From the NCBI GenBank assembly GCA_022800755.1, contig JAAWQX010000001.1, positions 124,001 through 188,000 of the forward strand: a stretch of DNA of 64,000 nt. Reading direction: 5' to 3'. Under the pieces are notes generated by a model. That model did no database searches and was not told where the DNA came from. It saw nothing but the letters and a program-made list of their open reading frames with translations. Positions 1 to 64,000 of the stretch are shown here, one piece after another. The position numbers and the translations under genes are program-made. This DNA is from Oscillospiraceae bacterium (GTDB lineage Bacteria; Bacillota; Clostridia; Oscillospirales; Oscillospiraceae). Each line of letters begins with the position of its first letter. Positions within the stretch are counted from its first letter, which is position 1.

Positions 1-1341
1 TTTGTCCATGGCCACGGCTTTGATTTTGCACAGGCCCTCCAGCGCTGCGCCGCCTTTGAACAGGATGCCGGTTTTAGACCCGTTGCCGATGCCGCAGAAA
101 AAGGCCAGCGGCACGCTGAGCACCAGCGCGCAGGGACAGGAGATGACCAGGAAGGTCAATGCCGTATACAGCCAGTGGCTCCAATCCCCCCGGAATGCCA
201 GCGGCGGTACCACTGCCGTGAGCAGAGCCAGAGCGCAGACCGCCGGGGTGTAATATTTGCAGAACCGGGTGATGAAGCGGTCCAGCTTCGGTTTGGACGC
301 CGCGGCGTTTTCCACCGCGTCTAAAATGCGGCTGACCATGGATTCTTCCAGGGGCTTTTCCACCCGGAGCTTCAGTACGCCGCTTTGATTCACACAGCCG
401 GACACCGCCGCACTGCCCGGGACAACATGCACGGGTACCGGCTCGCCGGTGATGGCGGAGGTATCCAAAAAGCTTTCGCCCTCTATGATCGTGCCGTCCA
501 GGGGGATGCGGTCACCGGGGCGCACCAGCAGAATGTCGCCCACTTGGGCGTCCTCCGCCGGGAGCGTCACAGTCTCCGCCCCGCGCACCACATGCACTAC
601 CTCCGGGCGCAGGTCTACCGCGTCCATGATCTGGCTGCGGCTGCGCTCCGTAGCGATTTGTTCAAACAGCTCGCCGATGCGGTAAAACAGCATCACGCCA
701 ACGGCTTCCGGGTATTCCCCCACGAAAAACGCACCGATGGTGGCAACAGACATTAAAAAGTTCTCGTCAAAAATCTGGCCCCGCAGGATGTTCTGTACCG
801 CTTCCCAGACTACTTCCCCGCCGCAGGCTACATAGGCGCACAGCATGATGGCCAGGTACAGGCCGTCGGACATGGCTGTGAAATGGTGCAAAAGCGTCCC
901 GGTGATGAGTACCGCCGCGGTCACGGCGATCAGGACGATGGACTGGACCCGGTTTTTCTTCTCCTCCGGGTCGGTCTTGCAGCCCGCGCCGGGGCGCTGA
1001 TAGGGGACTACCTGAACGTCCGGTTCCAGCGACTGGACCGCCGCGATGAGTTTGGGCAGCAGCGCGTCCTGCCCCTCCGCCGCCACCCGGAGCTGCTTGG
1101 TGGCGTAGGTCACGGCGGCGTACTCTACCTCCGGCATGGCCGCGATCTTCGCTTCGATCTTCATGGCGCAATTGGGACAGTCGAGGTTCTCCAGAATATA
1201 GACCCGCTGCTCTGTTTTCGTTTTCGGCGCCGGTTTGGGCGCTTCCTCTATATGTTCATGGTGATGGTGCCCGTGGTCATGATGATGTTCATGCTCGCAG
1301 GATTCACCGTGTTCGTGATGATGCGCGTGCTCGTGCTCCAT
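1..1341 (-). CDS. Heavy-metal translocating P-type ATPase (Cd/Zn/Co type), N-terminal part; gene runs off the left edge
   Basis: Reverse-strand translation from ATG at 1339-1341 gives a His-rich N-terminus (MEHEHAHHHEHGESCEHEHHHDHGHHHHEH), an HMA-like LDCPNCAMKIEAKI segment, AITGEPVPV and SCPCALVLSVP. Not in the ORF track because no stop lies inside the window. Confidence 0.93.
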   Translation of the reverse strand, partial: MEHEHAHHHEHGESCEHEHHHDHGHHHHEHIEEAPKPAPKTKTEQRVYILENLDCPNCAMKIEAKIAAMPEVEYAAVTYATKQLRVAAEGQDALLPKLIAAVQSLEPDVQVVPYQRPGAGCKTDPEEKKNRVQSIVLIAVTAAVLITGTLLHHFTAMSDGLYLAIMLCAYVACGGEVVWEAVQNILRGQIFDENFLMSVATIGAFFVGEYPEAVGVMLFYRIGELFEQIATERSRSQIMDAVDLRPEVVHVVRGAETVTLPAEDAQVGDILLVRPGDRIPLDGTIIEGESFLDTSAITGEPVPVHVVPGSAAVSGCVNQSGVLKLRVEKPLEESMVSRILDAVENAAASKPKLDRFITRFCKYYTPAVCALALLTAVVPPLAFRGDWSHWLYTALTFLVISCPCALVLSVPLAFFCGIGNGSKTGILFKGGAALEGLCKIKAVAMDK

Positions 1342-1359
1342 GTTGTTCCCTCCATTCAT

Positions 1360-1387
1360 CAACATATGCGCATTCGTTCATATGTTG
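1360..1387. promoter_or_regulatory. Perfect 9-bp inverted repeat CAACATATG-N10-CATATGTTG upstream of the P-type ATPase; ArsR/SmtB-type operator candidate
   Basis: Read directly; resembles the known 12-2-12 ArsR/SmtB operator style (ATATGAACnnnTGCGCATAT on the reverse strand). Confidence 0.6.
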
Positions 1388-1466
1388 TGATAATATATAA
1401 GCACATTCTCTCCCGTTTGTCAATACGGAATATGAAAAATCCCGGACGGAGTTCGTCCGGGATACT

Positions 1467-1883
1467 TTATTTCGCTTTCGTTTCGCAGTATAGACAGCGG
1501 TAGATCCGGTGCTCCGGGTCGGTGAGTAGAAATACGTGGGGCAATTCCTGCTCGGTTGTGGTGATGCACCGGGGGTTTTTGCAGAACAGCACATTGGTCA
1601 GCCGGGTGGGCAGGCCTACCCGCCGCTTTTCCGCCAGATGGCCGTTGCGGATGATGTCTACCGTCACGTTCGGGTCCACGTAGCCCAAAACATTGGTGTC
1701 GATATCGATGTCCGCATCCACTTTGATGATGTCCTTTTTTCCCATTTTTCTGCTGGGGGCGTTCTTGATGATGGCTACGGAACTGTCCAGGCGGTCTAAG
1801 TGAAGGAGTTTGTAGATCTCCATGCCCCGGCCGGCGGTGATGTGGTCGATGACGATGCCGTTATGGATGGAATCAATATGCAT
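1467..1883 (-). CDS. pyrI: Aspartate carbamoyltransferase regulatory subunit
   Basis: [27 protein letters not shown]...; C-terminal Zn-ligand pattern FCKNPRCI...YRCLYC; next to pyrB with TAATG overlap. Confidence 0.95.
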   Translation of the reverse strand: MHIDSIHNGIVIDHITAGRGMEIYKLLHLDRLDSSVAIIKNAPSRKMGKKDIIKVDADIDIDTNVLGYVDPNVTVDIIRNGHLAEKRRVGLPTRLTNVLFCKNPRCITTTEQELPHVFLLTDPEHRIYRCLYCETKAK

Positions 1884-2797
1884 TATAGTACCTCCAAGAG
1901 CCGCAAAATAAGCGACATGCGCATATATTTGCCGTTGAGTACCTGCTTGAAATAGCATGCCCGGGGGTCATCGTCGATGGCGACGCTGATCTCGTTCACC
2001 CGGGGCAGGGGGTGCATGATGGACAGGTCCGGTTTGGCGCCCCGCAGCTTTTCCGGCGTGAGGATATAGCTGTCTTTCAAGCGCAGGTAGTCTTCCTCGT
2101 TGAAAAACCGCTCCCGCTGGACCCGGGTCATGTACAGGATGTCCAGTGCGGGCATGGCGGCTTCCAGGTCGGTGGTCTGTTCGTAGGGGATGCCTTGATC
2201 TTTCAGTACGCCCTGCTTGACGTAGCTGGGCAGCTTCAGTTCGTCCGGGGAGATCAGCACAAACTTTACGCCCGGGTAGCGGGCCATGGCCTCGATGAGA
2301 GAATGCACCGTGCGGCCAAATTTCAGGTCACCGCATAAGCCGATGGTCAGGTCCGACAGCCGGTTCTTTTCACGGTGGATGGTCAGCAGGTCCGCCAAGG
2401 TCTGCGTCGGGTGGTTGTGGCCGCCGTCGCCGGCGTTGATGACCGGGATGGTGGCATTCATGGACGCTACCAGGGGCGCGCCCTCCTTCGGGTGGCGCAT
2501 GGCGATAATGTCCGCGTAGCACGACACTGTCTTCGCCGTGTCCGCGATGCTCTCGCCCTTGGCGGCGGAAGAAGAATCCGCACCCGCGACTGTGAGGACG
2601 TTGCCGCCCAGTTCGTACATGGCAGCTTCAAAGCTGAGCCGGGTACGGGTGCTTGGCTCAAAAAAGAGGGTCGCCAGCTTTTTGCCTTTGCAAATTTCGC
2701 TGTATTTGCCGGGGTTCGCGATGATGTCGTTGGCGATGGCAATGAGCTCGTCCAACTCCGCCGGGGACAGGTCCAGAATGTTGATGAGGGACCTCAT
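1883..2797 (-). CDS. pyrB: Aspartate carbamoyltransferase catalytic subunit
   Basis: [31 protein letters not shown] motifs. Confidence 0.97.
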
Positions 2798-3438
2798 GCT
2801 TTCGCCTCCATCCAGCTTTCGTTGTCCGGGTCGTCCCGGAATTTCAGCAGCCGCACCACATCGGACGGGGCGATGTATCCCGTCTCCGCCGCCACGTTCG
2901 CGATGACGTCAAAGTTCGTCAGGCTGATGTTTTTCACCTTGGCTTCCGCCAGGCGGGTAAGGCCCTTTTTCATGCCGTAAGTGAAGATAGACACCACTCC
3001 AAGCACATTTGCACCGAATTCCCGGAGGACATTCACCACTTCTATGACACTTCCGCCGGTAGAAATGAGATCTTCCACCACCACGACTTTCTGTCCCGGT
3101 TCCAGCTTTCCCTCGATCTGGTTTTTCCGGCCGTGGTCCTTGGCTCCGCCCCGGACGTAGCCCATGGGCAGGCCCAGCAGATGCCCGGTAATCGCCGCGT
3201 GGGCGATGCCCGCGGTGGAAGTGCCCATCAGGACTTCCACGTCCGGGTAATTGGCGCGGATCAGCTCCGCCAATCCGTTTTCCACATCCGTGCGTACCGC
3301 CACGTCCGTCAGCGTCAGACGGTTATCGCAGTACACCGGGCTTTTGATGCCGCTGGCCCAGGTAAAAGGCTCGTCCGGGCGGAAAAATACCGCTTTGATT
3401 TTCAACAAATCCCCTGCGATCAGTCGTTCCAGTTCCAT
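2794..3438 (-). CDS. pyrE: Orotate phosphoribosyltransferase
   Basis: [22 protein letters not shown] motif. Confidence 0.95.
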
Positions 3439-3455
3439 AATCGTTTCCTCCCTAT

Positions 3456-4154
3456 TCAGTCAACAAATTCCGCGACGCACCGCTGATACGCGATCACCGG
3501 GTCCAGGGCTTCAGTGATGGGCCGGCCCACCACGATATAGTCCGACCCGGCAATTTTCGCGTCGGCGGGTGTCATAACCCGAACTTGGTCGCCCTTATCC
3601 CCGTCCGCAAAGCGAATGCCGGGGGTGACGGTCAGGAAATCCGCCCCGCAGGCCATGTGGACCTTTCCCGCTTCCCGCGGCGCGCAGACGACACCGTCCA
3701 GTCCGGCGGCCTTGGCATTTTGTGCGTAGGACAGGACGACCTTGTCCATCGGCCGGTCAATCAGCAGCTCTTCCCGCATCCGCTCCTCGCTGGTGCTGGT
3801 GAGCTGGGTCACGGCGATGAGCAGGGGGCGGGTACCGTCGGGCCGGGTCAGACCTTCCAGCGCCGCTTCCATCATGGCCCGGGTCCCCGCCGCGTGGAGG
3901 TTGATGATATCCGCCCCCAGCCCGGACAGTACTGCCATGGATTTTTTCACGGTGTTGGGAATGTCGTGAAGTTTCAGGTCCAAAAAGACCTGATGTCCCC
4001 GGGCTTTCAATTCCCGCACAATGGAGGGTCCCTCCGCGTAATAAAGTTCCATGCCGATCTTGACAAACGGCTTTTCCTCCGTGAACTGCGACAGGAACTC
4101 CAGACAGGTCTTCCCGTCCGCGAAATCGCAGGCAATGATAACGTCTTTACCCAT
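3456..4154 (-). CDS. pyrF: Orotidine 5'-phosphate decarboxylase
   Basis: DLKLHDIPNTVKKSM motif. Confidence 0.96.
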   Translation of the reverse strand: MGKDVIIACDFADGKTCLEFLSQFTEEKPFVKIGMELYYAEGPSIVRELKARGHQVFLDLKLHDIPNTVKKSMAVLSGLGADIINLHAAGTRAMMEAALEGLTRPDGTRPLLIAVTQLTSTSEERMREELLIDRPMDKVVLSYAQNAKAAGLDGVVCAPREAGKVHMACGADFLTVTPGIRFADGDKGDQVRVMTPADAKIAGSDYIVVGRPITEALDPVIAYQRCVAEFVD

Positions 4155-5064
4155 GGTGCGCTCCTCCTATGATCTCTTTTAAGTCGTTGATGCCGTACCG
4201 CGTCATGGCGGCAGGCAGGTTATCAATGATTTTTTTGCAGGCCAGCGGGTCGGCTACATTCGCCGCGCCCACTTCTACCGCGGCGGCCCCCGCCAGCATA
4301 AATTCCAGCACGTCCCCGGCTGTTGCCACGCCGCCCATGCCGATGATGGGAATGGACACTGCCTCGTACACCTGATAAACCATCCGCAGGGCCACCGGCT
4401 TTACCGCCGGGCCGGACAGACCGCCGGTAGTATTCGCCAGCACCGGGCGGCGGGTGCGCAGGTCGATGGACATGCCCATAAGCGTGTTGATGAGTGAAAT
4501 CCCGTCCGCTCCCGCGTCCTCGCAGGCTTTCGCGATGGACACGATATCCGTGACATTGGGCGTCAGCTTCATGAACACGGGCTTGGTGGTAACGGTTTTC
4601 ACCGCTTTTGTCACTGTAGCCGCGGCGGAGGGGTCGGTGCCGAAGCTCATGCCGCCGGAATGGACATTGGGGCAGGAAATGTTGATCTCCAGCCAGCCCA
4701 CCTGGGGGACTTTGTCCAGCTTCGCCGCGCTGCGCGCGTAGTCGTCGACGGAAAACCCGCAGACATTGGCCAGCACCGGCTTGTGGAATACCCGCGCCAG
4801 CTTGGGCAGTTCTTCGCTGATAACCGCGTCCACACCCGGATTTTGCAGCCCCACGGAATTGAGCATCCCGCCAGCGCACTCCGCGATGCGGGGCGTAGGG
4901 TTGCCGAACCGGGGTTCCCGGGTCGCGCCTTTCGTGGACAGGCTGCCCAGAATGTTGATGTCGTAATAGTCGGCAAACTCGTGGCCGTACCCAAAGGTCC
5001 CGCTGGCGGGAATAACGGGATTCGTCAGTTCAATGCCGCATAAGGTCACACTTGTATTTACCAT
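4147..5064 (-). CDS. pyrD: Dihydroorotate dehydrogenase B, catalytic subunit
   Basis: MVNTSVTLCGIELTNPVIPASGTFGYGHEFADYYDI...; start placed at 5062-5064; the ORF track extension to 5445 overlaps pyrK in another frame. Confidence 0.95.
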   Translation of the reverse strand: MVNTSVTLCGIELTNPVIPASGTFGYGHEFADYYDINILGSLSTKGATREPRFGNPTPRIAECAGGMLNSVGLQNPGVDAVISEELPKLARVFHKPVLANVCGFSVDDYARSAAKLDKVPQVGWLEINISCPNVHSGGMSFGTDPSAAATVTKAVKTVTTKPVFMKLTPNVTDIVSIAKACEDAGADGISLINTLMGMSIDLRTRRPVLANTTGGLSGPAVKPVALRMVYQVYEAVSIPIIGMGGVATAGDVLEFMLAGAAAVEVGAANVADPLACKKIIDNLPAAMTRYGINDLKEIIGGAHHG

Positions 5065-5789
5065 AGTAAGTCCTCCCGCGTGAACACCGGGCCGTCTTTG
5101 CACACCCGTTTCGGGCCGTTTTTCGTCTCGATGGTGCAGCCCATACAGGCCCCGTAGCCGCAGCCCATACGGGCCTCCAGACTGAACTGCCCGGAAGTCT
5201 TCGCCGCGGCGTTCACCGCCCGGAACATGGCTTCCGGCCCGCAGGTGTAGAAATAGGTATAGTCCAAATCCGTCATCGCGTCCGTGACCATGCCCCGTAC
5301 CCCGGCGCTGCCGTCCTCGGTGGTCAGGCGTACGTCCACGCCCAGATAGCGGAGGTCGTCCGCCAGGAAAATGTCCGACGCCGTGCGGTAGCCCAGCACC
5401 GCCGTGACGGTCTTGCCCTCTGACAGCAGTTTTTTCGCCAGGCACAGCATCATCGGCACGCCGGAACCGCCGGCGATCAGCAGCGGCCGGTCCCCGGATA
5501 CTGACGTATCAAATCCGTTGCCCAAACCCGTAAGTGCGTTCACGCCCTCGCCGGGCATCATAGCAGCCAGACGCTTTGTACCGCCGCCGATGGTGCGGTA
5601 CACGACAGTCACGCTGTCCCGGTCCCAGTCGCACACGGAAAACGGCCGCCGCAGGAAATGCCCCGGCACCGCCAGTTCCACGAACTGCCCCGGGCGCTCA
5701 ATAGCGGACACATCCCCGGTCAGCAGCAGCTTGTACACCCCGCCGATGATGGGGTTGTTTTTATACACCATGAGGGTCGTCTGCTTCAT
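5058..5789 (-). CDS. pyrK: Dihydroorotate dehydrogenase B, electron transfer (FAD/2Fe-2S) subunit
   Basis: ARMGCGYGACMGCTIETKNGPKRVCKDGPVF 2Fe-2S Cys pattern. Confidence 0.95.
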   Translation of the reverse strand: MKQTTLMVYKNNPIIGGVYKLLLTGDVSAIERPGQFVELAVPGHFLRRPFSVCDWDRDSVTVVYRTIGGGTKRLAAMMPGEGVNALTGLGNGFDTSVSGDRPLLIAGGSGVPMMLCLAKKLLSEGKTVTAVLGYRTASDIFLADDLRYLGVDVRLTTEDGSAGVRGMVTDAMTDLDYTYFYTCGPEAMFRAVNAAAKTSGQFSLEARMGCGYGACMGCTIETKNGPKRVCKDGPVFTREDLLW

Positions 5790-7012
5790 GTCAGCGCCTC
5801 CTCGTCCAGATACACGATCTTCCCGTCATGCACCGTCATCACACATCGGCCAAACAACTCGGTCTCGGCAAACGGCGTCGCCTTGCCCATGGAAAGGAAC
5901 TCCGCAGGGTCCACAGTGTACGCCGCGTCCAGGTCCCAGACTGTAAAGTCTTCCCCAACCGGCAGTCCGAACCGGCTTCTGGCATTGTTGGAGAAAATGT
6001 CTACCGCCCGCTCCAGTGTAATCACGCCGGGCTTCACCAAATGGGTATACACCGCGGCAAAAGCCGTTTCCAGTCCCACCACGCCCATGGCGCTTTTTTC
6101 CAGCCCCCGGGCCTTCTCTTCGACGCTGTGGGGGGCGTGGTCTGTGGAGATCATGTCGATGGTGCCGTCCACGATGCCCTGGATCAAGGCCGCCCGGTCC
6201 TCCGGGGTACGCAGGGGCGGGTTCATTTTAAACCGTCCGTCCTCCTGCAAGTCCTCGTCGCAGAACACCAGGTAATGGGGTCCGGTTTCGCAGGTAATAT
6301 TCACGCCCTCCGCCTTGGCCCGGCGAATGAGGTCCACACTCTCTTTCGTGGAGATGTGGCACACATGATAGGCACAACCCGTCTCCCGGGACAGCGCAAT
6401 GTCCCGCTGAATCTGCTTCCATTCGCTTTCGGAACAGATTCCTTTGTGTCCATGCGCCCGGGCATACTCGCCGTCATGGATATATCCGCCCCGGAGCAGT
6501 TCGTTCACCTCACAGTGAGCGGCGATGAGCTTACCCAGTTTCTTGGCCTGGATCATGGCGGCGCGCATCATCTGTTCAGACTGCACACCCCGGCCGTCAT
6601 CGGAAAATCCGCAGACCGCCGGTGCCAGCGCAGGCATATCTACCAGCGTTTCTCCCTTTTCCTCCAGGGTAATGGCGGCATAGGGATGCACGCCAATTGT
6701 TGCGTCCCGGGCAATGATGGACAATTCCTCCGCCAAGTGCGCCGCCGTATCCGGCACGGGGTCCAGGTTCGGCATGGGGCATACGTCCGTATACCCGCCC
6801 CGGGCGGCGCTGCGGCAGCCGGTGGCGATGGTCTCCTTATAAGAAAAACCCGGCTCCCTGAAATGTACATGCACATCACAGAAACCGGGAAACACCACAT
6901 ATTCACGAGAAAAAACACGCCGGCCATCCGCCGTTGCATCGGAAAAATGGAAACACTTGTCCTTGAATTTCCCACCGGCATAGACCTTCGCATTTTGGAA
7001 TGTATACTGCAT
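5786..7012 (-). CDS. pyrC: Dihydroorotase
   Basis: MQYTFQNAKVYAGG..., DVHVHFREPG, STDHAPH motifs; start set at 7010-7012. Confidence 0.94.
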   Translation of the reverse strand: MQYTFQNAKVYAGGKFKDKCFHFSDATADGRRVFSREYVVFPGFCDVHVHFREPGFSYKETIATGCRSAARGGYTDVCPMPNLDPVPDTAAHLAEELSIIARDATIGVHPYAAITLEEKGETLVDMPALAPAVCGFSDDGRGVQSEQMMRAAMIQAKKLGKLIAAHCEVNELLRGGYIHDGEYARAHGHKGICSESEWKQIQRDIALSRETGCAYHVCHISTKESVDLIRRAKAEGVNITCETGPHYLVFCDEDLQEDGRFKMNPPLRTPEDRAALIQGIVDGTIDMISTDHAPHSVEEKARGLEKSAMGVVGLETAFAAVYTHLVKPGVITLERAVDIFSNNARSRFGLPVGEDFTVWDLDAAYTVDPAEFLSMGKATPFAETELFGRCVMTVHDGKIVYLDEEALT

Positions 7013-7117
7013 AGAGACATCCTCCGTTAATATCCGGGTTATTGTACCACGCCCGGCCCCCGGTGTCAACAGTTCTGTCCGGCTGGAAGCCGCGAGATGA
7101 GTTTCCTGAAAAAACAG

Positions 7118-7146
7118 TTGACAAACCCTAAAAGCGGAAGTATACT
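7118..7146 (+). promoter_or_regulatory. SigmaA-type promoter for the rib operon
   Basis: TTGACA-N17-TATACT directly upstream of the FMN riboswitch. Confidence 0.8.
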
Positions 7147-7163
7147 TAGGAAAAATTGAATTA

Positions 7164-7274
7164 AGATCTTCAGGGCGGGGTGCGATTCCCCACCGGTGGT
7201 AAAGCCCACGAGCCGCAAGGTATGATTCGGTGTGATTCCGAAGCCGACAGTATAGTCTGGATGAAAGAAGATCG
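7164..7274 (+). ncRNA. FMN riboswitch (RFN element)
   Basis: AGATCTTCAGGGCGGGGTGCGATTCCCCACCGGTGGTAAAGCCCACGAGCCGCAAGG...TCCGAAGCCGACAGTATAGTCTGGATGAAAGAAGAT: conserved RFN core with closing stem. Confidence 0.96.
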
Positions 7275-7313
7275 TGTGAACGCATAGGTCATTTACCTGC
7301 GTCCATGGTTTTG

Positions 7314-7343
7314 CTCTGGAATGTATTTCGTTCCAGAGTTTTT
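7314..7343 (+). terminator. Riboswitch expression-platform terminator
   Basis: CTCTGGAA-N9-TTCCAGAG followed by TTTTT. Confidence 0.8.
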
Positions 7344-7375
7344 GCTGTCTGGACGAATCCCGCCTGTGCCGCCGA

Positions 7376-7404
7376 CGCCTTGAACAATCTGTTCAAGGCG
7401 TTTT
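7376..7404 (+). promoter_or_regulatory. Second hairpin CGCCTTGAAC-AATCT-GTTCAAGGCG-TTTT just upstream of the ribD RBS
   Basis: Perfect 10-bp stem followed by TTTTC, ~6 nt before GGAGG. Confidence 0.7.
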
Positions 7405-7423
7405 CTGTTTGGAGGACAACAGT

Positions 7424-8530
7424 ATGAATGATACCGATTATATGGCCTTAGCACTGCAGCTGGCAGAACACGGTCAGGGCTGGACCAATCCCAACCCCAT
7501 GGTAGGTGCGGTCATTGTCAAAAATGGCCGGGTCATCGGTCAGGGCTGGCACACCCGGTGCGGCGCACTCCACGCCGAACGGGAAGCCCTAAACCGCTGC
7601 ACAGAATCACCGCAAGGCGCCACATTGTATGTGACCTTGGAACCCTGCTGCCACCATGGCAGGCAGCCGCCTTGCACCGATGCCATTTTAGATGCGGGCA
7701 TCCGGCGGGTCGTGGTAGGTTCCCAAGACCCCAACCCTCTGGTAGCCGGCAAAGGACTGGATATTCTCCGCAGTCGCGGCGTGGAAGTCACAACAGGCGT
7801 TTTACAGGCGAAGTGTGATGCGCTGAACCGGGTATTCTTTCATTACATTCGGACAAAACGGCCCTATGTGGTAATGAAATTCGCCATGACCCTGGACGGC
7901 AAGATCGCCACCCGCACCGGCGCTTCTCAATGGATCACTGGGCAAGAAGCTCGGGACCGCGTTCATCGGGCCCGGGGCTGTTACTCCGCCATTATGGTGG
8001 GTGTAGGTACCGTACTGGCGGACGATCCCCTACTTACTTGCCGGGTGGAGGGCTTCCGAAACCCTGTGCGGGTCATTTGCGATACTCATTTGCAGACCCC
8101 CTTGAACAGTCAGATCGTCCGTACCGCCGGAAACGTCCCTACAATTCTGGCAGTAGGCAGCGTAGAACCGAGGTTGACCGCGCCTTACGAGGAAGCCGGT
8201 TGTCAGGTATGGACACTGCCGGAGCGGGATGGCCATATAGATCTTTCCGTTCTGATGAAAAGATTGGGCGCCGCGGAAATTGACAGCGTACTGCTGGAGG
8301 GCGGCGGAACGCTGAACTGGGCAGCGCTGGAATGTCAAATCGTCCAAAAAGTTCAAGCATACATCGCACCCAAGCTTTTCGGCGGCCGGGACGCAAAATC
8401 TCCGGTGGCTGGCCTGGGTATAGAATTCCCAGCACAAGCGGTCACATTGAAAAATACGACCGTAACTCAGATAGGCATGGATTTTTTGTTGGAAGGAGAG
8501 GTGGAAGCAGATGTTCACGGGGATCGTTGA
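7424..8530 (+). CDS. ribD: Bifunctional riboflavin deaminase/reductase
   Basis: MNDTDYMALALQLAEHGQGWTNPNPMVGAVIV, HAEREAL, PCCHHGRQPPC. Confidence 0.97.
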   Translation: MNDTDYMALALQLAEHGQGWTNPNPMVGAVIVKNGRVIGQGWHTRCGALHAEREALNRCTESPQGATLYVTLEPCCHHGRQPPCTDAILDAGIRRVVVGSQDPNPLVAGKGLDILRSRGVEVTTGVLQAKCDALNRVFFHYIRTKRPYVVMKFAMTLDGKIATRTGASQWITGQEARDRVHRARGCYSAIMVGVGTVLADDPLLTCRVEGFRNPVRVICDTHLQTPLNSQIVRTAGNVPTILAVGSVEPRLTAPYEEAGCQVWTLPERDGHIDLSVLMKRLGAAEIDSVLLEGGGTLNWAALECQIVQKVQAYIAPKLFGGRDAKSPVAGLGIEFPAQAVTLKNTTVTQIGMDFLLEGEVEADVHGDR

Positions 8531-9158
8531 GGAGATTGGCACCATCCGTGCTGTCCGGCGGGGCAGCCATTCGGCAGAAATGACCATCGGTGCGGAATTG
8601 ATTTTGTCAAATCTGAAAATCGGCGACAGCATAGCGGTAAACGGTGTCTGTCTCACCGCCACGGGAAAGGATCCCGGAGGTTTCACCGCAGATGTGATGC
8701 ATGAAACGCTGAACCGTTCCTCTCTGGGCACTCTCGTACCGGGAAGCCGGGTAAATCTGGAGCGGGCTATGGCGGCCGATGGACGCTTCGGCGGGCATAT
8801 CGTTTCCGGTCACATTGACGGCACCGGAACCATCGCAGCCCTACAGAAAGATGATAACGCGGTGTGGTACACGGTTCGGACAGAACCGAAGCTGCTGCGA
8901 TACATTGTGGAAAAAGGTTCCATCACCATCGACGGCATCAGCCTGACGGTGGCAGCTGTGGAAGCGGACCGCTTTTCCGTTTCCATTATTCCTCATACCG
9001 CCGCGGTCACCATCCTGGGGCAAAAACATTGTGGGGATCTTGTAAATCTGGAAACGGACATCATCGGAAAATATGTGGAGAAACTGTTACGTCCCAAGGC
9101 AGAACCGCCTAAGGTCAGCGGCATCTCCCTGGACTTTTTGAAAGAAAACGGATTTTAA
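8511..9158 (+). CDS. ribE: Riboflavin synthase alpha chain
   Basis: MFTGIVEEIGTI... and internal repeat MFTGIVEE/HIDGTGTI type lumazine-binding domains. Confidence 0.96.
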   Translation: MFTGIVEEIGTIRAVRRGSHSAEMTIGAELILSNLKIGDSIAVNGVCLTATGKDPGGFTADVMHETLNRSSLGTLVPGSRVNLERAMAADGRFGGHIVSGHIDGTGTIAALQKDDNAVWYTVRTEPKLLRYIVEKGSITIDGISLTVAAVEADRFSVSIIPHTAAVTILGQKHCGDLVNLETDIIGKYVEKLLRPKAEPPKVSGISLDFLKENGF

Positions 9159-9170
9159 GGAGGAAGCATC

Positions 9171-10376
9171 ATGGAACAACATCCGTACTGCACTGTGGAA
9201 GACGCATTAGAAGAATTGCGCGCAGGACGTATCATCGTCGTCATTGACAATCCGGATCGGGAAAATGAGGGGGACATGGTCTGCGCCGCGCAATTTGCTA
9301 CCACTGAAAATGTCAACTTCATGGCCACCCATGCCAAGGGCCTTATCTGCACCCCAATGAGCGAGGAGATCGCCGGCCGGCTGGGCTTGGAGCAGATGGT
9401 CAAAGTCAACACCGACAATCACTGCACCGCTTTCACAGTGTCTATCGACCATGTGGACACCACCACCGGAATTTCCGCCGAGGAGCGGGGGTATACTTGC
9501 CGCAAATGCGTGGATTCCGCCACCCGGCCGGAAGACCTGCGACGCCCCGGTCATGTGTTTCCACTGGTTGCCAAGCGGGGCGGGGTATTGGTCCGTAACG
9601 GCCACACGGAAGCTACGGTAGACCTATGCCGTCTGGCAGGACTCTCCCAGTGTGGACTGTGCTGCGAGATCATGCGGGAAGACGGCACTATGATGCGTAC
9701 CACAGAGCTGCTGGAAAAGGCAAAGGCGTGGGGGCTAAAGGTCACCACCATTAAGGACCTTCAAGACTATTGCCGCCGCCACGACAAGCACGTGGTGCGG
9801 GAGGCTTCCGCCCATATGCCGACCCGCTTCGGGGATTTTCAAATTTACGGCTATGTCAATGACCTCACCGGGGAACATCATGTAGCTCTGGTGAAAGGTA
9901 ACATCGGAGATGGGAAAAATGTGCTGTGCCGGGTCCACTCTGAGTGTCTCACCGGCGATGTGTTCGGTTCCCGCCGCTGCGACTGCGGTCAGCAGTTTGC
10001 CGATGCCATGCAGCAGATCGAACGTGTGGGTCGTGGTGTTCTGCTTTATATGCGGCAAGAGGGACGCGGCATCGGCCTTATCAATAAGCTGAAAGCCTAC
10101 GCGCTCCAGGAGCAGGGCTTGGATACCGTAGATGCCAATGTAAAGCTGGGCTTTGCCCCCGACCTGCGGGAGTACTGGACCGGAGCGCAAATTCTCCGGG
10201 ACCTGGGGGTACGCACAATACGCCTTTTGACCAACAACCCGGATAAGGTCTATCAGCTTTCCGACTTCGGTCTGGAGATCGTGGAGCGGGTCCCCATCCA
10301 GATGGCCGCGACAGCGGAGGACCTATTTTATCTGCGAACCAAGCGCGACCGCATGGGCCATTTGCTGAACTATTAA
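9171..10376 (+). CDS. ribBA: Bifunctional DHBP synthase / GTP cyclohydrolase II
   Basis: [16 protein letters not shown] plus [22 protein letters not shown]. Confidence 0.97.
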
Positions 10377-10404
10377 ACGAAATAAAATACAGGAGGAATA
10401 CACC

Positions 10405-10872
10405 ATGAAAACATTTGAGGGGAAACTGGTTTCCCAAAACATGAAGGTGGGCATTGTCTGCGCCCGGTTCAACGAATTCATTGTCTCCAAGCTGCTCAGC
10501 GGCTGCCTGGATACCCTGCTGCGTCACGGCATACAGGAGCACGACATCGGCATAGCCTGGGTCCCCGGTGCCTTTGAAATTCCCTTGATCGCCGCTAAAA
10601 TGGCAAAAAGCGGCAAATATGATGCAGTGATCGCTCTGGGGGCCGTCATACGCGGCTCCACCAGCCACTATGACTATGTGTGCAGCGAGGTATCCAAGGG
10701 CATTGCTCAAGTGGCTTTGAACAGCGAGATCCCCGTCATGTTTGGCGTACTGACCACAGACACCATCGAGCAGGCGATTGAGCGGGCCGGTACTAAGGCG
10801 GGCAACAAAGGTGCAGACTGCGCCCTGAGTGCCATCGAGATGGTGGACCTCATCCGCAGCTTAGAGGATTAA
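10405..10872 (+). CDS. ribH: 6,7-dimethyl-8-ribityllumazine synthase
   Basis: [31 protein letters not shown]. Confidence 0.97.
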
Positions 10873-10891
10873 TCGGCACTTATCATAATAA

Positions 10892-10925
10892 AAACCGCGA
10901 GTCTTAAATAAGACTCGCGGTTTCT
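10892..10925 (+). terminator. Rho-independent terminator of the rib operon
   Basis: AAACCGCGAGTCTT-AAAT-AAGACTCGCGGTTT. Confidence 0.85.
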
Positions 10926-10983
10926 CTTGTTTCTCCCAAAATGATAAGCATTCTTCACATAATTTCCGTCAATGCACTAAAAG

Positions 10984-11012
10984 AAAGGGACAGCCCTATA
11001 TGGCTGTCCCTT
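10984..11012 (-). terminator. Terminator of the PucR-like gene (bidirectional)
   Basis: AAGGGACAGCC/GGCTGTCCCTT inverted repeat. Confidence 0.7.
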
Positions 11013-11051
11013 CTTATTCTGTATCAAATCGGTCGATTATTCAAATAAGAG

Positions 11052-11982
11052 TCAATTAAAAATGACATTTGCAGCGGAAACAGCAAATCCATACGGGAAA
11101 GGATCGATCCCGCACAAATCTTCAATCTGTTGGATCCGGTAAATGACCGTATTTCGATGCAAAAACATCAGTTCCGCGGTCTTGATCTTGTTGAACCCGG
11201 TACGGGTATAGATCCGCAGCGTCTTATACGGGCTTGCGTTTTTTTCACGGTCATAGTGCAGCAGAATGTCCAAAGCCGGATGCCCGGCATAAGAAAATAA
11301 ATTGCTGTCACTCACTTGATCCAACAACGCATAGTACACATAATCCCGAAAGAAAAATATATTCTCTTTCGTCGTCAGCTGCTTTCCAAAATGCAGGGTT
11401 CGTATCGCCTGGTCGTAATGATCATAGATTTCACTGCTCTTACTGAAACTATTACTGATTCCTACTATAAACTTGCGTCCCGACACGCATGTTCTAAATG
11501 CTTCCATCTGCGCTTCCGGGATTTCTCCATCCTCGGCAGTCTCGATCAAAACAATGAGGTTGTCTTCGTTTACAGTTGCCTGATATTGCCCGAAAATCTT
11601 CGTAATTTCCGGCAAAAGCTTGGTTTTGAAAAACGCGTCGTCCTTGTAATATAGTTGGTGAATCGCCATCAGCCGCATCGTCTTTGGAAACGATATTTGG
11701 GCAAAGCTTAACCGGCGTTCAAGATTTTCATCATGAGAATTGGTCAGAGCATCCGCCAGCACATTATTCAGCAGCATCGCCCTGTAATCCCCCCAGCGGC
11801 CGTTGTTGTGCTTGATGACGATGTCCCGCACAGCATTCGCCAGCAACGGCATGATCTGTTGTTCTCCGGCACTGAAGACCCCCGATTTGCTGACGACAAA
11901 AATATATCCCATCAAAAAGTTTCCGTGAACGATCCGGTTGCAGAAAATATGCCACTGCAAGTGATTTTGAATCTGTTGTGGT
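11052..11982 (-). pseudogene. PucR/CdaR-type helix-turn-helix regulator, 5'-truncated
   Basis: C-terminal ...KTLRIYTRTGFNKIKTAELMFLHRNTVIYRIQQIEDLCGID is the PucR HTH; it lacks ~120 N-terminal residues relative to the PucR at 35064-36290; coding sense ends at the inverted repeat starting at 11983. Confidence 0.75.
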
Positions 11983-12357
11983 ATGGTAGAGCAAAGGAGA
12001 ACGGCGAGGGCCGTCTCTATCATGGTTAGAACATCTACGTTTGAATCTTACGAGGACCTTTTGAATGGCTGTTCCAGCAGCCGGGTCAAAAGTCTTGTTT
12101 CCTCGATTCTCTTTGAAAATAGATATTTGGAGTGGGAGTTTGTATCCTGCTCTGTAGCCGGTGATACCTGCCAGGCGGAATTCATCTCGCCTGATGAGAC
12201 CGCTGGCGTTGTATATCACCTGTACTATGAGTTGACCGAAAGCGGTCAGTTTGGATACATGGTCTTGGAGACCATCGCACCCGCATGGGCGCAAAGCGAA
12301 AAAGAAATAGATTAAAGGAGGTGATTAAGTCCTCGCCGCCCTCTTTTGCTCTACCAT
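11983..12357. mobile_element. Small cassette bounded by 27-bp imperfect terminal inverted repeats
   Basis: 11983-12009 ATGGTAGAGCAAAGGAGAACGGCGAGG vs reverse complement of 12331-12357 ATGGTAGAGCAAAAGAGGGCGGCGAGG (24/27 identical). Confidence 0.5.
12022..12315 (+). CDS. Hypothetical protein within the TIR-bounded cassette
   Basis: Open frame MVRTSTFESYEDLLNGCSSSRVKSLVSS...; no family recognised. Confidence 0.5.
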   Translation: MVRTSTFESYEDLLNGCSSSRVKSLVSSILFENRYLEWEFVSCSVAGDTCQAEFISPDETAGVVYHLYYELTESGQFGYMVLETIAPAWAQSEKEID

Positions 12358-12490
12358 TTCCTCTTTCTTTTTTGCTGGGCCTGTGCTATGCTGTTTCTGG
12401 TTTATTTATAAATCACATCATTACTATAACTCGCATTTTCGTATATGTCAATAGTTTTGCGAGTAAATAATCGCAAATTCGAGGTGCCCT

Positions 12491-12964
12491 ATGTTTAATA
12501 CTTTATTAAAAGAGTTACGTGCTCAAAAAGGCTTAACGCAAGGACAACTTGCAAAAGCTGCTGGTGTTTCGCCTGGAAATGTTGGAGACTGGGAGTCAGG
12601 AAAAAGTAAGCCTGGATATAATGCGCTTGCATCGTTAACTCGCATTTTCGATGTATCTGCTGACTATCTTCTCGAATTAACACCCGAAAAAACGAGTGCC
12701 GAGATAGATGAGACCCATCGTCTTGAGACCATAAAAGAACAACAGGGTCTCATTTGTGATGGTTCACCTCTCAATGACGATGAGACGGATTTGATTGCCA
12801 TGTATCGGCTCCTGCCGGACTATGTGCAAGAGGATATTTTTGACCTGATTTATATGCAATACAAAAAGCACGTTGAGAAAAAGAGGGTGTCTATTTACTC
12901 CACATATACAAAAGGGAAAAGCGGCTCCGGCATGGACGATGAAGCCCACGGAGGAACCGCCTGA
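12491..12964 (+). CDS. XRE-family transcriptional regulator
   Basis: LLKELRAQKGLTQGQLAKAAGVSPGNVGDWESGKSKPGYNALASLTRIFDVSADYLLE. Confidence 0.9.
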   Translation: MFNTLLKELRAQKGLTQGQLAKAAGVSPGNVGDWESGKSKPGYNALASLTRIFDVSADYLLELTPEKTSAEIDETHRLETIKEQQGLICDGSPLNDDETDLIAMYRLLPDYVQEDIFDLIYMQYKKHVEKKRVSIYSTYTKGKSGSGMDDEAHGGTA

Positions 12965-13502
12965 TTTTTTGGCCGTAAATGGTTTATTTATAAATCTTTT
13001 TTCTGTCCAATTCATTACGCTAAAGTTTTGCCATATTCAAAACCCGCCAGCCCTTGAAAATAGGGCAATTCTGCAATTCTTCTCGTTTTGTCTGTTTTGC
13101 AGAATTGGTTTGCCCGGTTTTCCTGCATTTTCTTGGCACCGCCGCGCACGCCTTCACAGCCCGGTTAACGCCTTGTAACGGCGGTTTCAGCGCAAAATCC
13201 CCGGTTTCACGGCTTTTACCGTTACTTTCTGCACGGTTTAACGCCCTGTTCGCACGCCTCGCCCTATTGCCTTTTGCGCGTCGTGGTGGTATAGTATCAT
13301 CAAGGCCGCTGGTGCCGCTCTCACGGCGCTGCTGCTGTTCCTTCCGGAGCGTTTCCCGGCGGCCTGTCCATGTGCAATTGATCCACACGATCCCTCGGAA
13401 ATGCCGTAATCATGCGGTTTTCCGGGGGATTGTGCGTCTTTAGTACCCGCTCACCGGCCAAGGGCCGCCCGCGCCGATCCGCGAGACCAGGGCATAAAAA
13501 TT

Positions 13503-13530
13503 GACGCTGGAAAAAACCAGCGTCTTTTTT
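13503..13530 (+). terminator. Rho-independent terminator
   Basis: GACGCTGG-AAAAAA-CCAGCGTC-TTTTTT. Confidence 0.8.
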
Positions 13531-13617
13531 CTCAATATATTTGATAATTGCCCGTATTTTCCCGCGGTCGTCCCGCTCAAAACCCGCATAATTACTGGCT
13601 TTTCCCGCTCACGATCA

Positions 13618-14816
13618 TGCTTTCCCGCCCTTTCCCGCTTTTATCATTTATCCTGTCCCCGTACAATGTCTCGAAAGATAAGCACGATTGCTTCATCCTT
13701 AACTCAGAGGGAGAGATTCTTGCGGATGTATTCACCATTTCCAACAATCTGGAAGGATTTAGCATCCTGCTGGAGACGATCCGGTCTTGCACTACCCTAA
13801 AAGACGATATAAAAGTAGGGCTTGAGGCGACCGGGCATTACAGCTACAACATCCTTGGGTTTCTTCTCGACAACGGTCTGACCACCTATGTCATGAATCC
13901 CTTGCGTACCAACCTTTACCGGAAAAGTCTCAGTCTCAGAAAGACGAAGACAGACCGGGTGGACGCAAGAACGATTGCGGCTATGCTTTTGTCCGATATG
14001 GGCCTCAAGCCCTACACGGATACAGCATACCACAATGAGGAACTAAAGTCACTCACAAGATATCGCTTTGACAAGGTGAAAGAACGCGCCAAACTGAAAA
14101 GCTCCGTTTCCCGATTGGTGTGCATCCTGTTCCCGGAGTTGGAGGGTCTGGTGCTACATTTGGCGTCTGTCTACGCCCTGCTGGAAGAATTTTCCGGCGC
14201 CAGACAGATTGCCGATGCGCACCTCACAAGGCTGAAAACACTGTTGTCTGAGACATCCAGAGGACGCTATGGGCGAGATATAGCCGTGGAGATTCGACAA
14301 GCCGCTAAAGGCTCTATTGGTTCCACAATGCCCGCCAAATCCATGGAATTGCAGCACACCATCCGGCTCATTCGGGAACTGGATGCCGAGATTGAAGAAA
14401 TTGAAGCTGCGATCCAGATCATGATGGATGAACTGAACTCTCCCATTACTACCATTCCCGGTATTAGCTACCGTATGGGTGCCATGATCCTTGCTGAAGT
14501 CGGTGATTTCTCACGTTTCGATTCTCCGGACAAGCTCCTGGCCTACGCCGGGATGTCTCCCTCTACTTACCAATCCGGGCAGCTTAAAAACTGCTATCCT
14601 CATATGGAGAAACGCGGTTCCCGATATCTGCGCTACGCGCTCTATAATGCTGCCAAGTACGTTTGCCATTGGGATCCAACTTTTGCTGCCTATCTTGCCA
14701 AGAAGCAAGCTGAGGGCAAACATTACAATGTTGCCTTATCCCATGCCGCGAAAAAGCTGGTGCGGCTTATTTTCGCTCTGGAAAAATCCCGACAGCCATA
14801 CTGTCCGGCAATTTGA
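13618..14816 (+). pseudogene. IS110-family transposase, probably 5'-truncated
   Basis: KHDCFI..., KTDRVDARTIAAML, ITTIPGISYRMGAMILAEVGDFSRFDSPDKLLAYAGMSPSTYQSG, HMEKRGSRYLRYALYNAA. The N-terminus reads SPYNVSKDK where the family typically has (V)GIDVSKD. Confidence 0.75.
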
Positions 14817-14953
14817 TTCCCCTCAATCGCTATCCGAGGTCCTGTCGGACCTCTGCTTTGCTATACCCTTTTTGAGCCATCTGACTTTTTACACCCATCC
14901 CTCATTTTAGGGGTTGACTTCTAATAGTTAATCTTTCCGAAATATTGAACCGC

Positions 14954-14986
14954 AACAAGGCCCCGGTATTCTACCGGGGCCTTGTT
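14954..14986 (-). terminator. Terminator for the minus-strand ECF gene
   Basis: AACAAGGCCCCGG-N7-CCGGGGCCTTGTT. Confidence 0.8.
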
Positions 14987-15000
14987 ATTGCTGTAATCTC

Positions 15001-15570
15001 TCACGCCTGTGCGTTTTCCGGGGTTTTGTAAAACGGCACCACGCCGGTTTTGTCCAGGGCCACCATCAGCGCCGGGATCAGCACCAGCTGCAAAATGATG
15101 CCGGGGACAGCGTTCAGGAACGCGCCCGCCATGAACATCTGCCAGGTGAAGCCCTTACCGGCCAGGCCCAGCAGTACGATCTGGGCCACGCCCCACACCA
15201 GACGGCCGCCGATCATCGCGGCAATCAGGCAGCGGTACAGGGCCTTCAGGCACTGCCACCTGGAGTGGCTGTACAAAAATCCCGCGATAGCGCCGTAAGC
15301 GGCCATTTCAAATGCCATGGCAAGACCCGTGGGGAAGATCGGCGGCATTCCGAACAGCACATAGCGCAAAAGCGGCAAAATGAAGCCCACGGCGGCGCCG
15401 TAGCCCCAGCCGCAGATCAGCCCGCACAGCAGCACCGGCAAGTGCAAGGGCAACAGCATACTGCCGATCTGGGGAATCTGCCCCGTCAAAAACGGGAGCA
15501 CCAGTCCCAGCGCCATCATCATGGCGGAAGTTGTCAATTTCTTGGCGGATGTCATTGTTTTTTCGTTCAT
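15001..15570 (-). CDS. ECF transporter S component-like integral membrane protein
   Basis: AMMMALGLVLPFLTGQIPQIGSMLLPLHLPVLLCGLICGWGYGAAVGFILPLLRYVLFGMPP is typical of ECF S components. Confidence 0.8.
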   Translation of the reverse strand: MNEKTMTSAKKLTTSAMMMALGLVLPFLTGQIPQIGSMLLPLHLPVLLCGLICGWGYGAAVGFILPLLRYVLFGMPPIFPTGLAMAFEMAAYGAIAGFLYSHSRWQCLKALYRCLIAAMIGGRLVWGVAQIVLLGLAGKGFTWQMFMAGAFLNAVPGIILQLVLIPALMVALDKTGVVPFYKTPENAQA

Positions 15571-15685
15571 TTTGGAAGTCTCCTTTTCAAAAGTCTGTGT
15601 CGCCTGGCCTTCTGGCAGGCTTTTACCTTCCTGGCTTTCTTACGGAGTCGTTCGGATATGTTTGCCACTTTCATAGTGGTCGTTT

Positions 15686-16727
15686 TCAAAATAAGTTGCC
15701 GGTATCCACGGTGAAATCGCAGCTGGATTCCGGGTGTACCGCCTGGTGATAGCGTTCCTCCATGGGGATCCAGCGGGTTTGGAACGCCGGGTAGTAATCC
15801 CCCTCCCGGTCCGACAGGCGCCGCGCCTGTGTCGCGGGGTCACAGGTCAGAAATACCGTAAGGTCGTAGTAGTCCCGCAGGTCGGGGTGCTGGGAGTAGC
15901 TGCCCTCCACAACCGTCAGCTGCCGGGCCGGCAGCTGTTCTTCCCGGCTGATGTTCCCGGTCTGGCAATTGTAAGGGCGGTACAGGATGGGCTTCCCCTG
16001 CCGCGCCGGTTCCAGCAGTTCCCTCCGGACACGGAGCAGGTTGATGTTGCCCGCGACAATGGATTCCCAGTTGGGTACCCGTTCATCTTGGGGCAGATAA
16101 TAATCGTCCATGTGGACAATATTGCAGGGAAAGATTTGTCCAATCAGTTCCGCGAATCCGGTCTTTCCACTCCCGCAGCGTCCATCGATAGACACAATGA
16201 CCGGCTTGTCTTGGCGAAGTCTCTGCCAAATGGCCAGCAACACCGGGAAGAATGCGCCGTAGAGGTGGCCTATCACCTGATAATGGGGCACGTATACAGT
16301 CCGAAAAACATCGCTGTGATGGAGTGTCGGACACCCGTTGGCGCGGTACTGCTCCACATACGCTTTCGCGTCCGGGGAACGGGCGGCGATACAGTCCAGC
16401 TTTTCTTCCAGACCTGCCCGGGTCCCGTGCCGCTCCGCCGCGGTCATACGGACAAGCTGTTCCAGCAGGGGCAACGCCGTTTTGATCTCACAGCCGCTGT
16501 CCAGATGGAACCGGCACAGGCCGCCCCCGATGGCTTCCGCCTGTACGGGCGCTTGCCCCGCCTGCTCCCATTCCCCTTTCAGCCGTGTGCGCCACGCGCT
16601 CATGTCCGTGAGCAAATGCTCCGGGCCGAACTCGCTTTGATAGGCCAGCTTGCAGGCGTCCTGGGGCGTCATTTCCGGGTAGGCTTGCAGATGCCGGGCC
16701 AGGATGTCCGGGAACTCGCGCTTCATA
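15686..16727 (-). CDS. Uridine kinase-like P-loop nucleoside kinase
   Basis: VIVSIDGRCGSGKTGFAELIGQIFPCNIVHMDDYYLP ... VVEGSYSQHPDLRDYYDLTVFL. Confidence 0.8.
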
Positions 16728-17139
16728 GGCCCAGTTCCTCCCGGACCGCCTGCACTGCCCATTGGATCTGGTCTTCCAGGCGCTGTTCCTCCACCCCGGC
16801 AATGCGCACGCCGCAGCTGCTGGAGGGGATCAGGATTTTCCGCGCGTCAGCCCCCGAAACAGCCGTCGCCACGGCGGGAGAGACTTCGCCCATGATGCCG
16901 TTGGCCATGATCATGCCGATGGGTCCGAGGATCAGATCCGCCCGGGACGCGTTGTAGATCACCGCGTTTTCCCCGGTGGCGCCCTGGGCCGCCCCCGCTT
17001 TCAGCATGGCACTGGTGGCCAGGGAGTTAGTCCCCACGCACAGCAATGTACAGTCCTCCGGCAAGCTGGGCTTCAGCAGCTTAATGAGCCGCGCGCCTAC
17101 CCCGCCGCCTTGTCCGTCTAAAACAAGGATGCGATACAT
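16723..17139 (-). CDS. DUF3842 family protein
   Basis: MYRILVLDGQGGGVGARLIKLLK...LGPIGMIMANGIMGEVSPAVATAVS. Confidence 0.75.
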   Translation of the reverse strand: MYRILVLDGQGGGVGARLIKLLKPSLPEDCTLLCVGTNSLATSAMLKAGAAQGATGENAVIYNASRADLILGPIGMIMANGIMGEVSPAVATAVSGADARKILIPSSSCGVRIAGVEEQRLEDQIQWAVQAVREELGL

Positions 17140-17233
17140 TATTCCATTTCGTTTCATATTTTTCTTTCATATTGAGTCACTATTTTCAATGTTCCAAGAA
17201 CTTTTTTAATGGCAACTCCGTAGTTCGTTTATT

Positions 17234-17262
17234 TTGACATAAGCGTTTAATTATGCTAAAAT
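17234..17262 (+). promoter_or_regulatory. SigmaA-type promoter for the TetR gene
   Basis: TTGACA-N17-TAAAAT. Confidence 0.7.
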
Positions 17263-17285
17263 ATTTATATTAGGGGGACGGTGTC

Positions 17286-17804
17286 ATGGAAAACTCCAAG
17301 ATTGCAATCATACTGGCATTCAAAGAAATCGCCGCGCAAAAAAGCATCGACAAAATCACCGTGGAGAAGATCATTTCCCTGGCAAATATCTCACGGCAGA
17401 CCTTTTATAAGTACTTTGCCGATAAGTATGATCTGGCTTTCCAGATGTTCTCCTATGACCATAGCAATTCCATCAATCCGGAAGACAATTTTTATGCCCG
17501 ACAGGTGTCTCATCTGAAAATGCTCAGCGACAACCGGGCCTGCTATAAAAACATCATGAAGGATGCTCATTTGCAGGAATCTTTTATGCAAAGGCGCTTC
17601 GAATATTGCTGTGGAACTGTCTATGACACCGTAGGGAAAAAGTCTATGACGCCCACGCTGAAGTTGGTGATTGAGACCTGGATCACCGGTACGGAGCGGC
17701 TATTTGAGCGCTGGGTACTCAACGGCTGCTAGGAAGACCCTGCGCTTATCGCCGAGGTTTTCGTTTTAACTACCCCGGAATGCCTGCGGGAATATCTGTT
17801 TTAA
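17286..17804 (+). pseudogene. TetR/AcrR-family regulator interrupted by in-frame TAG (17730-17732)
   Basis: HTH IDKITVEKIISLANISRQTFYKYFADKYDLAFQMF; after the amber codon the same frame continues EDPALIAEVFVLTTPECLREYLF*, a fitting C-terminus. Confidence 0.7.
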
Positions 17805-17817
17805 CCCGCCGGCCTTA

Positions 17818-18912
17818 TCACAAGTTGTCTAAAATCGTCATTCTGGTCACCTCGTGGGAAAACCACTTAGGCAGTACATCCCCCATTTCAATGTTATCAA
17901 ACTGATGGTTGTATACCCAGCCGTTCAACGGCAGGATCATGTCCTGAGGAAAGCCCAGTTCAAGCGAGGAAAGGCTGTCCAGCTTCTTAATCTGTTCCTC
18001 GCTTAACACAACCTCAAGGCACTTCATGTTCTCTTCCACATGCTGCCTGATCCGTCCGCCGATGATGGGGATGATGTTATCCCCTTTTTGCTTCACCCAT
18101 GCAATGGCCACCTGCGGGATCGACGCACCCACTTCTTTGGCGATCGCGGAGGCCTGCTCTACAAGCGCCAGCTCCCTGGGCATCGGCTTGGCGTAATTCC
18201 TGCCGTTGAAGCGCATTTTGATCTCTTCTTCATTTCCGCAGAAAAGCCCTGCCGCCAACGCTTCATACACCGTCAAGGACATCCCGAAGTGATCGCACAT
18301 GGGGAGCACTTCCCGCTCGATCGTGCGGTTCATCAGGTTCATTTGCCCCTCGCACGCCACAAATTCCGCCCAGCCATGCTGCCGGGCAATCATGTTTGCC
18401 TCCGTGACCAGATACGCGGGGGCATTTGTTACGCCCAGATACAGCACCTTGCCTTCCCGCACAAAGTCGTTGAGCGTGCTCATCAGTTCCGTCGCAGGCA
18501 CCGAAAAGTCCCAGCAGTGCAGGTACAAAACATCCAGGTAGTCCGTGTCCAGCCGGCGCAGGTCATCTTCCAGTTCCCTGCGCAGGTTCTTTCTGCTGTT
18601 ACCGGCGCCGTTGGGGTCGTGGGGGTACATGGCATGATGCGGGTGGGGCGTAAATGTGATCTTTGACGCGATCACATACCGGTCACGCTCGCGCTTGACG
18701 AACTGGCCCAGCAGCTTTTCGGAATATCCCTGGTGATACATATTCGCAGTGTCGAAAAAGTTTCCGCCCGCGTCCACAAAAGCATCAAAGCACTCCCGCG
18801 CTTCCCGGTCAGTGGAGCCGAAATCATTGTTCTTCTGGCCGAAATTCATCGTTCCGAAGCAAATCTCAGAAACCTTTAATCCGCTGTTGCCCAGCCGTTT
18901 ATATTTCATCAT
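17818..18912 (-). CDS. Aldo/keto reductase
   Basis: MKYKRLGNSGLKVSEICFGTMNFG..., FFDTANMYHQGYSEKLLGQ. Confidence 0.92.
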   Translation of the reverse strand: MMKYKRLGNSGLKVSEICFGTMNFGQKNNDFGSTDREARECFDAFVDAGGNFFDTANMYHQGYSEKLLGQFVKRERDRYVIASKITFTPHPHHAMYPHDPNGAGNSRKNLRRELEDDLRRLDTDYLDVLYLHCWDFSVPATELMSTLNDFVREGKVLYLGVTNAPAYLVTEANMIARQHGWAEFVACEGQMNLMNRTIEREVLPMCDHFGMSLTVYEALAAGLFCGNEEEIKMRFNGRNYAKPMPRELALVEQASAIAKEVGASIPQVAIAWVKQKGDNIIPIIGGRIRQHVEENMKCLEVVLSEEQIKKLDSLSSLELGFPQDMILPLNGWVYNHQFDNIEMGDVLPKWFSHEVTRMTILDNL

Positions 18913-18975
18913 CTTCTCTCCTTTACGAAAGCAGCACAGCGCCGCAGGGCGCTGTGCTGCTTTCTGCTTCTCCGC

Positions 18976-19164
18976 TTACTGCTCGTCTTTGATATTCATT
19001 TCTCTCACCATGCCCGTGGGCTTTGCGGACAGTTCCTCCATAGAGATCCGGGGTTCATCTACTGCGGGAATGCCGTCCAGATTCCAATCCGCCTTGCGGA
19101 TCAAATCACGGTACACGCGGCCCACCGGGTTGCCGGGGCCGTAGTTGAACTGCCACCCTGTCAC
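18976..19164 (-). CDS. Small conserved-looking protein, translationally coupled to DUF362
   Basis: 62-aa frame with 4-nt (ATGA-type) overlap with the upstream gene; no family recognised. Confidence 0.55.
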   Translation of the reverse strand: MTGWQFNYGPGNPVGRVYRDLIRKADWNLDGIPAVDEPRISMEELSAKPTGMVREMNIKDEQ

Positions 19165-20369
19165 TTCCCCGCGGTCAGCGGCTCAGATTCCACCAAGACG
19201 TATTCACTGCTCCCCAGGCCATTGTACACAGCCGCATTGATCTGTTGCCATTGGCTCAGCTGCGCCGCGCTGGAGCAATTGGTGAACCGCTCCGTATTCG
19301 GCGCGCTCAGCCCCATTTCATCCGCTTTTGACCCGGGCACCGCCACAAGGCTTTCACAGGCCTCCAGACATGCCATATCCACTGCCACAGGGTCTTTGGA
19401 CACAAAGGTTCCGATATTTTGCAGCATGGGCCTGTCATGATAAGGTGAGCAATCGCAAGCGGGGGTGATGTCAAACCCGTAGTTGACAAACAGGAACTTC
19501 TCCTTTCCCAGCTTTTGAATGATGCCTGCGGCGGAATCCGCAATAGTCGTGGGAATTGCTTCAATCACCATGTTGTCCTTGTAAGTCTGGATGCCGCTGA
19601 ACAATGTGGCATTGAAACAGGCGGAGCACTGGGTACAGCGTTCCGCATGTTTGACCAGTTCCCCGTTTTCCATCTCAAACACATCAAAAGGACAGCCGGT
19701 CAGCAGACCGTCGATCATGTTGGGATGGGGCATATCCATCATTTTATGGACGACCTCGTAATTGAGCTGGGCCGCCTTCACACCGTACTTGGGATGGTTG
19801 ACCAGGTGCGTGCAGGACTTGCCCTTGGACGACGCCATGCCGATGCCGACATTTTTGATCGCGCCGCCGAACACCCCCTGGGGATGGCCTTTGAAATGGC
19901 TCACAACGATCACCGCGTCCAGCCGCATCATCTGGCTGGAAACAAAAGTCTTGTTCAAATACACACCGTGTGGCACCGGACACTCTACGCCCTCAATGTC
20001 CATCACGCCGTCGGGCAGCCACACGGGGCAGCCCATCGTCTCTTCGTTGAAGCCGTGGCGGGACGCCGTCCGCTTGTGGGTCAGGGTGTCCACGCGGGCA
20101 TTGCCGAAGCCATTGATATTCGTGTTAGTCTCCACGATTACCGGGTAACCTCCCAGTCGCTGGACTTCCTCCACGATTGCTTTTACCCAGTGGGGCCGCA
20201 GATTCAGGGAATTGCCGTAGTCGCCGGTATGGATTTTGATGCCCACGGTATCGCCAGGCTTGAACAAGTCCTTGATCCCCGCATCCCGCAGGAGTTTGAC
20301 CGCCTTAAACGGAGTGCTTTCTCCTGCGTTATTCGCACGATCATCCATGAAATAAACTTTTGACGCCAT
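19161..20369 (-). CDS. DUF362 domain (Fe-S) protein
   Basis: VGIKIHTGDYGNSLNLRPHWVKAIVEEVQRLGGYPVIVETNT, CTQCSACF. Confidence 0.85.
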   Translation of the reverse strand: MASKVYFMDDRANNAGESTPFKAVKLLRDAGIKDLFKPGDTVGIKIHTGDYGNSLNLRPHWVKAIVEEVQRLGGYPVIVETNTNINGFGNARVDTLTHKRTASRHGFNEETMGCPVWLPDGVMDIEGVECPVPHGVYLNKTFVSSQMMRLDAVIVVSHFKGHPQGVFGGAIKNVGIGMASSKGKSCTHLVNHPKYGVKAAQLNYEVVHKMMDMPHPNMIDGLLTGCPFDVFEMENGELVKHAERCTQCSACFNATLFSGIQTYKDNMVIEAIPTTIADSAAGIIQKLGKEKFLFVNYGFDITPACDCSPYHDRPMLQNIGTFVSKDPVAVDMACLEACESLVAVPGSKADEMGLSAPNTERFTNCSSAAQLSQWQQINAAVYNGLGSSEYVLVESEPLTAGK

Positions 20370-20430
20370 TGTGCGCTCCTTTCTGTTCTCGTAATGCTAT
20401 TTCTACATTCGTATCGCGGCTTTTGCCGCT

Positions 20431-21459
20431 TTATTTGCGGCACGCTTCCAGTCCCGCTTGTAGTTCCGCCCGATCCGGAAGCTGCGTTCCGATCAGAACG
20501 ACGATGCTCTGCTTTTCTTCTTCGCTTTCCCACAGGTCGCTCGTTTTGGAATGAAAAGTCTTTCTCACAGACTGAAACTCAAATCTGTAATCGCTGTCCG
20601 CAATATTGAAAAAGCCCTTTCCCCGCAAAATCGTATTGCCGTACCGGTCAAACAGGTCGACTAACCAGCGGTTCGCTTTCTCCAAATCCAGGGGTTCTTT
20701 GACTTTCAGGGACACTGATTTGAATTCTTCCACCGCATTGTCTCCTCCGTTCTTAAATTCCGCAGCCTCGATCCCGCATAGCTGCTCATAGGGCAGCACC
20801 TCCATCACTTCCCCAGGATCGAGTTTTCCGTAGGAGGTAAGAAGCAGCTTCGCATAGGGATTGATGTATCGGATCTCCCGCTTTAGCTGCTCCGCTTCCT
20901 CTGCGTCGGTACAGTCCATTTTATTGATCACGACTACATCCGCAAACGCAAGTTGCTCCCGGGCAACCCGGAATTCCTTCAGGTTCAGCCGGCCGTATTC
21001 GCCGTCAACGATTGTAATAAACGCGCCCAGGCGGTAATGCTCCCGCAGCCCCGGCAGGAAAAACATCTTGACAATGTTTTCCGCGCTTTCCGCGCCGCTC
21101 GTCTCAATCAGAAGGTGGTCAAACGGATGCTTGTCAGACCGGTCGTACAGGCCTTCCAGATAGTTGTACAGCATGGTTTGCTGGTCTACATGGGTGGATA
21201 CGCCGAAAAAAGTGTGGATCCGCTCCTTTTCCAGGCCGACTAACTGATCGTCCACCGAGATCTCGCCGAACTCTCGCACCACGATGTCAATTTTCCTGTC
21301 GCAGGGGCAGGACAGCAAGGCGTTGACGGTCGTTGTTTTTCCCGCGCCCAGAAAACCACTGATGATATTGACGGTTTTTTCGTCTTTCATCTGGATCTTA
21401 TATATGCCGTTAAACGGCTTGTGGGCGCAAAAGCGTTTGTGCTCCATGCAGTATTCCAT
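20431..21459 (-). CDS. CobW/P47K-like GTPase
   Basis: VNIISGFLGAGKTTTVNALLS, LLIETSGAESAENIVK, VVINKMDCTDAEEAEQLKREI. Confidence 0.85.
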   Translation of the reverse strand: MEYCMEHKRFCAHKPFNGIYKIQMKDEKTVNIISGFLGAGKTTTVNALLSCPCDRKIDIVVREFGEISVDDQLVGLEKERIHTFFGVSTHVDQQTMLYNYLEGLYDRSDKHPFDHLLIETSGAESAENIVKMFFLPGLREHYRLGAFITIVDGEYGRLNLKEFRVAREQLAFADVVVINKMDCTDAEEAEQLKREIRYINPYAKLLLTSYGKLDPGEVMEVLPYEQLCGIEAAEFKNGGDNAVEEFKSVSLKVKEPLDLEKANRWLVDLFDRYGNTILRGKGFFNIADSDYRFEFQSVRKTFHSKTSDLWESEEEKQSIVVLIGTQLPDRAELQAGLEACRK

Positions 21460-21501
21460 ACGCCACCTCATTTCTTTCCCGACGTTGCCGGAAATTATCG
21501 T

Positions 21502-23478
21502 TTAGATGGAGCGCGCCACTTCGTAGGCATCCCAGATGGCCCCCATCAGGTTGGAGACCTGACGGCCGTCGCCCACTTCGTAGAATTCGATCCCCGCGCC
21601 GACCAGTTCGGGCGCCATGGACGGGTTGGGACGGAAGCCCATGGCCAGGACTACATTGTCCGCATCGATCGTCAGGCGTTCGCCCGTGTGTACATTTTCG
21701 ATTACCGCGCCGGTGTCATTGATCTCACAGATTTTATGGCCCGTCATCAGCTTTACCTGATACTTGTCCAGCAGCAGCCGCAGCATCTGATCTTGCGGAA
21801 TGGGGATCATGGGGCCGGTGCTGAGGATATTATCCAGCATCTCCACCACATAGACTTCTTTGCCCCGCTCTGCCTGGTCAAGCGCCAATTCACAGCCGGT
21901 CAAGCCGCCGCCGACCACCACTACCTTCTGTCCCAGAGGCACCGTCTCCCGGATGGCGTCTACGCAGCACACCGCTTTTTTGTGATCCACGCCGGGAATG
22001 AAAGACGGCATCAGCGGGTTCGAGCCTGTGGCCAGAATGATCGCGTCGGGTTTGAGCGCTTTGACCTGCTCTGCATCCAGCGCCGTATTCATTTTTACGG
22101 GGATGCCCAACTCCTTCATCTGCTGCTGATACCACAGATTGAGGTTTTTGATCTCAAACTTGAAATGATGGGCGCCGGCCGCGTTCGCGTTGCCACCCAG
22201 TTCCCCGCGCTTTTCATACAGCGTCACATTGTGGCCCCGAAGTTTTGCTACGCGGGCCGCTTCCATGCCGGCAATTCCGCCACCGACTACGATCACATTT
22301 CTGACCGTCTGCGCCTTTTCAACGCCGTAAATCTGCTCTCTGCCTACGGCGGGATTCACCGCGCAGCAGGCGCCCACGCCCTTCTGGTTCGCCCTAGCCC
22401 AGCAGTTGGTACAGGAAATGCAGGGGCGAATCAGTTCGGGACGCCCCATCATCAGCTTCTTGCCAAAGTCCGGCTCCGCAAACGCTGCCCGGGAGAAAAT
22501 GACCGCATCCGCTTTCCCGTCCCGGATCGCCGCCTCGCACAAATCCGCGTCCTGCAAACGGCCGTTTGCCATGATCGGAATATGTACCGCTTTCTTCGCT
22601 TCCTTTGACAGTTCCAAAATCTCGCCCTTCGGCGCATAGCACTGGGGTACCGCCTTGAAGAACGAATCATACACGCCCGCGTTCACGCTGATGGCGTCAT
22701 AGCCAAAGACCTCCAGCAGCTTGCAGATCTCAATACCCTCTTCCATGGTACGGCCTACCTCGTGCGCGCCGTCCAGATCCGGTTCGTTGAAGCCCTTCAT
22801 AAAGCTCTTCAGGCCCAGTTTGATGGTCACGGGATAATCCGCGCCGCACGCTGCCTTGATTCCCTCTACGATCTCCTTCGCGATCCGCAGCCGGTTTTCC
22901 AGGCTCCCGTCGTACTCGTCTGTGCGGTGGTTCATATAGCTCATGGCAAATTCATCCATCAGATAGCCCCAATGGATCGCGTGTACCTCCACGCCGTCAT
23001 AGCCGCACTGTTTCATAAGCACTGCTGTTTTGACCATACCGTCGATCTTCTTTTTGATCTCTTCCTTCGTGATCTCACGGTTCGTCTCCGCCGGGTTCCA
23101 GAAGTTGGGCAAATCAGACGGCGCCACCGAACCGGGAGCGTTCCGGCCTATACCGAACATCACCTGAGTGAAAATCTTTGCGCCGTAAATATGTACCCGC
23201 TCAATCAGCGGTGTCACGGAACGCCTGAAAATCGGGAAGTTGATGTGCGGGTTGAGCATATTACCTACGCCGTCCACTTCCGTGTCCGCCACCACTGCGG
23301 TCTGCATCAGCAAGCCGAAGCCGCCCCGAGCACGCTCCACATAGTAGTCCACGCCCCGCTCCTTCATTTCACCCCGGGAGCCGACCTCCGCCATGGTGGC
23401 AGGGCCCATGACCAGCCGGTTTTTAATCGTCAGATTTCCGATTTTAAAGGGTGAGAGTACATGCTCGTAATTTGCCAT
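21502..23478 (-). CDS. NADH:flavin oxidoreductase / enoate reductase-like (OYE barrel + Fe-S + FAD/NAD domain)
   Basis: LFTPFKIGNLTIKNRLVMGP-type start, GRLQDADLCEAAIRDGKADAVIFSRAAFAEPDF, CISCTNC, VIVVGGGIAGMEAARVAKLRGHNVTLYEKRGELGG. Confidence 0.93.
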   Translation of the reverse strand: MANYEHVLSPFKIGNLTIKNRLVMGPATMAEVGSRGEMKERGVDYYVERARGGFGLLMQTAVVADTEVDGVGNMLNPHINFPIFRRSVTPLIERVHIYGAKIFTQVMFGIGRNAPGSVAPSDLPNFWNPAETNREITKEEIKKKIDGMVKTAVLMKQCGYDGVEVHAIHWGYLMDEFAMSYMNHRTDEYDGSLENRLRIAKEIVEGIKAACGADYPVTIKLGLKSFMKGFNEPDLDGAHEVGRTMEEGIEICKLLEVFGYDAISVNAGVYDSFFKAVPQCYAPKGEILELSKEAKKAVHIPIMANGRLQDADLCEAAIRDGKADAVIFSRAAFAEPDFGKKLMMGRPELIRPCISCTNCWARANQKGVGACCAVNPAVGREQIYGVEKAQTVRNVIVVGGGIAGMEAARVAKLRGHNVTLYEKRGELGGNANAAGAHHFKFEIKNLNLWYQQQMKELGIPVKMNTALDAEQVKALKPDAIILATGSNPLMPSFIPGVDHKKAVCCVDAIRETVPLGQKVVVVGGGLTGCELALDQAERGKEVYVVEMLDNILSTGPMIPIPQDQMLRLLLDKYQVKLMTGHKICEINDTGAVIENVHTGERLTIDADNVVLAMGFRPNPSMAPELVGAGIEFYEVGDGRQVSNLMGAIWDAYEVARSI

Positions 23479-23606
23479 TTTTTGTTCTCCTTTCTAACTC
23501 GCAGATATGTATCCGCATTCCTTAATTCCATTATACCGATTCCGTATTATGACCAGAAGATAACAAAACACTTCCCGTGTCCATACAATTTCCCGGTTTT
23601 GTATAC

Positions 23607-25016
23607 CTACAGCAGGCCCGTTACCCGCCAGAACGGATAGATCACAATCACGAAGAAAATGAGATACAAGACCGTTTTGAAGCTCTGCTGCTTGACGAAC
23701 TCCCGAATGGGCCAATACCCCATGCCGTACAGCAGCAGATAGCCGGAGATCTCGTGGGGCAAAAAGATCATATTCGCCGAGAAATACAGCAGCATCACCG
23801 CAGCGATGGGCTTCATCCCTACCGCCATGGCGATCTGCGCAAACGCTCCGCCGAATCCGGACATCAGTGCGCTGGGGGTGAGTACAAAGTTTCCGACTAT
23901 CGTGATCAGCAATAGCAAAATGCAGGTAAACAGTGCGCCTTGACCGCTTACCAGTAGCACCGTTATGTTCGTCAGCCAAGTATTAAAGCCTACAAAATTT
24001 CCTACCACGCCGATGGCCACACAGCTTGTGGCAAAAAACAGGCCGTTGTAATTCACATTTTTCAGCGCCGTTTCCGCTTTCTTTCCAACGCCCACGCCCG
24101 GCAGAAATGCCGCGTACGGGATCACCATAAACGCGTAAGAGGAATTCCACCTCGTGAAGGTGCTGGCAATCATATAGAACAAAATCAGCAAAAACAGCAC
24201 CATGGACTTGATCTCGTCTACGCTGAGTTTTCCCATCTCATGGTAACGGTCGCTGAAATACTCCTTTGCCATGCAGCCGGATACGGCTTTCACATTGTGT
24301 TTCTGATTGTACCGTTTGTTTTCCCTCAGCAGCAGCCAGATGGCAAGCAACGAAACCGCCAGAATCAAACCGTTGTAAATGAAGCAGGTAAAAAATGTTG
24401 CGTGGAATCCGGGAATCACCGACTGAACATGGTTGTCGATCATCACGATACTGGACGGGATATACATAAATACGCCACTGTCCACCGTGCCCGCCATACC
24501 TGCAAAGCATACGATCGCCGATTCCCTGCCGGGTTTCAGCCGCAGTGCCTTGATGATTCCCATGATCACCGGCAGCGCAATCACCCAGGCGGAGCCGAAG
24601 GTAATCAGGTTGATGAAGGCCGCCACGAGGTACACACTGAATACTGCGCCGGAAAACGAGCCGCCCATGAGCATAATCATGCGGTAGGCAAGCCGTTTCA
24701 AGAGTCCCGTCTCGTCCATCACATTGCCTAAAACAAACGCGCCCAGCACCATCCAAATAAATACGCCCGCGTAGGAACCGAAGGCTGTAGCCATCGGTGC
24801 CACACCGCTTACCGTATAAAATGTGGGCAAAATGATGCTCACAAGCATCGGGGACACCAGCTCAAACGCAATCAGGAACACACAGAACACCGTTCCGGAA
24901 AGATATATCCTGATTTGCTCTGTAAATAACTCGTCGGTGGGGATTAGCAAGACCAGTACAGTGAGCAGGACGGTGATAATCCACCGTACGCTCATCTTGT
25001 TTTTTTTGCTCTCCAT
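23607..25016 (-). CDS. SLC13/DASS-family anion permease
   Basis: Polytopic; MVLGAFVLGNVMDETGLLKRLAYRMIMLMGGSFSGAVFSVYL; paralog of the next gene. Confidence 0.8.
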   Translation of the reverse strand: MESKKNKMSVRWIITVLLTVLVLLIPTDELFTEQIRIYLSGTVFCVFLIAFELVSPMLVSIILPTFYTVSGVAPMATAFGSYAGVFIWMVLGAFVLGNVMDETGLLKRLAYRMIMLMGGSFSGAVFSVYLVAAFINLITFGSAWVIALPVIMGIIKALRLKPGRESAIVCFAGMAGTVDSGVFMYIPSSIVMIDNHVQSVIPGFHATFFTCFIYNGLILAVSLLAIWLLLRENKRYNQKHNVKAVSGCMAKEYFSDRYHEMGKLSVDEIKSMVLFLLILFYMIASTFTRWNSSYAFMVIPYAAFLPGVGVGKKAETALKNVNYNGLFFATSCVAIGVVGNFVGFNTWLTNITVLLVSGQGALFTCILLLLITIVGNFVLTPSALMSGFGGAFAQIAMAVGMKPIAAVMLLYFSANMIFLPHEISGYLLLYGMGYWPIREFVKQQSFKTVLYLIFFVIVIYPFWRVTGLL

Positions 25017-25108
25017 AATCTCTCCTATCTATTTTTATATCAGGATATTAACTTATCGTTTTGAAAAAAACAGGACCTGGCCTCCGCCAAGGCCTGTTTC
25101 ATTCGCAA

Positions 25109-26533
25109 TCAGACCAATCCCATAATTTTCCACAAGGGGAACATGATGCAGATAAAGCCCACCAGATACACAACAGACTTGATCGCCTGTCCCTTTACAA
25201 AATCCTTCATCGGCCAATAGCCCATGCCGAACAGGATCAGGTAACCTGTGATTTCGTGAGGCAGGAAAATCGCGTTGCCCGCATAGTTAAGCAGGAACAG
25301 TGACGCAACCGGTGCCATACCCATCAAGTCGGCAATGCTGACGAACGGACTGCCGAAGCTGGCCAGCAGCGCACCGGGCGTCAGGGCAAAATTGCCGATC
25401 ATGATGATGGCAAACATCACCAGGCACGCAAACAGGAGCCCCTTCCCCGACAGCATCGGCGTCACCAGGCCCACAAACCAGGTATTGAAGCCTACCAGGT
25501 TACCCACATTGCCGATCGCCAGGCAGGAAACCGCAAAGAAAATCCCGTCAAAATTCAGGTTCCGCAAGCTCTCTTTCGCAACCTTGTTGAATCCGATCAC
25601 AGGCAGGAAGGACAGGTACGGTACGATCATGAACAGGTATGTTGAGTTCAGCCCCGTCCAGGTGGATGCGATACAACCAGCCAGAATGATTACAAACAGT
25701 ACAAGCGCCTTGATCTCATCCGTGGACATCTTACCCATTTGGTCGAGCAGAGTCTGGAAATGCTCCTTCGTGCCGCCGGCAACCACTGTCTGGGAACCGT
25801 TTTTCTTCCCATCCCGCTTATACAGCCACAGCAGGACAACAATGCACAGGACACACGCAACATAAGTAAACCAGTTATACGCGATCGGCGTAAAGAATTG
25901 CACACCGCCGTACTCTGGTTCCACCAGTTGTACAAAGGAATCGTACATTACTTTGTTTTGCGGGATAAACCACGCCACGCCGCTGTCAATCGCGCCGGCA
26001 CAGCCCGCGAAGCAAATCAGTGCAGACTCTTTTCCTGGTTTCAGATCCATGGCTTTAATCAAGCCCAGCACTACCGGTAGCGCTACCACCCAGCCAGCGC
26101 CAAACGTGACCCAGTTGATTACCAGAGTCGCTACAAACGCGCCGAACACTGCGCCGGAAAACGCCCCTCCCATTACGATAATCAGACGATAGCAGATGCG
26201 GTTCAAAACACCTGTATCCTCCATAATCTTACCCAGGAACAGCGCACCCAACACCATCCATAAATTGGCAGCAGCATACGCCGCAAAGGATGTGGCCATC
26301 GGTGCCAGATTCGTCACCGTATACAGCGTCGGCAGCATAATCGCGATGAACATCTTCGGCAAAACATCGAGAATAATCAGCAAAACCGTGCCGATGGTGA
26401 TTGCAAGATACATCCGAATCTCCGGTGTAAACGTCTCAGACACCGGAAACAACATGATTACCAGGCCCACCAGTATGCTGACTACCCAGCTAATCACTTG
26501 CTTTTTGACTGTAATCTCTCTTGTCATATTCAA
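25109..26533 (-). CDS. SLC13/DASS-family anion permease
   Basis: MVLGALFLGKIMEDTGVLNRICYRLIIVMGGAFSGAVFGAFVATLVINWVTFGAGWVVALPVVLGLIKAMDLKPGKESALICFAG. Confidence 0.8.
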   Translation of the reverse strand: MNMTREITVKKQVISWVVSILVGLVIMLFPVSETFTPEIRMYLAITIGTVLLIILDVLPKMFIAIMLPTLYTVTNLAPMATSFAAYAAANLWMVLGALFLGKIMEDTGVLNRICYRLIIVMGGAFSGAVFGAFVATLVINWVTFGAGWVVALPVVLGLIKAMDLKPGKESALICFAGCAGAIDSGVAWFIPQNKVMYDSFVQLVEPEYGGVQFFTPIAYNWFTYVACVLCIVVLLWLYKRDGKKNGSQTVVAGGTKEHFQTLLDQMGKMSTDEIKALVLFVIILAGCIASTWTGLNSTYLFMIVPYLSFLPVIGFNKVAKESLRNLNFDGIFFAVSCLAIGNVGNLVGFNTWFVGLVTPMLSGKGLLFACLVMFAIIMIGNFALTPGALLASFGSPFVSIADLMGMAPVASLFLLNYAGNAIFLPHEITGYLILFGMGYWPMKDFVKGQAIKSVVYLVGFICIMFPLWKIMGLV

Positions 26534-26617
26534 AATCCTTTCTCAATTTTCTTCCAATACTTTTCGAACACATGGTGAAGTATTTGACAATTTTATTATC
26601 TGACAAATCTCGTAACC

Positions 26618-26647
26618 ACACAAGTTAACAAAATGCTTTGCTTGTGT
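26618..26647. promoter_or_regulatory. Dyad ACACAAG-N16-CTTGTGT upstream of the catabolic operon
   Basis: Inverted repeat read directly; 85-114 bp upstream of the first operon gene. Confidence 0.45.
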
Positions 26648-26846
26648 TTACACTTTTGTGATTTTGTCAACATTTATACAAAACCATAAAGGATAAGGCG
26701 TATCAACCGAAGAATTTGGTTCCCGTATCTTTGTAATACCAAAGCCGTAGATGGGGCATCGCCATCGTGAAAGACAATAAGCACTACATAGTGAATATGT
26801 TCCAATATGCTATATCGAGAGCGTACAAAGATTATTTGCTGTAGAA

Positions 26847-26893
26847 ATAAAAATCGCCGTACAAAGACAAAAGCGCTTTGCACGGCGGTTTTT
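26847..26893 (+). terminator. Hairpin with flanking A/T tracts (terminator-like)
   Basis: AAAAATCGCCGT...CACGGCGGTTTTT. Confidence 0.6.
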
Positions 26894-27278
26894 GGTGCAG
26901 CCCGGAAGACAGAGTTTAGGAAGTATTGTTGGAGAGAGTATTGTTCAGCTTACGGGTTAAGGAAGTATCAGAAGGTTTTTCGCGAGTTCTATGTCCCAGA
27001 CTGTCATCTGTACCAAGCATACTCCTGTTTCGACATCTCTTCAATGTACAGTTCAGCTTATGCGTGTAGACAAATTCGGAAATTTATATGCTTAATCTCT
27101 TTAAGCACAACAAATCATAGAAACTTTCCGCCATCCAGTATCGATTCAATCTGTTATCCTATAACCCAATCATAGAATACTTGGTGCAAACTTTCCACCT
27201 ATCCAAGACGCGAACTACATGCTATTCTGAATTTGCGGATAAGATATGAAAGCAAGTCTTCAGCAAAGGAGGGATTTC

Positions 27279-27464
27279 ATGGCATACCAAAACTACGATG
27301 ACCTTCCGCTGTGCCTGTCTGTCAAGCAGGTCGCGGAGGTCCTCGGCATCGGCAGGAACACCGCATACGATTTGGTTCGTTCCGGGCAAATACAAAGCGT
27401 CCGCACCGGCCGTCAGATCCGCATTTCCAAAGATGCCATGATTTCGTTTTTCAAGCAGCATTGA
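27279..27464 (+). CDS. Excisionase-family DNA-binding protein
   Basis: LPLCLSVKQVAEVLGIGRNTAYDLVRSGQIQSVRTGRQIRISKDAMISFFK. Confidence 0.88.
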   Translation: MAYQNYDDLPLCLSVKQVAEVLGIGRNTAYDLVRSGQIQSVRTGRQIRISKDAMISFFKQH

Positions 27465-27530
27465 CCAATCTATCCCATCAGGCGTATAATAGAGATAGAA
27501 GATACGCTCTGTGCGGCGAAAGGAGCGTAA

Positions 27531-28739
27531 ATGTCACGCACAGAAACGAAAACAAGCCGAAGCGCAAACGGCTCCGGCTCGATCCGAAAAATCACGACAA
27601 TCGGAAAAAACGGCAAAGAATATACCTATTGGCAAGGCCGCTGTACCGTGGGCTATGACCCCGGCATCGGCAGGCAGAAGCAACGGTCCATCACAGGCAA
27701 GACGCAAAAAGAAGTCGCCCAAAAACTGCGGCAACTTACTGCGGAACTGGACGCTGGTACATATCAGGAAGCAACCAAAATAACGCTTAGTCAGTGGTTG
27801 GAAACATGGCAGAAAGAATATCTGTTTGATGTAAAGCCCTCCACAGCTTATTTGTACAAGCAGGAAATCGCACTGCACATCGTCCCCAGAATCGGCGCAG
27901 TAAAGCTAAAAGATTTGGACACAGCTACCATTCAAGCTATGTATAATGACCTTTATCGGCCTAAAGATGATACACGTCCATTGTCTGCAAAAAGCATCAA
28001 GAACACCCACGGGGTGCTACACAAGGCATTGCAGCAAGCGGTATCGTGTAATCTGATTCGCACAAATCCGTCAGATGGTTGTATGCTGCCTCGCGTGGAG
28101 AAAACGGAAGTCAAACCGCTGGATGATGAGCAGATTTCCTTATTCTTAAAGGCGGTTCAAGGAAATCCTTATGAGCATCTGTTTAAGATCACCCTATTCA
28201 CAGGCTTACGGCAAGGGGAAATTCTGGGTTTGACTTGGGACTGCATTGACTTTTCCAGTGGTACCTTAACGGTCAAGCAGCAGCTTCGTAAGGAACGGCA
28301 AAAGGGTGGTTCGTACTATTTTTCGTCCCCGAAAAATGGACGTACCCGTGTAGTGACTTTGGCTCCATCAGTTGTGGATTTGTTCTTGCAGCAGCAGTCT
28401 GCGGAACAGGAAAAAGAACTTAAAGCCGGAAGTCTTTGGGAAAACAGAAATCTTGTTTTCTCCAATGAGGTCGGTGGCTTTCTATCCTACCGGGTCGTAT
28501 ACAAGGCATTCAAAAAGGTTGTAGCATCCATTGGCCGTCCGGATGCCCGGTTCCATGACTTACGCCATTCTTACGCAGTTGCGGCCATCCGTGCTGGGGA
28601 TGACATCAAAACCGTGCAAAGTAATTTAGGTCATGCCACCGCAAGTTTTACATTGGATACCTATAGCCATGTTACCGATCAGATGAAACGGGCCAGCGCA
28701 AGCCGTATAGAGCAGTTTATTCAGTCCGTTTCCCAATAA
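27531..28739 (+). CDS. Tyrosine site-specific integrase (integrase 1)
   Basis: TGLRQGEILGLTW ... HDLRHSYA ... LGHATASFTLDTYSHV catalytic boxes. Confidence 0.95.
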   Translation: MSRTETKTSRSANGSGSIRKITTIGKNGKEYTYWQGRCTVGYDPGIGRQKQRSITGKTQKEVAQKLRQLTAELDAGTYQEATKITLSQWLETWQKEYLFDVKPSTAYLYKQEIALHIVPRIGAVKLKDLDTATIQAMYNDLYRPKDDTRPLSAKSIKNTHGVLHKALQQAVSCNLIRTNPSDGCMLPRVEKTEVKPLDDEQISLFLKAVQGNPYEHLFKITLFTGLRQGEILGLTWDCIDFSSGTLTVKQQLRKERQKGGSYYFSSPKNGRTRVVTLAPSVVDLFLQQQSAEQEKELKAGSLWENRNLVFSNEVGGFLSYRVVYKAFKKVVASIGRPDARFHDLRHSYAVAAIRAGDDIKTVQSNLGHATASFTLDTYSHVTDQMKRASASRIEQFIQSVSQ

Positions 28740-28778
28740 GGCTAAATAAAGGCAAAAACGATGCGTCAACATAGAAAA

Positions 28779-28808
28779 ATCCCTTGAAACGCAAGCATTT
28801 CAAGGGAT
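28779..28808 (-). terminator. Minus-strand terminator immediately 3' of the duplicated tRNA end
   Basis: ATCCCTTGAAA/TTTCAAGGGAT; reads into TTTTTC on the minus strand. Confidence 0.6.
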
Positions 28809-28810
28809 GG

Positions 28811-28858
28811 TATTGGTTGCGGGGACAGGATTTGAACCTGCGACCTCCGGGTTATGAG
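28811..28858. repeat. att site: 48-bp duplicate of the tRNA-fMet 3' end
   Basis: TATTGGTTGCGGGGACAGGATTTGAACCTGCGACCTCCGGGTTATGAG identical to 39988-40035. Confidence 0.93.
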
Positions 28859-29312
28859 TTGCCATCAGACATTCCAGCCCTTGATTTTCAGCGCTTTCCG
28901 GTCGTTTTTACTAAGAAAAATCGCCGGAACCCGAAGGTCTGATGCTCTTGTCTCCGTCCGCTGATTTCCTGTTATGGGTCAAAACATGGGTCAACGAAAA
29001 AATGTTGAATATATCCTCAAAAAATATCGCAACTCACGAAAAGGATCTGAAAATAAAACGAGCTAAACTTCAGAAATTGTAATGAGAAACAAAAAGTGAC
29101 CGCAAATATCTTGACAAATATGTATATGCATTAGAAAATTTAAAATTATTAACATGAATCAAAGAGGGCCAATGCAGAAGCAATGGTCCTCTTTGATTTA
29201 GCTTACAAAACAGCTTGGGAGTATTTAAAGTAAGGTATTGTATTGGAGAGTTTGAGGAAGTATTGAAAGGAGAGTTTTTTCTCCCAAACTGTTGAGAATT
29301 AAAATACCGAAA

Positions 29313-30782
29313 TCAACCAAAGAATGAGAAAATCACAGGGCCAACGGGAACACCGACCAAGGCGATGACTAATGCAAGAATCCCTTCAAGAATGATGCCG
29401 TACTTATATACGTTCTTGGGAGATATCCATTCGGAATTGCCGTGCAGCATCGCGCCGGCCATGGAGCTGGAGGGCATGATGAGACCCTGAAGCAGAACCG
29501 GGCAGAACAGCGCGATCATGACTGCCGGACTGTAGGTGATGTTCTGGAGCAGCGTAATACCGATGGGAACCATGATCGTGATACATACGATGTTGTTGAT
29601 GACATTCGTCAAAATCAGGCCGATAATCAGCAGGATCGCCATGCTCACCAGCGGAGAATTGATGGAGGTGATGGGCATGAGCATATTCGACAGGAACGCC
29701 GGAATGCCGGTAGTTGGATCTGTGAGCTTACCAGATACCAGCAAAGCCGTGGCCACCAGCATCACCATGCCGTAGGGGATCCCCACCTTCAGGCACTCGG
29801 CAAAATCAAACATCTTTCCGTTTTCTCCGTTGTCCGTCAAGGACAGGCAAACCAGGATCACGGCGAACGCGCCGGAGAATCCGGTGTTGGTCAGAATTTT
29901 GGTCAGCGCAAGGTCTGCCGGCAGGAAGTTCGGCAAAATCTGCACCAGGCAGAACAAGAGGGTGTAAACAGAGATGATCTTGTGCTTTTTCGTAACGACC
30001 AAATCCTCGCTGGCGACCAGATCATCGGGGATCTCGTAGCTGACTTTGATCCGCAGCAGATATTTGCTGGCAAAATACATGGCGGCAAGGCAGATCACAC
30101 TCAGTAAAAGGTTCAACAGTACATAGGGGATAAATCCGATGACCAATTCCGGGTCTGTCGCTCTCAATACGCCAAAGCAAATTTGCGTAAACGCGTTGTA
30201 CGGCAAAACGGTGCCACCCAGATAGGCCGCTACGAGAATGCCGATGATGACAACCGCGGTGTAGGGCGTTTTCTTTTCCATGTTCGCCCGTCTGACCACT
30301 TCGTAGAACATTTCCCAGCACAAAATGATGATCGCGGTGGTAGCCGTGGTGACTGCGGAGCTCACAAAGGTCGCGATCCAAAACGCCAGGGCAAGGGCCC
30401 ACGGCCCTTTACGGGCAAATTTACGGGAGAGGATGTACTTTGCGATCAATGTGATCAGGCCGCTCTTCTCAACCGCATAGCAAAAGGCCAGGGCCAGAAA
30501 TACCATGTGCAGCGTGGCATTGCCGAATGCCGCGGTGAAGATGCCGCCGACGGTGTTTTCGCCAATAAAGCCTGTCAAAAACAACGCCAGAACGCTGGGC
30601 CAGAATACCTCGCCCACAGTCCATGCGTAGATGCATCCGAAGAAAATCCCCAGCACCGCCATGCCGTCTTTGGTGATCGAACCAATGGGGGGCAGGAAAC
30701 GGAACAAAAACATCAATGCTAATACAATGATGGTATGAATCAGCTTTTTACGGTCCATAGTCGGTTTTGTCGTTGCGCTCAT
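29313..30782 (-). CDS. SLC13/DASS-family anion transporter
   Basis: Polytopic 489-aa protein; AVEKSGLITLIAKYIL, VSSAVTTATTAIIILCWEMFYE, NVINNIVCITIMVPIGI. Confidence 0.8.
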   Translation of the reverse strand: MSATTKPTMDRKKLIHTIIVLALMFLFRFLPPIGSITKDGMAVLGIFFGCIYAWTVGEVFWPSVLALFLTGFIGENTVGGIFTAAFGNATLHMVFLALAFCYAVEKSGLITLIAKYILSRKFARKGPWALALAFWIATFVSSAVTTATTAIIILCWEMFYEVVRRANMEKKTPYTAVVIIGILVAAYLGGTVLPYNAFTQICFGVLRATDPELVIGFIPYVLLNLLLSVICLAAMYFASKYLLRIKVSYEIPDDLVASEDLVVTKKHKIISVYTLLFCLVQILPNFLPADLALTKILTNTGFSGAFAVILVCLSLTDNGENGKMFDFAECLKVGIPYGMVMLVATALLVSGKLTDPTTGIPAFLSNMLMPITSINSPLVSMAILLIIGLILTNVINNIVCITIMVPIGITLLQNITYSPAVMIALFCPVLLQGLIMPSSSMAGAMLHGNSEWISPKNVYKYGIILEGILALVIALVGVPVGPVIFSFFG

Positions 30783-30809
30783 AGTACTCTCTATCTCCTT
30801 TTTGTAGAT

Positions 30810-31568
30810 TTATATGCATGTCCAGCCGCCGTCGCAAGGAATGATGGCACCTGTTACATACGATGATTCTTCCGCGGCCAAATAGCACACTGTCGAATCC
30901 AGTTCACCCTCATTTCCTGGACGTCTCATGGGCGTGTGGGCATTAATCCACGGCCCCATTGCTTCCATTCGCTCGGGCGCGTTGGATTCAGATTCAAAAA
31001 AGCCGGGGAGAATACAGTTGACGGTAATGCCCGTCAGCGCCCATTCAGCCGCTGCCGCCCGGGTGAAATTGATCACGCCGCCCTTGCAGGCGTGATAAGC
31101 CGCAACGTGGATTTCCTGCAGCCCGCCAACACCCATGACAGACGAAATGTTGATGATCCTGCCGTAGTGGTTTTTCAGCATCTCGCGGCCGAATTCCCGG
31201 GTACACATCATCACGCCGGTGAGGTCTACCGCTACAACCGTCTCCCATCCTTCCGTGGGGTAGTCCTCAAGTGGACTGGGGAAACCTCTGCCTGCGTTGT
31301 TTACAAGAATGTCGATCTTTCCATAGGTTGCCATGGTTTCTGCCACAGCAGCTTTGATTTCATCTTCTTTGGTCACATCGCAGCGAATCGGAAGCACACG
31401 AACTCCCGTTTTTTCCACGATTTCTTTGGCTACGTCGTCCAACTTTTCTTTTCTCCGGGCAAGGAGCACCAGATCCGCGCCCTGCCGTGCCAACGCCAGT
31501 GCAAACTGCCGCCCAAGTCCCGCGGATGCCCCTGTTACCACGGCAACCCGGTTGTTTAGCTCAAACAT
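30810..31568 (-). CDS. Short-chain dehydrogenase/reductase (SDR)
   Basis: VAVVTGASAGLGRQFALALA, LVNNAGRG, YHACKGGVINFTRAAA. Confidence 0.93.
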   Translation of the reverse strand: MFELNNRVAVVTGASAGLGRQFALALARQGADLVLLARRKEKLDDVAKEIVEKTGVRVLPIRCDVTKEDEIKAAVAETMATYGKIDILVNNAGRGFPSPLEDYPTEGWETVVAVDLTGVMMCTREFGREMLKNHYGRIINISSVMGVGGLQEIHVAAYHACKGGVINFTRAAAAEWALTGITVNCILPGFFESESNAPERMEAMGPWINAHTPMRRPGNEGELDSTVCYLAAEESSYVTGAIIPCDGGWTCI

Positions 31569-31602
31569 TTGACTGTCACCTTCCTTTTTGATTCGCTGAA
31601 GA

Positions 31603-32388
31603 TCAATCCTTCGCATCCATACCGCCGTCCAAACGGAGGCCGGAGCCGTTTACATGCGCGGACAATTCCGACGCAAGGTAAAGCGCCATATACGCCACTT
31701 CCTCCGGACGGCAATACCGTTTGTCCGGGGAGCCGGCGGTCATCGCCTGCATACGCTCCTCGTGGTTCGCCAGGTGCGGCAGCTGCATTTGCTCAATGCG
31801 GCGGATCATGGGCGTGTCGATCCCGCCGGGACAGATGCAGTTGACATGCACCCCGTAAGGCGCAAGCTCCAAGGTGGCGGATTTGGCCAGACCGTAAGTC
31901 GCGTGCTTGGACGCGGAGTACTGGCTCAAGCCCGGGGAACCTAAATACGCGCCGTGAGAGCAGTTGATGACGACGGCGCCGCTCATTTGACGCTTCATGA
32001 TCGGCGCGGTGTACTTCAGGGCGTAAAGGACACCGAAGGTGTTTACGCGGAATACCTCCATCCAATTTTCGATGGACGCATCCTCCAGCAAGGCGCGTTT
32101 TCCTTCATATCCCTGATTGACAACCAGCACGTCTATCCGGCCAAAGCGCGTATAAGCGGCTTTGATGAACGCTTCTACCTGCTGCTCGACCGTCATGTCA
32201 ACAACGTCGGTCATGATGCGTTCGGCGGGAATTCCCATCGGCGCGATCACCGCATCCAGCTTCTCCTGCGCGGTTGAGCTCACCGCCAGACGGCAGCCCT
32301 CCTCCGCAAACGCCTGAACAAGCGCCTGTCCGCAGCCGCCGGTTCCCGCCGTGATCACAACGACCTTGTCTTTTAATTTTAAATCCAT
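31603..32388 (-). CDS. Short-chain dehydrogenase/reductase (SDR)
   Basis: VVVITAGTGGCGQALVQAFAEEG, YSASKHATYGLAKSATLELAPYGVHVNCICPGG. Confidence 0.92.
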   Translation of the reverse strand: MDLKLKDKVVVITAGTGGCGQALVQAFAEEGCRLAVSSTAQEKLDAVIAPMGIPAERIMTDVVDMTVEQQVEAFIKAAYTRFGRIDVLVVNQGYEGKRALLEDASIENWMEVFRVNTFGVLYALKYTAPIMKRQMSGAVVINCSHGAYLGSPGLSQYSASKHATYGLAKSATLELAPYGVHVNCICPGGIDTPMIRRIEQMQLPHLANHEERMQAMTAGSPDKRYCRPEEVAYMALYLASELSAHVNGSGLRLDGGMDAKD

Positions 32389-32409
32389 GATAGTTCCTTT
32401 CTCCCGCAC

Positions 32410-32895
32410 TTACGCATCGTCGGGTAAGGAGGTCAGCGCGTACACGTCATACTGCACTTTCAGCGGGGTTTTCGTTCTGTCCACCTGACCGATCCCGAAG
32501 CACTGCTTCCGGTTGAGCCAGAGGTATTCTTCATCCTCGGTTTCAAAATTCACCGCCGTGCAGATGTAATTTACATCCGGGAAGCGGCCGTTACAGTAAT
32601 CCTCGTATCCGTTCTCGCCGGTATCCATCCGGCCGGTGTACTGCATGTAGATTTTCGCGCCGCTTTCCGTTTCGATCATAGCCCGGACATCAGGGCAGGA
32701 CACGCCGTCCTTGCGGATCACGCACCAGTCGCCGCCGCCGGGCAGGATCTTTCCGCGGATCTTATCGCCCCATACCTCGCCGTCGGTAATATAGCCGATG
32801 TTCCGAAGCCCCATGGGCGATTTGACCATGCGGTACATGTCGCCAATGTTGCAGGAGTAGGAAAACAGATATTCATAACTGAACTTGTTGAGCAT
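32410..32895 (-). CDS. DUF3237-family protein
   Basis: GEVWGDKIRGKILPGGGDWCVIRKDGVSCPDVRAMIETESGAKIYMQYTGRMD. Confidence 0.75.
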   Translation of the reverse strand: MLNKFSYEYLFSYSCNIGDMYRMVKSPMGLRNIGYITDGEVWGDKIRGKILPGGGDWCVIRKDGVSCPDVRAMIETESGAKIYMQYTGRMDTGENGYEDYCNGRFPDVNYICTAVNFETEDEEYLWLNRKQCFGIGQVDRTKTPLKVQYDVYALTSLPDDA

Positions 32896-32911
32896 CGTCT
32901 CCCCGCCTCCT

Positions 32912-34864
32912 TTAGAAATCCTGCAGCGCCATGGCCGCGTAAAAGCCCTCGCGAATCGCGTTGCCCGCCTTGGCCGGCTCATGGCAGTCCCCGATCACGG
33001 TGGTTTTTGTGGGATACTTGTGCAAAATCTCTTTTGCGACTTCCATATTGACCTTACGTCCGAACGCGCCTACAATCACGTCAGCCGGCAGAAGCTGCTG
33101 GCCGTCTTGGGTCTCCACCACAACGCCCTCGTCGGTAATACCCACTACCTTGGTGTCTGTCAGACGCTTCACGCCGTATTCATCCATCATGCGATTGATG
33201 CTGATGGCGTTGATGTACATTACATCCGCACCGATTTTAGAGCGCATCTCTATAATGGTGATCTCCCGGCCGAGGGGAGCGTATTCCAGCGCCGTGTCGC
33301 AGGCAGAAAGACCTCCGCCGCAAATTACAACATTCTTGCCCTCCGGCAAGCCGTCCTTATGCACATCAAATACATCGATCACCTTTTTGTTGTCTATGCC
33401 GGGGATCGGCGGAATGAGCGCATTGGAGCCGGTGGCTACAAAAATTGCGTCCGCAGTGTCCAGGCAGGGACTGTTCACGTCGATCTCCGTATTCAATTTC
33501 ACGTCAACATGCAGTTTTTCCAGCTGATGCTCGTACCACCGGATGAGTTCCCGGATACGCGCTTTGAAGTCACCCGTGGCGATGGTCTTGAACGTGCCGC
33601 CCAAGGCGTCGTTTTTATCATAAAGCGTCACATGACATCCACGCTCCGCGGCGCAGCGGGCCGCTTCCATCCCGCCGGGGCCGCCGCCGATCACAACAAC
33701 ATTCTGCGGACGCTCCAAGGGCTTGACTTCCATGCTTTCCTCAAATCCCGCGGAGGGATTCACCGTGCAGGAAAGTTGTGTTCTCCGTCCGAATATCCGG
33801 CCGATACACTCCTCGTTGCAAATGATGCAGGGGCGAATGTCCTCACGCTTCCCGCAGCGGAGTTTATTGGCAAACGCCGGATCCGCGATGGACTGGCGGC
33901 CGAATTGGATCATGTCCGCATGACCGCTCTTAAGCAGCGCCACAGCGGATTCCATGGAATGGTTTCCGGCATTGATAATCGGTTTGGTCAAATGCTTGCG
34001 CGCTTCCTCGCACACATACGCCATGCACGCATCGCCGTTGTAGCGGCTGGGGAAAATATAATCTTCCGTCTCATAGCAGCCGGCGTCCACGTCAAACGCG
34101 TCGATTCCCGATTTATCCAGCACGTCCAAAATCTTCATGCTTTCTTCAATATCTCTGCCGCCGGGGAAGCGGTGATCCAGAGAAATTCGGAATGTGATGG
34201 GGAATTTCGGGCCTACAACTCTGCGGATACTGTCAACCGCTTCCAACGCAAAACGGCAACGGTTTTCAAAGCTTCCGCCGTATTCGTCGGTGCGCTTGTT
34301 CCACACTTCGGACAAAAACTGGTCGATGAGATACCCGGCATGGGCATGGATCTGGATTCCGTCAAATCCGCTGCGTCTGGCAAACTCCGCCGCAACTTTG
34401 AAATCCTCCATCGCGCTTTTGATCTCGTCCCGGGTCATGGCGCGGCAAAGAACGTCATGGTTGAAGTGAGCGGGAACCGCGGACGCGCTTACGGGCGGCT
34501 CCGGATTGCCGAGGTCAAGCTTACTGTTTCTCCCAGTACCCGGGCTGAGCTGCAGGAAAAACTTGGCGCCCCAGCGGTGCGCCCGCTCCACAAGAACGGT
34601 CGCTTTCGGGATGCAATGAATATCATCAACGTGGATGCTGGGGCTGCCCTGGGCAAGCCGGGTATTGATGTACGCCGAGCCGGTGTGCAGCAGTCCGATG
34701 CCGCCTTTCGCCCGCTCCTCGAAATAACGAAGCCCCTGCTCACTGTCAGTGCCCTCCTGGTCGTAAGCAAAGGTTCCCATGGGAGACATGCTGATACGGT
34801 TTTTAATCAGAACACCATTGATTTCAATTGGCTCCCAGAGGATTTTGTAGTCATCTTGATTCAT
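32912..34864 (-). CDS. NADH:flavin oxidoreductase / enoate reductase-like protein
   Basis: EIGVLIKNRISMSPMGTF-type start, CIICNEECIGRIFGRRTQLSCTVNPSAG Fe-S motif, VVVIGGGPGGMEAARCAAERGCHVTLYDK. Confidence 0.93.
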   Translation of the reverse strand: MNQDDYKILWEPIEINGVLIKNRISMSPMGTFAYDQEGTDSEQGLRYFEERAKGGIGLLHTGSAYINTRLAQGSPSIHVDDIHCIPKATVLVERAHRWGAKFFLQLSPGTGRNSKLDLGNPEPPVSASAVPAHFNHDVLCRAMTRDEIKSAMEDFKVAAEFARRSGFDGIQIHAHAGYLIDQFLSEVWNKRTDEYGGSFENRCRFALEAVDSIRRVVGPKFPITFRISLDHRFPGGRDIEESMKILDVLDKSGIDAFDVDAGCYETEDYIFPSRYNGDACMAYVCEEARKHLTKPIINAGNHSMESAVALLKSGHADMIQFGRQSIADPAFANKLRCGKREDIRPCIICNEECIGRIFGRRTQLSCTVNPSAGFEESMEVKPLERPQNVVVIGGGPGGMEAARCAAERGCHVTLYDKNDALGGTFKTIATGDFKARIRELIRWYEHQLEKLHVDVKLNTEIDVNSPCLDTADAIFVATGSNALIPPIPGIDNKKVIDVFDVHKDGLPEGKNVVICGGGLSACDTALEYAPLGREITIIEMRSKIGADVMYINAISINRMMDEYGVKRLTDTKVVGITDEGVVVETQDGQQLLPADVIVGAFGRKVNMEVAKEILHKYPTKTTVIGDCHEPAKAGNAIREGFYAAMALQDF

Positions 34865-34924
34865 AATTGCCTCCTTACGGTTTGATTGCTATCATAGTAG
34901 CATGGCGGTACCACAAAATCATTA

Positions 34925-34934
34925 GACAATTGTC
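34925..34934. promoter_or_regulatory. GACAATTGTC palindrome in the divergent enoate reductase / PucR intergenic region
   Basis: Perfect 10-bp palindrome between divergent genes. Confidence 0.4.
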
Positions 34935-35063
34935 GTCTTTTTGACAAAGTTTTTCCACCATTTGAACAAAAACTGCGATGCGTTCGTTGACAGGCATTTT
35001 TCCAAATGGTACAATGCTGGTACAGGTATGGTCACAATATGGAAGAAACAGGAAGGGGCAAAC

Positions 35064-36290
35064 GTGCGGTATCTTGATTTCGAAAAAATTCAAACGATCC
35101 TGCTGGACTGCATTTTTGACAATTCGCCGATCTCTCAAATGCTGTGTTCGGTGTACGCGGAAACACATCTGCCGACCATCGCGTTTGACGTATCATTCAA
35201 GCTCATTGCCTATTGTTTTGAACGTCCGTTTTTTATTCCGGGGTGGGAATATCTCGCGACATTCGGCACATTCACAGAAACGGATGTGCTGTCCAAGAAC
35301 TTTCTTCACCTGAGCGAACAGGTTATGGAGGGCCGGACAAGCCAAATCGTGTATACGGCCGGCCGGGCCGATCTGAAAACCGCGTTCGGCCCCATTTTTC
35401 AGGAAAATACCCTCATCGGCTATGTGGCTACGCTTACGCAGGATGTGGATATGGATGAAGCCGTTGCGCTGAATGAGCTGGTGTGTAAAAGCGTGTCAAA
35501 TATTTGGGAGCTTAGCCAGTTTACGGAAATTGAAATTGCATGCAGGGACATTCTTCTGGGCGGCGTCCTTTCCGATTCCGTATCCCGGCAGTTTTATCGC
35601 CGATACCGACCGCCGTATGCCATGGCCGTGATCCGCACGGATTTCCTGGGCTTCGCAAAAACAAATTATATCAAAAGCCTGCTGGGGCAGCGGGATGACT
35701 GCTATGCCGTGATCGGCCCCTTGGGCAATTTGCGGGTCCTCTTCGGTGATGTCCGCACACAGACCCAACTGGAGGATGTCAAGCAGTTGCTGTACGACAT
35801 CGCGGAGAAATATGACTGCGCGGCATTCCTCTCCGACCAATTCGTGTCGGCAGATGACGCCGGCGCTGCCATCATTCAGCTCCAGCTGCTGTTTGAATCT
35901 CACGCCGCGCTGCACAGGAAAGACCGGGTCATGGATTTCGTTACCCACTACATCGATGCAATGTGCTTCGCCTTGACCCAAAATAACAGTTTTGACCGCA
36001 AGTATTATTTGCGTAGCATCGGGAAGCTCCAGACGATGTATCCTCGCAAATGCGCCGAGCTTATAGGCACGTTGGACGCCTATTTTGCCAATATGTTCAA
36101 TGTGTCCACAGCAGCCGCGGCGTTGGGGATTCACAAAAACAGTGTTAACTACCGGTTAAAGAATGTGTGCAAGGCATTAGACTTGGATATAAACGATCAC
36201 ACGCAGATCGACGCGCTCTTTCTGGAATTGCAGTTGTATCATACATTGCAGGCATTGGAGGATAATGAGCATGGAAGCGAAATCAATTGA
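35064..36290 (+). CDS. PucR/CdaR-type helix-turn-helix regulator
   Basis: FNVSTAAAALGIHKNSVNYRLKNVCKALDLDIND; GTG start after AGGAAGGGG. Confidence 0.85.
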   Translation: MRYLDFEKIQTILLDCIFDNSPISQMLCSVYAETHLPTIAFDVSFKLIAYCFERPFFIPGWEYLATFGTFTETDVLSKNFLHLSEQVMEGRTSQIVYTAGRADLKTAFGPIFQENTLIGYVATLTQDVDMDEAVALNELVCKSVSNIWELSQFTEIEIACRDILLGGVLSDSVSRQFYRRYRPPYAMAVIRTDFLGFAKTNYIKSLLGQRDDCYAVIGPLGNLRVLFGDVRTQTQLEDVKQLLYDIAEKYDCAAFLSDQFVSADDAGAAIIQLQLLFESHAALHRKDRVMDFVTHYIDAMCFALTQNNSFDRKYYLRSIGKLQTMYPRKCAELIGTLDAYFANMFNVSTAAAALGIHKNSVNYRLKNVCKALDLDINDHTQIDALFLELQLYHTLQALEDNEHGSEIN

Positions 36291-37434
36291 CGGGATCCTT
36301 TTGACCGGGCTGCACAACAAGCTGCCGATTGACGAAATCCTGAGACAGGCAGCACAGGCCGCTGGGATTGAGCTATGCCTATACTCCGCAGAGCTTGAGA
36401 TTATTTTTACAAATACCGATCAAGCCGCATTGCGGAGCTTCAATGCTGTAATCAGTCACTTTTATCAAAATAATTTTGACCCCCGCAGCCTGCATTCAAT
36501 CGTATCATTTGACGAAAAAGCCTATGTAGTGCGGTCAATTTTCAAGGGGCACAACTGGGCGGGTATTTTGCTGGTTTATTTCCCGCAAGGGCAACAAACG
36601 GATGCGGCGCTGCTGTCTGTCGCGGATCGGCTGGCAAAGGTCTGCGGCGTACTGACCATACCCGATACCACGACCTCTTTCTATTACGGATTCAGAAAAC
36701 TGCTCGCGGCAAACCTTATTTTGAACTTGAACTCCGATGTACGGTTGGCGGCAAAAAATCCACTCATTCAAAAAATGAGTGGAAATTACATTGTATGCGC
36801 CCTTCGGGAGAAAAATGATAATCTTTCTGCGCTCAAACTTGCGGAACACAGTATTGAGAATCATTTTCAAAATGAACTGCATGTATTAAAAGATAAGCAG
36901 ATTCTGCTGTTTTTTCATCACCTTGGTACGCAAACAGAAAAATTGCCCACATGGATTTCCGAGCAAATTAAAGGATTTTGCCTGCAATACGGTCTGCTGT
37001 GCGGTGTATCCTCCTGCTTTGATACGCTGTTGGACAAAAATTACTTTATTCAGCAAGCGCTTAGCTGTCTGAATATCGCCGATCAACGCAATATCCTGAC
37101 TTATGCCGATAATATTCACTGCACGTTATTTTTTGAGGAAATTACCGAAGCATGGGGAACTGATACCTTTTCTTTGTACAAACTCCGCCAAATCTATGCT
37201 TACGACCAAGATAACGGCACAGAGTATTTTGCCACTTTGCGTGCTTGCCTTTTTGCGCATAACCGGGTAATCCAGGCCGCAAGCAGTTTATACATTAATC
37301 ACAGTACGCTTTTATACCGGAGAAAAAGGATGAAAGAACTATTTGATATCGACTTTTTGAATCCAATACAGGCAAATATACTGCGTATTGGAATCATGAA
37401 CTTTGAACATAACATTACATACCTCAAATCATGA
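36265..37434 (+). CDS. PucR/CdaR-like helix-turn-helix regulator (second, overlapping)
   Basis: VIQAASSLYINHSTLLYRRKRMKELFDIDF C-terminal HTH; overlaps the upstream gene by 26 nt. Confidence 0.75.
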   Translation: MSMEAKSIDGILLTGLHNKLPIDEILRQAAQAAGIELCLYSAELEIIFTNTDQAALRSFNAVISHFYQNNFDPRSLHSIVSFDEKAYVVRSIFKGHNWAGILLVYFPQGQQTDAALLSVADRLAKVCGVLTIPDTTTSFYYGFRKLLAANLILNLNSDVRLAAKNPLIQKMSGNYIVCALREKNDNLSALKLAEHSIENHFQNELHVLKDKQILLFFHHLGTQTEKLPTWISEQIKGFCLQYGLLCGVSSCFDTLLDKNYFIQQALSCLNIADQRNILTYADNIHCTLFFEEITEAWGTDTFSLYKLRQIYAYDQDNGTEYFATLRACLFAHNRVIQAASSLYINHSTLLYRRKRMKELFDIDFLNPIQANILRIGIMNFEHNITYLKS

Positions 37435-37464
37435 TATATTCGTAGTGATAATTCCAATCGTTTT

Positions 37465-37496
37465 AATAGAGGGACTCCATTGGAGTCACCTCTATT
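37465..37496 (+). terminator. Rho-independent terminator after the two PucR genes
   Basis: AATAGAGGGACTCCA-TTGGAGTCACCTCTATT followed by ATTTTT. Confidence 0.7.
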
Positions 37497-37582
37497 ATTT
37501 TTATCCTTTTCTTTTTGATAGGATTCGACACCCAGTATCTGTTACACTGGAATCGACAGGAAGCAACGAAAAGGGGTATCGA

Positions 37583-37705
37583 ATGTCCACGAACTTTTTC
37601 CAAATGAGCAATGAAATCTTTCACTACGGGCTAACGCCAAATGCGTTCACTGTGTACTGCTATCTCGTCTCTTGTGCAGGACAACAAACCTACCCGTTTG
37701 GGTAG
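37583..37705 (+). pseudogene. N-terminal fragment of an element-borne helix-turn-helix/replication-type protein
   Basis: MSTNFFQMSNEIFHYGLTPNAFTVYCYLVSCAGQQTYPFG* ends abruptly at a hairpin tract. Confidence 0.5.
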
Positions 37706-37780
37706 GGCAAGCAGAGCACAAGTCCGACAATGTCGGACTTGTGCTCGCCGGAATCCGGCGATTCCGGGCGGAAGCCCGGA
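37690..37780. other. Hairpin-rich oriT candidate upstream of mobC/relaxase
   Basis: Four consecutive inverted repeats (37690-37705, 37714-37746, 37746-37760, 37763-37780), directly 5' of mobC. Confidence 0.55.
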
Positions 37781-37804
37781 CCCACTTTTGGAACGGAGGA
37801 AACC

Positions 37805-38122
37805 ATGAGCCAGAACAAAGATAAGCGCATCACGTTTCGGGTTTCTCCAGAGGAACACCAGATCATTACAACCAAAGCAAGTACAGCGCAGATGACCGTC
37901 GGAACGTATGTTCGGGCCGCAGTTCTGAAACACAAGATCATCCGAGTGGAGGGGCTGAAAGAAATCGTCCATGAGATGAAGGCCATCGGCAGGAATCTCA
38001 ATCAGCTAACCACGCTGGCGAATATGGGACAGGTAGACGTTGTGGACCTTTCCCGCCTGACAGAGCAAATGAACGGTATCTACGAACAGATTAACGCATT
38101 GATATCAATGGAGAAACACTGA
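37805..38122 (+). CDS. MobC-like relaxosome accessory protein
   Basis: KRITFRVSPEEHQIITTKASTAQMTVGTYVRAAVLKHKI...EIVHEMKAIGRNLNQLTTLANMG. Confidence 0.85.
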   Translation: MSQNKDKRITFRVSPEEHQIITTKASTAQMTVGTYVRAAVLKHKIIRVEGLKEIVHEMKAIGRNLNQLTTLANMGQVDVVDLSRLTEQMNGIYEQINALISMEKH

Positions 38123-38664
38123 TGGCAACCGTAACATTTATTCCAAACAAGGCGCAGTCCACCAGCGCCATGAAAGGCGTTTTACAATACATAGCCCAAG
38201 AGAAGAAAACAGAAAATGGCAGCTTCGTGAGCGGGCTGAACTGCTCCCCGCAATTCTGCTTTCAAGAATTCACGGCCACACGAAAGCTGCACCATAAGAC
38301 AAGCTCTATGTATTTTTATCATTATGTGCAGTCGTTCCATCCGAGGGATCCTGTCACGCCTGAACAAGCCCATGAGATCGCAGTTGCATTGGACTGCATT
38401 CGCAGACAAACAAAGTGGAAGAGCCAATCGCCACACCGGAACCGATACAAGCAGAGGTCACGACAGCACCGCTACCCACACCAGAAGCAGGAATCGAAAT
38501 CATCGAGCCAGAAGTCGATGAACCTGTTATCGAAGCCCCCACGCCAGAACCGACAACAGAGCCAAAAATCCAACAGCCAACAACCAACCAATTTGTACAA
38601 GCTGGCAATATGGTCTACGTTCCCGGTTTCGGCTGGTTTGAAAGCCAAGGCGAGGGTACGGTAA
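38122..38664 (+). pseudogene. MobA/VirD2-type relaxase, truncated after ~90 aa
   Basis: MATVTFIPNKAQSTSAMKGVLQYIAQEKKT...HYVQSFHPRDPVTPEQAHEIAVALD, then low-complexity out-of-frame sequence. Confidence 0.75.
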
Positions 38665-38717
38665 TCCACGACGAGATCATGCGCGAGAACGGCAACAAGG
38701 TCGGCATCATGGGCTAA
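38415..38717 (+). CDS. Pro/Glu-rich element-borne protein (DUF6550-like C-terminus), possibly fused to a deletion junction
   Basis: ...NMVYVPGFGWFESQGEGTVIHDEIMRENGNKVGIMG*; start (GTG) lies at the junction. Confidence 0.5.
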   Translation: MEEPIATPEPIQAEVTTAPLPTPEAGIEIIEPEVDEPVIEAPTPEPTTEPKIQQPTTNQFVQAGNMVYVPGFGWFESQGEGTVIHDEIMRENGNKVGIMG

Positions 38718-38729
38718 GGAGGGACAAGT

Positions 38730-39884
38730 ATGGCAAAACGCAGAGCAAATGGCGAAGGCAGTATACGCAAACGAGCAGATGGACGCTGGGAAGGCCGGTA
38801 CACTGTCGGCTATGACCCCGAAACCGGAAAGCAGAAATTCAAGAATGTCCTCGGCAAGTCACAGTCTGAGGTGAAAGAAAAACTCAAAGCCGCCATCGAG
38901 GAAAGCAAGGATATCGACCTCATCAAAGCCGAAGAATATACCGTCGGTCAGTGGATGGATGTGTGGTTTGAGAACTGCGCCAAATTGAAAGTACGTCCCT
39001 CTTCTCATCAAACCTACAAGGGATATATCGAAAACCATATCAAGCCATACATCGGCAGTATTCCGTTGAATCAACTAACCTCGTTAGATTTGCAAAAGCT
39101 ATACAAGAAACTTTTGAATAACGGACGCGTGGAACGAAAAGAAAGCAAGGAACAGCCGAAAGGTCTCAGTGCAAAAACCGTGCGAAATATCAATCAGGTC
39201 ATCTCCTCCGCCATGGAGTTCGCTAAATCTCAAAAACTGATTCGGAACAATCCCACTGACGGATGCTCCCTGCCAAAGGCGGAACACAAAGAGATGCAAA
39301 CGCTCTCTGCCGAGCAACTCTCCGCCTTTTTCACAGAAGCGAAAGAAAGCGGCGTATACGAATTCTATTATATCGCACTGGCTACGGGTCTCAGGCGAGG
39401 TGAGCTCCTTGGCCTCAAATGGCAGGACATTGACTTTGAGAATGGCATTCTCCATATCCACAGGCAGGTCTCACGAATCGATGGTGAAGTGGTAGAAGCG
39501 CCTCTGAAAACAAAAAATTCCTACCGCAACGTGGCCATCGGCGCTGATGCGGTAGAAATCTTAAAAGCGCAAAAAGAAAAAATGCAAAGCGACTACGTAT
39601 TCCCGTCTCCGACAGGCGGGCCTATTTCCCCGGACAGTGTTTTACATATGCTCCACCGGGTGCTAAACAGGGCCGGACTGCCAAAGGTTCGCTTCCATGA
39701 CCTCCGACACACTTTTGCCACCCTTGCCCTGCAAAACGGCGTGGACGTCAAAACCGTCAGCGGAATGCTTGGGCATTACAGCGCAGGATTTACTCTCGAC
39801 ATCTATGCCCATGTAACCACCACAGCACAAAAGCAAGCCGCCAATACCATGGACTCTGTCCTTTCCCTTGCTGTTCCGTCCTGA
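38730..39884 (+). CDS. Tyrosine site-specific integrase (integrase 2)
   Basis: ATGLRRGELLGLKW ... HDLRHTFATLAL ... LGHYSAGFTLDIYAHV. Confidence 0.95.
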   Translation: MAKRRANGEGSIRKRADGRWEGRYTVGYDPETGKQKFKNVLGKSQSEVKEKLKAAIEESKDIDLIKAEEYTVGQWMDVWFENCAKLKVRPSSHQTYKGYIENHIKPYIGSIPLNQLTSLDLQKLYKKLLNNGRVERKESKEQPKGLSAKTVRNINQVISSAMEFAKSQKLIRNNPTDGCSLPKAEHKEMQTLSAEQLSAFFTEAKESGVYEFYYIALATGLRRGELLGLKWQDIDFENGILHIHRQVSRIDGEVVEAPLKTKNSYRNVAIGADAVEILKAQKEKMQSDYVFPSPTGGPISPDSVLHMLHRVLNRAGLPKVRFHDLRHTFATLALQNGVDVKTVSGMLGHYSAGFTLDIYAHVTTTAQKQAANTMDSVLSLAVPS

Positions 39885-39951
39885 CCGCTCTGAACGCCCG
39901 TATGGGTCACGGTATGGGTCAAAGCCAAAAATCACCACACACAGAGAAACA

Positions 39952-39988
39952 GAAAAAAGCCTTGGGACCGAATGGTTCCAAGGCTTTT
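39952..39988 (-). terminator. Minus-strand terminator downstream of tRNA-fMet
   Basis: AAGCCTTGGGACC-GAAT-GGTTCCAAGGCTT, reads into TTTTTT on the minus strand. Confidence 0.65.
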
Positions 39989-39990
39989 AT

Positions 39991-40065
<75 letters not shown>

Positions 40066-40217
40066 ATATCTATAGCTTTATCACTATATCACATTTAGCA
40101 TCCTGCGTCAAGTGCTTTTTTCTACGCCTTGGGGCTTCACAAATCTGAAAGATTGTGGTATAATGCTTTGAGACAGCAATGTCGCTGGATTAAATGAATA
40201 TGTTAGGAGATGTCTCA

Positions 40218-40895
40218 ATGAACAAATCTACGAAACGCATCATTGCGCTTGTCTTGATGTTGGTGCTTGCGTTTTCCCTCACAGCCTGCGGTGGCGGCGT
40301 AACGGCGAATGACGCAAAAATGCTGGTGCAGGGCAACTTGGACGAACTGTATCTGGGCAAATTTGACGCGGATTACCTAAAGCTGGTCGACAGCACCGAG
40401 GAGGAATCCCAGCAGTCTTATCTTGACGGTCTGGAAGTTGAAGCGGAAGTGTTCGCCTACTACTTCGATATCGAGAACCTCACCGACGAGCTCAAGGCTG
40501 AGATCGTTGACCTGTACAAGGAAATTTACGCGCAGTCCAAGTACACCGTGGGCGATGCCAGCAAGTTGGATGAATCTACATATGCGGTCAAGGTCACCGT
40601 GTCTCCCCTGGACATTTTTGTGCTGGTGGATGATGTGTTTGACGATGCCATGCAACCTTTCTACGACAAATACGCCGCGGTGGACACCAGCGCCATGAGC
40701 GACGCCGAGTACGATGCCTATGACAAAGAGTGGGCCGAAACCGTCATTGCCCTGTGTCAGTCAAAGCTGCCAGAAATGGGCTATCTGGAAGACCGCTCCC
40801 TGGTCATTCAGGTCACCTTGGACGAGGACGATTACTGGACCATGTCCGGCGACGATTTCTACAATCTGGACGAGATCATCATCGAATATCCCTGA
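40218..40895 (+). CDS. Putative lipoprotein
   Basis: MNKSTKRIIALVLMLVLAFSLTACGGG lipobox. Confidence 0.8.
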   Translation: MNKSTKRIIALVLMLVLAFSLTACGGGVTANDAKMLVQGNLDELYLGKFDADYLKLVDSTEEESQQSYLDGLEVEAEVFAYYFDIENLTDELKAEIVDLYKEIYAQSKYTVGDASKLDESTYAVKVTVSPLDIFVLVDDVFDDAMQPFYDKYAAVDTSAMSDAEYDAYDKEWAETVIALCQSKLPEMGYLEDRSLVIQVTLDEDDYWTMSGDDFYNLDEIIIEYP

Positions 40896-40904
40896 ACATA
40901 AAAC

Positions 40905-40938
40905 CAGCAGCCCCAACAAACGGGGCTGCTGATTTTTT
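40905..40938 (+). terminator. Rho-independent terminator
   Basis: CAGCAGCCCC-AACAAA-CGGGGCTGCTG-ATTTTTT. Confidence 0.85.
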
Positions 40939-40955
40939 GCCTATATATTCTGTCG

Positions 40956-41324
40956 TTACTTCCGCGCAAGTTCCGCCCGTTCTTTTTGCAGTTCTTCATA
41001 CAGTTCCGATCCTGTCCACCGGGCATTGGTGTCGGTAAAGACGGCTTTCAACGCGTCCTGTCCTACTCGGGCCGTGCGCAGGGACGACAGCAGCACCTCC
41101 AACTGACACTCGCTCACATCACACAATACCAACATTTCCCCCACTTCCGCCGGCGCCGTCTCCCCGTCCCCCGGCCGACCGCGGCCGACAAAGCTGCCTA
41201 CGGAACGGCCCGCCTCTTCCGGCAGTACCCGCCGCAGCCGAAGCCCCAGCTTATCACACACGCCCCGCAATTTTTTTACCGATGGCCCGGCAAAGCCGTA
41301 GGCCAATACCGTAGGAGTTCCCAT
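40956..41324 (-). CDS. DUF3783-like protein
   Basis: 122-aa frame; MLVLCDVSECQLEVLLSSLRTARVGQDALKAVFTDTNARWTGSELYEELQKER. Confidence 0.6.
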   Translation of the reverse strand: MGTPTVLAYGFAGPSVKKLRGVCDKLGLRLRRVLPEEAGRSVGSFVGRGRPGDGETAPAEVGEMLVLCDVSECQLEVLLSSLRTARVGQDALKAVFTDTNARWTGSELYEELQKERAELARK

Positions 41325-41447
41325 AATCTGCCCTCCAAGTGTTTTTTTGCATCATAGCACACATTTTTGCACCATTCAATGGTTGAAATCCCTCGGAAAA
41401 AATGATATGATAGAAAAAATATTGATTCCAATGAGGAAGTGCAGTCC

Positions 41448-42125
41448 ATGAAGAACGTCAAAATTTCAAATAACGTCATCCGCCGGATGCCCCGGTATCT
41501 CAGGAAGCTGGACGAGTTGAGCGCGCAAGGCGTGGAACGCATCTCCTCCAATGAACTGGGCCGTCAATTGGGGCTGACGCCTTCTCAGATCCGGCAGGAT
41601 TTCAGTTGCTTCGGTGAATTTGGCCAACAGGGCTACGGGTATAATCTGTCCAGCCTAAGGGATGAGATCGCCGCCATTTTAGGCATGGACCGGGGATATC
41701 AAGTCGTCGTCATCGGCGTAGGCAACATCGGTCACGCACTGCTGGACCATTTCAATTTTGAAAGCTGTGGGTTCCATTTGCTGGCTGCGTTCGATGTGGA
41801 TACCGATTTGATCGGCACTACGACGAAAAGCGGCGTACCGATTTATGACGCAAATACCATGGGTGTTTTTTGTCAAAAAAACCGGGTGGACGTGGCCGTG
41901 CTGTGCGTACCGCCGGAGCGCGCGAAAGCCGCCGCCCAGGGCGCGATCCGCAGCGGCGTGAAAGCAATCTGGAACTTCACCAATGTGGTCACCGGTCTGC
42001 CGGAAGATGACAACGTGGTCCGGGAAGACATCTTCTTTTCCGACAGTCTTCTGGCCTTGGAATACTATATGGCCGACAACATCGATCAAGAAGCCCGCCG
42101 GGTTGCCCGGCAGCGGCAGGTCTGA
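41448..42125 (+). CDS. rex: Redox-sensing transcriptional repressor Rex
   Basis: VIRRMPRYLRKLDELSAQGVERISSNELGRQLGLTPSQIRQDFSCFGEFGQQGYGY; VVVIGVGNIGHALL. Confidence 0.96.
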   Translation: MKNVKISNNVIRRMPRYLRKLDELSAQGVERISSNELGRQLGLTPSQIRQDFSCFGEFGQQGYGYNLSSLRDEIAAILGMDRGYQVVVIGVGNIGHALLDHFNFESCGFHLLAAFDVDTDLIGTTTKSGVPIYDANTMGVFCQKNRVDVAVLCVPPERAKAAAQGAIRSGVKAIWNFTNVVTGLPEDDNVVREDIFFSDSLLALEYYMADNIDQEARRVARQRQV

Positions 42126-42127
42126 TA

Positions 42128-42166
42128 CAAAAAACCTCCCACGGCATTACCGTGGGAGGTTTTTTA
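42128..42166. terminator. Bidirectional terminator between rex and purM
   Basis: AAAAAACCTCCCACGG-CATTA-CCGTGGGAGGTTTTTT. Confidence 0.85.
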
Positions 42167-42169
42167 TTC

Positions 42170-43243
42170 TTACCGCTCCAACTGACCGATAAACCGGATA
42201 TTTTTCGCCGTCTGGCTGGGCTTGATGCCCGGCACGTCGCTGACCACGATCTCGCCGATCTCGTAGCAGTCGTACCATTGGCCCACATGGTCCATCACCG
42301 CCTGCTTCTGGGCCTGCGGCACCACGATGTTCAGGCCCACGCCGCAGTTGAAGGTCTTCATCATTTCCCCGTCGGCCACGTTGCCCTTTTCCCGAATGAA
42401 CTTGAACAGCGGGAGCATCCGGATCTTGCTCAGATCGATCTCCGCCTTCATGCCCTCGGGGATGATGCGGCACAAATTGCCCTCGATGCCGCCGCCGGTG
42501 ATATGGGCCATGCCGTGAATGGCATCCGTCCCAAGCAGGGCTTTCACCGCCTTATAGTACGGCGTATGGGGCCGCATGATCTGCTGCAAAAAGGTCTCGC
42601 CGTCTGACACGATGGTATCCTTGATTTCAGGATAGGTGTCCATGAGCATCCGCACCAGGGTATAGCCGTTGGTGTGCAGGCCGTTGGAGGCCACCGCCAG
42701 CACTGCGTCACCCACCTGGATCTTAGACCCGTCGATGATGCGGCTTTTCTCCACGATGCCCGCCATGGAGGACGTGAGTACATACGTGTTTGCATCCAGC
42801 ACCTGGGGCTGGATCGAGGTCTCGCCGCCTACCAGGGCACACTCATTTTCCTTGCACGCGTCAGTCATGCCTTTGACCAACAGCTTCAAGGTTTCGCCGT
42901 CCACGCTGCCGGTGACGATCACGTCCAGCACCGCCAACGGCGTGGCGCCCATGACGATGGTGTCGTTCACCAGATGGTTAATCATATCGTGGCACACGGA
43001 TTCCGTATAGCCGTATTCCGCGGCCAGCTTCTGCTTGGACCCGGGTTCCTCGGCTTTCAGCACCAAAACAGGCTCTTTGATTTCCGGGAAGCTGATGTCA
43101 TACAAAGACGCGAAAGGTCCCAGACCGTTAAGTACGCGGGAATCATCAGTCTTGATCAATTCCCCCATGCTTTCTTTGATGGCGTCGGTATCGTTGATAT
43201 TGATCCCGGCGTTTTTGTAAGTAAATTCTTTCTCCTGGCTCAT
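42170..43243 (-). CDS. purM: Phosphoribosylformylglycinamidine cyclo-ligase
   Basis: YKNAGININDTDAIKESM, ALVGGETSIQP, AHITGGGIEGNLCRI. Confidence 0.95.
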   Translation of the reverse strand: MSQEKEFTYKNAGININDTDAIKESMGELIKTDDSRVLNGLGPFASLYDISFPEIKEPVLVLKAEEPGSKQKLAAEYGYTESVCHDMINHLVNDTIVMGATPLAVLDVIVTGSVDGETLKLLVKGMTDACKENECALVGGETSIQPQVLDANTYVLTSSMAGIVEKSRIIDGSKIQVGDAVLAVASNGLHTNGYTLVRMLMDTYPEIKDTIVSDGETFLQQIMRPHTPYYKAVKALLGTDAIHGMAHITGGGIEGNLCRIIPEGMKAEIDLSKIRMLPLFKFIREKGNVADGEMMKTFNCGVGLNIVVPQAQKQAVMDHVGQWYDCYEIGEIVVSDVPGIKPSQTAKNIRFIGQLER

Positions 43244-43348
43244 GGCGGCGCCTCCTAAATTTTCGGTCGAATGATGGTTTGATTATACGGGAATTTGGAC
43301 GGCCCGTCAAGGGAAATCGACGTACCAGATACAACGCGAACAAAAAAG

Positions 43349-43378
43349 AAAGTCCCCCGGCTAAACCGGGGGACTTTG
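43349..43378 (-). terminator. Rho-independent terminator of the 43387-43746 gene
   Basis: AAAGTCCCCCGG...CCGGGGGACTTT. Confidence 0.7.
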
Positions 43379-43386
43379 GTTCATGC

Positions 43387-43746
43387 TTACTTCGTCTCTT
43401 TGCCCAGAACGCCTCTTTCAAAGCGGCTGTTGGTACGCCGTTTCAGCGCCTCCAGGGCAGCTTCCAGATGCTTGATGACCTCGTCATTCTCCTCGCAGGG
43501 GAACGGACCAGCCTGGAAGCCCTTCATACGGTCACGGACGATCTCCAGCAGATCATCGTCACGCAGGCCGTTGGGCAGGTCCACGCCGCCGCGGGCGCCC
43601 TGCTGGAAACGGATGTAGCCCATGATAACTTTGTCTTTGGAATCCATGACAGTATAGAAGTGGTTCGCGCCGCTCTTATCGGGATTGTCAGTTGCAAAAG
43701 CATGGTTCAGCAGATGTTCTTTCTGAATGGTATCGAGTTTACGCAT
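43387..43746 (-). CDS. Hypothetical protein (conserved-looking, function unknown)
   Basis: Well-formed 119-aa ORF with RBS and terminator. Confidence 0.65.
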   Translation of the reverse strand: MRKLDTIQKEHLLNHAFATDNPDKSGANHFYTVMDSKDKVIMGYIRFQQGARGGVDLPNGLRDDDLLEIVRDRMKGFQAGPFPCEENDEVIKHLEAALEALKRRTNSRFERGVLGKETK

Positions 43747-43953
43747 AATAATAATCTCCCTTCAAATGTTCAGCCCCCGCAGGGACAGTCGTTGTTGAAA
43801 CGGTCGCCGCTCTGCCTGACGTCACGGCAGGGCCAACGGCTATCTTTGTTAAAATAATATCACTTCGTTTTATATTTGTCAATAGGTTTTTGTCAAAAAA
43901 TTGACGTATTTTCTAAAAAAAGAATGCCGCTGCATAAAATAGCGGCACCCTAA

Positions 43954-45213
43954 TTATTCACTCTTATTAATTTGCACCATAACGCGGCTCACCCGCAGGC
44001 CGTCCATTTCCAAAACCTTTAAGGTCGCGCCTTGGAATTCAAAGCCATCGCCTTCTTTCGGGAACGCGCCGTACATTTCCGTTGTCCAGCCGCCGACGGT
44101 GGCACTCTCCGCTTCCAAATCATCTTCATGCCAGCCCATAAGTTCAATGAAATCGGACATCTGCATATCGCCGTCCAGTTCATAGACGCCGGCAGCGCGC
44201 TCTACGACCTCATCCGCCTCCACGATATCAGTCTCATCCCAAATTTCGCCCACTAACTGCTCCATGATGTCTTCAATGGTCACAACGCCCAAGGTGCCGC
44301 CGTATTCGTCGGTCACAATGGCCAAATGCTGCTTGGCGGTGCGAAGCTGGTTTAACGCGTCGGGCAGTTTGGTGGTTTTATACAAATAGACAGGCGCACT
44401 GAGCATAGAACGAATATCCAGACGTTCTTCATCCACCAGTTTCCGGTAAAACTTGTTCAGATACAGCACACCAATTACAGTATCGATGCTGTCCTCATAC
44501 ACCGGCAGCCGGGAATACGGCACATTCTCAATCAACTCCAGCGTCTCTTCCCAGTCATCGTCGATGTCGATGGCTTCAATATCCACCCGGGCGGTCATGA
44601 TCTCGCTGACCTTAATATCAGAGAACTCCAGCGCCGCCTGGACCAGTTCTGACTGGTCCTCATCCAGCACCTTTTCATCCTCTGCCATTTCAATGATGGA
44701 TTGAAGCTCTTGATGGGCTTCCTCCTCGTCCATAGCGACCGGTTCTTTGGGAAACAGCTTCATAATGAGGTTGATAAGGCCCACCACGATCCAGATGACC
44801 GGCTTCAAAATCACCATCAACGCACGAATCGGAGCGCAGAAGATCAATACTAGGCGGCTGGCGTTCTTTTTCGCCACGATCTTCGGCATCGTCTCGCCGA
44901 AAATGATGACCAGCACCGTTGTGATGGCCGTAGCCAACCAGGTCCATTCCTCGCCGGCAATGAGCAGGGCCATGACCGTGCTCAAAGAAGACATGGCGAT
45001 ATTCACCAGATTGTTGCCGATCAGGATGGCGGACAAAGCATCGTCGAATTTATCCACGATATAAAGCGCGGTTTTGGCGCCCTTTACGCCGTCTTCCGTC
45101 ATGTTTTCCAAACGCAGGCGGTTCGCCGACGAGAACGACATTTCCGACGCGGAGAAAAATGCGGACAGTGCCACCAGCACCACAATCGCCACATAATACG
45201 CAGGAGAGATCAT
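43954..45213 (-). CDS. HlyC/CorC-type CNNM/DUF21 + CBS-domain transporter
   Basis: SAFFSASEMSFSSANRLRLE, YSRLPVYEDSIDTVIGVLYL, IVTDEYGGTLGVVTIEDIMEQLVGEIWDE. Confidence 0.92.
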   Translation of the reverse strand: MISPAYYVAIVVLVALSAFFSASEMSFSSANRLRLENMTEDGVKGAKTALYIVDKFDDALSAILIGNNLVNIAMSSLSTVMALLIAGEEWTWLATAITTVLVIIFGETMPKIVAKKNASRLVLIFCAPIRALMVILKPVIWIVVGLINLIMKLFPKEPVAMDEEEAHQELQSIIEMAEDEKVLDEDQSELVQAALEFSDIKVSEIMTARVDIEAIDIDDDWEETLELIENVPYSRLPVYEDSIDTVIGVLYLNKFYRKLVDEERLDIRSMLSAPVYLYKTTKLPDALNQLRTAKQHLAIVTDEYGGTLGVVTIEDIMEQLVGEIWDETDIVEADEVVERAAGVYELDGDMQMSDFIELMGWHEDDLEAESATVGGWTTEMYGAFPKEGDGFEFQGATLKVLEMDGLRVSRVMVQINKSE

Positions 45214-46478
45214 ACGTCCGCACCCCCTTTCGGGTCCATCACAGATAGCTGCACGATGCGGTTTTGCCGCATCCGCGTCACCCGGATCGTGAGCGTTTCG
45301 TATGTAAATGTCTCACCCACGCTGGGCACATGCCGGAAATGCTCAAACGCCCATTCGCTGGCGCGCTTGTAGGACAGTTCTTCGTCTTCAGTTTCCGGCT
45401 CGTAGTCCATGCGCTCAAAAATCTCGCCCACGGTCATGTCTCCGCTGGCCAGATAGGTGCCGTGGCCCCGGTCGATGAATTCCTCGATGACAATGTCTTC
45501 CTCGTCCCAAATCTCGCCTACCAGTTCCTCCAGAACATCTTCCACCGTGACGATGCCCCGGGTCCCGCCGAAATCGTCCAGCACGATGGCCATGGATAGT
45601 TTCTTGGCGCTGATATCCTCCACCAGCCCCGCCACACTCATGCTGTAATGGATGAAAAACGGCTCATCCAGCAGCGCGCGCAGGTTGGGATTTTTGTTTT
45701 TGCGGTAGGCTTTCAGATATTTGCGCAGCTGCAAAGTCCCAATAATATGGTCCGTCGTGCCCTCATACACCGGGTACCGGCTGTGGCGGTGGTCCTTCAG
45801 GTATTGCACGATTTCCTCCGGCGCGGCTTTCACGTCGATAGCCTCCATATCCACCCGGGCGGTGAGGATGGAATCCACCGTGATGTCGCCGAATTCCAGC
45901 GCAGAACTAATGAGCTCGCCCTGGGCCTCGTTCAGCGCACCGCCGTCGGTCATGTCCTCAATGATATCGTACAGTTCCTCCTCCGTGACGGAGACTTCCC
46001 CCTCCGAGCCGGACAGGGACGCGACACCCTGGCCGATCTTGGTCAAAATAAACGAGATCGGGGAGAAAACGCGCATAAAAAAGCACAGCGATCCGGCGGT
46101 GACCAAAGCCAACCGCTCGCTGTACCGTTTCGCGATGCTCTTGGGGAGCATTTCTCCCAGGAAAAACACTGCGATGGTGGTAACCAAGGTGCCCGCCGTG
46201 ACCGCGGCGATACCCCATTTGCGCTGGACTAGCACCGTCACCATAGACGCAATGACCAGATGCACGATATTCGTACCGATCAAAACCGTGGTCACCGCGC
46301 GGTCGAAATCCTCCAAAACCCCCAGGGCTTTGACGGCCCGTTTATCTCCGCGTTCCACGCCTGCTTTGATCTTCGCTTTACTCACGGACGCAAAGGCCGT
46401 TTCCGCCACCGCGAAGTACGCGGCAAACAGGAACAGCACAAAAATAACGATCCATGATAATCGACTGCCATCCTCCAT
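45210..46478 (-). CDS. HlyC/CorC-type CNNM/DUF21 + CBS-domain transporter
   Basis: Paralog of the previous gene; HSRYPVYEGTTDHIIGTLQL, IVLDDFGGTRGIVTVEDVLEELVGEIWDEED. Confidence 0.92.
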   Translation of the reverse strand: MEDGSRLSWIVIFVLFLFAAYFAVAETAFASVSKAKIKAGVERGDKRAVKALGVLEDFDRAVTTVLIGTNIVHLVIASMVTVLVQRKWGIAAVTAGTLVTTIAVFFLGEMLPKSIAKRYSERLALVTAGSLCFFMRVFSPISFILTKIGQGVASLSGSEGEVSVTEEELYDIIEDMTDGGALNEAQGELISSALEFGDITVDSILTARVDMEAIDVKAAPEEIVQYLKDHRHSRYPVYEGTTDHIIGTLQLRKYLKAYRKNKNPNLRALLDEPFFIHYSMSVAGLVEDISAKKLSMAIVLDDFGGTRGIVTVEDVLEELVGEIWDEEDIVIEEFIDRGHGTYLASGDMTVGEIFERMDYEPETEDEELSYKRASEWAFEHFRHVPSVGETFTYETLTIRVTRMRQNRIVQLSVMDPKGGADV

Positions 46479-46604
46479 GAGGAAATAACACGCTCCTTTT
46501 TCACTGGAAAATTTTTAAAGTTGTCAGATAGTATAGCACGCTGCCCGGAGAATGTCAAATAGGCAGGCCACCGCTGAGCAACGCCCCGTGAAATCCTTCG
46601 GTAC

Positions 46605-49600
46605 TCAGCGCACCGCCACGTTTTGCTCACCCATCAGCTCTTGCAATTCCTCCACCAGGGCCGGATGCACCACACACTGGGCGGCTAACCGTTTGCCGGT
46701 ATCGGAAAAGCACAATATCAGCTGCTCCTGGCCCGGGAACATGCTCACCAGCAGCTCTAGCCGCCGGCGCAGCGGCTGGTCCGTGCTCTCCAGCTTCACA
46801 TACAGCTTTTGCCGCTTCTGCTCATTTCTGGGCTGTTCCAGCGGCGCCGTATCACTGATGGGGCGGATCTCGTCCACCATGATCTGCGGCTCTTTTTCGT
46901 CCCGCGCGGAAATTTTCCCCCGAATGATGAGCGGCGCATTGTCCTTTACATACCCGCCCCCGGTATCCAGCGCCCGCTGGAACGCCAGCAGTTCGATCGA
47001 CCCGGTGTCGTCTTCTAAATTGATGTAGGACATGAGGGTATTTTTCTTCGTCGTCCGGGTCCGGCTGGACGCCACGACGCCCGCGATGATGACTTGCTGT
47101 CCGTCCGCGTACCGCTGGGGGCCTTCTTCGTTTTGAAAATCGCTGACGATGCCGCCGATGGCAACCGCCCCCGCTTTACGCACCTGCTCCCGGTACTCGT
47201 CCATGGGATGCCCAGACAGGTACAAACCCGTGGTCTCCCGCTCCATGGCCATCAGTTCTTGCCGTGAGAATTCCTCCACATCCGGCAGCGGGTACTTTTC
47301 CATCACCGGCTGCTGGACCGTCTCCCCGCCAAAGCCCCCAAACAGGTCCATCTGTCCGTCGATATTGCTGCGGCTGGCCGACTGGGCGTCATCCACCACT
47401 TTTCCACATACTTCCAATAACTGCTTGCGCTTATAGCCCAGGGAATCAAAGCACCCCGCCCGAATGAGGTTTTCCACTGCCCGCTTGTTCAAATCCTTAC
47501 CGGTCATGCGGGAACAGAATTCCTCAAAGCTGCGGAATGGTCCGCTTTTTTCCCGTTCCGCCATGAGCTGTTCGATCAGCCCCCAGCCGATGCCCTTGAT
47601 GGCGACCAGCCCGAACCGAATGTCCTTGCCGTCCACAGTAAAATCTGCGTTGGACGCGTTCACGTCCGGCGGCAGCAGCCGGATATTCATTTCCCGGCAG
47701 TCCGCGATGTACTCCGCCACTTTCGTGGCGCTGTCCAGCACCGAAGTTAAGAGCGCTGCCATGTACTGGCTGGGATAGTGGCATTTCATATACGCCGTGC
47801 GGTAGGCCACGATGGCGTAAGACACCGAATGGGCCTTGTTGAACGCGTAGCTGGCAAAGTCCAAAATCTGGTCATAAATGGCGTTGGCGGTCTGTTCCGG
47901 CACGCCGTTCGCCACGCATCCCGCAATATTCCGTTCCGGGTCGCCGTGAAGAAAGGCTTCCCGCTCTTTTTTGATCTCTTTTTCCTTTTTCTTGGACATG
48001 GCCCGGCGGATCAAATCCGCCTGTCCCAAGGAAAAGCCCGCCAACTGCTGGAAAATCTGAATGACCTGCTCCTGATATACAATGCACCCGTAAGTGACCT
48101 CCAAAATGGGCTTCAGATTGGGGTGGAGATACGCGACCTTTTCCGGGTGGGCGCTGCACTGCAAAAACCGGGGGATGGAATCCATCGGTCCGGGGCGGTA
48201 CAACGCGATGATGGCGCAGATATCCTCAATGCTTTTGGGCTGCAAGCCCACGCACACGCCGGTCATGCCCGCGGATTCCAACTGGAACACCCCGGAGGTC
48301 TTCCCGGCGGAGAGCATTTCATATACAGCCTTGTCATCCTCAGGCACAGTCTCGATGCGGAAATCCGGGTCGTCCCTTTGCACCAGCTTCACCGCGTCGT
48401 CCAGAATGGTGAGGTTGCGCAGCCCCAGGATGTCCATTTTCAGCAGCCCCAGTTCCTCCAGCGTGGTCATGGGATACTGGCAGACCGTAATATCGTCATT
48501 TTTCGCCAGCGGCACGTACTCATACACCGGCTTGCCCGTGATGACCACCCCCGCGGCGTGGGTCGACGCATGCCGTGGCATCCCCTCCAGCTTCCGGGCA
48601 GTATCGATGAGGTTTTTCAGCTTCTCGTCGGACTCATACATTTCCCGAAGCTGCTTGGATACCTGCATAGCCTCATCAATGGTGATATTCAATGCAAACG
48701 GGATGGATTTGGACACCGCGTCCGTCTCCGCGTAGCTCACATTCAGCGCCCGCCCGGTATCCTTGATGGCAGCCTTGGCCGCCATGGTCCCAAAGGTCAC
48801 GATCTGGGCCACATGGTCGTCGCCGTACTTCCGGCGGATGTAGTCCATGACCTCGCCCCGGCGGTTGACGCAAAAATCTATGTCGATATCCGGCATGGAC
48901 ACACGCTCCGGGTTCAAAAACCGCTCGAAATACAAGCTGTACTGGATGGGGTCCACATCCGTGATGCCCAGGCAGTAGGACACCACGCTTCCCGCCGCGC
49001 TGCCGCGCCCGGGTCCCACGGGGATGCCCACGCTTTTGGCGTAATTCACATAGTCCTGAACGATGAGGAAGTAATCCACAAAGCCCATTTTCGTGATCAC
49101 ACCCAACTCATAAGCAAGCTGCTCCCGGGCCGCTTCATTCTCCCCATAGCGCCGGGCAAAGCCCGCCTCGCAGAGCTTGGTCAAATATTCCAGCGCGTCC
49201 GTCTCCCCGTCAGGCAAGGGGAACTCCGGCAAATGATAGTGTCCGAACTCGAATTCAAAATTGCAAAGTTCGGCAATCTTCTGCGTATTTTCTATGGCCT
49301 CCGGCCAGTCCGGGAACAGCGCCGCCATTTCCGCTTCGGATTTCAAATACAACTCCTGGGTCCCCATACGCATCCGGTCCGCGTCATTCACGGTCTTGCC
49401 GGTCTGGATGCACAGCAGTACGTCCTGATAATACCAGTCCGCCTTTTCCACATAATGCGCGTCGTTGGTGACCACGATGGGAATGCCCGTTTCCTGATGG
49501 ATGCGCAGCAGTCCCTGAGCCGCGGTCTGTTCCTGCGCAATGCCGTGGTCCTGCAATTCCAGATAAAAGCTGTCCGGCCCGAACACGCTTTGCAGCCGCA

Positions 49601-50075
49601 GGGCTTTTTCCTTCGCTGCGTCGTACTGCCCGTGGATGATTTTCTGCGGAATATCCCCCTGCAAGCACCCGGACAGGCAGACAAGTCCCTCCGCATGAGC
49701 TTCAATAGTAGCCCAATCCGTGCGGGGCTTGACATAAAAGCCATCGGTAAACGCCATGCTCACAATATGGCAGAGGTTGTGATAGCCTGTCTCGTTTTTG
49801 CACAGCAAAATCAGGTGGGTATAGGCATTGTCCACGCCATACACCCGGTCCGTTCGGTTCCGGGGCGCCACGTACACCTCGCACCCGATAATGGGCTTGA
49901 TCCCCTGGGCCTGGCACTCCTTAAAAAATGCCACCGCGCCGTACATGACCCCGTGATCCGTAATGGCTAGGGCGTTCTGCCCCAGCTCCTTCGCCCGGGA
50001 CACCAGTTCCCCGATCCGGCACGCACCGTCCAGCAGGGAGTATTCAGTATGTACATGTAAATGGGTGAATGACAT
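46605..50075 (-). CDS. dnaE: DNA polymerase III subunit alpha
   Basis: [21 protein letters not shown] PHP domain, [34 protein letters not shown]. Confidence 0.97.
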   Translation of the reverse strand: [1156 protein letters not shown]

Positions 50076-50106
50076 GGAAAGTACCTCGTAAAAATAGGAA
50101 TATGGT

Positions 50107-51006
50107 TTAAACCTTCTTCGCCAGTTCCATCAGCTTTTTCAGCCGGTGGTTCAGGCAGCTTTTCGTCACTGGTGGGTCAGACAGCAGCGCCAGGTCCGCC
50201 AGACTCGCTTCCGGGTTGGCGATGCGCAGAAACGCCGCCTGCTGCAAGCCGTCGGGCAGTTCGGTCAGCCCCAGCGCCTTGTCCACCTTTTTAATGGCGT
50301 TCAACTGCTCCTGGGCAGCGGTCACCACCTTATCGGCGTTGGCAAAGTCACAATTGAGCTTGCGGTTGACCGTGTTGCTCATGGATTTCTCGATCTTGGC
50401 GGAAATGACCTCCATACCCTTGTTAGACGCGCCCAAAGTCGTGAGCAGTTCGGAAATGGCGTCAGCCTGCTTGAAATACAAAATGCTGTTGCCCCCCCGG
50501 GCGCTCTCCCGGGGCGAAAAACCCAGCTCCAGTAGCAGGCTGTAACACTCCCGGCTGACGCTGTAATGCCCGGTCACAAGCTCCAGATGGAACCGCTTTT
50601 CCGGTGCGGTGACGCTGCCCCCGGCCAAAAACGCCCCCCGCAGGAAACTCACCTTGCAGCACGCCTCCTCCAATACACCCAAATTGATGTGGTGGATGGG
50701 CGTAGCGTCAATATCCGCGTCAAAGGCCGCGAAAATCTGGCGCAGCTTGTCCGGCGTTTCAATCGAGAGGATACTCTTCGCCCCCGCCGCGCCCTGGGCG
50801 ATGTGGTCGAACTCCAGTCCAAACGCTTTTTTGAACAGTTTCACCAACCGCTGGGCAAATTCCCGGCTGGCAGTGACAAATTTCACCTGCCGCTGGGTAA
50901 AGGTATTGCAGTACAGCAGCGCCCCGTAACTCTCCGCCACGGCACAGTGCCGTTCCTTCATAGGAACGGCGCATAATTCAGTTTTCACATCAGAGGAAAA
51001 ACTCAC
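50107..51006 (-). CDS. whiA: DNA-binding protein WhiA
   Basis: MSFSSDVKTELC..., LRGAFLAGGSVTAPEKRFHLE, SNTVNRKLNCDFANADKVV. Confidence 0.96.
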   Translation of the reverse strand: MSFSSDVKTELCAVPMKERHCAVAESYGALLYCNTFTQRQVKFVTASREFAQRLVKLFKKAFGLEFDHIAQGAAGAKSILSIETPDKLRQIFAAFDADIDATPIHHINLGVLEEACCKVSFLRGAFLAGGSVTAPEKRFHLELVTGHYSVSRECYSLLLELGFSPRESARGGNSILYFKQADAISELLTTLGASNKGMEVISAKIEKSMSNTVNRKLNCDFANADKVVTAAQEQLNAIKKVDKALGLTELPDGLQQAAFLRIANPEASLADLALLSDPPVTKSCLNHRLKKLMELAKKV

Positions 51007-51029
51007 TCAATCACCCAAGCTTCGCAGAA

Positions 51030-51174
51030 TTCGCATCCACAGATGCGAACCAATTCAAATCATTTTTTGCGCGGCTCTGCCGTGCAAAAAATACTTCTCG
51101 CGTAGTGAGCGTCGGGCACAGCCCGGCGCAGAACGAAGCGCATCCCCTCAAATGAAAGCGTTGCTTTCATTTGA
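51030..51174. repeat. Tract of consecutive hairpins between rapZ and whiA
   Basis: TTCGCATC/GATGCGAA (51030-51049), ATTTTTTGC/GCAAAAAAT (51062-51092), CGTCGGGC/GCCCGGCG (51110-51128), TCAAATGAAAGC/GCTTTCATTTGA (51148-51174). Confidence 0.75.
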
Positions 51175-52044
51175 CTATCTTACTTTCGTATCCCCGTCGA
51201 TATTCCGGTGCTCGATGCGCACGGGGATATCCCGCTGGGCCAACTGGTCGGCCAGCGCCCGGGCAATGGACACGCTGCGGTGCTGCCCGCCGGTACAGCC
51301 GATGCTCACGGTCAGGGAATATTTTCCCTCCTGCTCATACATGGGCAGGGTAAACAGCAGCAGTTCCAGCAGCTTTTCTAAAAACTCCGCCGCATGGCCG
51401 GAACGGAATACATACTCGAACACCGGGTCGTCCAGCCCAGTCTTATGGCGCAGTTCCTCAATGTAATAAGGATTGGGCAGAAACCGCACATCAAACACCA
51501 GATCCGATTCAATGGGTACGCCGTATTTGAACCCGAATGAGATCACGTTCACGCTGATATGCCGGGCGATCTCCGTGCCAAAAATGTCCGACACCTTTTC
51601 TTTCAGTTGCCCGATGGTCAGCCCCGAAGTGTTAATCACATCCTGAGCCTGCAGCCGGATGGGTTCCAGAATATGCCCCTCCCGGCGGATGGCGGCTTCC
51701 AAAGACACCGTATCTGTTTCCAGCGGATGCCGCCGGCGGGTCTCCTTATAGCGCTTAATGAGTGTGGGCATATCCGCGTGCATGAACAAAATGCGGTACG
51801 TAAGGCCCTGACAACGCAGCTCATCCAATGCAAACAGCAGTTCATTTGCATCGCCCCAGGCGCGAATATCCGTGACTAACGCCACCTGACTGTACTTTTC
51901 CTGCATGTTCAGGAAAATATTGGCCAACTGCGGCAGCAGCGCCACGGGCATATTGTCCACGCAATATACCCCCATATCCTCTAAGATCGCCGCCACCCGG
52001 CTCTTTCCCGCGCCGGACAGGCCGGAAATGATGATAAATTCCAT
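51175..52044 (-). CDS. rapZ: RNase adapter / nucleotide-binding protein RapZ
   Basis: MEFIIISGLSGAGKSRVAAILEDMGVYCVDNMP, IGCTGGQHRSVSIARAL. Confidence 0.96.
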   Translation of the reverse strand: MEFIIISGLSGAGKSRVAAILEDMGVYCVDNMPVALLPQLANIFLNMQEKYSQVALVTDIRAWGDANELLFALDELRCQGLTYRILFMHADMPTLIKRYKETRRRHPLETDTVSLEAAIRREGHILEPIRLQAQDVINTSGLTIGQLKEKVSDIFGTEIARHISVNVISFGFKYGVPIESDLVFDVRFLPNPYYIEELRHKTGLDDPVFEYVFRSGHAAEFLEKLLELLLFTLPMYEQEGKYSLTVSIGCTGGQHRSVSIARALADQLAQRDIPVRIEHRNIDGDTKVR

Positions 52045-52073
52045 TCTTTATCCCCTCTTTACGTGCGCCGGTT

Positions 52074-53003
52074 TTACAAATGCGTTATGATCCGCACTTC
52101 CGGTTCCAGACGGATCCCGGTGCGGCGCTCCACTTCCATTTGTACTTGTTCCATCAGCGCCCGCACATCCGCGCTGGTGGCGCCGCCCCGATTGATGACG
52201 AACCCCGCGTGCTTTTCCGACACCTGGGCGCCGCCGACTGTGAAGCCTTTCAGCCCCGCTTCATCGATCATCTGGGCGGCGAAGCCCCCGGCGGGGCGCT
52301 TGAACGTGCTGCCCGCGCTGGGGTATTCCAGGGGCTGGCTGGCAAGGCGCTTTTCTTTCAGCGTCTCCATGCGGGACTTGACCGCCGCCGGGTCGTCCGG
52401 CGTGAGGGCCAGTTCCGCCCCCAAGATCACGCTTCCGCCGCTTTCAAACACGCTGCGGCGGTAGTCGAATCCGCATTCGGCGTTGGAAATGCTTTTGATT
52501 TGCAGTGTTTCGTCTAAATAATCTACCCGGGTGACCACGTCTTTCATCTCCCCGCCGTAGGCCCCGGCATTCATAGTCACGCCGCCGCCCACCGCGCCGG
52601 GGATGCCTCCGGCAAATTCCAGCCCGGTAAGCCCGGCTTTCTGGGCCTGCTGGGACACCGTCACCAACGTCGCGCCGGACTGGGCAAACAGCGTGGACGG
52701 GCTGGTTTGTGTGACCGCGCTGAAGTTGTCGGCGAACTGGACCACTACGCCGGGAAGCAGCCCATCCGGGAACAGCAAATTGCTCCCCCGGCCCATCACA
52801 AACGGCCGCACGCCCTTTTCCTGCAACAGCCTGCACAGCGCCGCGGTTTCCTCCACACTGCCCGGCCGGCAGAACACCGCCGCCGGACCGCCGATGCGAA
52901 ACGTCGTGTGCCGGGACATTGGCTCGTGTTCCCGCAGGTCCAAGCCTGGGAGTTGTTTTCTCAGTTCGTTCGCCAGTTTTCCATAATCCATATTACGCTC
53001 CAT
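52074..53003 (-). CDS. murB: UDP-N-acetylmuramate dehydrogenase
   Basis: HTTFRIGGPAAVFCRP, GRGSNLLF, FAGGIPGAVGGGVTMNAGAYGGE. Confidence 0.96.
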   Translation of the reverse strand: MERNMDYGKLANELRKQLPGLDLREHEPMSRHTTFRIGGPAAVFCRPGSVEETAALCRLLQEKGVRPFVMGRGSNLLFPDGLLPGVVVQFADNFSAVTQTSPSTLFAQSGATLVTVSQQAQKAGLTGLEFAGGIPGAVGGGVTMNAGAYGGEMKDVVTRVDYLDETLQIKSISNAECGFDYRRSVFESGGSVILGAELALTPDDPAAVKSRMETLKEKRLASQPLEYPSAGSTFKRPAGGFAAQMIDEAGLKGFTVGGAQVSEKHAGFVINRGGATSADVRALMEQVQMEVERRTGIRLEPEVRIITHL

Positions 53004-53919
53004 ACATCTGCCCCATGGCCTCTTCCAGCATTTGGGCAGCGTTGTTCCCCATCTTCTTCTGGCGGTTGTTCAGCGTCGCCAGTTCGATGATGACGGCCAA
53101 GTTCCGGCCCGGGCGCACGGGGATGGTGATACACGGCACTTTCACGCCCATGATCTCTTCATACTCCGTATCGATGCCCAGCCGGTCATAAAATTTGTCC
53201 TCATCCCAGAACTCCAGCTTCACGATCAGGTCCAGGCCCGCCTCGGGCTTTACCGAGGACCAGCCGTAGACCTCCTTCGCGTTGATGATGCCGATGCCCC
53301 GGAGTTCCATATAATATCTTATGAGCTCCGGCGCGCTGCCGACCAATCTTTTTCGGGAAAGGCGCTTAATTTCCACCGCGTCGTCCGCCACCAGGCGGTG
53401 GCCGTTTTTCACCAGCGCCAGGGCCGTTTCGCTCTTGCCCGCGCCGGAATCCCCGGTGATGAGCACCCCATCGCCGTAGACCTCCACCAATACGCCGTGG
53501 ATGGTCTGCCGGGGGGCCAGATATTCTGTGAGGGTATCGATCAGGTCCGCCATGAACTTGGACGTGTCCTCCTGGACCAAAAATACGTCCCGGTCGTACT
53601 TCTCCGCCATTTCCATGCATTCCGGGAACGGCACGCAGTTATGGCAGATAATCAAGCCGTCAATATCGTGCTTCATGAATTCCTGAAAGCACAGCCGCCG
53701 CTGGTCTTCGGTCATGGTCTCCAGAAAGGTACTTTCCACCCGGCCGATGCATTGCAGCCGGTGGGGGTCAAAGTAATTGTAAAACCCGGCCAATTGCAGC
53801 GCCGGACGGTTCACATCCGTTTTGGTCACGTATTTTTCCCCGTAGACGCTGGACTGGTGGAGCACCTCCATTTCCAGTTCCTCTGCAATCGTTTTCAACA
53901 GGACACGATACTGGCTCAT
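52993..53919 (-). CDS. hprK: HPr kinase/phosphorylase
   Basis: HGVLVEVYGDGVLITGDSGAGKSETALALVKNGHRLVADDAVEI. Confidence 0.96.
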   Translation of the reverse strand: MSQYRVLLKTIAEELEMEVLHQSSVYGEKYVTKTDVNRPALQLAGFYNYFDPHRLQCIGRVESTFLETMTEDQRRLCFQEFMKHDIDGLIICHNCVPFPECMEMAEKYDRDVFLVQEDTSKFMADLIDTLTEYLAPRQTIHGVLVEVYGDGVLITGDSGAGKSETALALVKNGHRLVADDAVEIKRLSRKRLVGSAPELIRYYMELRGIGIINAKEVYGWSSVKPEAGLDLIVKLEFWDEDKFYDRLGIDTEYEEIMGVKVPCITIPVRPGRNLAVIIELATLNNRQKKMGNNAAQMLEEAMGQMYGA

Positions 53920-54105
53920 AGCGTTTCTCCTCTCCATGGTCTGAATGGTTTTATTTTACCTAATTTTCCCCCGTTTGGCAATGCCTATCCACCCATCCGG
54001 GCATATAATTTTTGCACCGGGAAAAAAGTTCTTGCAATTCCGTTACGATTCTGGTATCATTAGTAAGCTGTTTTCAGCAGAGAAAATCCGAGGAGGTGCT
54101 TCAGT

Positions 54106-54291
54106 ATGGCAAAATGTCAGTTTTGCGACAAGGGTGTTTCTTTTGGCATCCAGGTGTCCCACTCCCACAGACGGTCTAACCGCACGTGGAAGCCCAATGT
54201 GAAGCGCGTCAAGGCCATCGTGGACGGCACGCCCAAGCACGTGTACGTCTGCACCCGCTGCCTGCGCAGCGGCAAGGTCACCCGCGCGTAA
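54106..54291 (+). CDS. rpmB: 50S ribosomal protein L28
   Basis: MAKCQFCDKGVSFGIQVSHSHRRSNRTWKPNVKRVKA. Confidence 0.97.
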   Translation: MAKCQFCDKGVSFGIQVSHSHRRSNRTWKPNVKRVKAIVDGTPKHVYVCTRCLRSGKVTRA

Positions 54292-54317
54292 CGCGTAAAT
54301 TGATTTACCCGAAACAA

Positions 54318-54349
54318 GCCTGCCGGCAAAACGCTGGCGGGCTTTTTTC
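54318..54349 (+). terminator. Rho-independent terminator of rpmB
   Basis: GCCTGCCGGC-AAAAC-GCTGGCGGGC-TTTTTT. Confidence 0.75.
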
Positions 54350-54379
54350 GGATATTGCGAAACAGAAAGGAGTATGACG

Positions 54380-54799
54380 ATGCAGTACAAACGATTCGAC
54401 AACACGGTCTTTCTCCGCATCGACAAGGGAGAAGAGATTCTCGAACAGCTTCAGGCCATGGCCCAGGCGGAGCACATCACCCTCGCTTCCGTGCAGGCGC
54501 TGGGCGCCGTGGACGACTTCACCGTGGGCGTGTTCAATACCGCGGAGAAGAAATATTACGCCAACCACTTTGAAGGCACGTATGAGATCGTGTCCCTGAC
54601 CGGCACCATTACCACCAAAAACGGCGAGTTTTACGCCCATTTGCACATGAGCGCCGGAGACGACAAGGGCCTCGTGGTGGGCGGACATCTCAACCGCGCC
54701 ATGGTCAGCGCTACCTGCGAGATGGTGGTCACTGTGGTGCCCGGCACCGTGGAACGGGTGTTCCATGAGGACGTGGGGCTGAACCTGTTTCAGTTTTGA
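54380..54799 (+). CDS. PPC-domain (DUF296) protein
   Basis: QYKRFDNTVFLRIDKGEEILEQLQAMAQAEHITLASVQALGAVDDFTVGVF...HLHMSAGDDKGLVVGGHL. Confidence 0.85.
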   Translation: MQYKRFDNTVFLRIDKGEEILEQLQAMAQAEHITLASVQALGAVDDFTVGVFNTAEKKYYANHFEGTYEIVSLTGTITTKNGEFYAHLHMSAGDDKGLVVGGHLNRAMVSATCEMVVTVVPGTVERVFHEDVGLNLFQF

Positions 54800-54800
54800 T

Positions 54801-55424
54801 ATGAAAGAAGTCGATCCGAAACAGACCCGGCGGGCGGCGGCGTTTGAACTGTGGATACACGCGCCCATGCCCATGGTCACGATTTTCAAGACGCTGGATG
54901 TGACGAATCTCGTGAAACTGCGGCGCAGGCATGGGCTTTCATTTAATATGCTCATGTGCTGGTGCATCGGCAAGGCCGCGGCGCAGACGGAGGAGTTTTA
55001 TCTGCTCCCCGTGGGCGACAAGCTGATGGCGTATGATAAACTCGCGGTCAACACCGTGGTCGCCACCGCCGATGACGATATCAGTAACTGCGACCTGCCG
55101 TTTTTTGACGACCTGCGGCACTTTGACGCGGAGTACCGGGCGCGGACGGCTCAAGTGCGTGACAGCGGACAGCCCTATGAACTGGGCGAGGACTATATGG
55201 TCATCGGCACCTCCGCGCTGGCCCAATATGACATCGACGGGGCGGTGAATATTTACGCCGGGGTCTATAACAACCCCTTTCTGATTTGGGGAAAATATCG
55301 AAAAAAGTTCCGGCGAACGACCCTTCCCATCTCGTTCCAGTTCCACCACACCCAAATGGACGGTGCCCACGCGGGGCGGTTTTTGGAGCGTTTGCAATCG
55401 GAGATCAGCGGTTTGCGGCTGTAA
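54801..55424 (+). CDS. Chloramphenicol acetyltransferase-like (CatA fold) protein
   Basis: PMPMVTIFKTLDVTNLVKLRRRHGLSFNMLMCWCIGKAA ... ISFQFHHTQMDGAHAGRFLERLQ (catalytic-His-like motif). Confidence 0.75.
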   Translation: MKEVDPKQTRRAAAFELWIHAPMPMVTIFKTLDVTNLVKLRRRHGLSFNMLMCWCIGKAAAQTEEFYLLPVGDKLMAYDKLAVNTVVATADDDISNCDLPFFDDLRHFDAEYRARTAQVRDSGQPYELGEDYMVIGTSALAQYDIDGAVNIYAGVYNNPFLIWGKYRKKFRRTTLPISFQFHHTQMDGAHAGRFLERLQSEISGLRL

Positions 55425-55428
55425 GCAC

Positions 55429-55459
55429 GCCCGGCACCTTGCGGTGCCGGGCTTTTTTT
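55429..55459 (+). terminator. Rho-independent terminator
   Basis: GCCCGGCACC-TTGC-GGTGCCGGGC-TTTTTTT. Confidence 0.88.
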
Positions 55460-55498
55460 GTTATACTAAGATATTAAAAAAACTACAGGAGGCCCCCT

Positions 55499-58400
55499 AT
55501 GCTCACCATCATCACCGGCAAGGCCGGAACGGGAAAAACCGCGGCGGTCATGGATTCCGTCCGGCAGCGGGTGGATACCCGAGCCCGCAGTCTGCTCATC
55601 GTTCCGGAGCAGTACAGCCATGAAGCGGAACGGGAGCTTTGCGCCGCCTGCGGCCCAGCCATGTCCCTGTACGCCGAGGTCATGAGTTTCACAGGATTGG
55701 CCCGGCGGGTGGACCAGCTTTTAGGCAGCGGCGAGGGGACCATGCTGGATAAAGGCGGCAGACTGCTGTGCATGTCCCTGACCCTGTCCCGGCTCTTCCC
55801 GGAACTGCGGCTCTACGGCGCCGCCCGCAAGCGCGTGACCTTGCAGACCCAACTGCTGGAAGCGGTGACAGAGCTCAAGACCGCCTGCATTTCTTCCGAA
55901 CAGCTCTTGCTCGCCAGCGCCGCCTGTGAGGGGCTTTTGGCGGACAAGCTGCACGATTTGGCCCTCATTTTGGAATTTTACGACGCGGTGGTATCCAACG
56001 GCCATGCCGACCCCACCGACCGGCTCACCCGCTTGGCCGGACGCATCGCCGAAGCGGGGCTGGAGCATACCCATATTTACATCGACGGCTTCACGGACTT
56101 CACCCGGCAGCAGCTTGCCGTCATCACCGAACTGCTGGACGCGGGCTGTGACCTGACCGTGTGCCTGACCTGCGACCCAAAGGACGCGAACAACGAGGTA
56201 TTCGCTATCCCTCTGGCGACCTTCCGGCTGCTGCGCCGGGAGGCGGAACAGCGGGGCGTTATGTGCCGGACGGAACACCATGTGTCCCAAACGCCCGACG
56301 CGCCGCTGACTTACTACGGCAACCACCTGTTCACCTACGCCCGGCATGACCCCATAAACGCCGGGGGGCGTGTGCGGCTGTTTTCCGGAGATACCCCGGC
56401 GGACGAGTGCGAACTGGCCGCGGCGGCCTGTCTGGCCCTGGTGCGGACCACCGGGTGCCGCTGGCGGGATATCTCCATCGCCGTGCGGGGATTCGAGGGG
56501 TACGAGACTCTGTTGGACAGTACGTTCCGCAAATACGGCGTGCCGCTGTACCTGACGAAAAAATCCGACCTGCTGGAAAAACCGCTTCCGTCCCTGATCG
56601 CGTCCGCTTATGACGTCATCACCGGCGGCTGGGACGCGGACGACGTGTTCGCCTATCTTCGCACGGGCCTGGCCGGGCTGAGCGCCGAAGAGTGCGACCT
56701 TTTGGAAAACTATGTCCTGCTCTGGGACCTCCGGGGCACGGCCTGGACCCGGGACGCGGATTGGCGGCTGCATCCCGGCGGCTACGCCGACTGCTATACC
56801 GACGAGGAATTGGAGGCCCTGTCCGCCATCAACACCCTGCGCCGCCGGGCCGCCGGACCGCTGGCCGCGCTGGCGAAAGCGGAGCGGTCCGCCCAAAACT
56901 GCCGGGAGCATATCGCCGCGCTGTGGACCCTGCTGGACACCCTCGCCGTGCCTGACACGCTGGAATCCCAGGCCGGGGCGTTGGAATCCGCGGGTTATCC
57001 CCAACAGGCGGCGGAATGCGAACAGTTGTGGGACATCACCGTCACCGCCATGGAGCAGTTCGACGGGCTGCTGGGCGACACGGAGATGGACACCGAGACC
57101 TTTGCCCGCCTGTTCGCCCTGATGCTCTCCCAATACGACATCGGCACCATCCCCATTTCCGTGGACCGGGTAGCGGCGGGCGAAATGGACCGGATGCGCC
57201 GGCGGAACATCCGTCACCTCATCGTCTTGGGCGCGTGTGACGCCAACCTGCCCCGGCAGGAGGAAGCCGCGGGCGTGTTTTCTCCGGAAGACCGGGCGCG
57301 GCTGCTGGAAATCGGGTTGGACTTCGGCACCTGCGCGGAAGCGGAGTTGTGGCGGGAATTCAGTCTCATTTACCACTGTCTCACCCTGCCCAAGGACAGC
57401 CTGATCCTCTCCTACGCTCAATCCGGCGGGAATCTGCCGTCCATCGTGATGAACCGGGCCAAGCTGCTGTTTGGCCTGCCGGTTCTGCCTATCGATACCG
57501 CCCTTTGCAAGTGTCAGGCCCGGGACAGCGCCCTGGAACTGGCGGCGTTCTCCCTGCAAGCCGGGGGCGGACCTGCGGCCCAGGCGGCCGCGGTGTATTT
57601 CAGCCAAACGGAGCCGGACTTACTCCGGCAGCTTCGCGACGCGGCGGTACAGTCTCGGGGGCAGTTGTCCCGCCGGGCAGTGCAGGAATTGTACGGGGAC
57701 AAGTTGCGGCTGTCGCCGTCCCGGATCGATCAATTCGTCTCCTGCCGTTTTTCTTACTTCATGCAATATACCTTAGGCGCCAAACCCCGGCAGCCCGCGG
57801 CCTTTTCCCCGCCGGAGATGGGCACGTTCATACACTACGTCCTGGAACGGGTCGCCGGGCAGGTCATGGACTGCGGCGGCTTCCGGCAGGTGTCCGACGA
57901 GCTGTTGCACCAGTTCACCGACCGGGCCATCGCCCGGTATGTGACCGAATTTCTTAATGACTTCCGGGAAAAAAGCCCCCGGTTCATCTACCTGTTCCGC
58001 CGGCTGACCCGGGATGTTCGCGCTGTCGTAGACGACATGGCCGGCGAACTGCGCCGGTCCCGGTTCGAGCCGCTGAGCTTTGAGCTGAACTTCGGCGCGG
58101 ACCCCCGCACCCCGCCCATGGAGCTGGGCGGCGGCGAGGACGAACTCATCCTCACCGGCGTGGCCGACCGGGTAGACGGCTGGGTCCACGACAACAAGCT
58201 GTATTTGCGGGTGGTGGACTACAAAACCGGCAAAAAAGAGTTCTCCCTGTCCGACGTATGGTACGGCATGGGGCTGCAAATGCTGTTGTATCTGTTCACC
58301 CTGGAAAAATGCGGCGAAACCCTGTACGGCATGGAGGTCGCCCCCGCGGGGGTGCTGTACGTCCCCGCCTTTGACAAAAACGTGCTGAGCGCCTCCGACC

Positions 58401-58819
58401 TCTCCGACGAGGAGATCGCTCAGAAAAAAGCCAAAGTGCACCTTCGCTCCGGCCTGATTTTGAACGACGACGCGGTCATCGCCGCCATGGAAGAAGGCAC
58501 GGAGTATCAATACATCCCCGTTTCCGTCAAAAAGCGGGGCAGTTCCGCGCCGGACGCGCTGGTCAGCGCCGAGGACCTGGGCGTCATTGCCCGGCACATC
58601 GACGATACGCTCCGGCAGCTCGCCGGGGAACTGCGGGCTGGGAGCATCTGCGCCGACCCCTACTATAAAAGCCAGCAGAAAAACGCCTGCGCCTACTGCG
58701 ACTACGCCGACGCGTGCTATTTTCAGGAGGGCCGACACGGAGACAAGCGCCGGTACCTCCGTTCCCTGCCCGCCGACCAGGTCATCAGCCAGATGAAAGG
58801 AGTGCTTCCCCATGTCTGA
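55499..58819 (+). CDS. addB: ATP-dependent helicase/nuclease subunit B
   Basis: MLTIITGKAGTGKTAAVMDSVRQRV; C-terminal nuclease VVDYKTGKKEF and Fe-S CAYCDYADAC. Confidence 0.95.
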   Translation: MLTIITGKAGTGKTAAVMDSVRQRVDTRARSLLIVPEQYSHEAERELCAACGPAMSLYAEVMSFTGLARRVDQLLGSGEGTMLDKGGRLLCMSLTLSRLFPELRLYGAARKRVTLQTQLLEAVTELKTACISSEQLLLASAACEGLLADKLHDLALILEFYDAVVSNGHADPTDRLTRLAGRIAEAGLEHTHIYIDGFTDFTRQQLAVITELLDAGCDLTVCLTCDPKDANNEVFAIPLATFRLLRREAEQRGVMCRTEHHVSQTPDAPLTYYGNHLFTYARHDPINAGGRVRLFSGDTPADECELAAAACLALVRTTGCRWRDISIAVRGFEGYETLLDSTFRKYGVPLYLTKKSDLLEKPLPSLIASAYDVITGGWDADDVFAYLRTGLAGLSAEECDLLENYVLLWDLRGTAWTRDADWRLHPGGYADCYTDEELEALSAINTLRRRAAGPLAALAKAERSAQNCREHIAALWTLLDTLAVPDTLESQAGALESAGYPQQAAECEQLWDITVTAMEQFDGLLGDTEMDTETFARLFALMLSQYDIGTIPISVDRVAAGEMDRMRRRNIRHLIVLGACDANLPRQEEAAGVFSPEDRARLLEIGLDFGTCAEAELWREFSLIYHCLTLPKDSLILSYAQSGGNLPSIVMNRAKLLFGLPVLPIDTALCKCQARDSALELAAFSLQAGGGPAAQAAAVYFSQTEPDLLRQLRDAAVQSRGQLSRRAVQELYGDKLRLSPSRIDQFVSCRFSYFMQYTLGAKPRQPAAFSPPEMGTFIHYVLERVAGQVMDCGGFRQVSDELLHQFTDRAIARYVTEFLNDFREKSPRFIYLFRRLTRDVRAVVDDMAGELRRSRFEPLSFELNFGADPRTPPMELGGGEDELILTGVADRVDGWVHDNKLYLRVVDYKTGKKEFSLSDVWYGMGLQMLLYLFTLEKCGETLYGMEVAPAGVLYVPAFDKNVLSASDLSDEEIAQKKAKVHLRSGLILNDDAVIAAMEEGTEYQYIPVSVKKRGSSAPDALVSAEDLGVIARHIDDTLRQLAGELRAGSICADPYYKSQQKNACAYCDYADACYFQEGRHGDKRRYLRSLPADQVISQMKGVLPHV

Positions 58820-61800
58820 CTTCTCCCCCACCAAGCAACAGCAGCAGGCCATCGACGCCCGGGGCAGCGCCATTCTCGTCTCCGCCGCCGCCGGCTCCGG
58901 CAAGACCCGGGTGCTGACCCAGCGGCTCATGGCCTACCTCACCGAAACCCCGGCGAAAAGCATCGACAGCTTTCTCATCATCACCTACACCCGGGCCGCC
59001 GCCGGAGAACTGCGGGCCCGCATCACGGAAGAGCTCAGCCGGGCCATGGCCCAGCGCCCCGACGACCCGGGACTGCGGCGGCAGTACGCCCTTTTGGGCC
59101 GCGCCCAGATCGGCACCATCCACAGCTTTTGCATGGACCTGCTGCGCCGGCACTGTATGGGCCTGGGGCTCAGCCCCGACTTCCAGGTAGCCGACGAGAC
59201 CCGCGCCGCCGCCATGAAGCGCGCCGCTCTGACCCGGACCCTGGAAGCCGCTTATGAGCGCATCGATACCGACGACGCGTTCCGCCTTTTGGTGGACACC
59301 GTAGGCGCCGGGCGGGACGACGCCCGTTTGGAAGCGTTGATTTTAAAACTCCACGAAAAAATGCAGTCCCACCCAGACCCCGCCCGGTGGGCCGAACAGC
59401 AGCGCAGCGCCCTGTACGCCGAGGGTGTCACCGATGCCGGGGACACCGTCTGGGGACAGTATTTGCTGGAGCAAACTGCCCGGGATGCCGGATACTGGGC
59501 CGATGTCATGGATAGGTTGCTTGCGCTCATGTCCCGGCCGGAGTACGGATACATCGGAGAAAAATACGCCGGCAGTATCGCACAGACCGCCGACGGGCTC
59601 CGGGACTTTTCCCGGGCCGCCGGGCAGAGCTGGGACGCCGCGGCCGCCCTGGCGGACATCCCCTTCCCCCGGCTCGGTTCCCTGCGGGAGCCGCCTGACG
59701 CCGACGTGGTGGAGACCGTCAAGGCCCGCCGGGACGCGTGCAAAAAGGCCTGCGGAAAGTTCAAAACGGAGTTTTCCGAGCCCTCGGAAAAGGTCCTGTC
59801 CGACCTGCGCAAAACCGCGCCCGCCATGGACGCACTGCTGTCCCTGACCCTAGAGTTCGACAAGGCCTACGCCGCGGACAAGCGCCGGCGGGGGCTGGTG
59901 GACTACTCCGACCTGGAGCACTTCGCCGCCCGGTTGCTCTCCGACGCCGACGGCGCACCCACGCCCCTGGCCCGGGAGCTTTCCCAGCGCTATACGGAGA
60001 TCATGGTGGACGAGTACCAGGACGTGAACCAGGTACAGGAACTCATCTTCCGCTGTGTATCCAAAGATGGCGCAAACCTGTTTACCGTGGGCGACGTCAA
60101 GCAGTCAATCTACCGCTTCCGCCTGGCCGACCCCGGTATTTTCACGGAAAAATACCTCTCCTACGCCGATTACGACGGCGCGCCGGAGGACGTTCCCCGG
60201 CGCATCCTGCTGCAGCAGAACTTCCGCTCCCGGCGTGAAATTCTGGACGGCGCGAACGCGGTGTTTGAAAACATCATGTCCCGGCAGCTGGGCGAGTTGG
60301 ATTATGACGAGAACGCCCGGCTGAACCTGGGCGCGTCGTATGACGGGGCCGTCCCGCCGCCCACGCTGTACCTGCTGCGTGCGCCTCAGGCAAGCGAGGA
60401 CGAGGAGACCCCGGACCTCCACGCAGCGGAAGCCGGGTTTGTTGCCCGGCAGATTCGCCAAATCATCGACGGGCAGCTGCCCGTGACCGATGGAGCCGTT
60501 CAGCGTCCGGCCCGGTATTCGGACATCGTACTGCTCATGCGCTCGGTCAACACCGTCTCCGGCATCTACCGGCAGGCTCTGGCGGAACAGGGCATCCCCG
60601 TGCAGGCGGAGCAGGGCGGCGGATATTACGAAAGCCCGGAAATTTCCTTTATGATGTCCCTGCTGGCGGTCATTGACAACCCCTGTCAGGACGTGCCCCT
60701 CATCGCCGTACTGCGCTCGCCCTATCTGGCCTTCATGCCGGACGACCTCGCCGCCATCCGGGCGTGCAGCAGGAAAACGGATTTTTACCACGCCTTGTGC
60801 CTTCGGGCGGCGGAAGACGGCAAATGCCGCCGGTTTCTGGACCATTTGTCCACCCTGCGGCAAATTGCCCCGGACCTGCCGTTGCCGGAGCTGCTGTGGC
60901 ACATTTACGGAGATTTTTCCATTCTCACCGTCAGTTCCGCCATGGAAGACGGCGCTTTGCGCCGGCGGAACCTCATCGCGCTGATCGACCTGGCTGCGCA
61001 GTTTGAAGCCTCCGGCTATCAAGGGCTGCGGCGCTTTGTGCGCTGGCTGGGCCGTCAGGCCGAATCCGGGCAGGAGCCGCCCCTCGCCGGTGCCGACAAC
61101 GCCGATGCGGTGCGCATTATGAGCATCCACAAATCAAAAGGCCTGGAATTCCCCATCGTATTTTTGTGCGATACCGCCCGGCGGTTCAATAAATCCGACA
61201 CCATGGACACCGTCCTGGTCCACCCGGACCTGGGCCTCGGCCCCAAAGTCACGGACACCCGCCGGGGCATCGAATTTCACTCCATGCCCCGGCGGGCCAT
61301 CGCCCGGAAGATGAATCAGGAGACCCTCAGCGAGGAAATGCGGCTGCTTTATGTGGCCATGACCCGTGCAAAAGAGTACCTTGTTATGACCGCCGCGCTG
61401 AAAGATCCCGACAAAACCGTAGGCGAACTGGCGCCGCTGGTGTCCGCGCCCATGCCGCCCCAAATTCTGGCCAACGCCGGCGCGCCGGTGCAGTGGCTCA
61501 TTTCCGCGGCGCTGGCGGACCGGCAGACCCATCTTTCCATTCAGTACGCCGACTTGCAGGATGTGGAAAACACGCCCTCCGTCGTCCCCGGCACTTGCCC
61601 GGTCTTTGACGACGGGCTGCTGGAAAGCATTCGGGAAAACCTGCGCTTTGTCTACCCCCATGCCGCCGCGCAGGAGATTCCTTCCAAGCTCACCGCCACG
61701 GAACTCAAGCACATTGGCGACGAATCCGACCCGGACGCCGCCGCACTGACGGATTCCCGGGACCGCCGTTTCCGCGCGTTCTCCCCCGGCGCGGCGGCGC

Positions 61801-62312
61801 GGCTCACCGCGGCCCAGCGGGGTACGGCCACCCATCTGGTGTTCCAGCACATCGACATCGCCCAAACCCAAACGCTCGCCCAGGTGGAACAGGAAATCGC
61901 CCGGCTGAAAACCCTGGGCTTCCTCACCGCCCAGCAGGCCGGGGCCGTGGACGCCCGGCAGATCTACCGCTTTTTCGCTTCTCCCGAGGGCGGGGAATTG
62001 CGGGACGCGGACAGTGTGCTGCGGGAATTCAAATTTTCCCTCCTGCGCCCCGCCGGCGCGTATTTCCCCGGCGGCGGAGACGACGAACTGCTGCTGCAAG
62101 GCGTGATCGACTGCGCGGCGGAAAAAAACGGCGTATGGACCGTCATCGACTACAAAACCGATTTCGTCACTGCCGACACCGTCCAGGCCCGGGGTGAATT
62201 CTATCGCAGCCAGGTGGCGGCGTATCAGCAGGCACTTGTTGAAATCACCGGAAAACCCGTGGCAAAAACGGTTTTGTATTTCCTGCACCCCGGAATTTCC
62301 ATTACTTTTTGA
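58812..62312 (+). CDS. addA: ATP-dependent helicase/nuclease subunit A
   Basis: ILVSAAAGSGKTRVLTQRLM, MVDEYQDVNQVQELIF, RIMSIHKSKGLEFPIVFL, TVIDYKTDFV. Confidence 0.96.
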   Translation: MSDFSPTKQQQQAIDARGSAILVSAAAGSGKTRVLTQRLMAYLTETPAKSIDSFLIITYTRAAAGELRARITEELSRAMAQRPDDPGLRRQYALLGRAQIGTIHSFCMDLLRRHCMGLGLSPDFQVADETRAAAMKRAALTRTLEAAYERIDTDDAFRLLVDTVGAGRDDARLEALILKLHEKMQSHPDPARWAEQQRSALYAEGVTDAGDTVWGQYLLEQTARDAGYWADVMDRLLALMSRPEYGYIGEKYAGSIAQTADGLRDFSRAAGQSWDAAAALADIPFPRLGSLREPPDADVVETVKARRDACKKACGKFKTEFSEPSEKVLSDLRKTAPAMDALLSLTLEFDKAYAADKRRRGLVDYSDLEHFAARLLSDADGAPTPLARELSQRYTEIMVDEYQDVNQVQELIFRCVSKDGANLFTVGDVKQSIYRFRLADPGIFTEKYLSYADYDGAPEDVPRRILLQQNFRSRREILDGANAVFENIMSRQLGELDYDENARLNLGASYDGAVPPPTLYLLRAPQASEDEETPDLHAAEAGFVARQIRQIIDGQLPVTDGAVQRPARYSDIVLLMRSVNTVSGIYRQALAEQGIPVQAEQGGGYYESPEISFMMSLLAVIDNPCQDVPLIAVLRSPYLAFMPDDLAAIRACSRKTDFYHALCLRAAEDGKCRRFLDHLSTLRQIAPDLPLPELLWHIYGDFSILTVSSAMEDGALRRRNLIALIDLAAQFEASGYQGLRRFVRWLGRQAESGQEPPLAGADNADAVRIMSIHKSKGLEFPIVFLCDTARRFNKSDTMDTVLVHPDLGLGPKVTDTRRGIEFHSMPRRAIARKMNQETLSEEMRLLYVAMTRAKEYLVMTAALKDPDKTVGELAPLVSAPMPPQILANAGAPVQWLISAALADRQTHLSIQYADLQDVENTPSVVPGTCPVFDDGLLESIRENLRFVYPHAAAQEIPSKLTATELKHIGDESDPDAAALTDSRDRRFRAFSPGAAARLTAAQRGTATHLVFQHIDIAQTQTLAQVEQEIARLKTLGFLTAQQAGAVDARQIYRFFASPEGGELRDADSVLREFKFSLLRPAGAYFPGGGDDELLLQGVIDCAAEKNGVWTVIDYKTDFVTADTVQARGEFYRSQVAAYQQALVEITGKPVAKTVLYFLHPGISITF

Positions 62313-62417
62313 CGTTTAGGTCTTGCAATTGCGCGCATTCTATGGTAGAATCACACTTGCGTCTTGTAACCACATGGAACCATGTACTCAAGACAGTCTA
62401 ATTGAAGGAGAATCGCC

Positions 62418-62618
62418 ATGAAGGAAGGGATCCATCCCGATTATCAGCCCACCACCATCCGCTGCGCCTGCGGCGCGGTGTATGAGACCGGCTCCACGAA
62501 AAAGGATATCACGGTCGAAATCTGCGCCAAGTGCCATCCGTTCTACACCGGCAAGCAGAAGCTGGTCGATACCAGCGGCCGCGTGGACAAGTTCAACAAG
62601 CGCTACGGCGTGAAATAA
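62418..62618 (+). CDS. rpmE: 50S ribosomal protein L31
   Basis: [59 protein letters not shown]. Confidence 0.97.
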
Positions 62619-62640
62619 GGCTGATCCTATCGGAAACGAT

Positions 62641-62678
62641 AAAGGAAGCGCCCCGTAAATGCGGGGCGCTTCCTTTTT
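62641..62678. terminator. Bidirectional terminator between rpmE and spo0A
   Basis: AAAGGAAGCGCCCC-GTAAAT-GCGGGGCGCTTCCTTT. Confidence 0.85.
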
Positions 62679-63456
62679 ATTTCCCTTCCATGGCTTTGCG
62701 CTGCAAGACCAGGCGGTCAGCGATCATCGCGATAAACTCGCTGTTCGTGGGCTTCCCTTTGATGCCCGAAACCGTGTAGCCGAAGAACTTTTGCAGCACT
62801 TCCACATCGCCCCGGTCCCAAGCGACCTCAATGGCGTGGCGGATGGCCCGTTCCACACGGGACGGCGTTGTATTGAACTTCTTCGCCACCGCGGGGTACA
62901 AAACCTTTGTCACGCCGCCCAGCATTTCCATGTCGTTGGACGTGAGCACAATAGCTTCCCGCAGATATTGATAGCCCTTGATATGCGCCGGAACGCCGAT
63001 CTCGTGGATGATATCCGTGACCATCGCCTCAAGACTGGGCGCGGGGACCTCCATTACAGGAGTGCTCACCATCCGCAGACTCTTGCTGGCCCGCAGCTCC
63101 CGCATTTTCAGCAGCAGAGACGGGACATCCACAGGCTTGGGCGCAAAATAGGCAGCGCCTAAATTGCCGCAGTCCGCACAGGTCTGACTGTTCACGAAAG
63201 CGCTCATCACGATTACGTCACCGCTCAGCCCCAGCTCCGAAAATTTTCTTAAAATGCCAAGGCCATCCAGTTTGGGCTGTACCAACTCCATGAGTACGAT
63301 ATCCGGATTGAACTGCTGCATCATCGATACCGTTTCCAAACCATCTTTTGTCTCCCCGACCACGATCATGTCCTCTTCCTCGGAAATGACATCCTTCAAG
63401 ACCAGCCGGAAGTCGTCCTCCGGCTCCGCGATCAGGACACGCATTTTGGTTTCCAT
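62677..63456 (-). CDS. spo0A: Spo0A-type sporulation response regulator (noncanonical receiver)
   Basis: C-terminal Spo0A domain: [68 protein letters not shown]; receiver with KP-type switch Lys. Confidence 0.92.
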
Positions 63457-63641
63457 AACTTTTCTCCTCCATATTTTGATTAACGGCGAGCATTTTTTCT
63501 ATGTACGCCTGTATGCCGCTTAACTACCTATGATTGTACACATCGAATTGTAGTATTTCAATAACAAAATGGTAAAAAACGGAAATTATTTGTTGACATA
63601 ATATGACCGGATTCTTCCTAATTCTACAATTCCCGACAGTG

Positions 63642-63648
63642 TTCGACA
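63642..63648. promoter_or_regulatory. 0A-box-like heptamer (TTCGACA / TGTCGAA) upstream of spo0A
   Basis: Exact match to the TGTCGAA core; 186 bp upstream of the spo0A start. Confidence 0.45.
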
Positions 63649-63716
63649 GAATTCAACACAAGACCCGCTCTTTCCCGAACTTTCTCATTTGTCATTTTTC
63701 GTCACCGTTTCCCAAA

Positions 63717-63753
63717 ATGCGCCCCCATCTGCCAAATGCGGATGGGGGCGCAT
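63717..63753. terminator. Strong inverted repeat, terminator of the minus-strand NYN gene
   Basis: ATGCGCCCCCATC-N11-GATGGGGGCGCAT. Confidence 0.75.
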
Positions 63754-63755
63754 TG

Positions 63756-64000
63756 TTACGTTCCCGGGTAGTTTTTGTCTTTTGGAAGCGTCTTTTCAAT
63801 CACGTCACCAATCTGCGCCAGAATTCCCCGCACCTCCAACCCGAATTCCCGGGCGGAGATCCGCAGGATCCCAGACCGCAGCGCGGAAAGCTGAATCAGT
63901 GCGTCGGAGGTGGCGACCTTGACCCTGTAATTTCGCCCAATGGAATTGGCAAGCCGTTCAATATACAGGTCTCCGCTCTCGTTTTCCTTTGTGAATACCA
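63756..64000 (-). CDS. NYN-domain (YacP/Rae1-like) protein, C-terminal part; runs off the right edge
   Basis: Reverse translation ...ENESGDLYIERLANSIGRNYRVKVATSDALIQLSALRSGILRISAREFGLEVRGILAQIGDVIEKTLPKDKNYPGT*. Confidence 0.75.
   Translation of the reverse strand, partial: VFTKENESGDLYIERLANSIGRNYRVKVATSDALIQLSALRSGILRISAREFGLEVRGILAQIGDVIEKTLPKDKNYPGT

Follow-up and report, generated by a model that had tools for sequence, protein, structure and literature searches.

In the window, namely the whole stretch of 64,000 nucleotides of Oscillospiraceae DNA analyzed herein, the gene at 62677..63456 on the (-) strand encodes a protein of 259 amino acids, which the equivalog model TIGR02875 identified over its whole length as Spo0A with a score of 289 bits against a curated cut-off of 200. 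The protein carries, in one full-length copy, both domains required of a Spo0A: a receiver domain (residues 7-116; 63109..63438, (-) strand; PF00072, 58 bits) and an intact Spo0A_C DNA-binding domain (residues 146-249; 62710..63021, (-) strand; PF08769, 154 bits). The latter aligned without gaps to the solved Spo0A structures at about 65-70% identity, and several stretches of it were unchanged across the 50 sequences of the alignment. The source genome (2.01 Mb in 34 contigs, 96% complete) was examined by family searches and in selected stretches, in which this gene was the single full-length match. A second canonical spo0A, whose presence the initial annotation had held to speak against its reading, was accordingly not found by the family searches; these revealed only a receiver-less Spo0A_C protein of 164 amino acids (98.8 bits; G000:C27:208108-208404, L002 1501-1797), located 21 kb from spo0A and outside the window. 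Short Spo0A_C open reading frames were also found in several relatives (e.g., G004, G006, G023, G025, G042, and G052), and such proteins could rival Spo0A for 0A boxes. The neighbors of spo0A encode ribosomal protein L31 (62418-62618, (+) strand) and a YacP-like NYN protein (63756-63998, (-) strand). In Bacillus the usual neighbor of spo0A is spoIVB, which was not identified adjoining the gene in the window, and the 25 families listed by an NCBIfam scan of the other open reading frames of the window were abundant metabolic ones, none of them sporulation-specific.

The receiver was compared with that of Bacillus subtilis Spo0A, whose numbering is used hereafter for sites 10, 11, 56, 86, and 108, and the alignment was gap-free through beta1 and beta3. 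A phosphorylatable receiver needs an Asp at the end of beta3 and two acids at the end of beta1 that form the Mg site, and both features were absent from the protein: E57 (GAG, 63286..63288, (-) strand) replaces the phospho-acceptor D56, and E11-P12 (GAG and CCG, 63421..63426, (-) strand) replace the Mg-binding pair D10-D11. The translation, the family models, and the alignment were all in agreement with the Glu that the initial annotation had placed at the acceptor position, and its proposal of an altered acidic pocket was correct in that the second Asp has become Pro12, whereas the 'EDD' letters that it had assigned to the pocket lie in the loop/start of helix alpha1, outside the pocket position. 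The Ser/Thr at the end of beta4 and the Lys at the end of beta5 were both present, the former as S85 (63202..63204, (-) strand; B. subtilis T86) and the latter, as had been read from the sequence, as K107 (63136..63138, (-) strand), which aligned with B. subtilis K108. The Ser had been listed among the deviations; it is there, but Ser occupies this position in 69 of 69 canonical Clostridia and was therefore ruled out as part of the oddity.

A structural model built with AlphaFold2 from 50 related sequences predicted a regular five-strand receiver with a pLDDT of about 98, in which E57 is the final residue of beta3 (strand 53-57). Its best receiver match among solved structures was the phosphorylated Spo0A 1qmp, with a TM-score of 0.95 normalized by the target. 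A conserved Asp elsewhere at the end of beta3, which had been pointed out as an observation that would undo the assignment, was looked for in this model and was not found. The protein is thus a Spo0A that has neither the acceptor Asp nor a full Mg site, and, considering the established chemistry of receivers, phosphorylation of the Asp type at the E57 site is very unlikely. A receiver fold in which the acceptor Asp is replaced is what characterizes the aspartate-less receivers (ALRs), and such a fold was found here.

The distribution of these residues was assessed in 343 Spo0As, sampled at the levels of genus, family, order, and class and supplemented with B. subtilis; site 56 was Asp in 284, Glu in 42, Asn in nine, Ser in five, Gly in two, and Trp in one. 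A Pro at site 11 was seen together with Glu56 in each of the four genus members sampled, i.e., the present genome and three congeners. As the three congeners are represented by separate genomes, a sequencing error or an isolated mutation was ruled out. The initial annotation had suggested checking whether Glu is lineage-wide; among 112 Spo0As from Oscillospiraceae and their near relatives (hereafter the 112-sequence set), site 56 was mixed, with Asp in 85, Glu in 27, and nothing else. In the same set, site 10 was Asp in 110 and Glu in two, site 11 was Ala, Pro, Ser, Thr, Gly, and others but never Asp or Glu, and Ser/Thr86 and Lys108 were invariant; D11 was present in 69 of 69 canonical Clostridia. 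When single bases of an Asp codon are changed, only about one in four of the resulting amino-acid changes gives Glu, so that the finding that every departure at site 56 in the 112-sequence set was Glu, against about a quarter under drift, indicated that an acid is being kept there. Parsimony placed about 16 Asp/Glu changes at site 56 in the 112-sequence set and 24 in a tree of 226 sequences; 11 independent Asp/Glu pairs lay on supported branches, and the nearest pairs were about 81% identical. An intact D10-D11 pair was seen in none of the 42 Glu56 proteins and in 129 of the 284 Asp56 proteins, a count over related sequences; a test on independent pairs had no power to link sites 11 and 56, since site 11 hardly varies between the pairs. 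The idea of a differently switched Spo0A was thus upheld insofar as the acceptor and Mg site are altered and switching by Asp-phosphate is unlikely, but the alteration extends beyond a single species, Glu56 being found again in several lineages and the loss of the second pocket Asp spanning the sampled family. The present protein is a Spo0A with an aspartate-less, Mg-site-altered receiver, and its interpretation is best restated at the family level.

Several further observations were made in this comparison. Position 13, mostly Lys or Arg in canonical Clostridia, was Glu in 76 of the 112 Oscillospiraceae-type sequences, and the acid count over positions 10-15 was often unchanged in this set, the loss at 11 being often balanced by the gain at 13. 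Position 110, right after the conserved Lys-Pro, was Cys in 97 of the 112 and Phe in canonical proteins; a redox or metal role of this Cys is possible, but a shared redox switch was not supported as the mechanism here, for the present protein has Val109 at that position. The complete public genome of Clostridiales bacterium CCNA10 (AP018533.1; L127) encodes a Spo0A in which Ala occupies site 11 and Glu occupies site 56; Oscillibacter valericigenes An411 (L123) is a relative of the Asp type. Outside the order, three sequences of one family (f39) combined His at site 11 with Glu at site 56, apparently a separate case, and within the order, five families (f3, f9, f14, f23, and f26; e.g., L306, L286, L348, L340, and L350) had Asn, Ser, Gly, or Trp at site 56.

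The genome holds SpoIVA and SASP genes. Among 44 good-quality relatives, SpoIVA was found in 43 and SASP in 41, and across the order SpoIVA was present in 143 of the 155 genomes of good quality. It was kept in most sampled genomes even of the families without an acid at site 56, including two single-contig genomes (G044 with Asn56 and G201 with Trp56). Two family relatives without a good Spo0A (G011 and G031) also lacked both SpoIVA and SASP. Oscillibacter has been listed as asporogenous (Galperin 2012, PMC3533761), and therefore spore formation in the family is not to be assumed from genes alone.

At an effector identity of 0.80-0.85, the identity of the receiver was 40% in the family versus 68% in canonical Clostridia, indicating that the family receiver evolves much faster. 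The dN/dS values of the receiver for close pairs were nevertheless mostly 0.07-0.3, with one value of 0.40, and that between the present gene and its closest congener was 0.23 (0.267/1.176, with synonymous sites near saturation). The receiver is therefore under purifying selection, altered rather than dead. Around the pocket, the canonical residues N12, L55, M59, P60, A87, G89, and Q90 were replaced in many or most members of the family, and D63, G64, K108, and P109 were kept.

No match to the Spo0E phosphatase was obtained in the genome or in any of 60 relatives, while the B. subtilis control was positive. In the class, 71 of 196 genomes gave a match. Outside the order, the 69 genomes that gave a Spo0E match all had D11, and the 10 losses of this residue were confined to the 56 genomes that gave none; Spo0E was, however, also missing from many genomes that retain D11. 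The genome contained 11 HisKA matches, and three of these kinases (L357, L359, and L362) had no receiver within 1.5 kb, making them candidate orphan or direct kinases.

Spo0A recognizes the 0A box, with the consensus core TGTCRAA, and a putative core (TGTCGAA) was matched upstream of spo0A at 63642..63648 on the (-) strand. When TGTCRAA was counted within 250 bases upstream of spo0A at 102 loci, with dinucleotide shuffles as the null, putative cores were found at 68 loci versus 10.2 expected (4.5% in control windows), namely at 21 of 26 loci of the Glu type and 47 of 76 of the Asp type. The 0A-box-like TTTGTCAAA also occurred at five exact sites in the window (8603, 34940, 41869, 43889, and 58370), versus 1.3 expected by shuffling, and two of 100 shuffles reached five.

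All these observations are best accounted for, with a probability of roughly 0.6, if the present Spo0A is a working master regulator of sporulation that has left the aspartyl-phosphate switch and is controlled by its own amount or by another signal. The absent acceptor Asp and the Pro in place of one Mg ligand, together with the predicted intact fold, the intact DNA-binding domain, and the single copy, are in favor of this reading, as are the kept SpoIVA and SASP genes, the purifying selection on the receiver, and the 0A-box core upstream of spo0A. We infer that this Spo0A works in the absence of phosphate and that control has passed to its level or to a different signal. In the proposed mechanism, the carboxylate of E57 would pair with K107 and S85 and could thereby keep the phosphate-free receiver in or near a dimerization-competent state. 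Activity would then depend on the quantity of Spo0A, determined by autoregulation via 0A boxes and by upstream regulators, on a partner or ligand that acts at the fast-evolving surface of the receiver, or on both. In the family, the second pocket Asp may have been lost first, after which Asp and Glu at site 56 would have become nearly interchangeable. On the other side, the acid at site 56 in all 112 sequences could also reflect continued phosphorylation of the Asp forms, the common Glu at position 13 leaves room for a rewired Mg site, and the candidate direct kinases exist.

The phosphomimetic view of the initial annotation, extended to the clade, would have the Glu lineages locked on and their Asp relatives ordinarily phosphorylated, which we consider unlikely. 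According to PMC4395418, receivers that lack the Asp most commonly have Glu in its place, and Glu is able to mimic phospho-Asp; E56 was indeed seen only with an altered acid pair. That the Asp-to-Glu change is phosphomimetic is, however, one reading only, since the same paper, citing Green 1991, states that this change by itself fails to activate Spo0A and that changes in combination, including those of the pocket, may be needed; the natural Glu-type Spo0As do carry combined changes, at the acceptor and in the pocket. The repeated exchange of Asp and Glu, down to such closely related pairs, suggests near-equivalence of the two rather than a regulated form versus a locked one. Furthermore, the Asp relatives lack D11 as well, and a permanently active Spo0A would carry a cost unless its level were controlled.

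A rewired pocket appears improbable. Here, an acid of the beta1-alpha1 loop would replace D11 as Mg ligand, and the receiver would still be phosphorylated, most species using D56 and the Glu species a different residue or none. The Glu at position 13 and the often unchanged acid count, as well as the orphan-like kinases, are consistent with such an arrangement, whereas the present protein has no acceptor Asp and has Pro at the Mg position, and SpoIVA is kept in other families of the order whose site 56 is Asn, Ser, Gly, or Trp. Decay of the receiver by drift in a lineage losing sporulation is still less probable, since the fast divergence of the receiver and the asporogenous listing of Oscillibacter, which would fit it, are opposed by dN/dS values mostly well below 1, by the restriction of site 56 to Asp and Glu with K108 and Ser/Thr86 invariant, by the retained SpoIVA, SASP, DNA-binding domain, and putative 0A boxes, and by the joint absence of SpoIVA and SASP from the two relatives without a good Spo0A.

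The reading of a Spo0A independent of phosphorylation may tentatively be extended to the Oscillospiraceae as a whole, the Asp and Glu forms alike not being switched by aspartyl phosphorylation and the receiver serving to sense a signal or to bind a partner, or control being exerted by abundance; this wider claim is possible but rather doubtful. If true, it would be an exception to the rule that endospore formers activate Spo0A via phosphorylation of a conserved Asp, which reviews treat as the shared gate to endospore formation (PMC11210211). The spore decision of commensals, with its bearing on host-to-host transmission, would need another explanation if a major gut family sporulates without this gate. 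No report of D56E in Spo0A, or of a receiver-altered Spo0A in Oscillospirales, was found in the open-access full-text literature searched. Spo0As of the present type are natural proteins for asking what can replace the aspartyl-phosphate switch, and the repeated Asp/Glu exchange provides natural replicates.

In comparison with known systems, the protein agrees with the Spo0As of Bacillus and clostridia (TIGR02875) in its domain order, its score over the cut-off, its Lys108 equivalent and Ser/Thr, and the identity of its Spo0A_C domain, but it differs from them in the Glu for the acceptor Asp, the Pro for the second Mg Asp, and the lack of a Spo0E match in the genome. Many Clostridia already do without a phosphorelay, presumably relying on direct kinases instead (PMC11210211), and the term 'phosphorelay-independent' in the initial annotation thus understates the change, for here the acceptor chemistry itself is missing. 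In Clostridium difficile and Clostridium acetobutylicum, where orphan histidine kinases act directly on Spo0A, the situation is similar in that no phosphorelay is expected and that the present genome, too, has orphan-like kinases, but their Spo0As are described with a conserved acceptor Asp. With the ALRs, such as ChxR of Chlamydia, which has Glu at the acceptor position, RitR, and HP1043, the protein shares a receiver fold without a phosphorylatable Asp, and Glu makes up 26% of ALR replacements (PMC4395418); the passages of that paper mentioning Spo0A name none as a natural ALR. ChxR and HP1043 are described as missing part of the secondary structure of the pocket region, whereas the present receiver is predicted to be complete, and it is joined, unlike those of the ALRs, to a Spo0A_C effector in a master regulator of sporulation.
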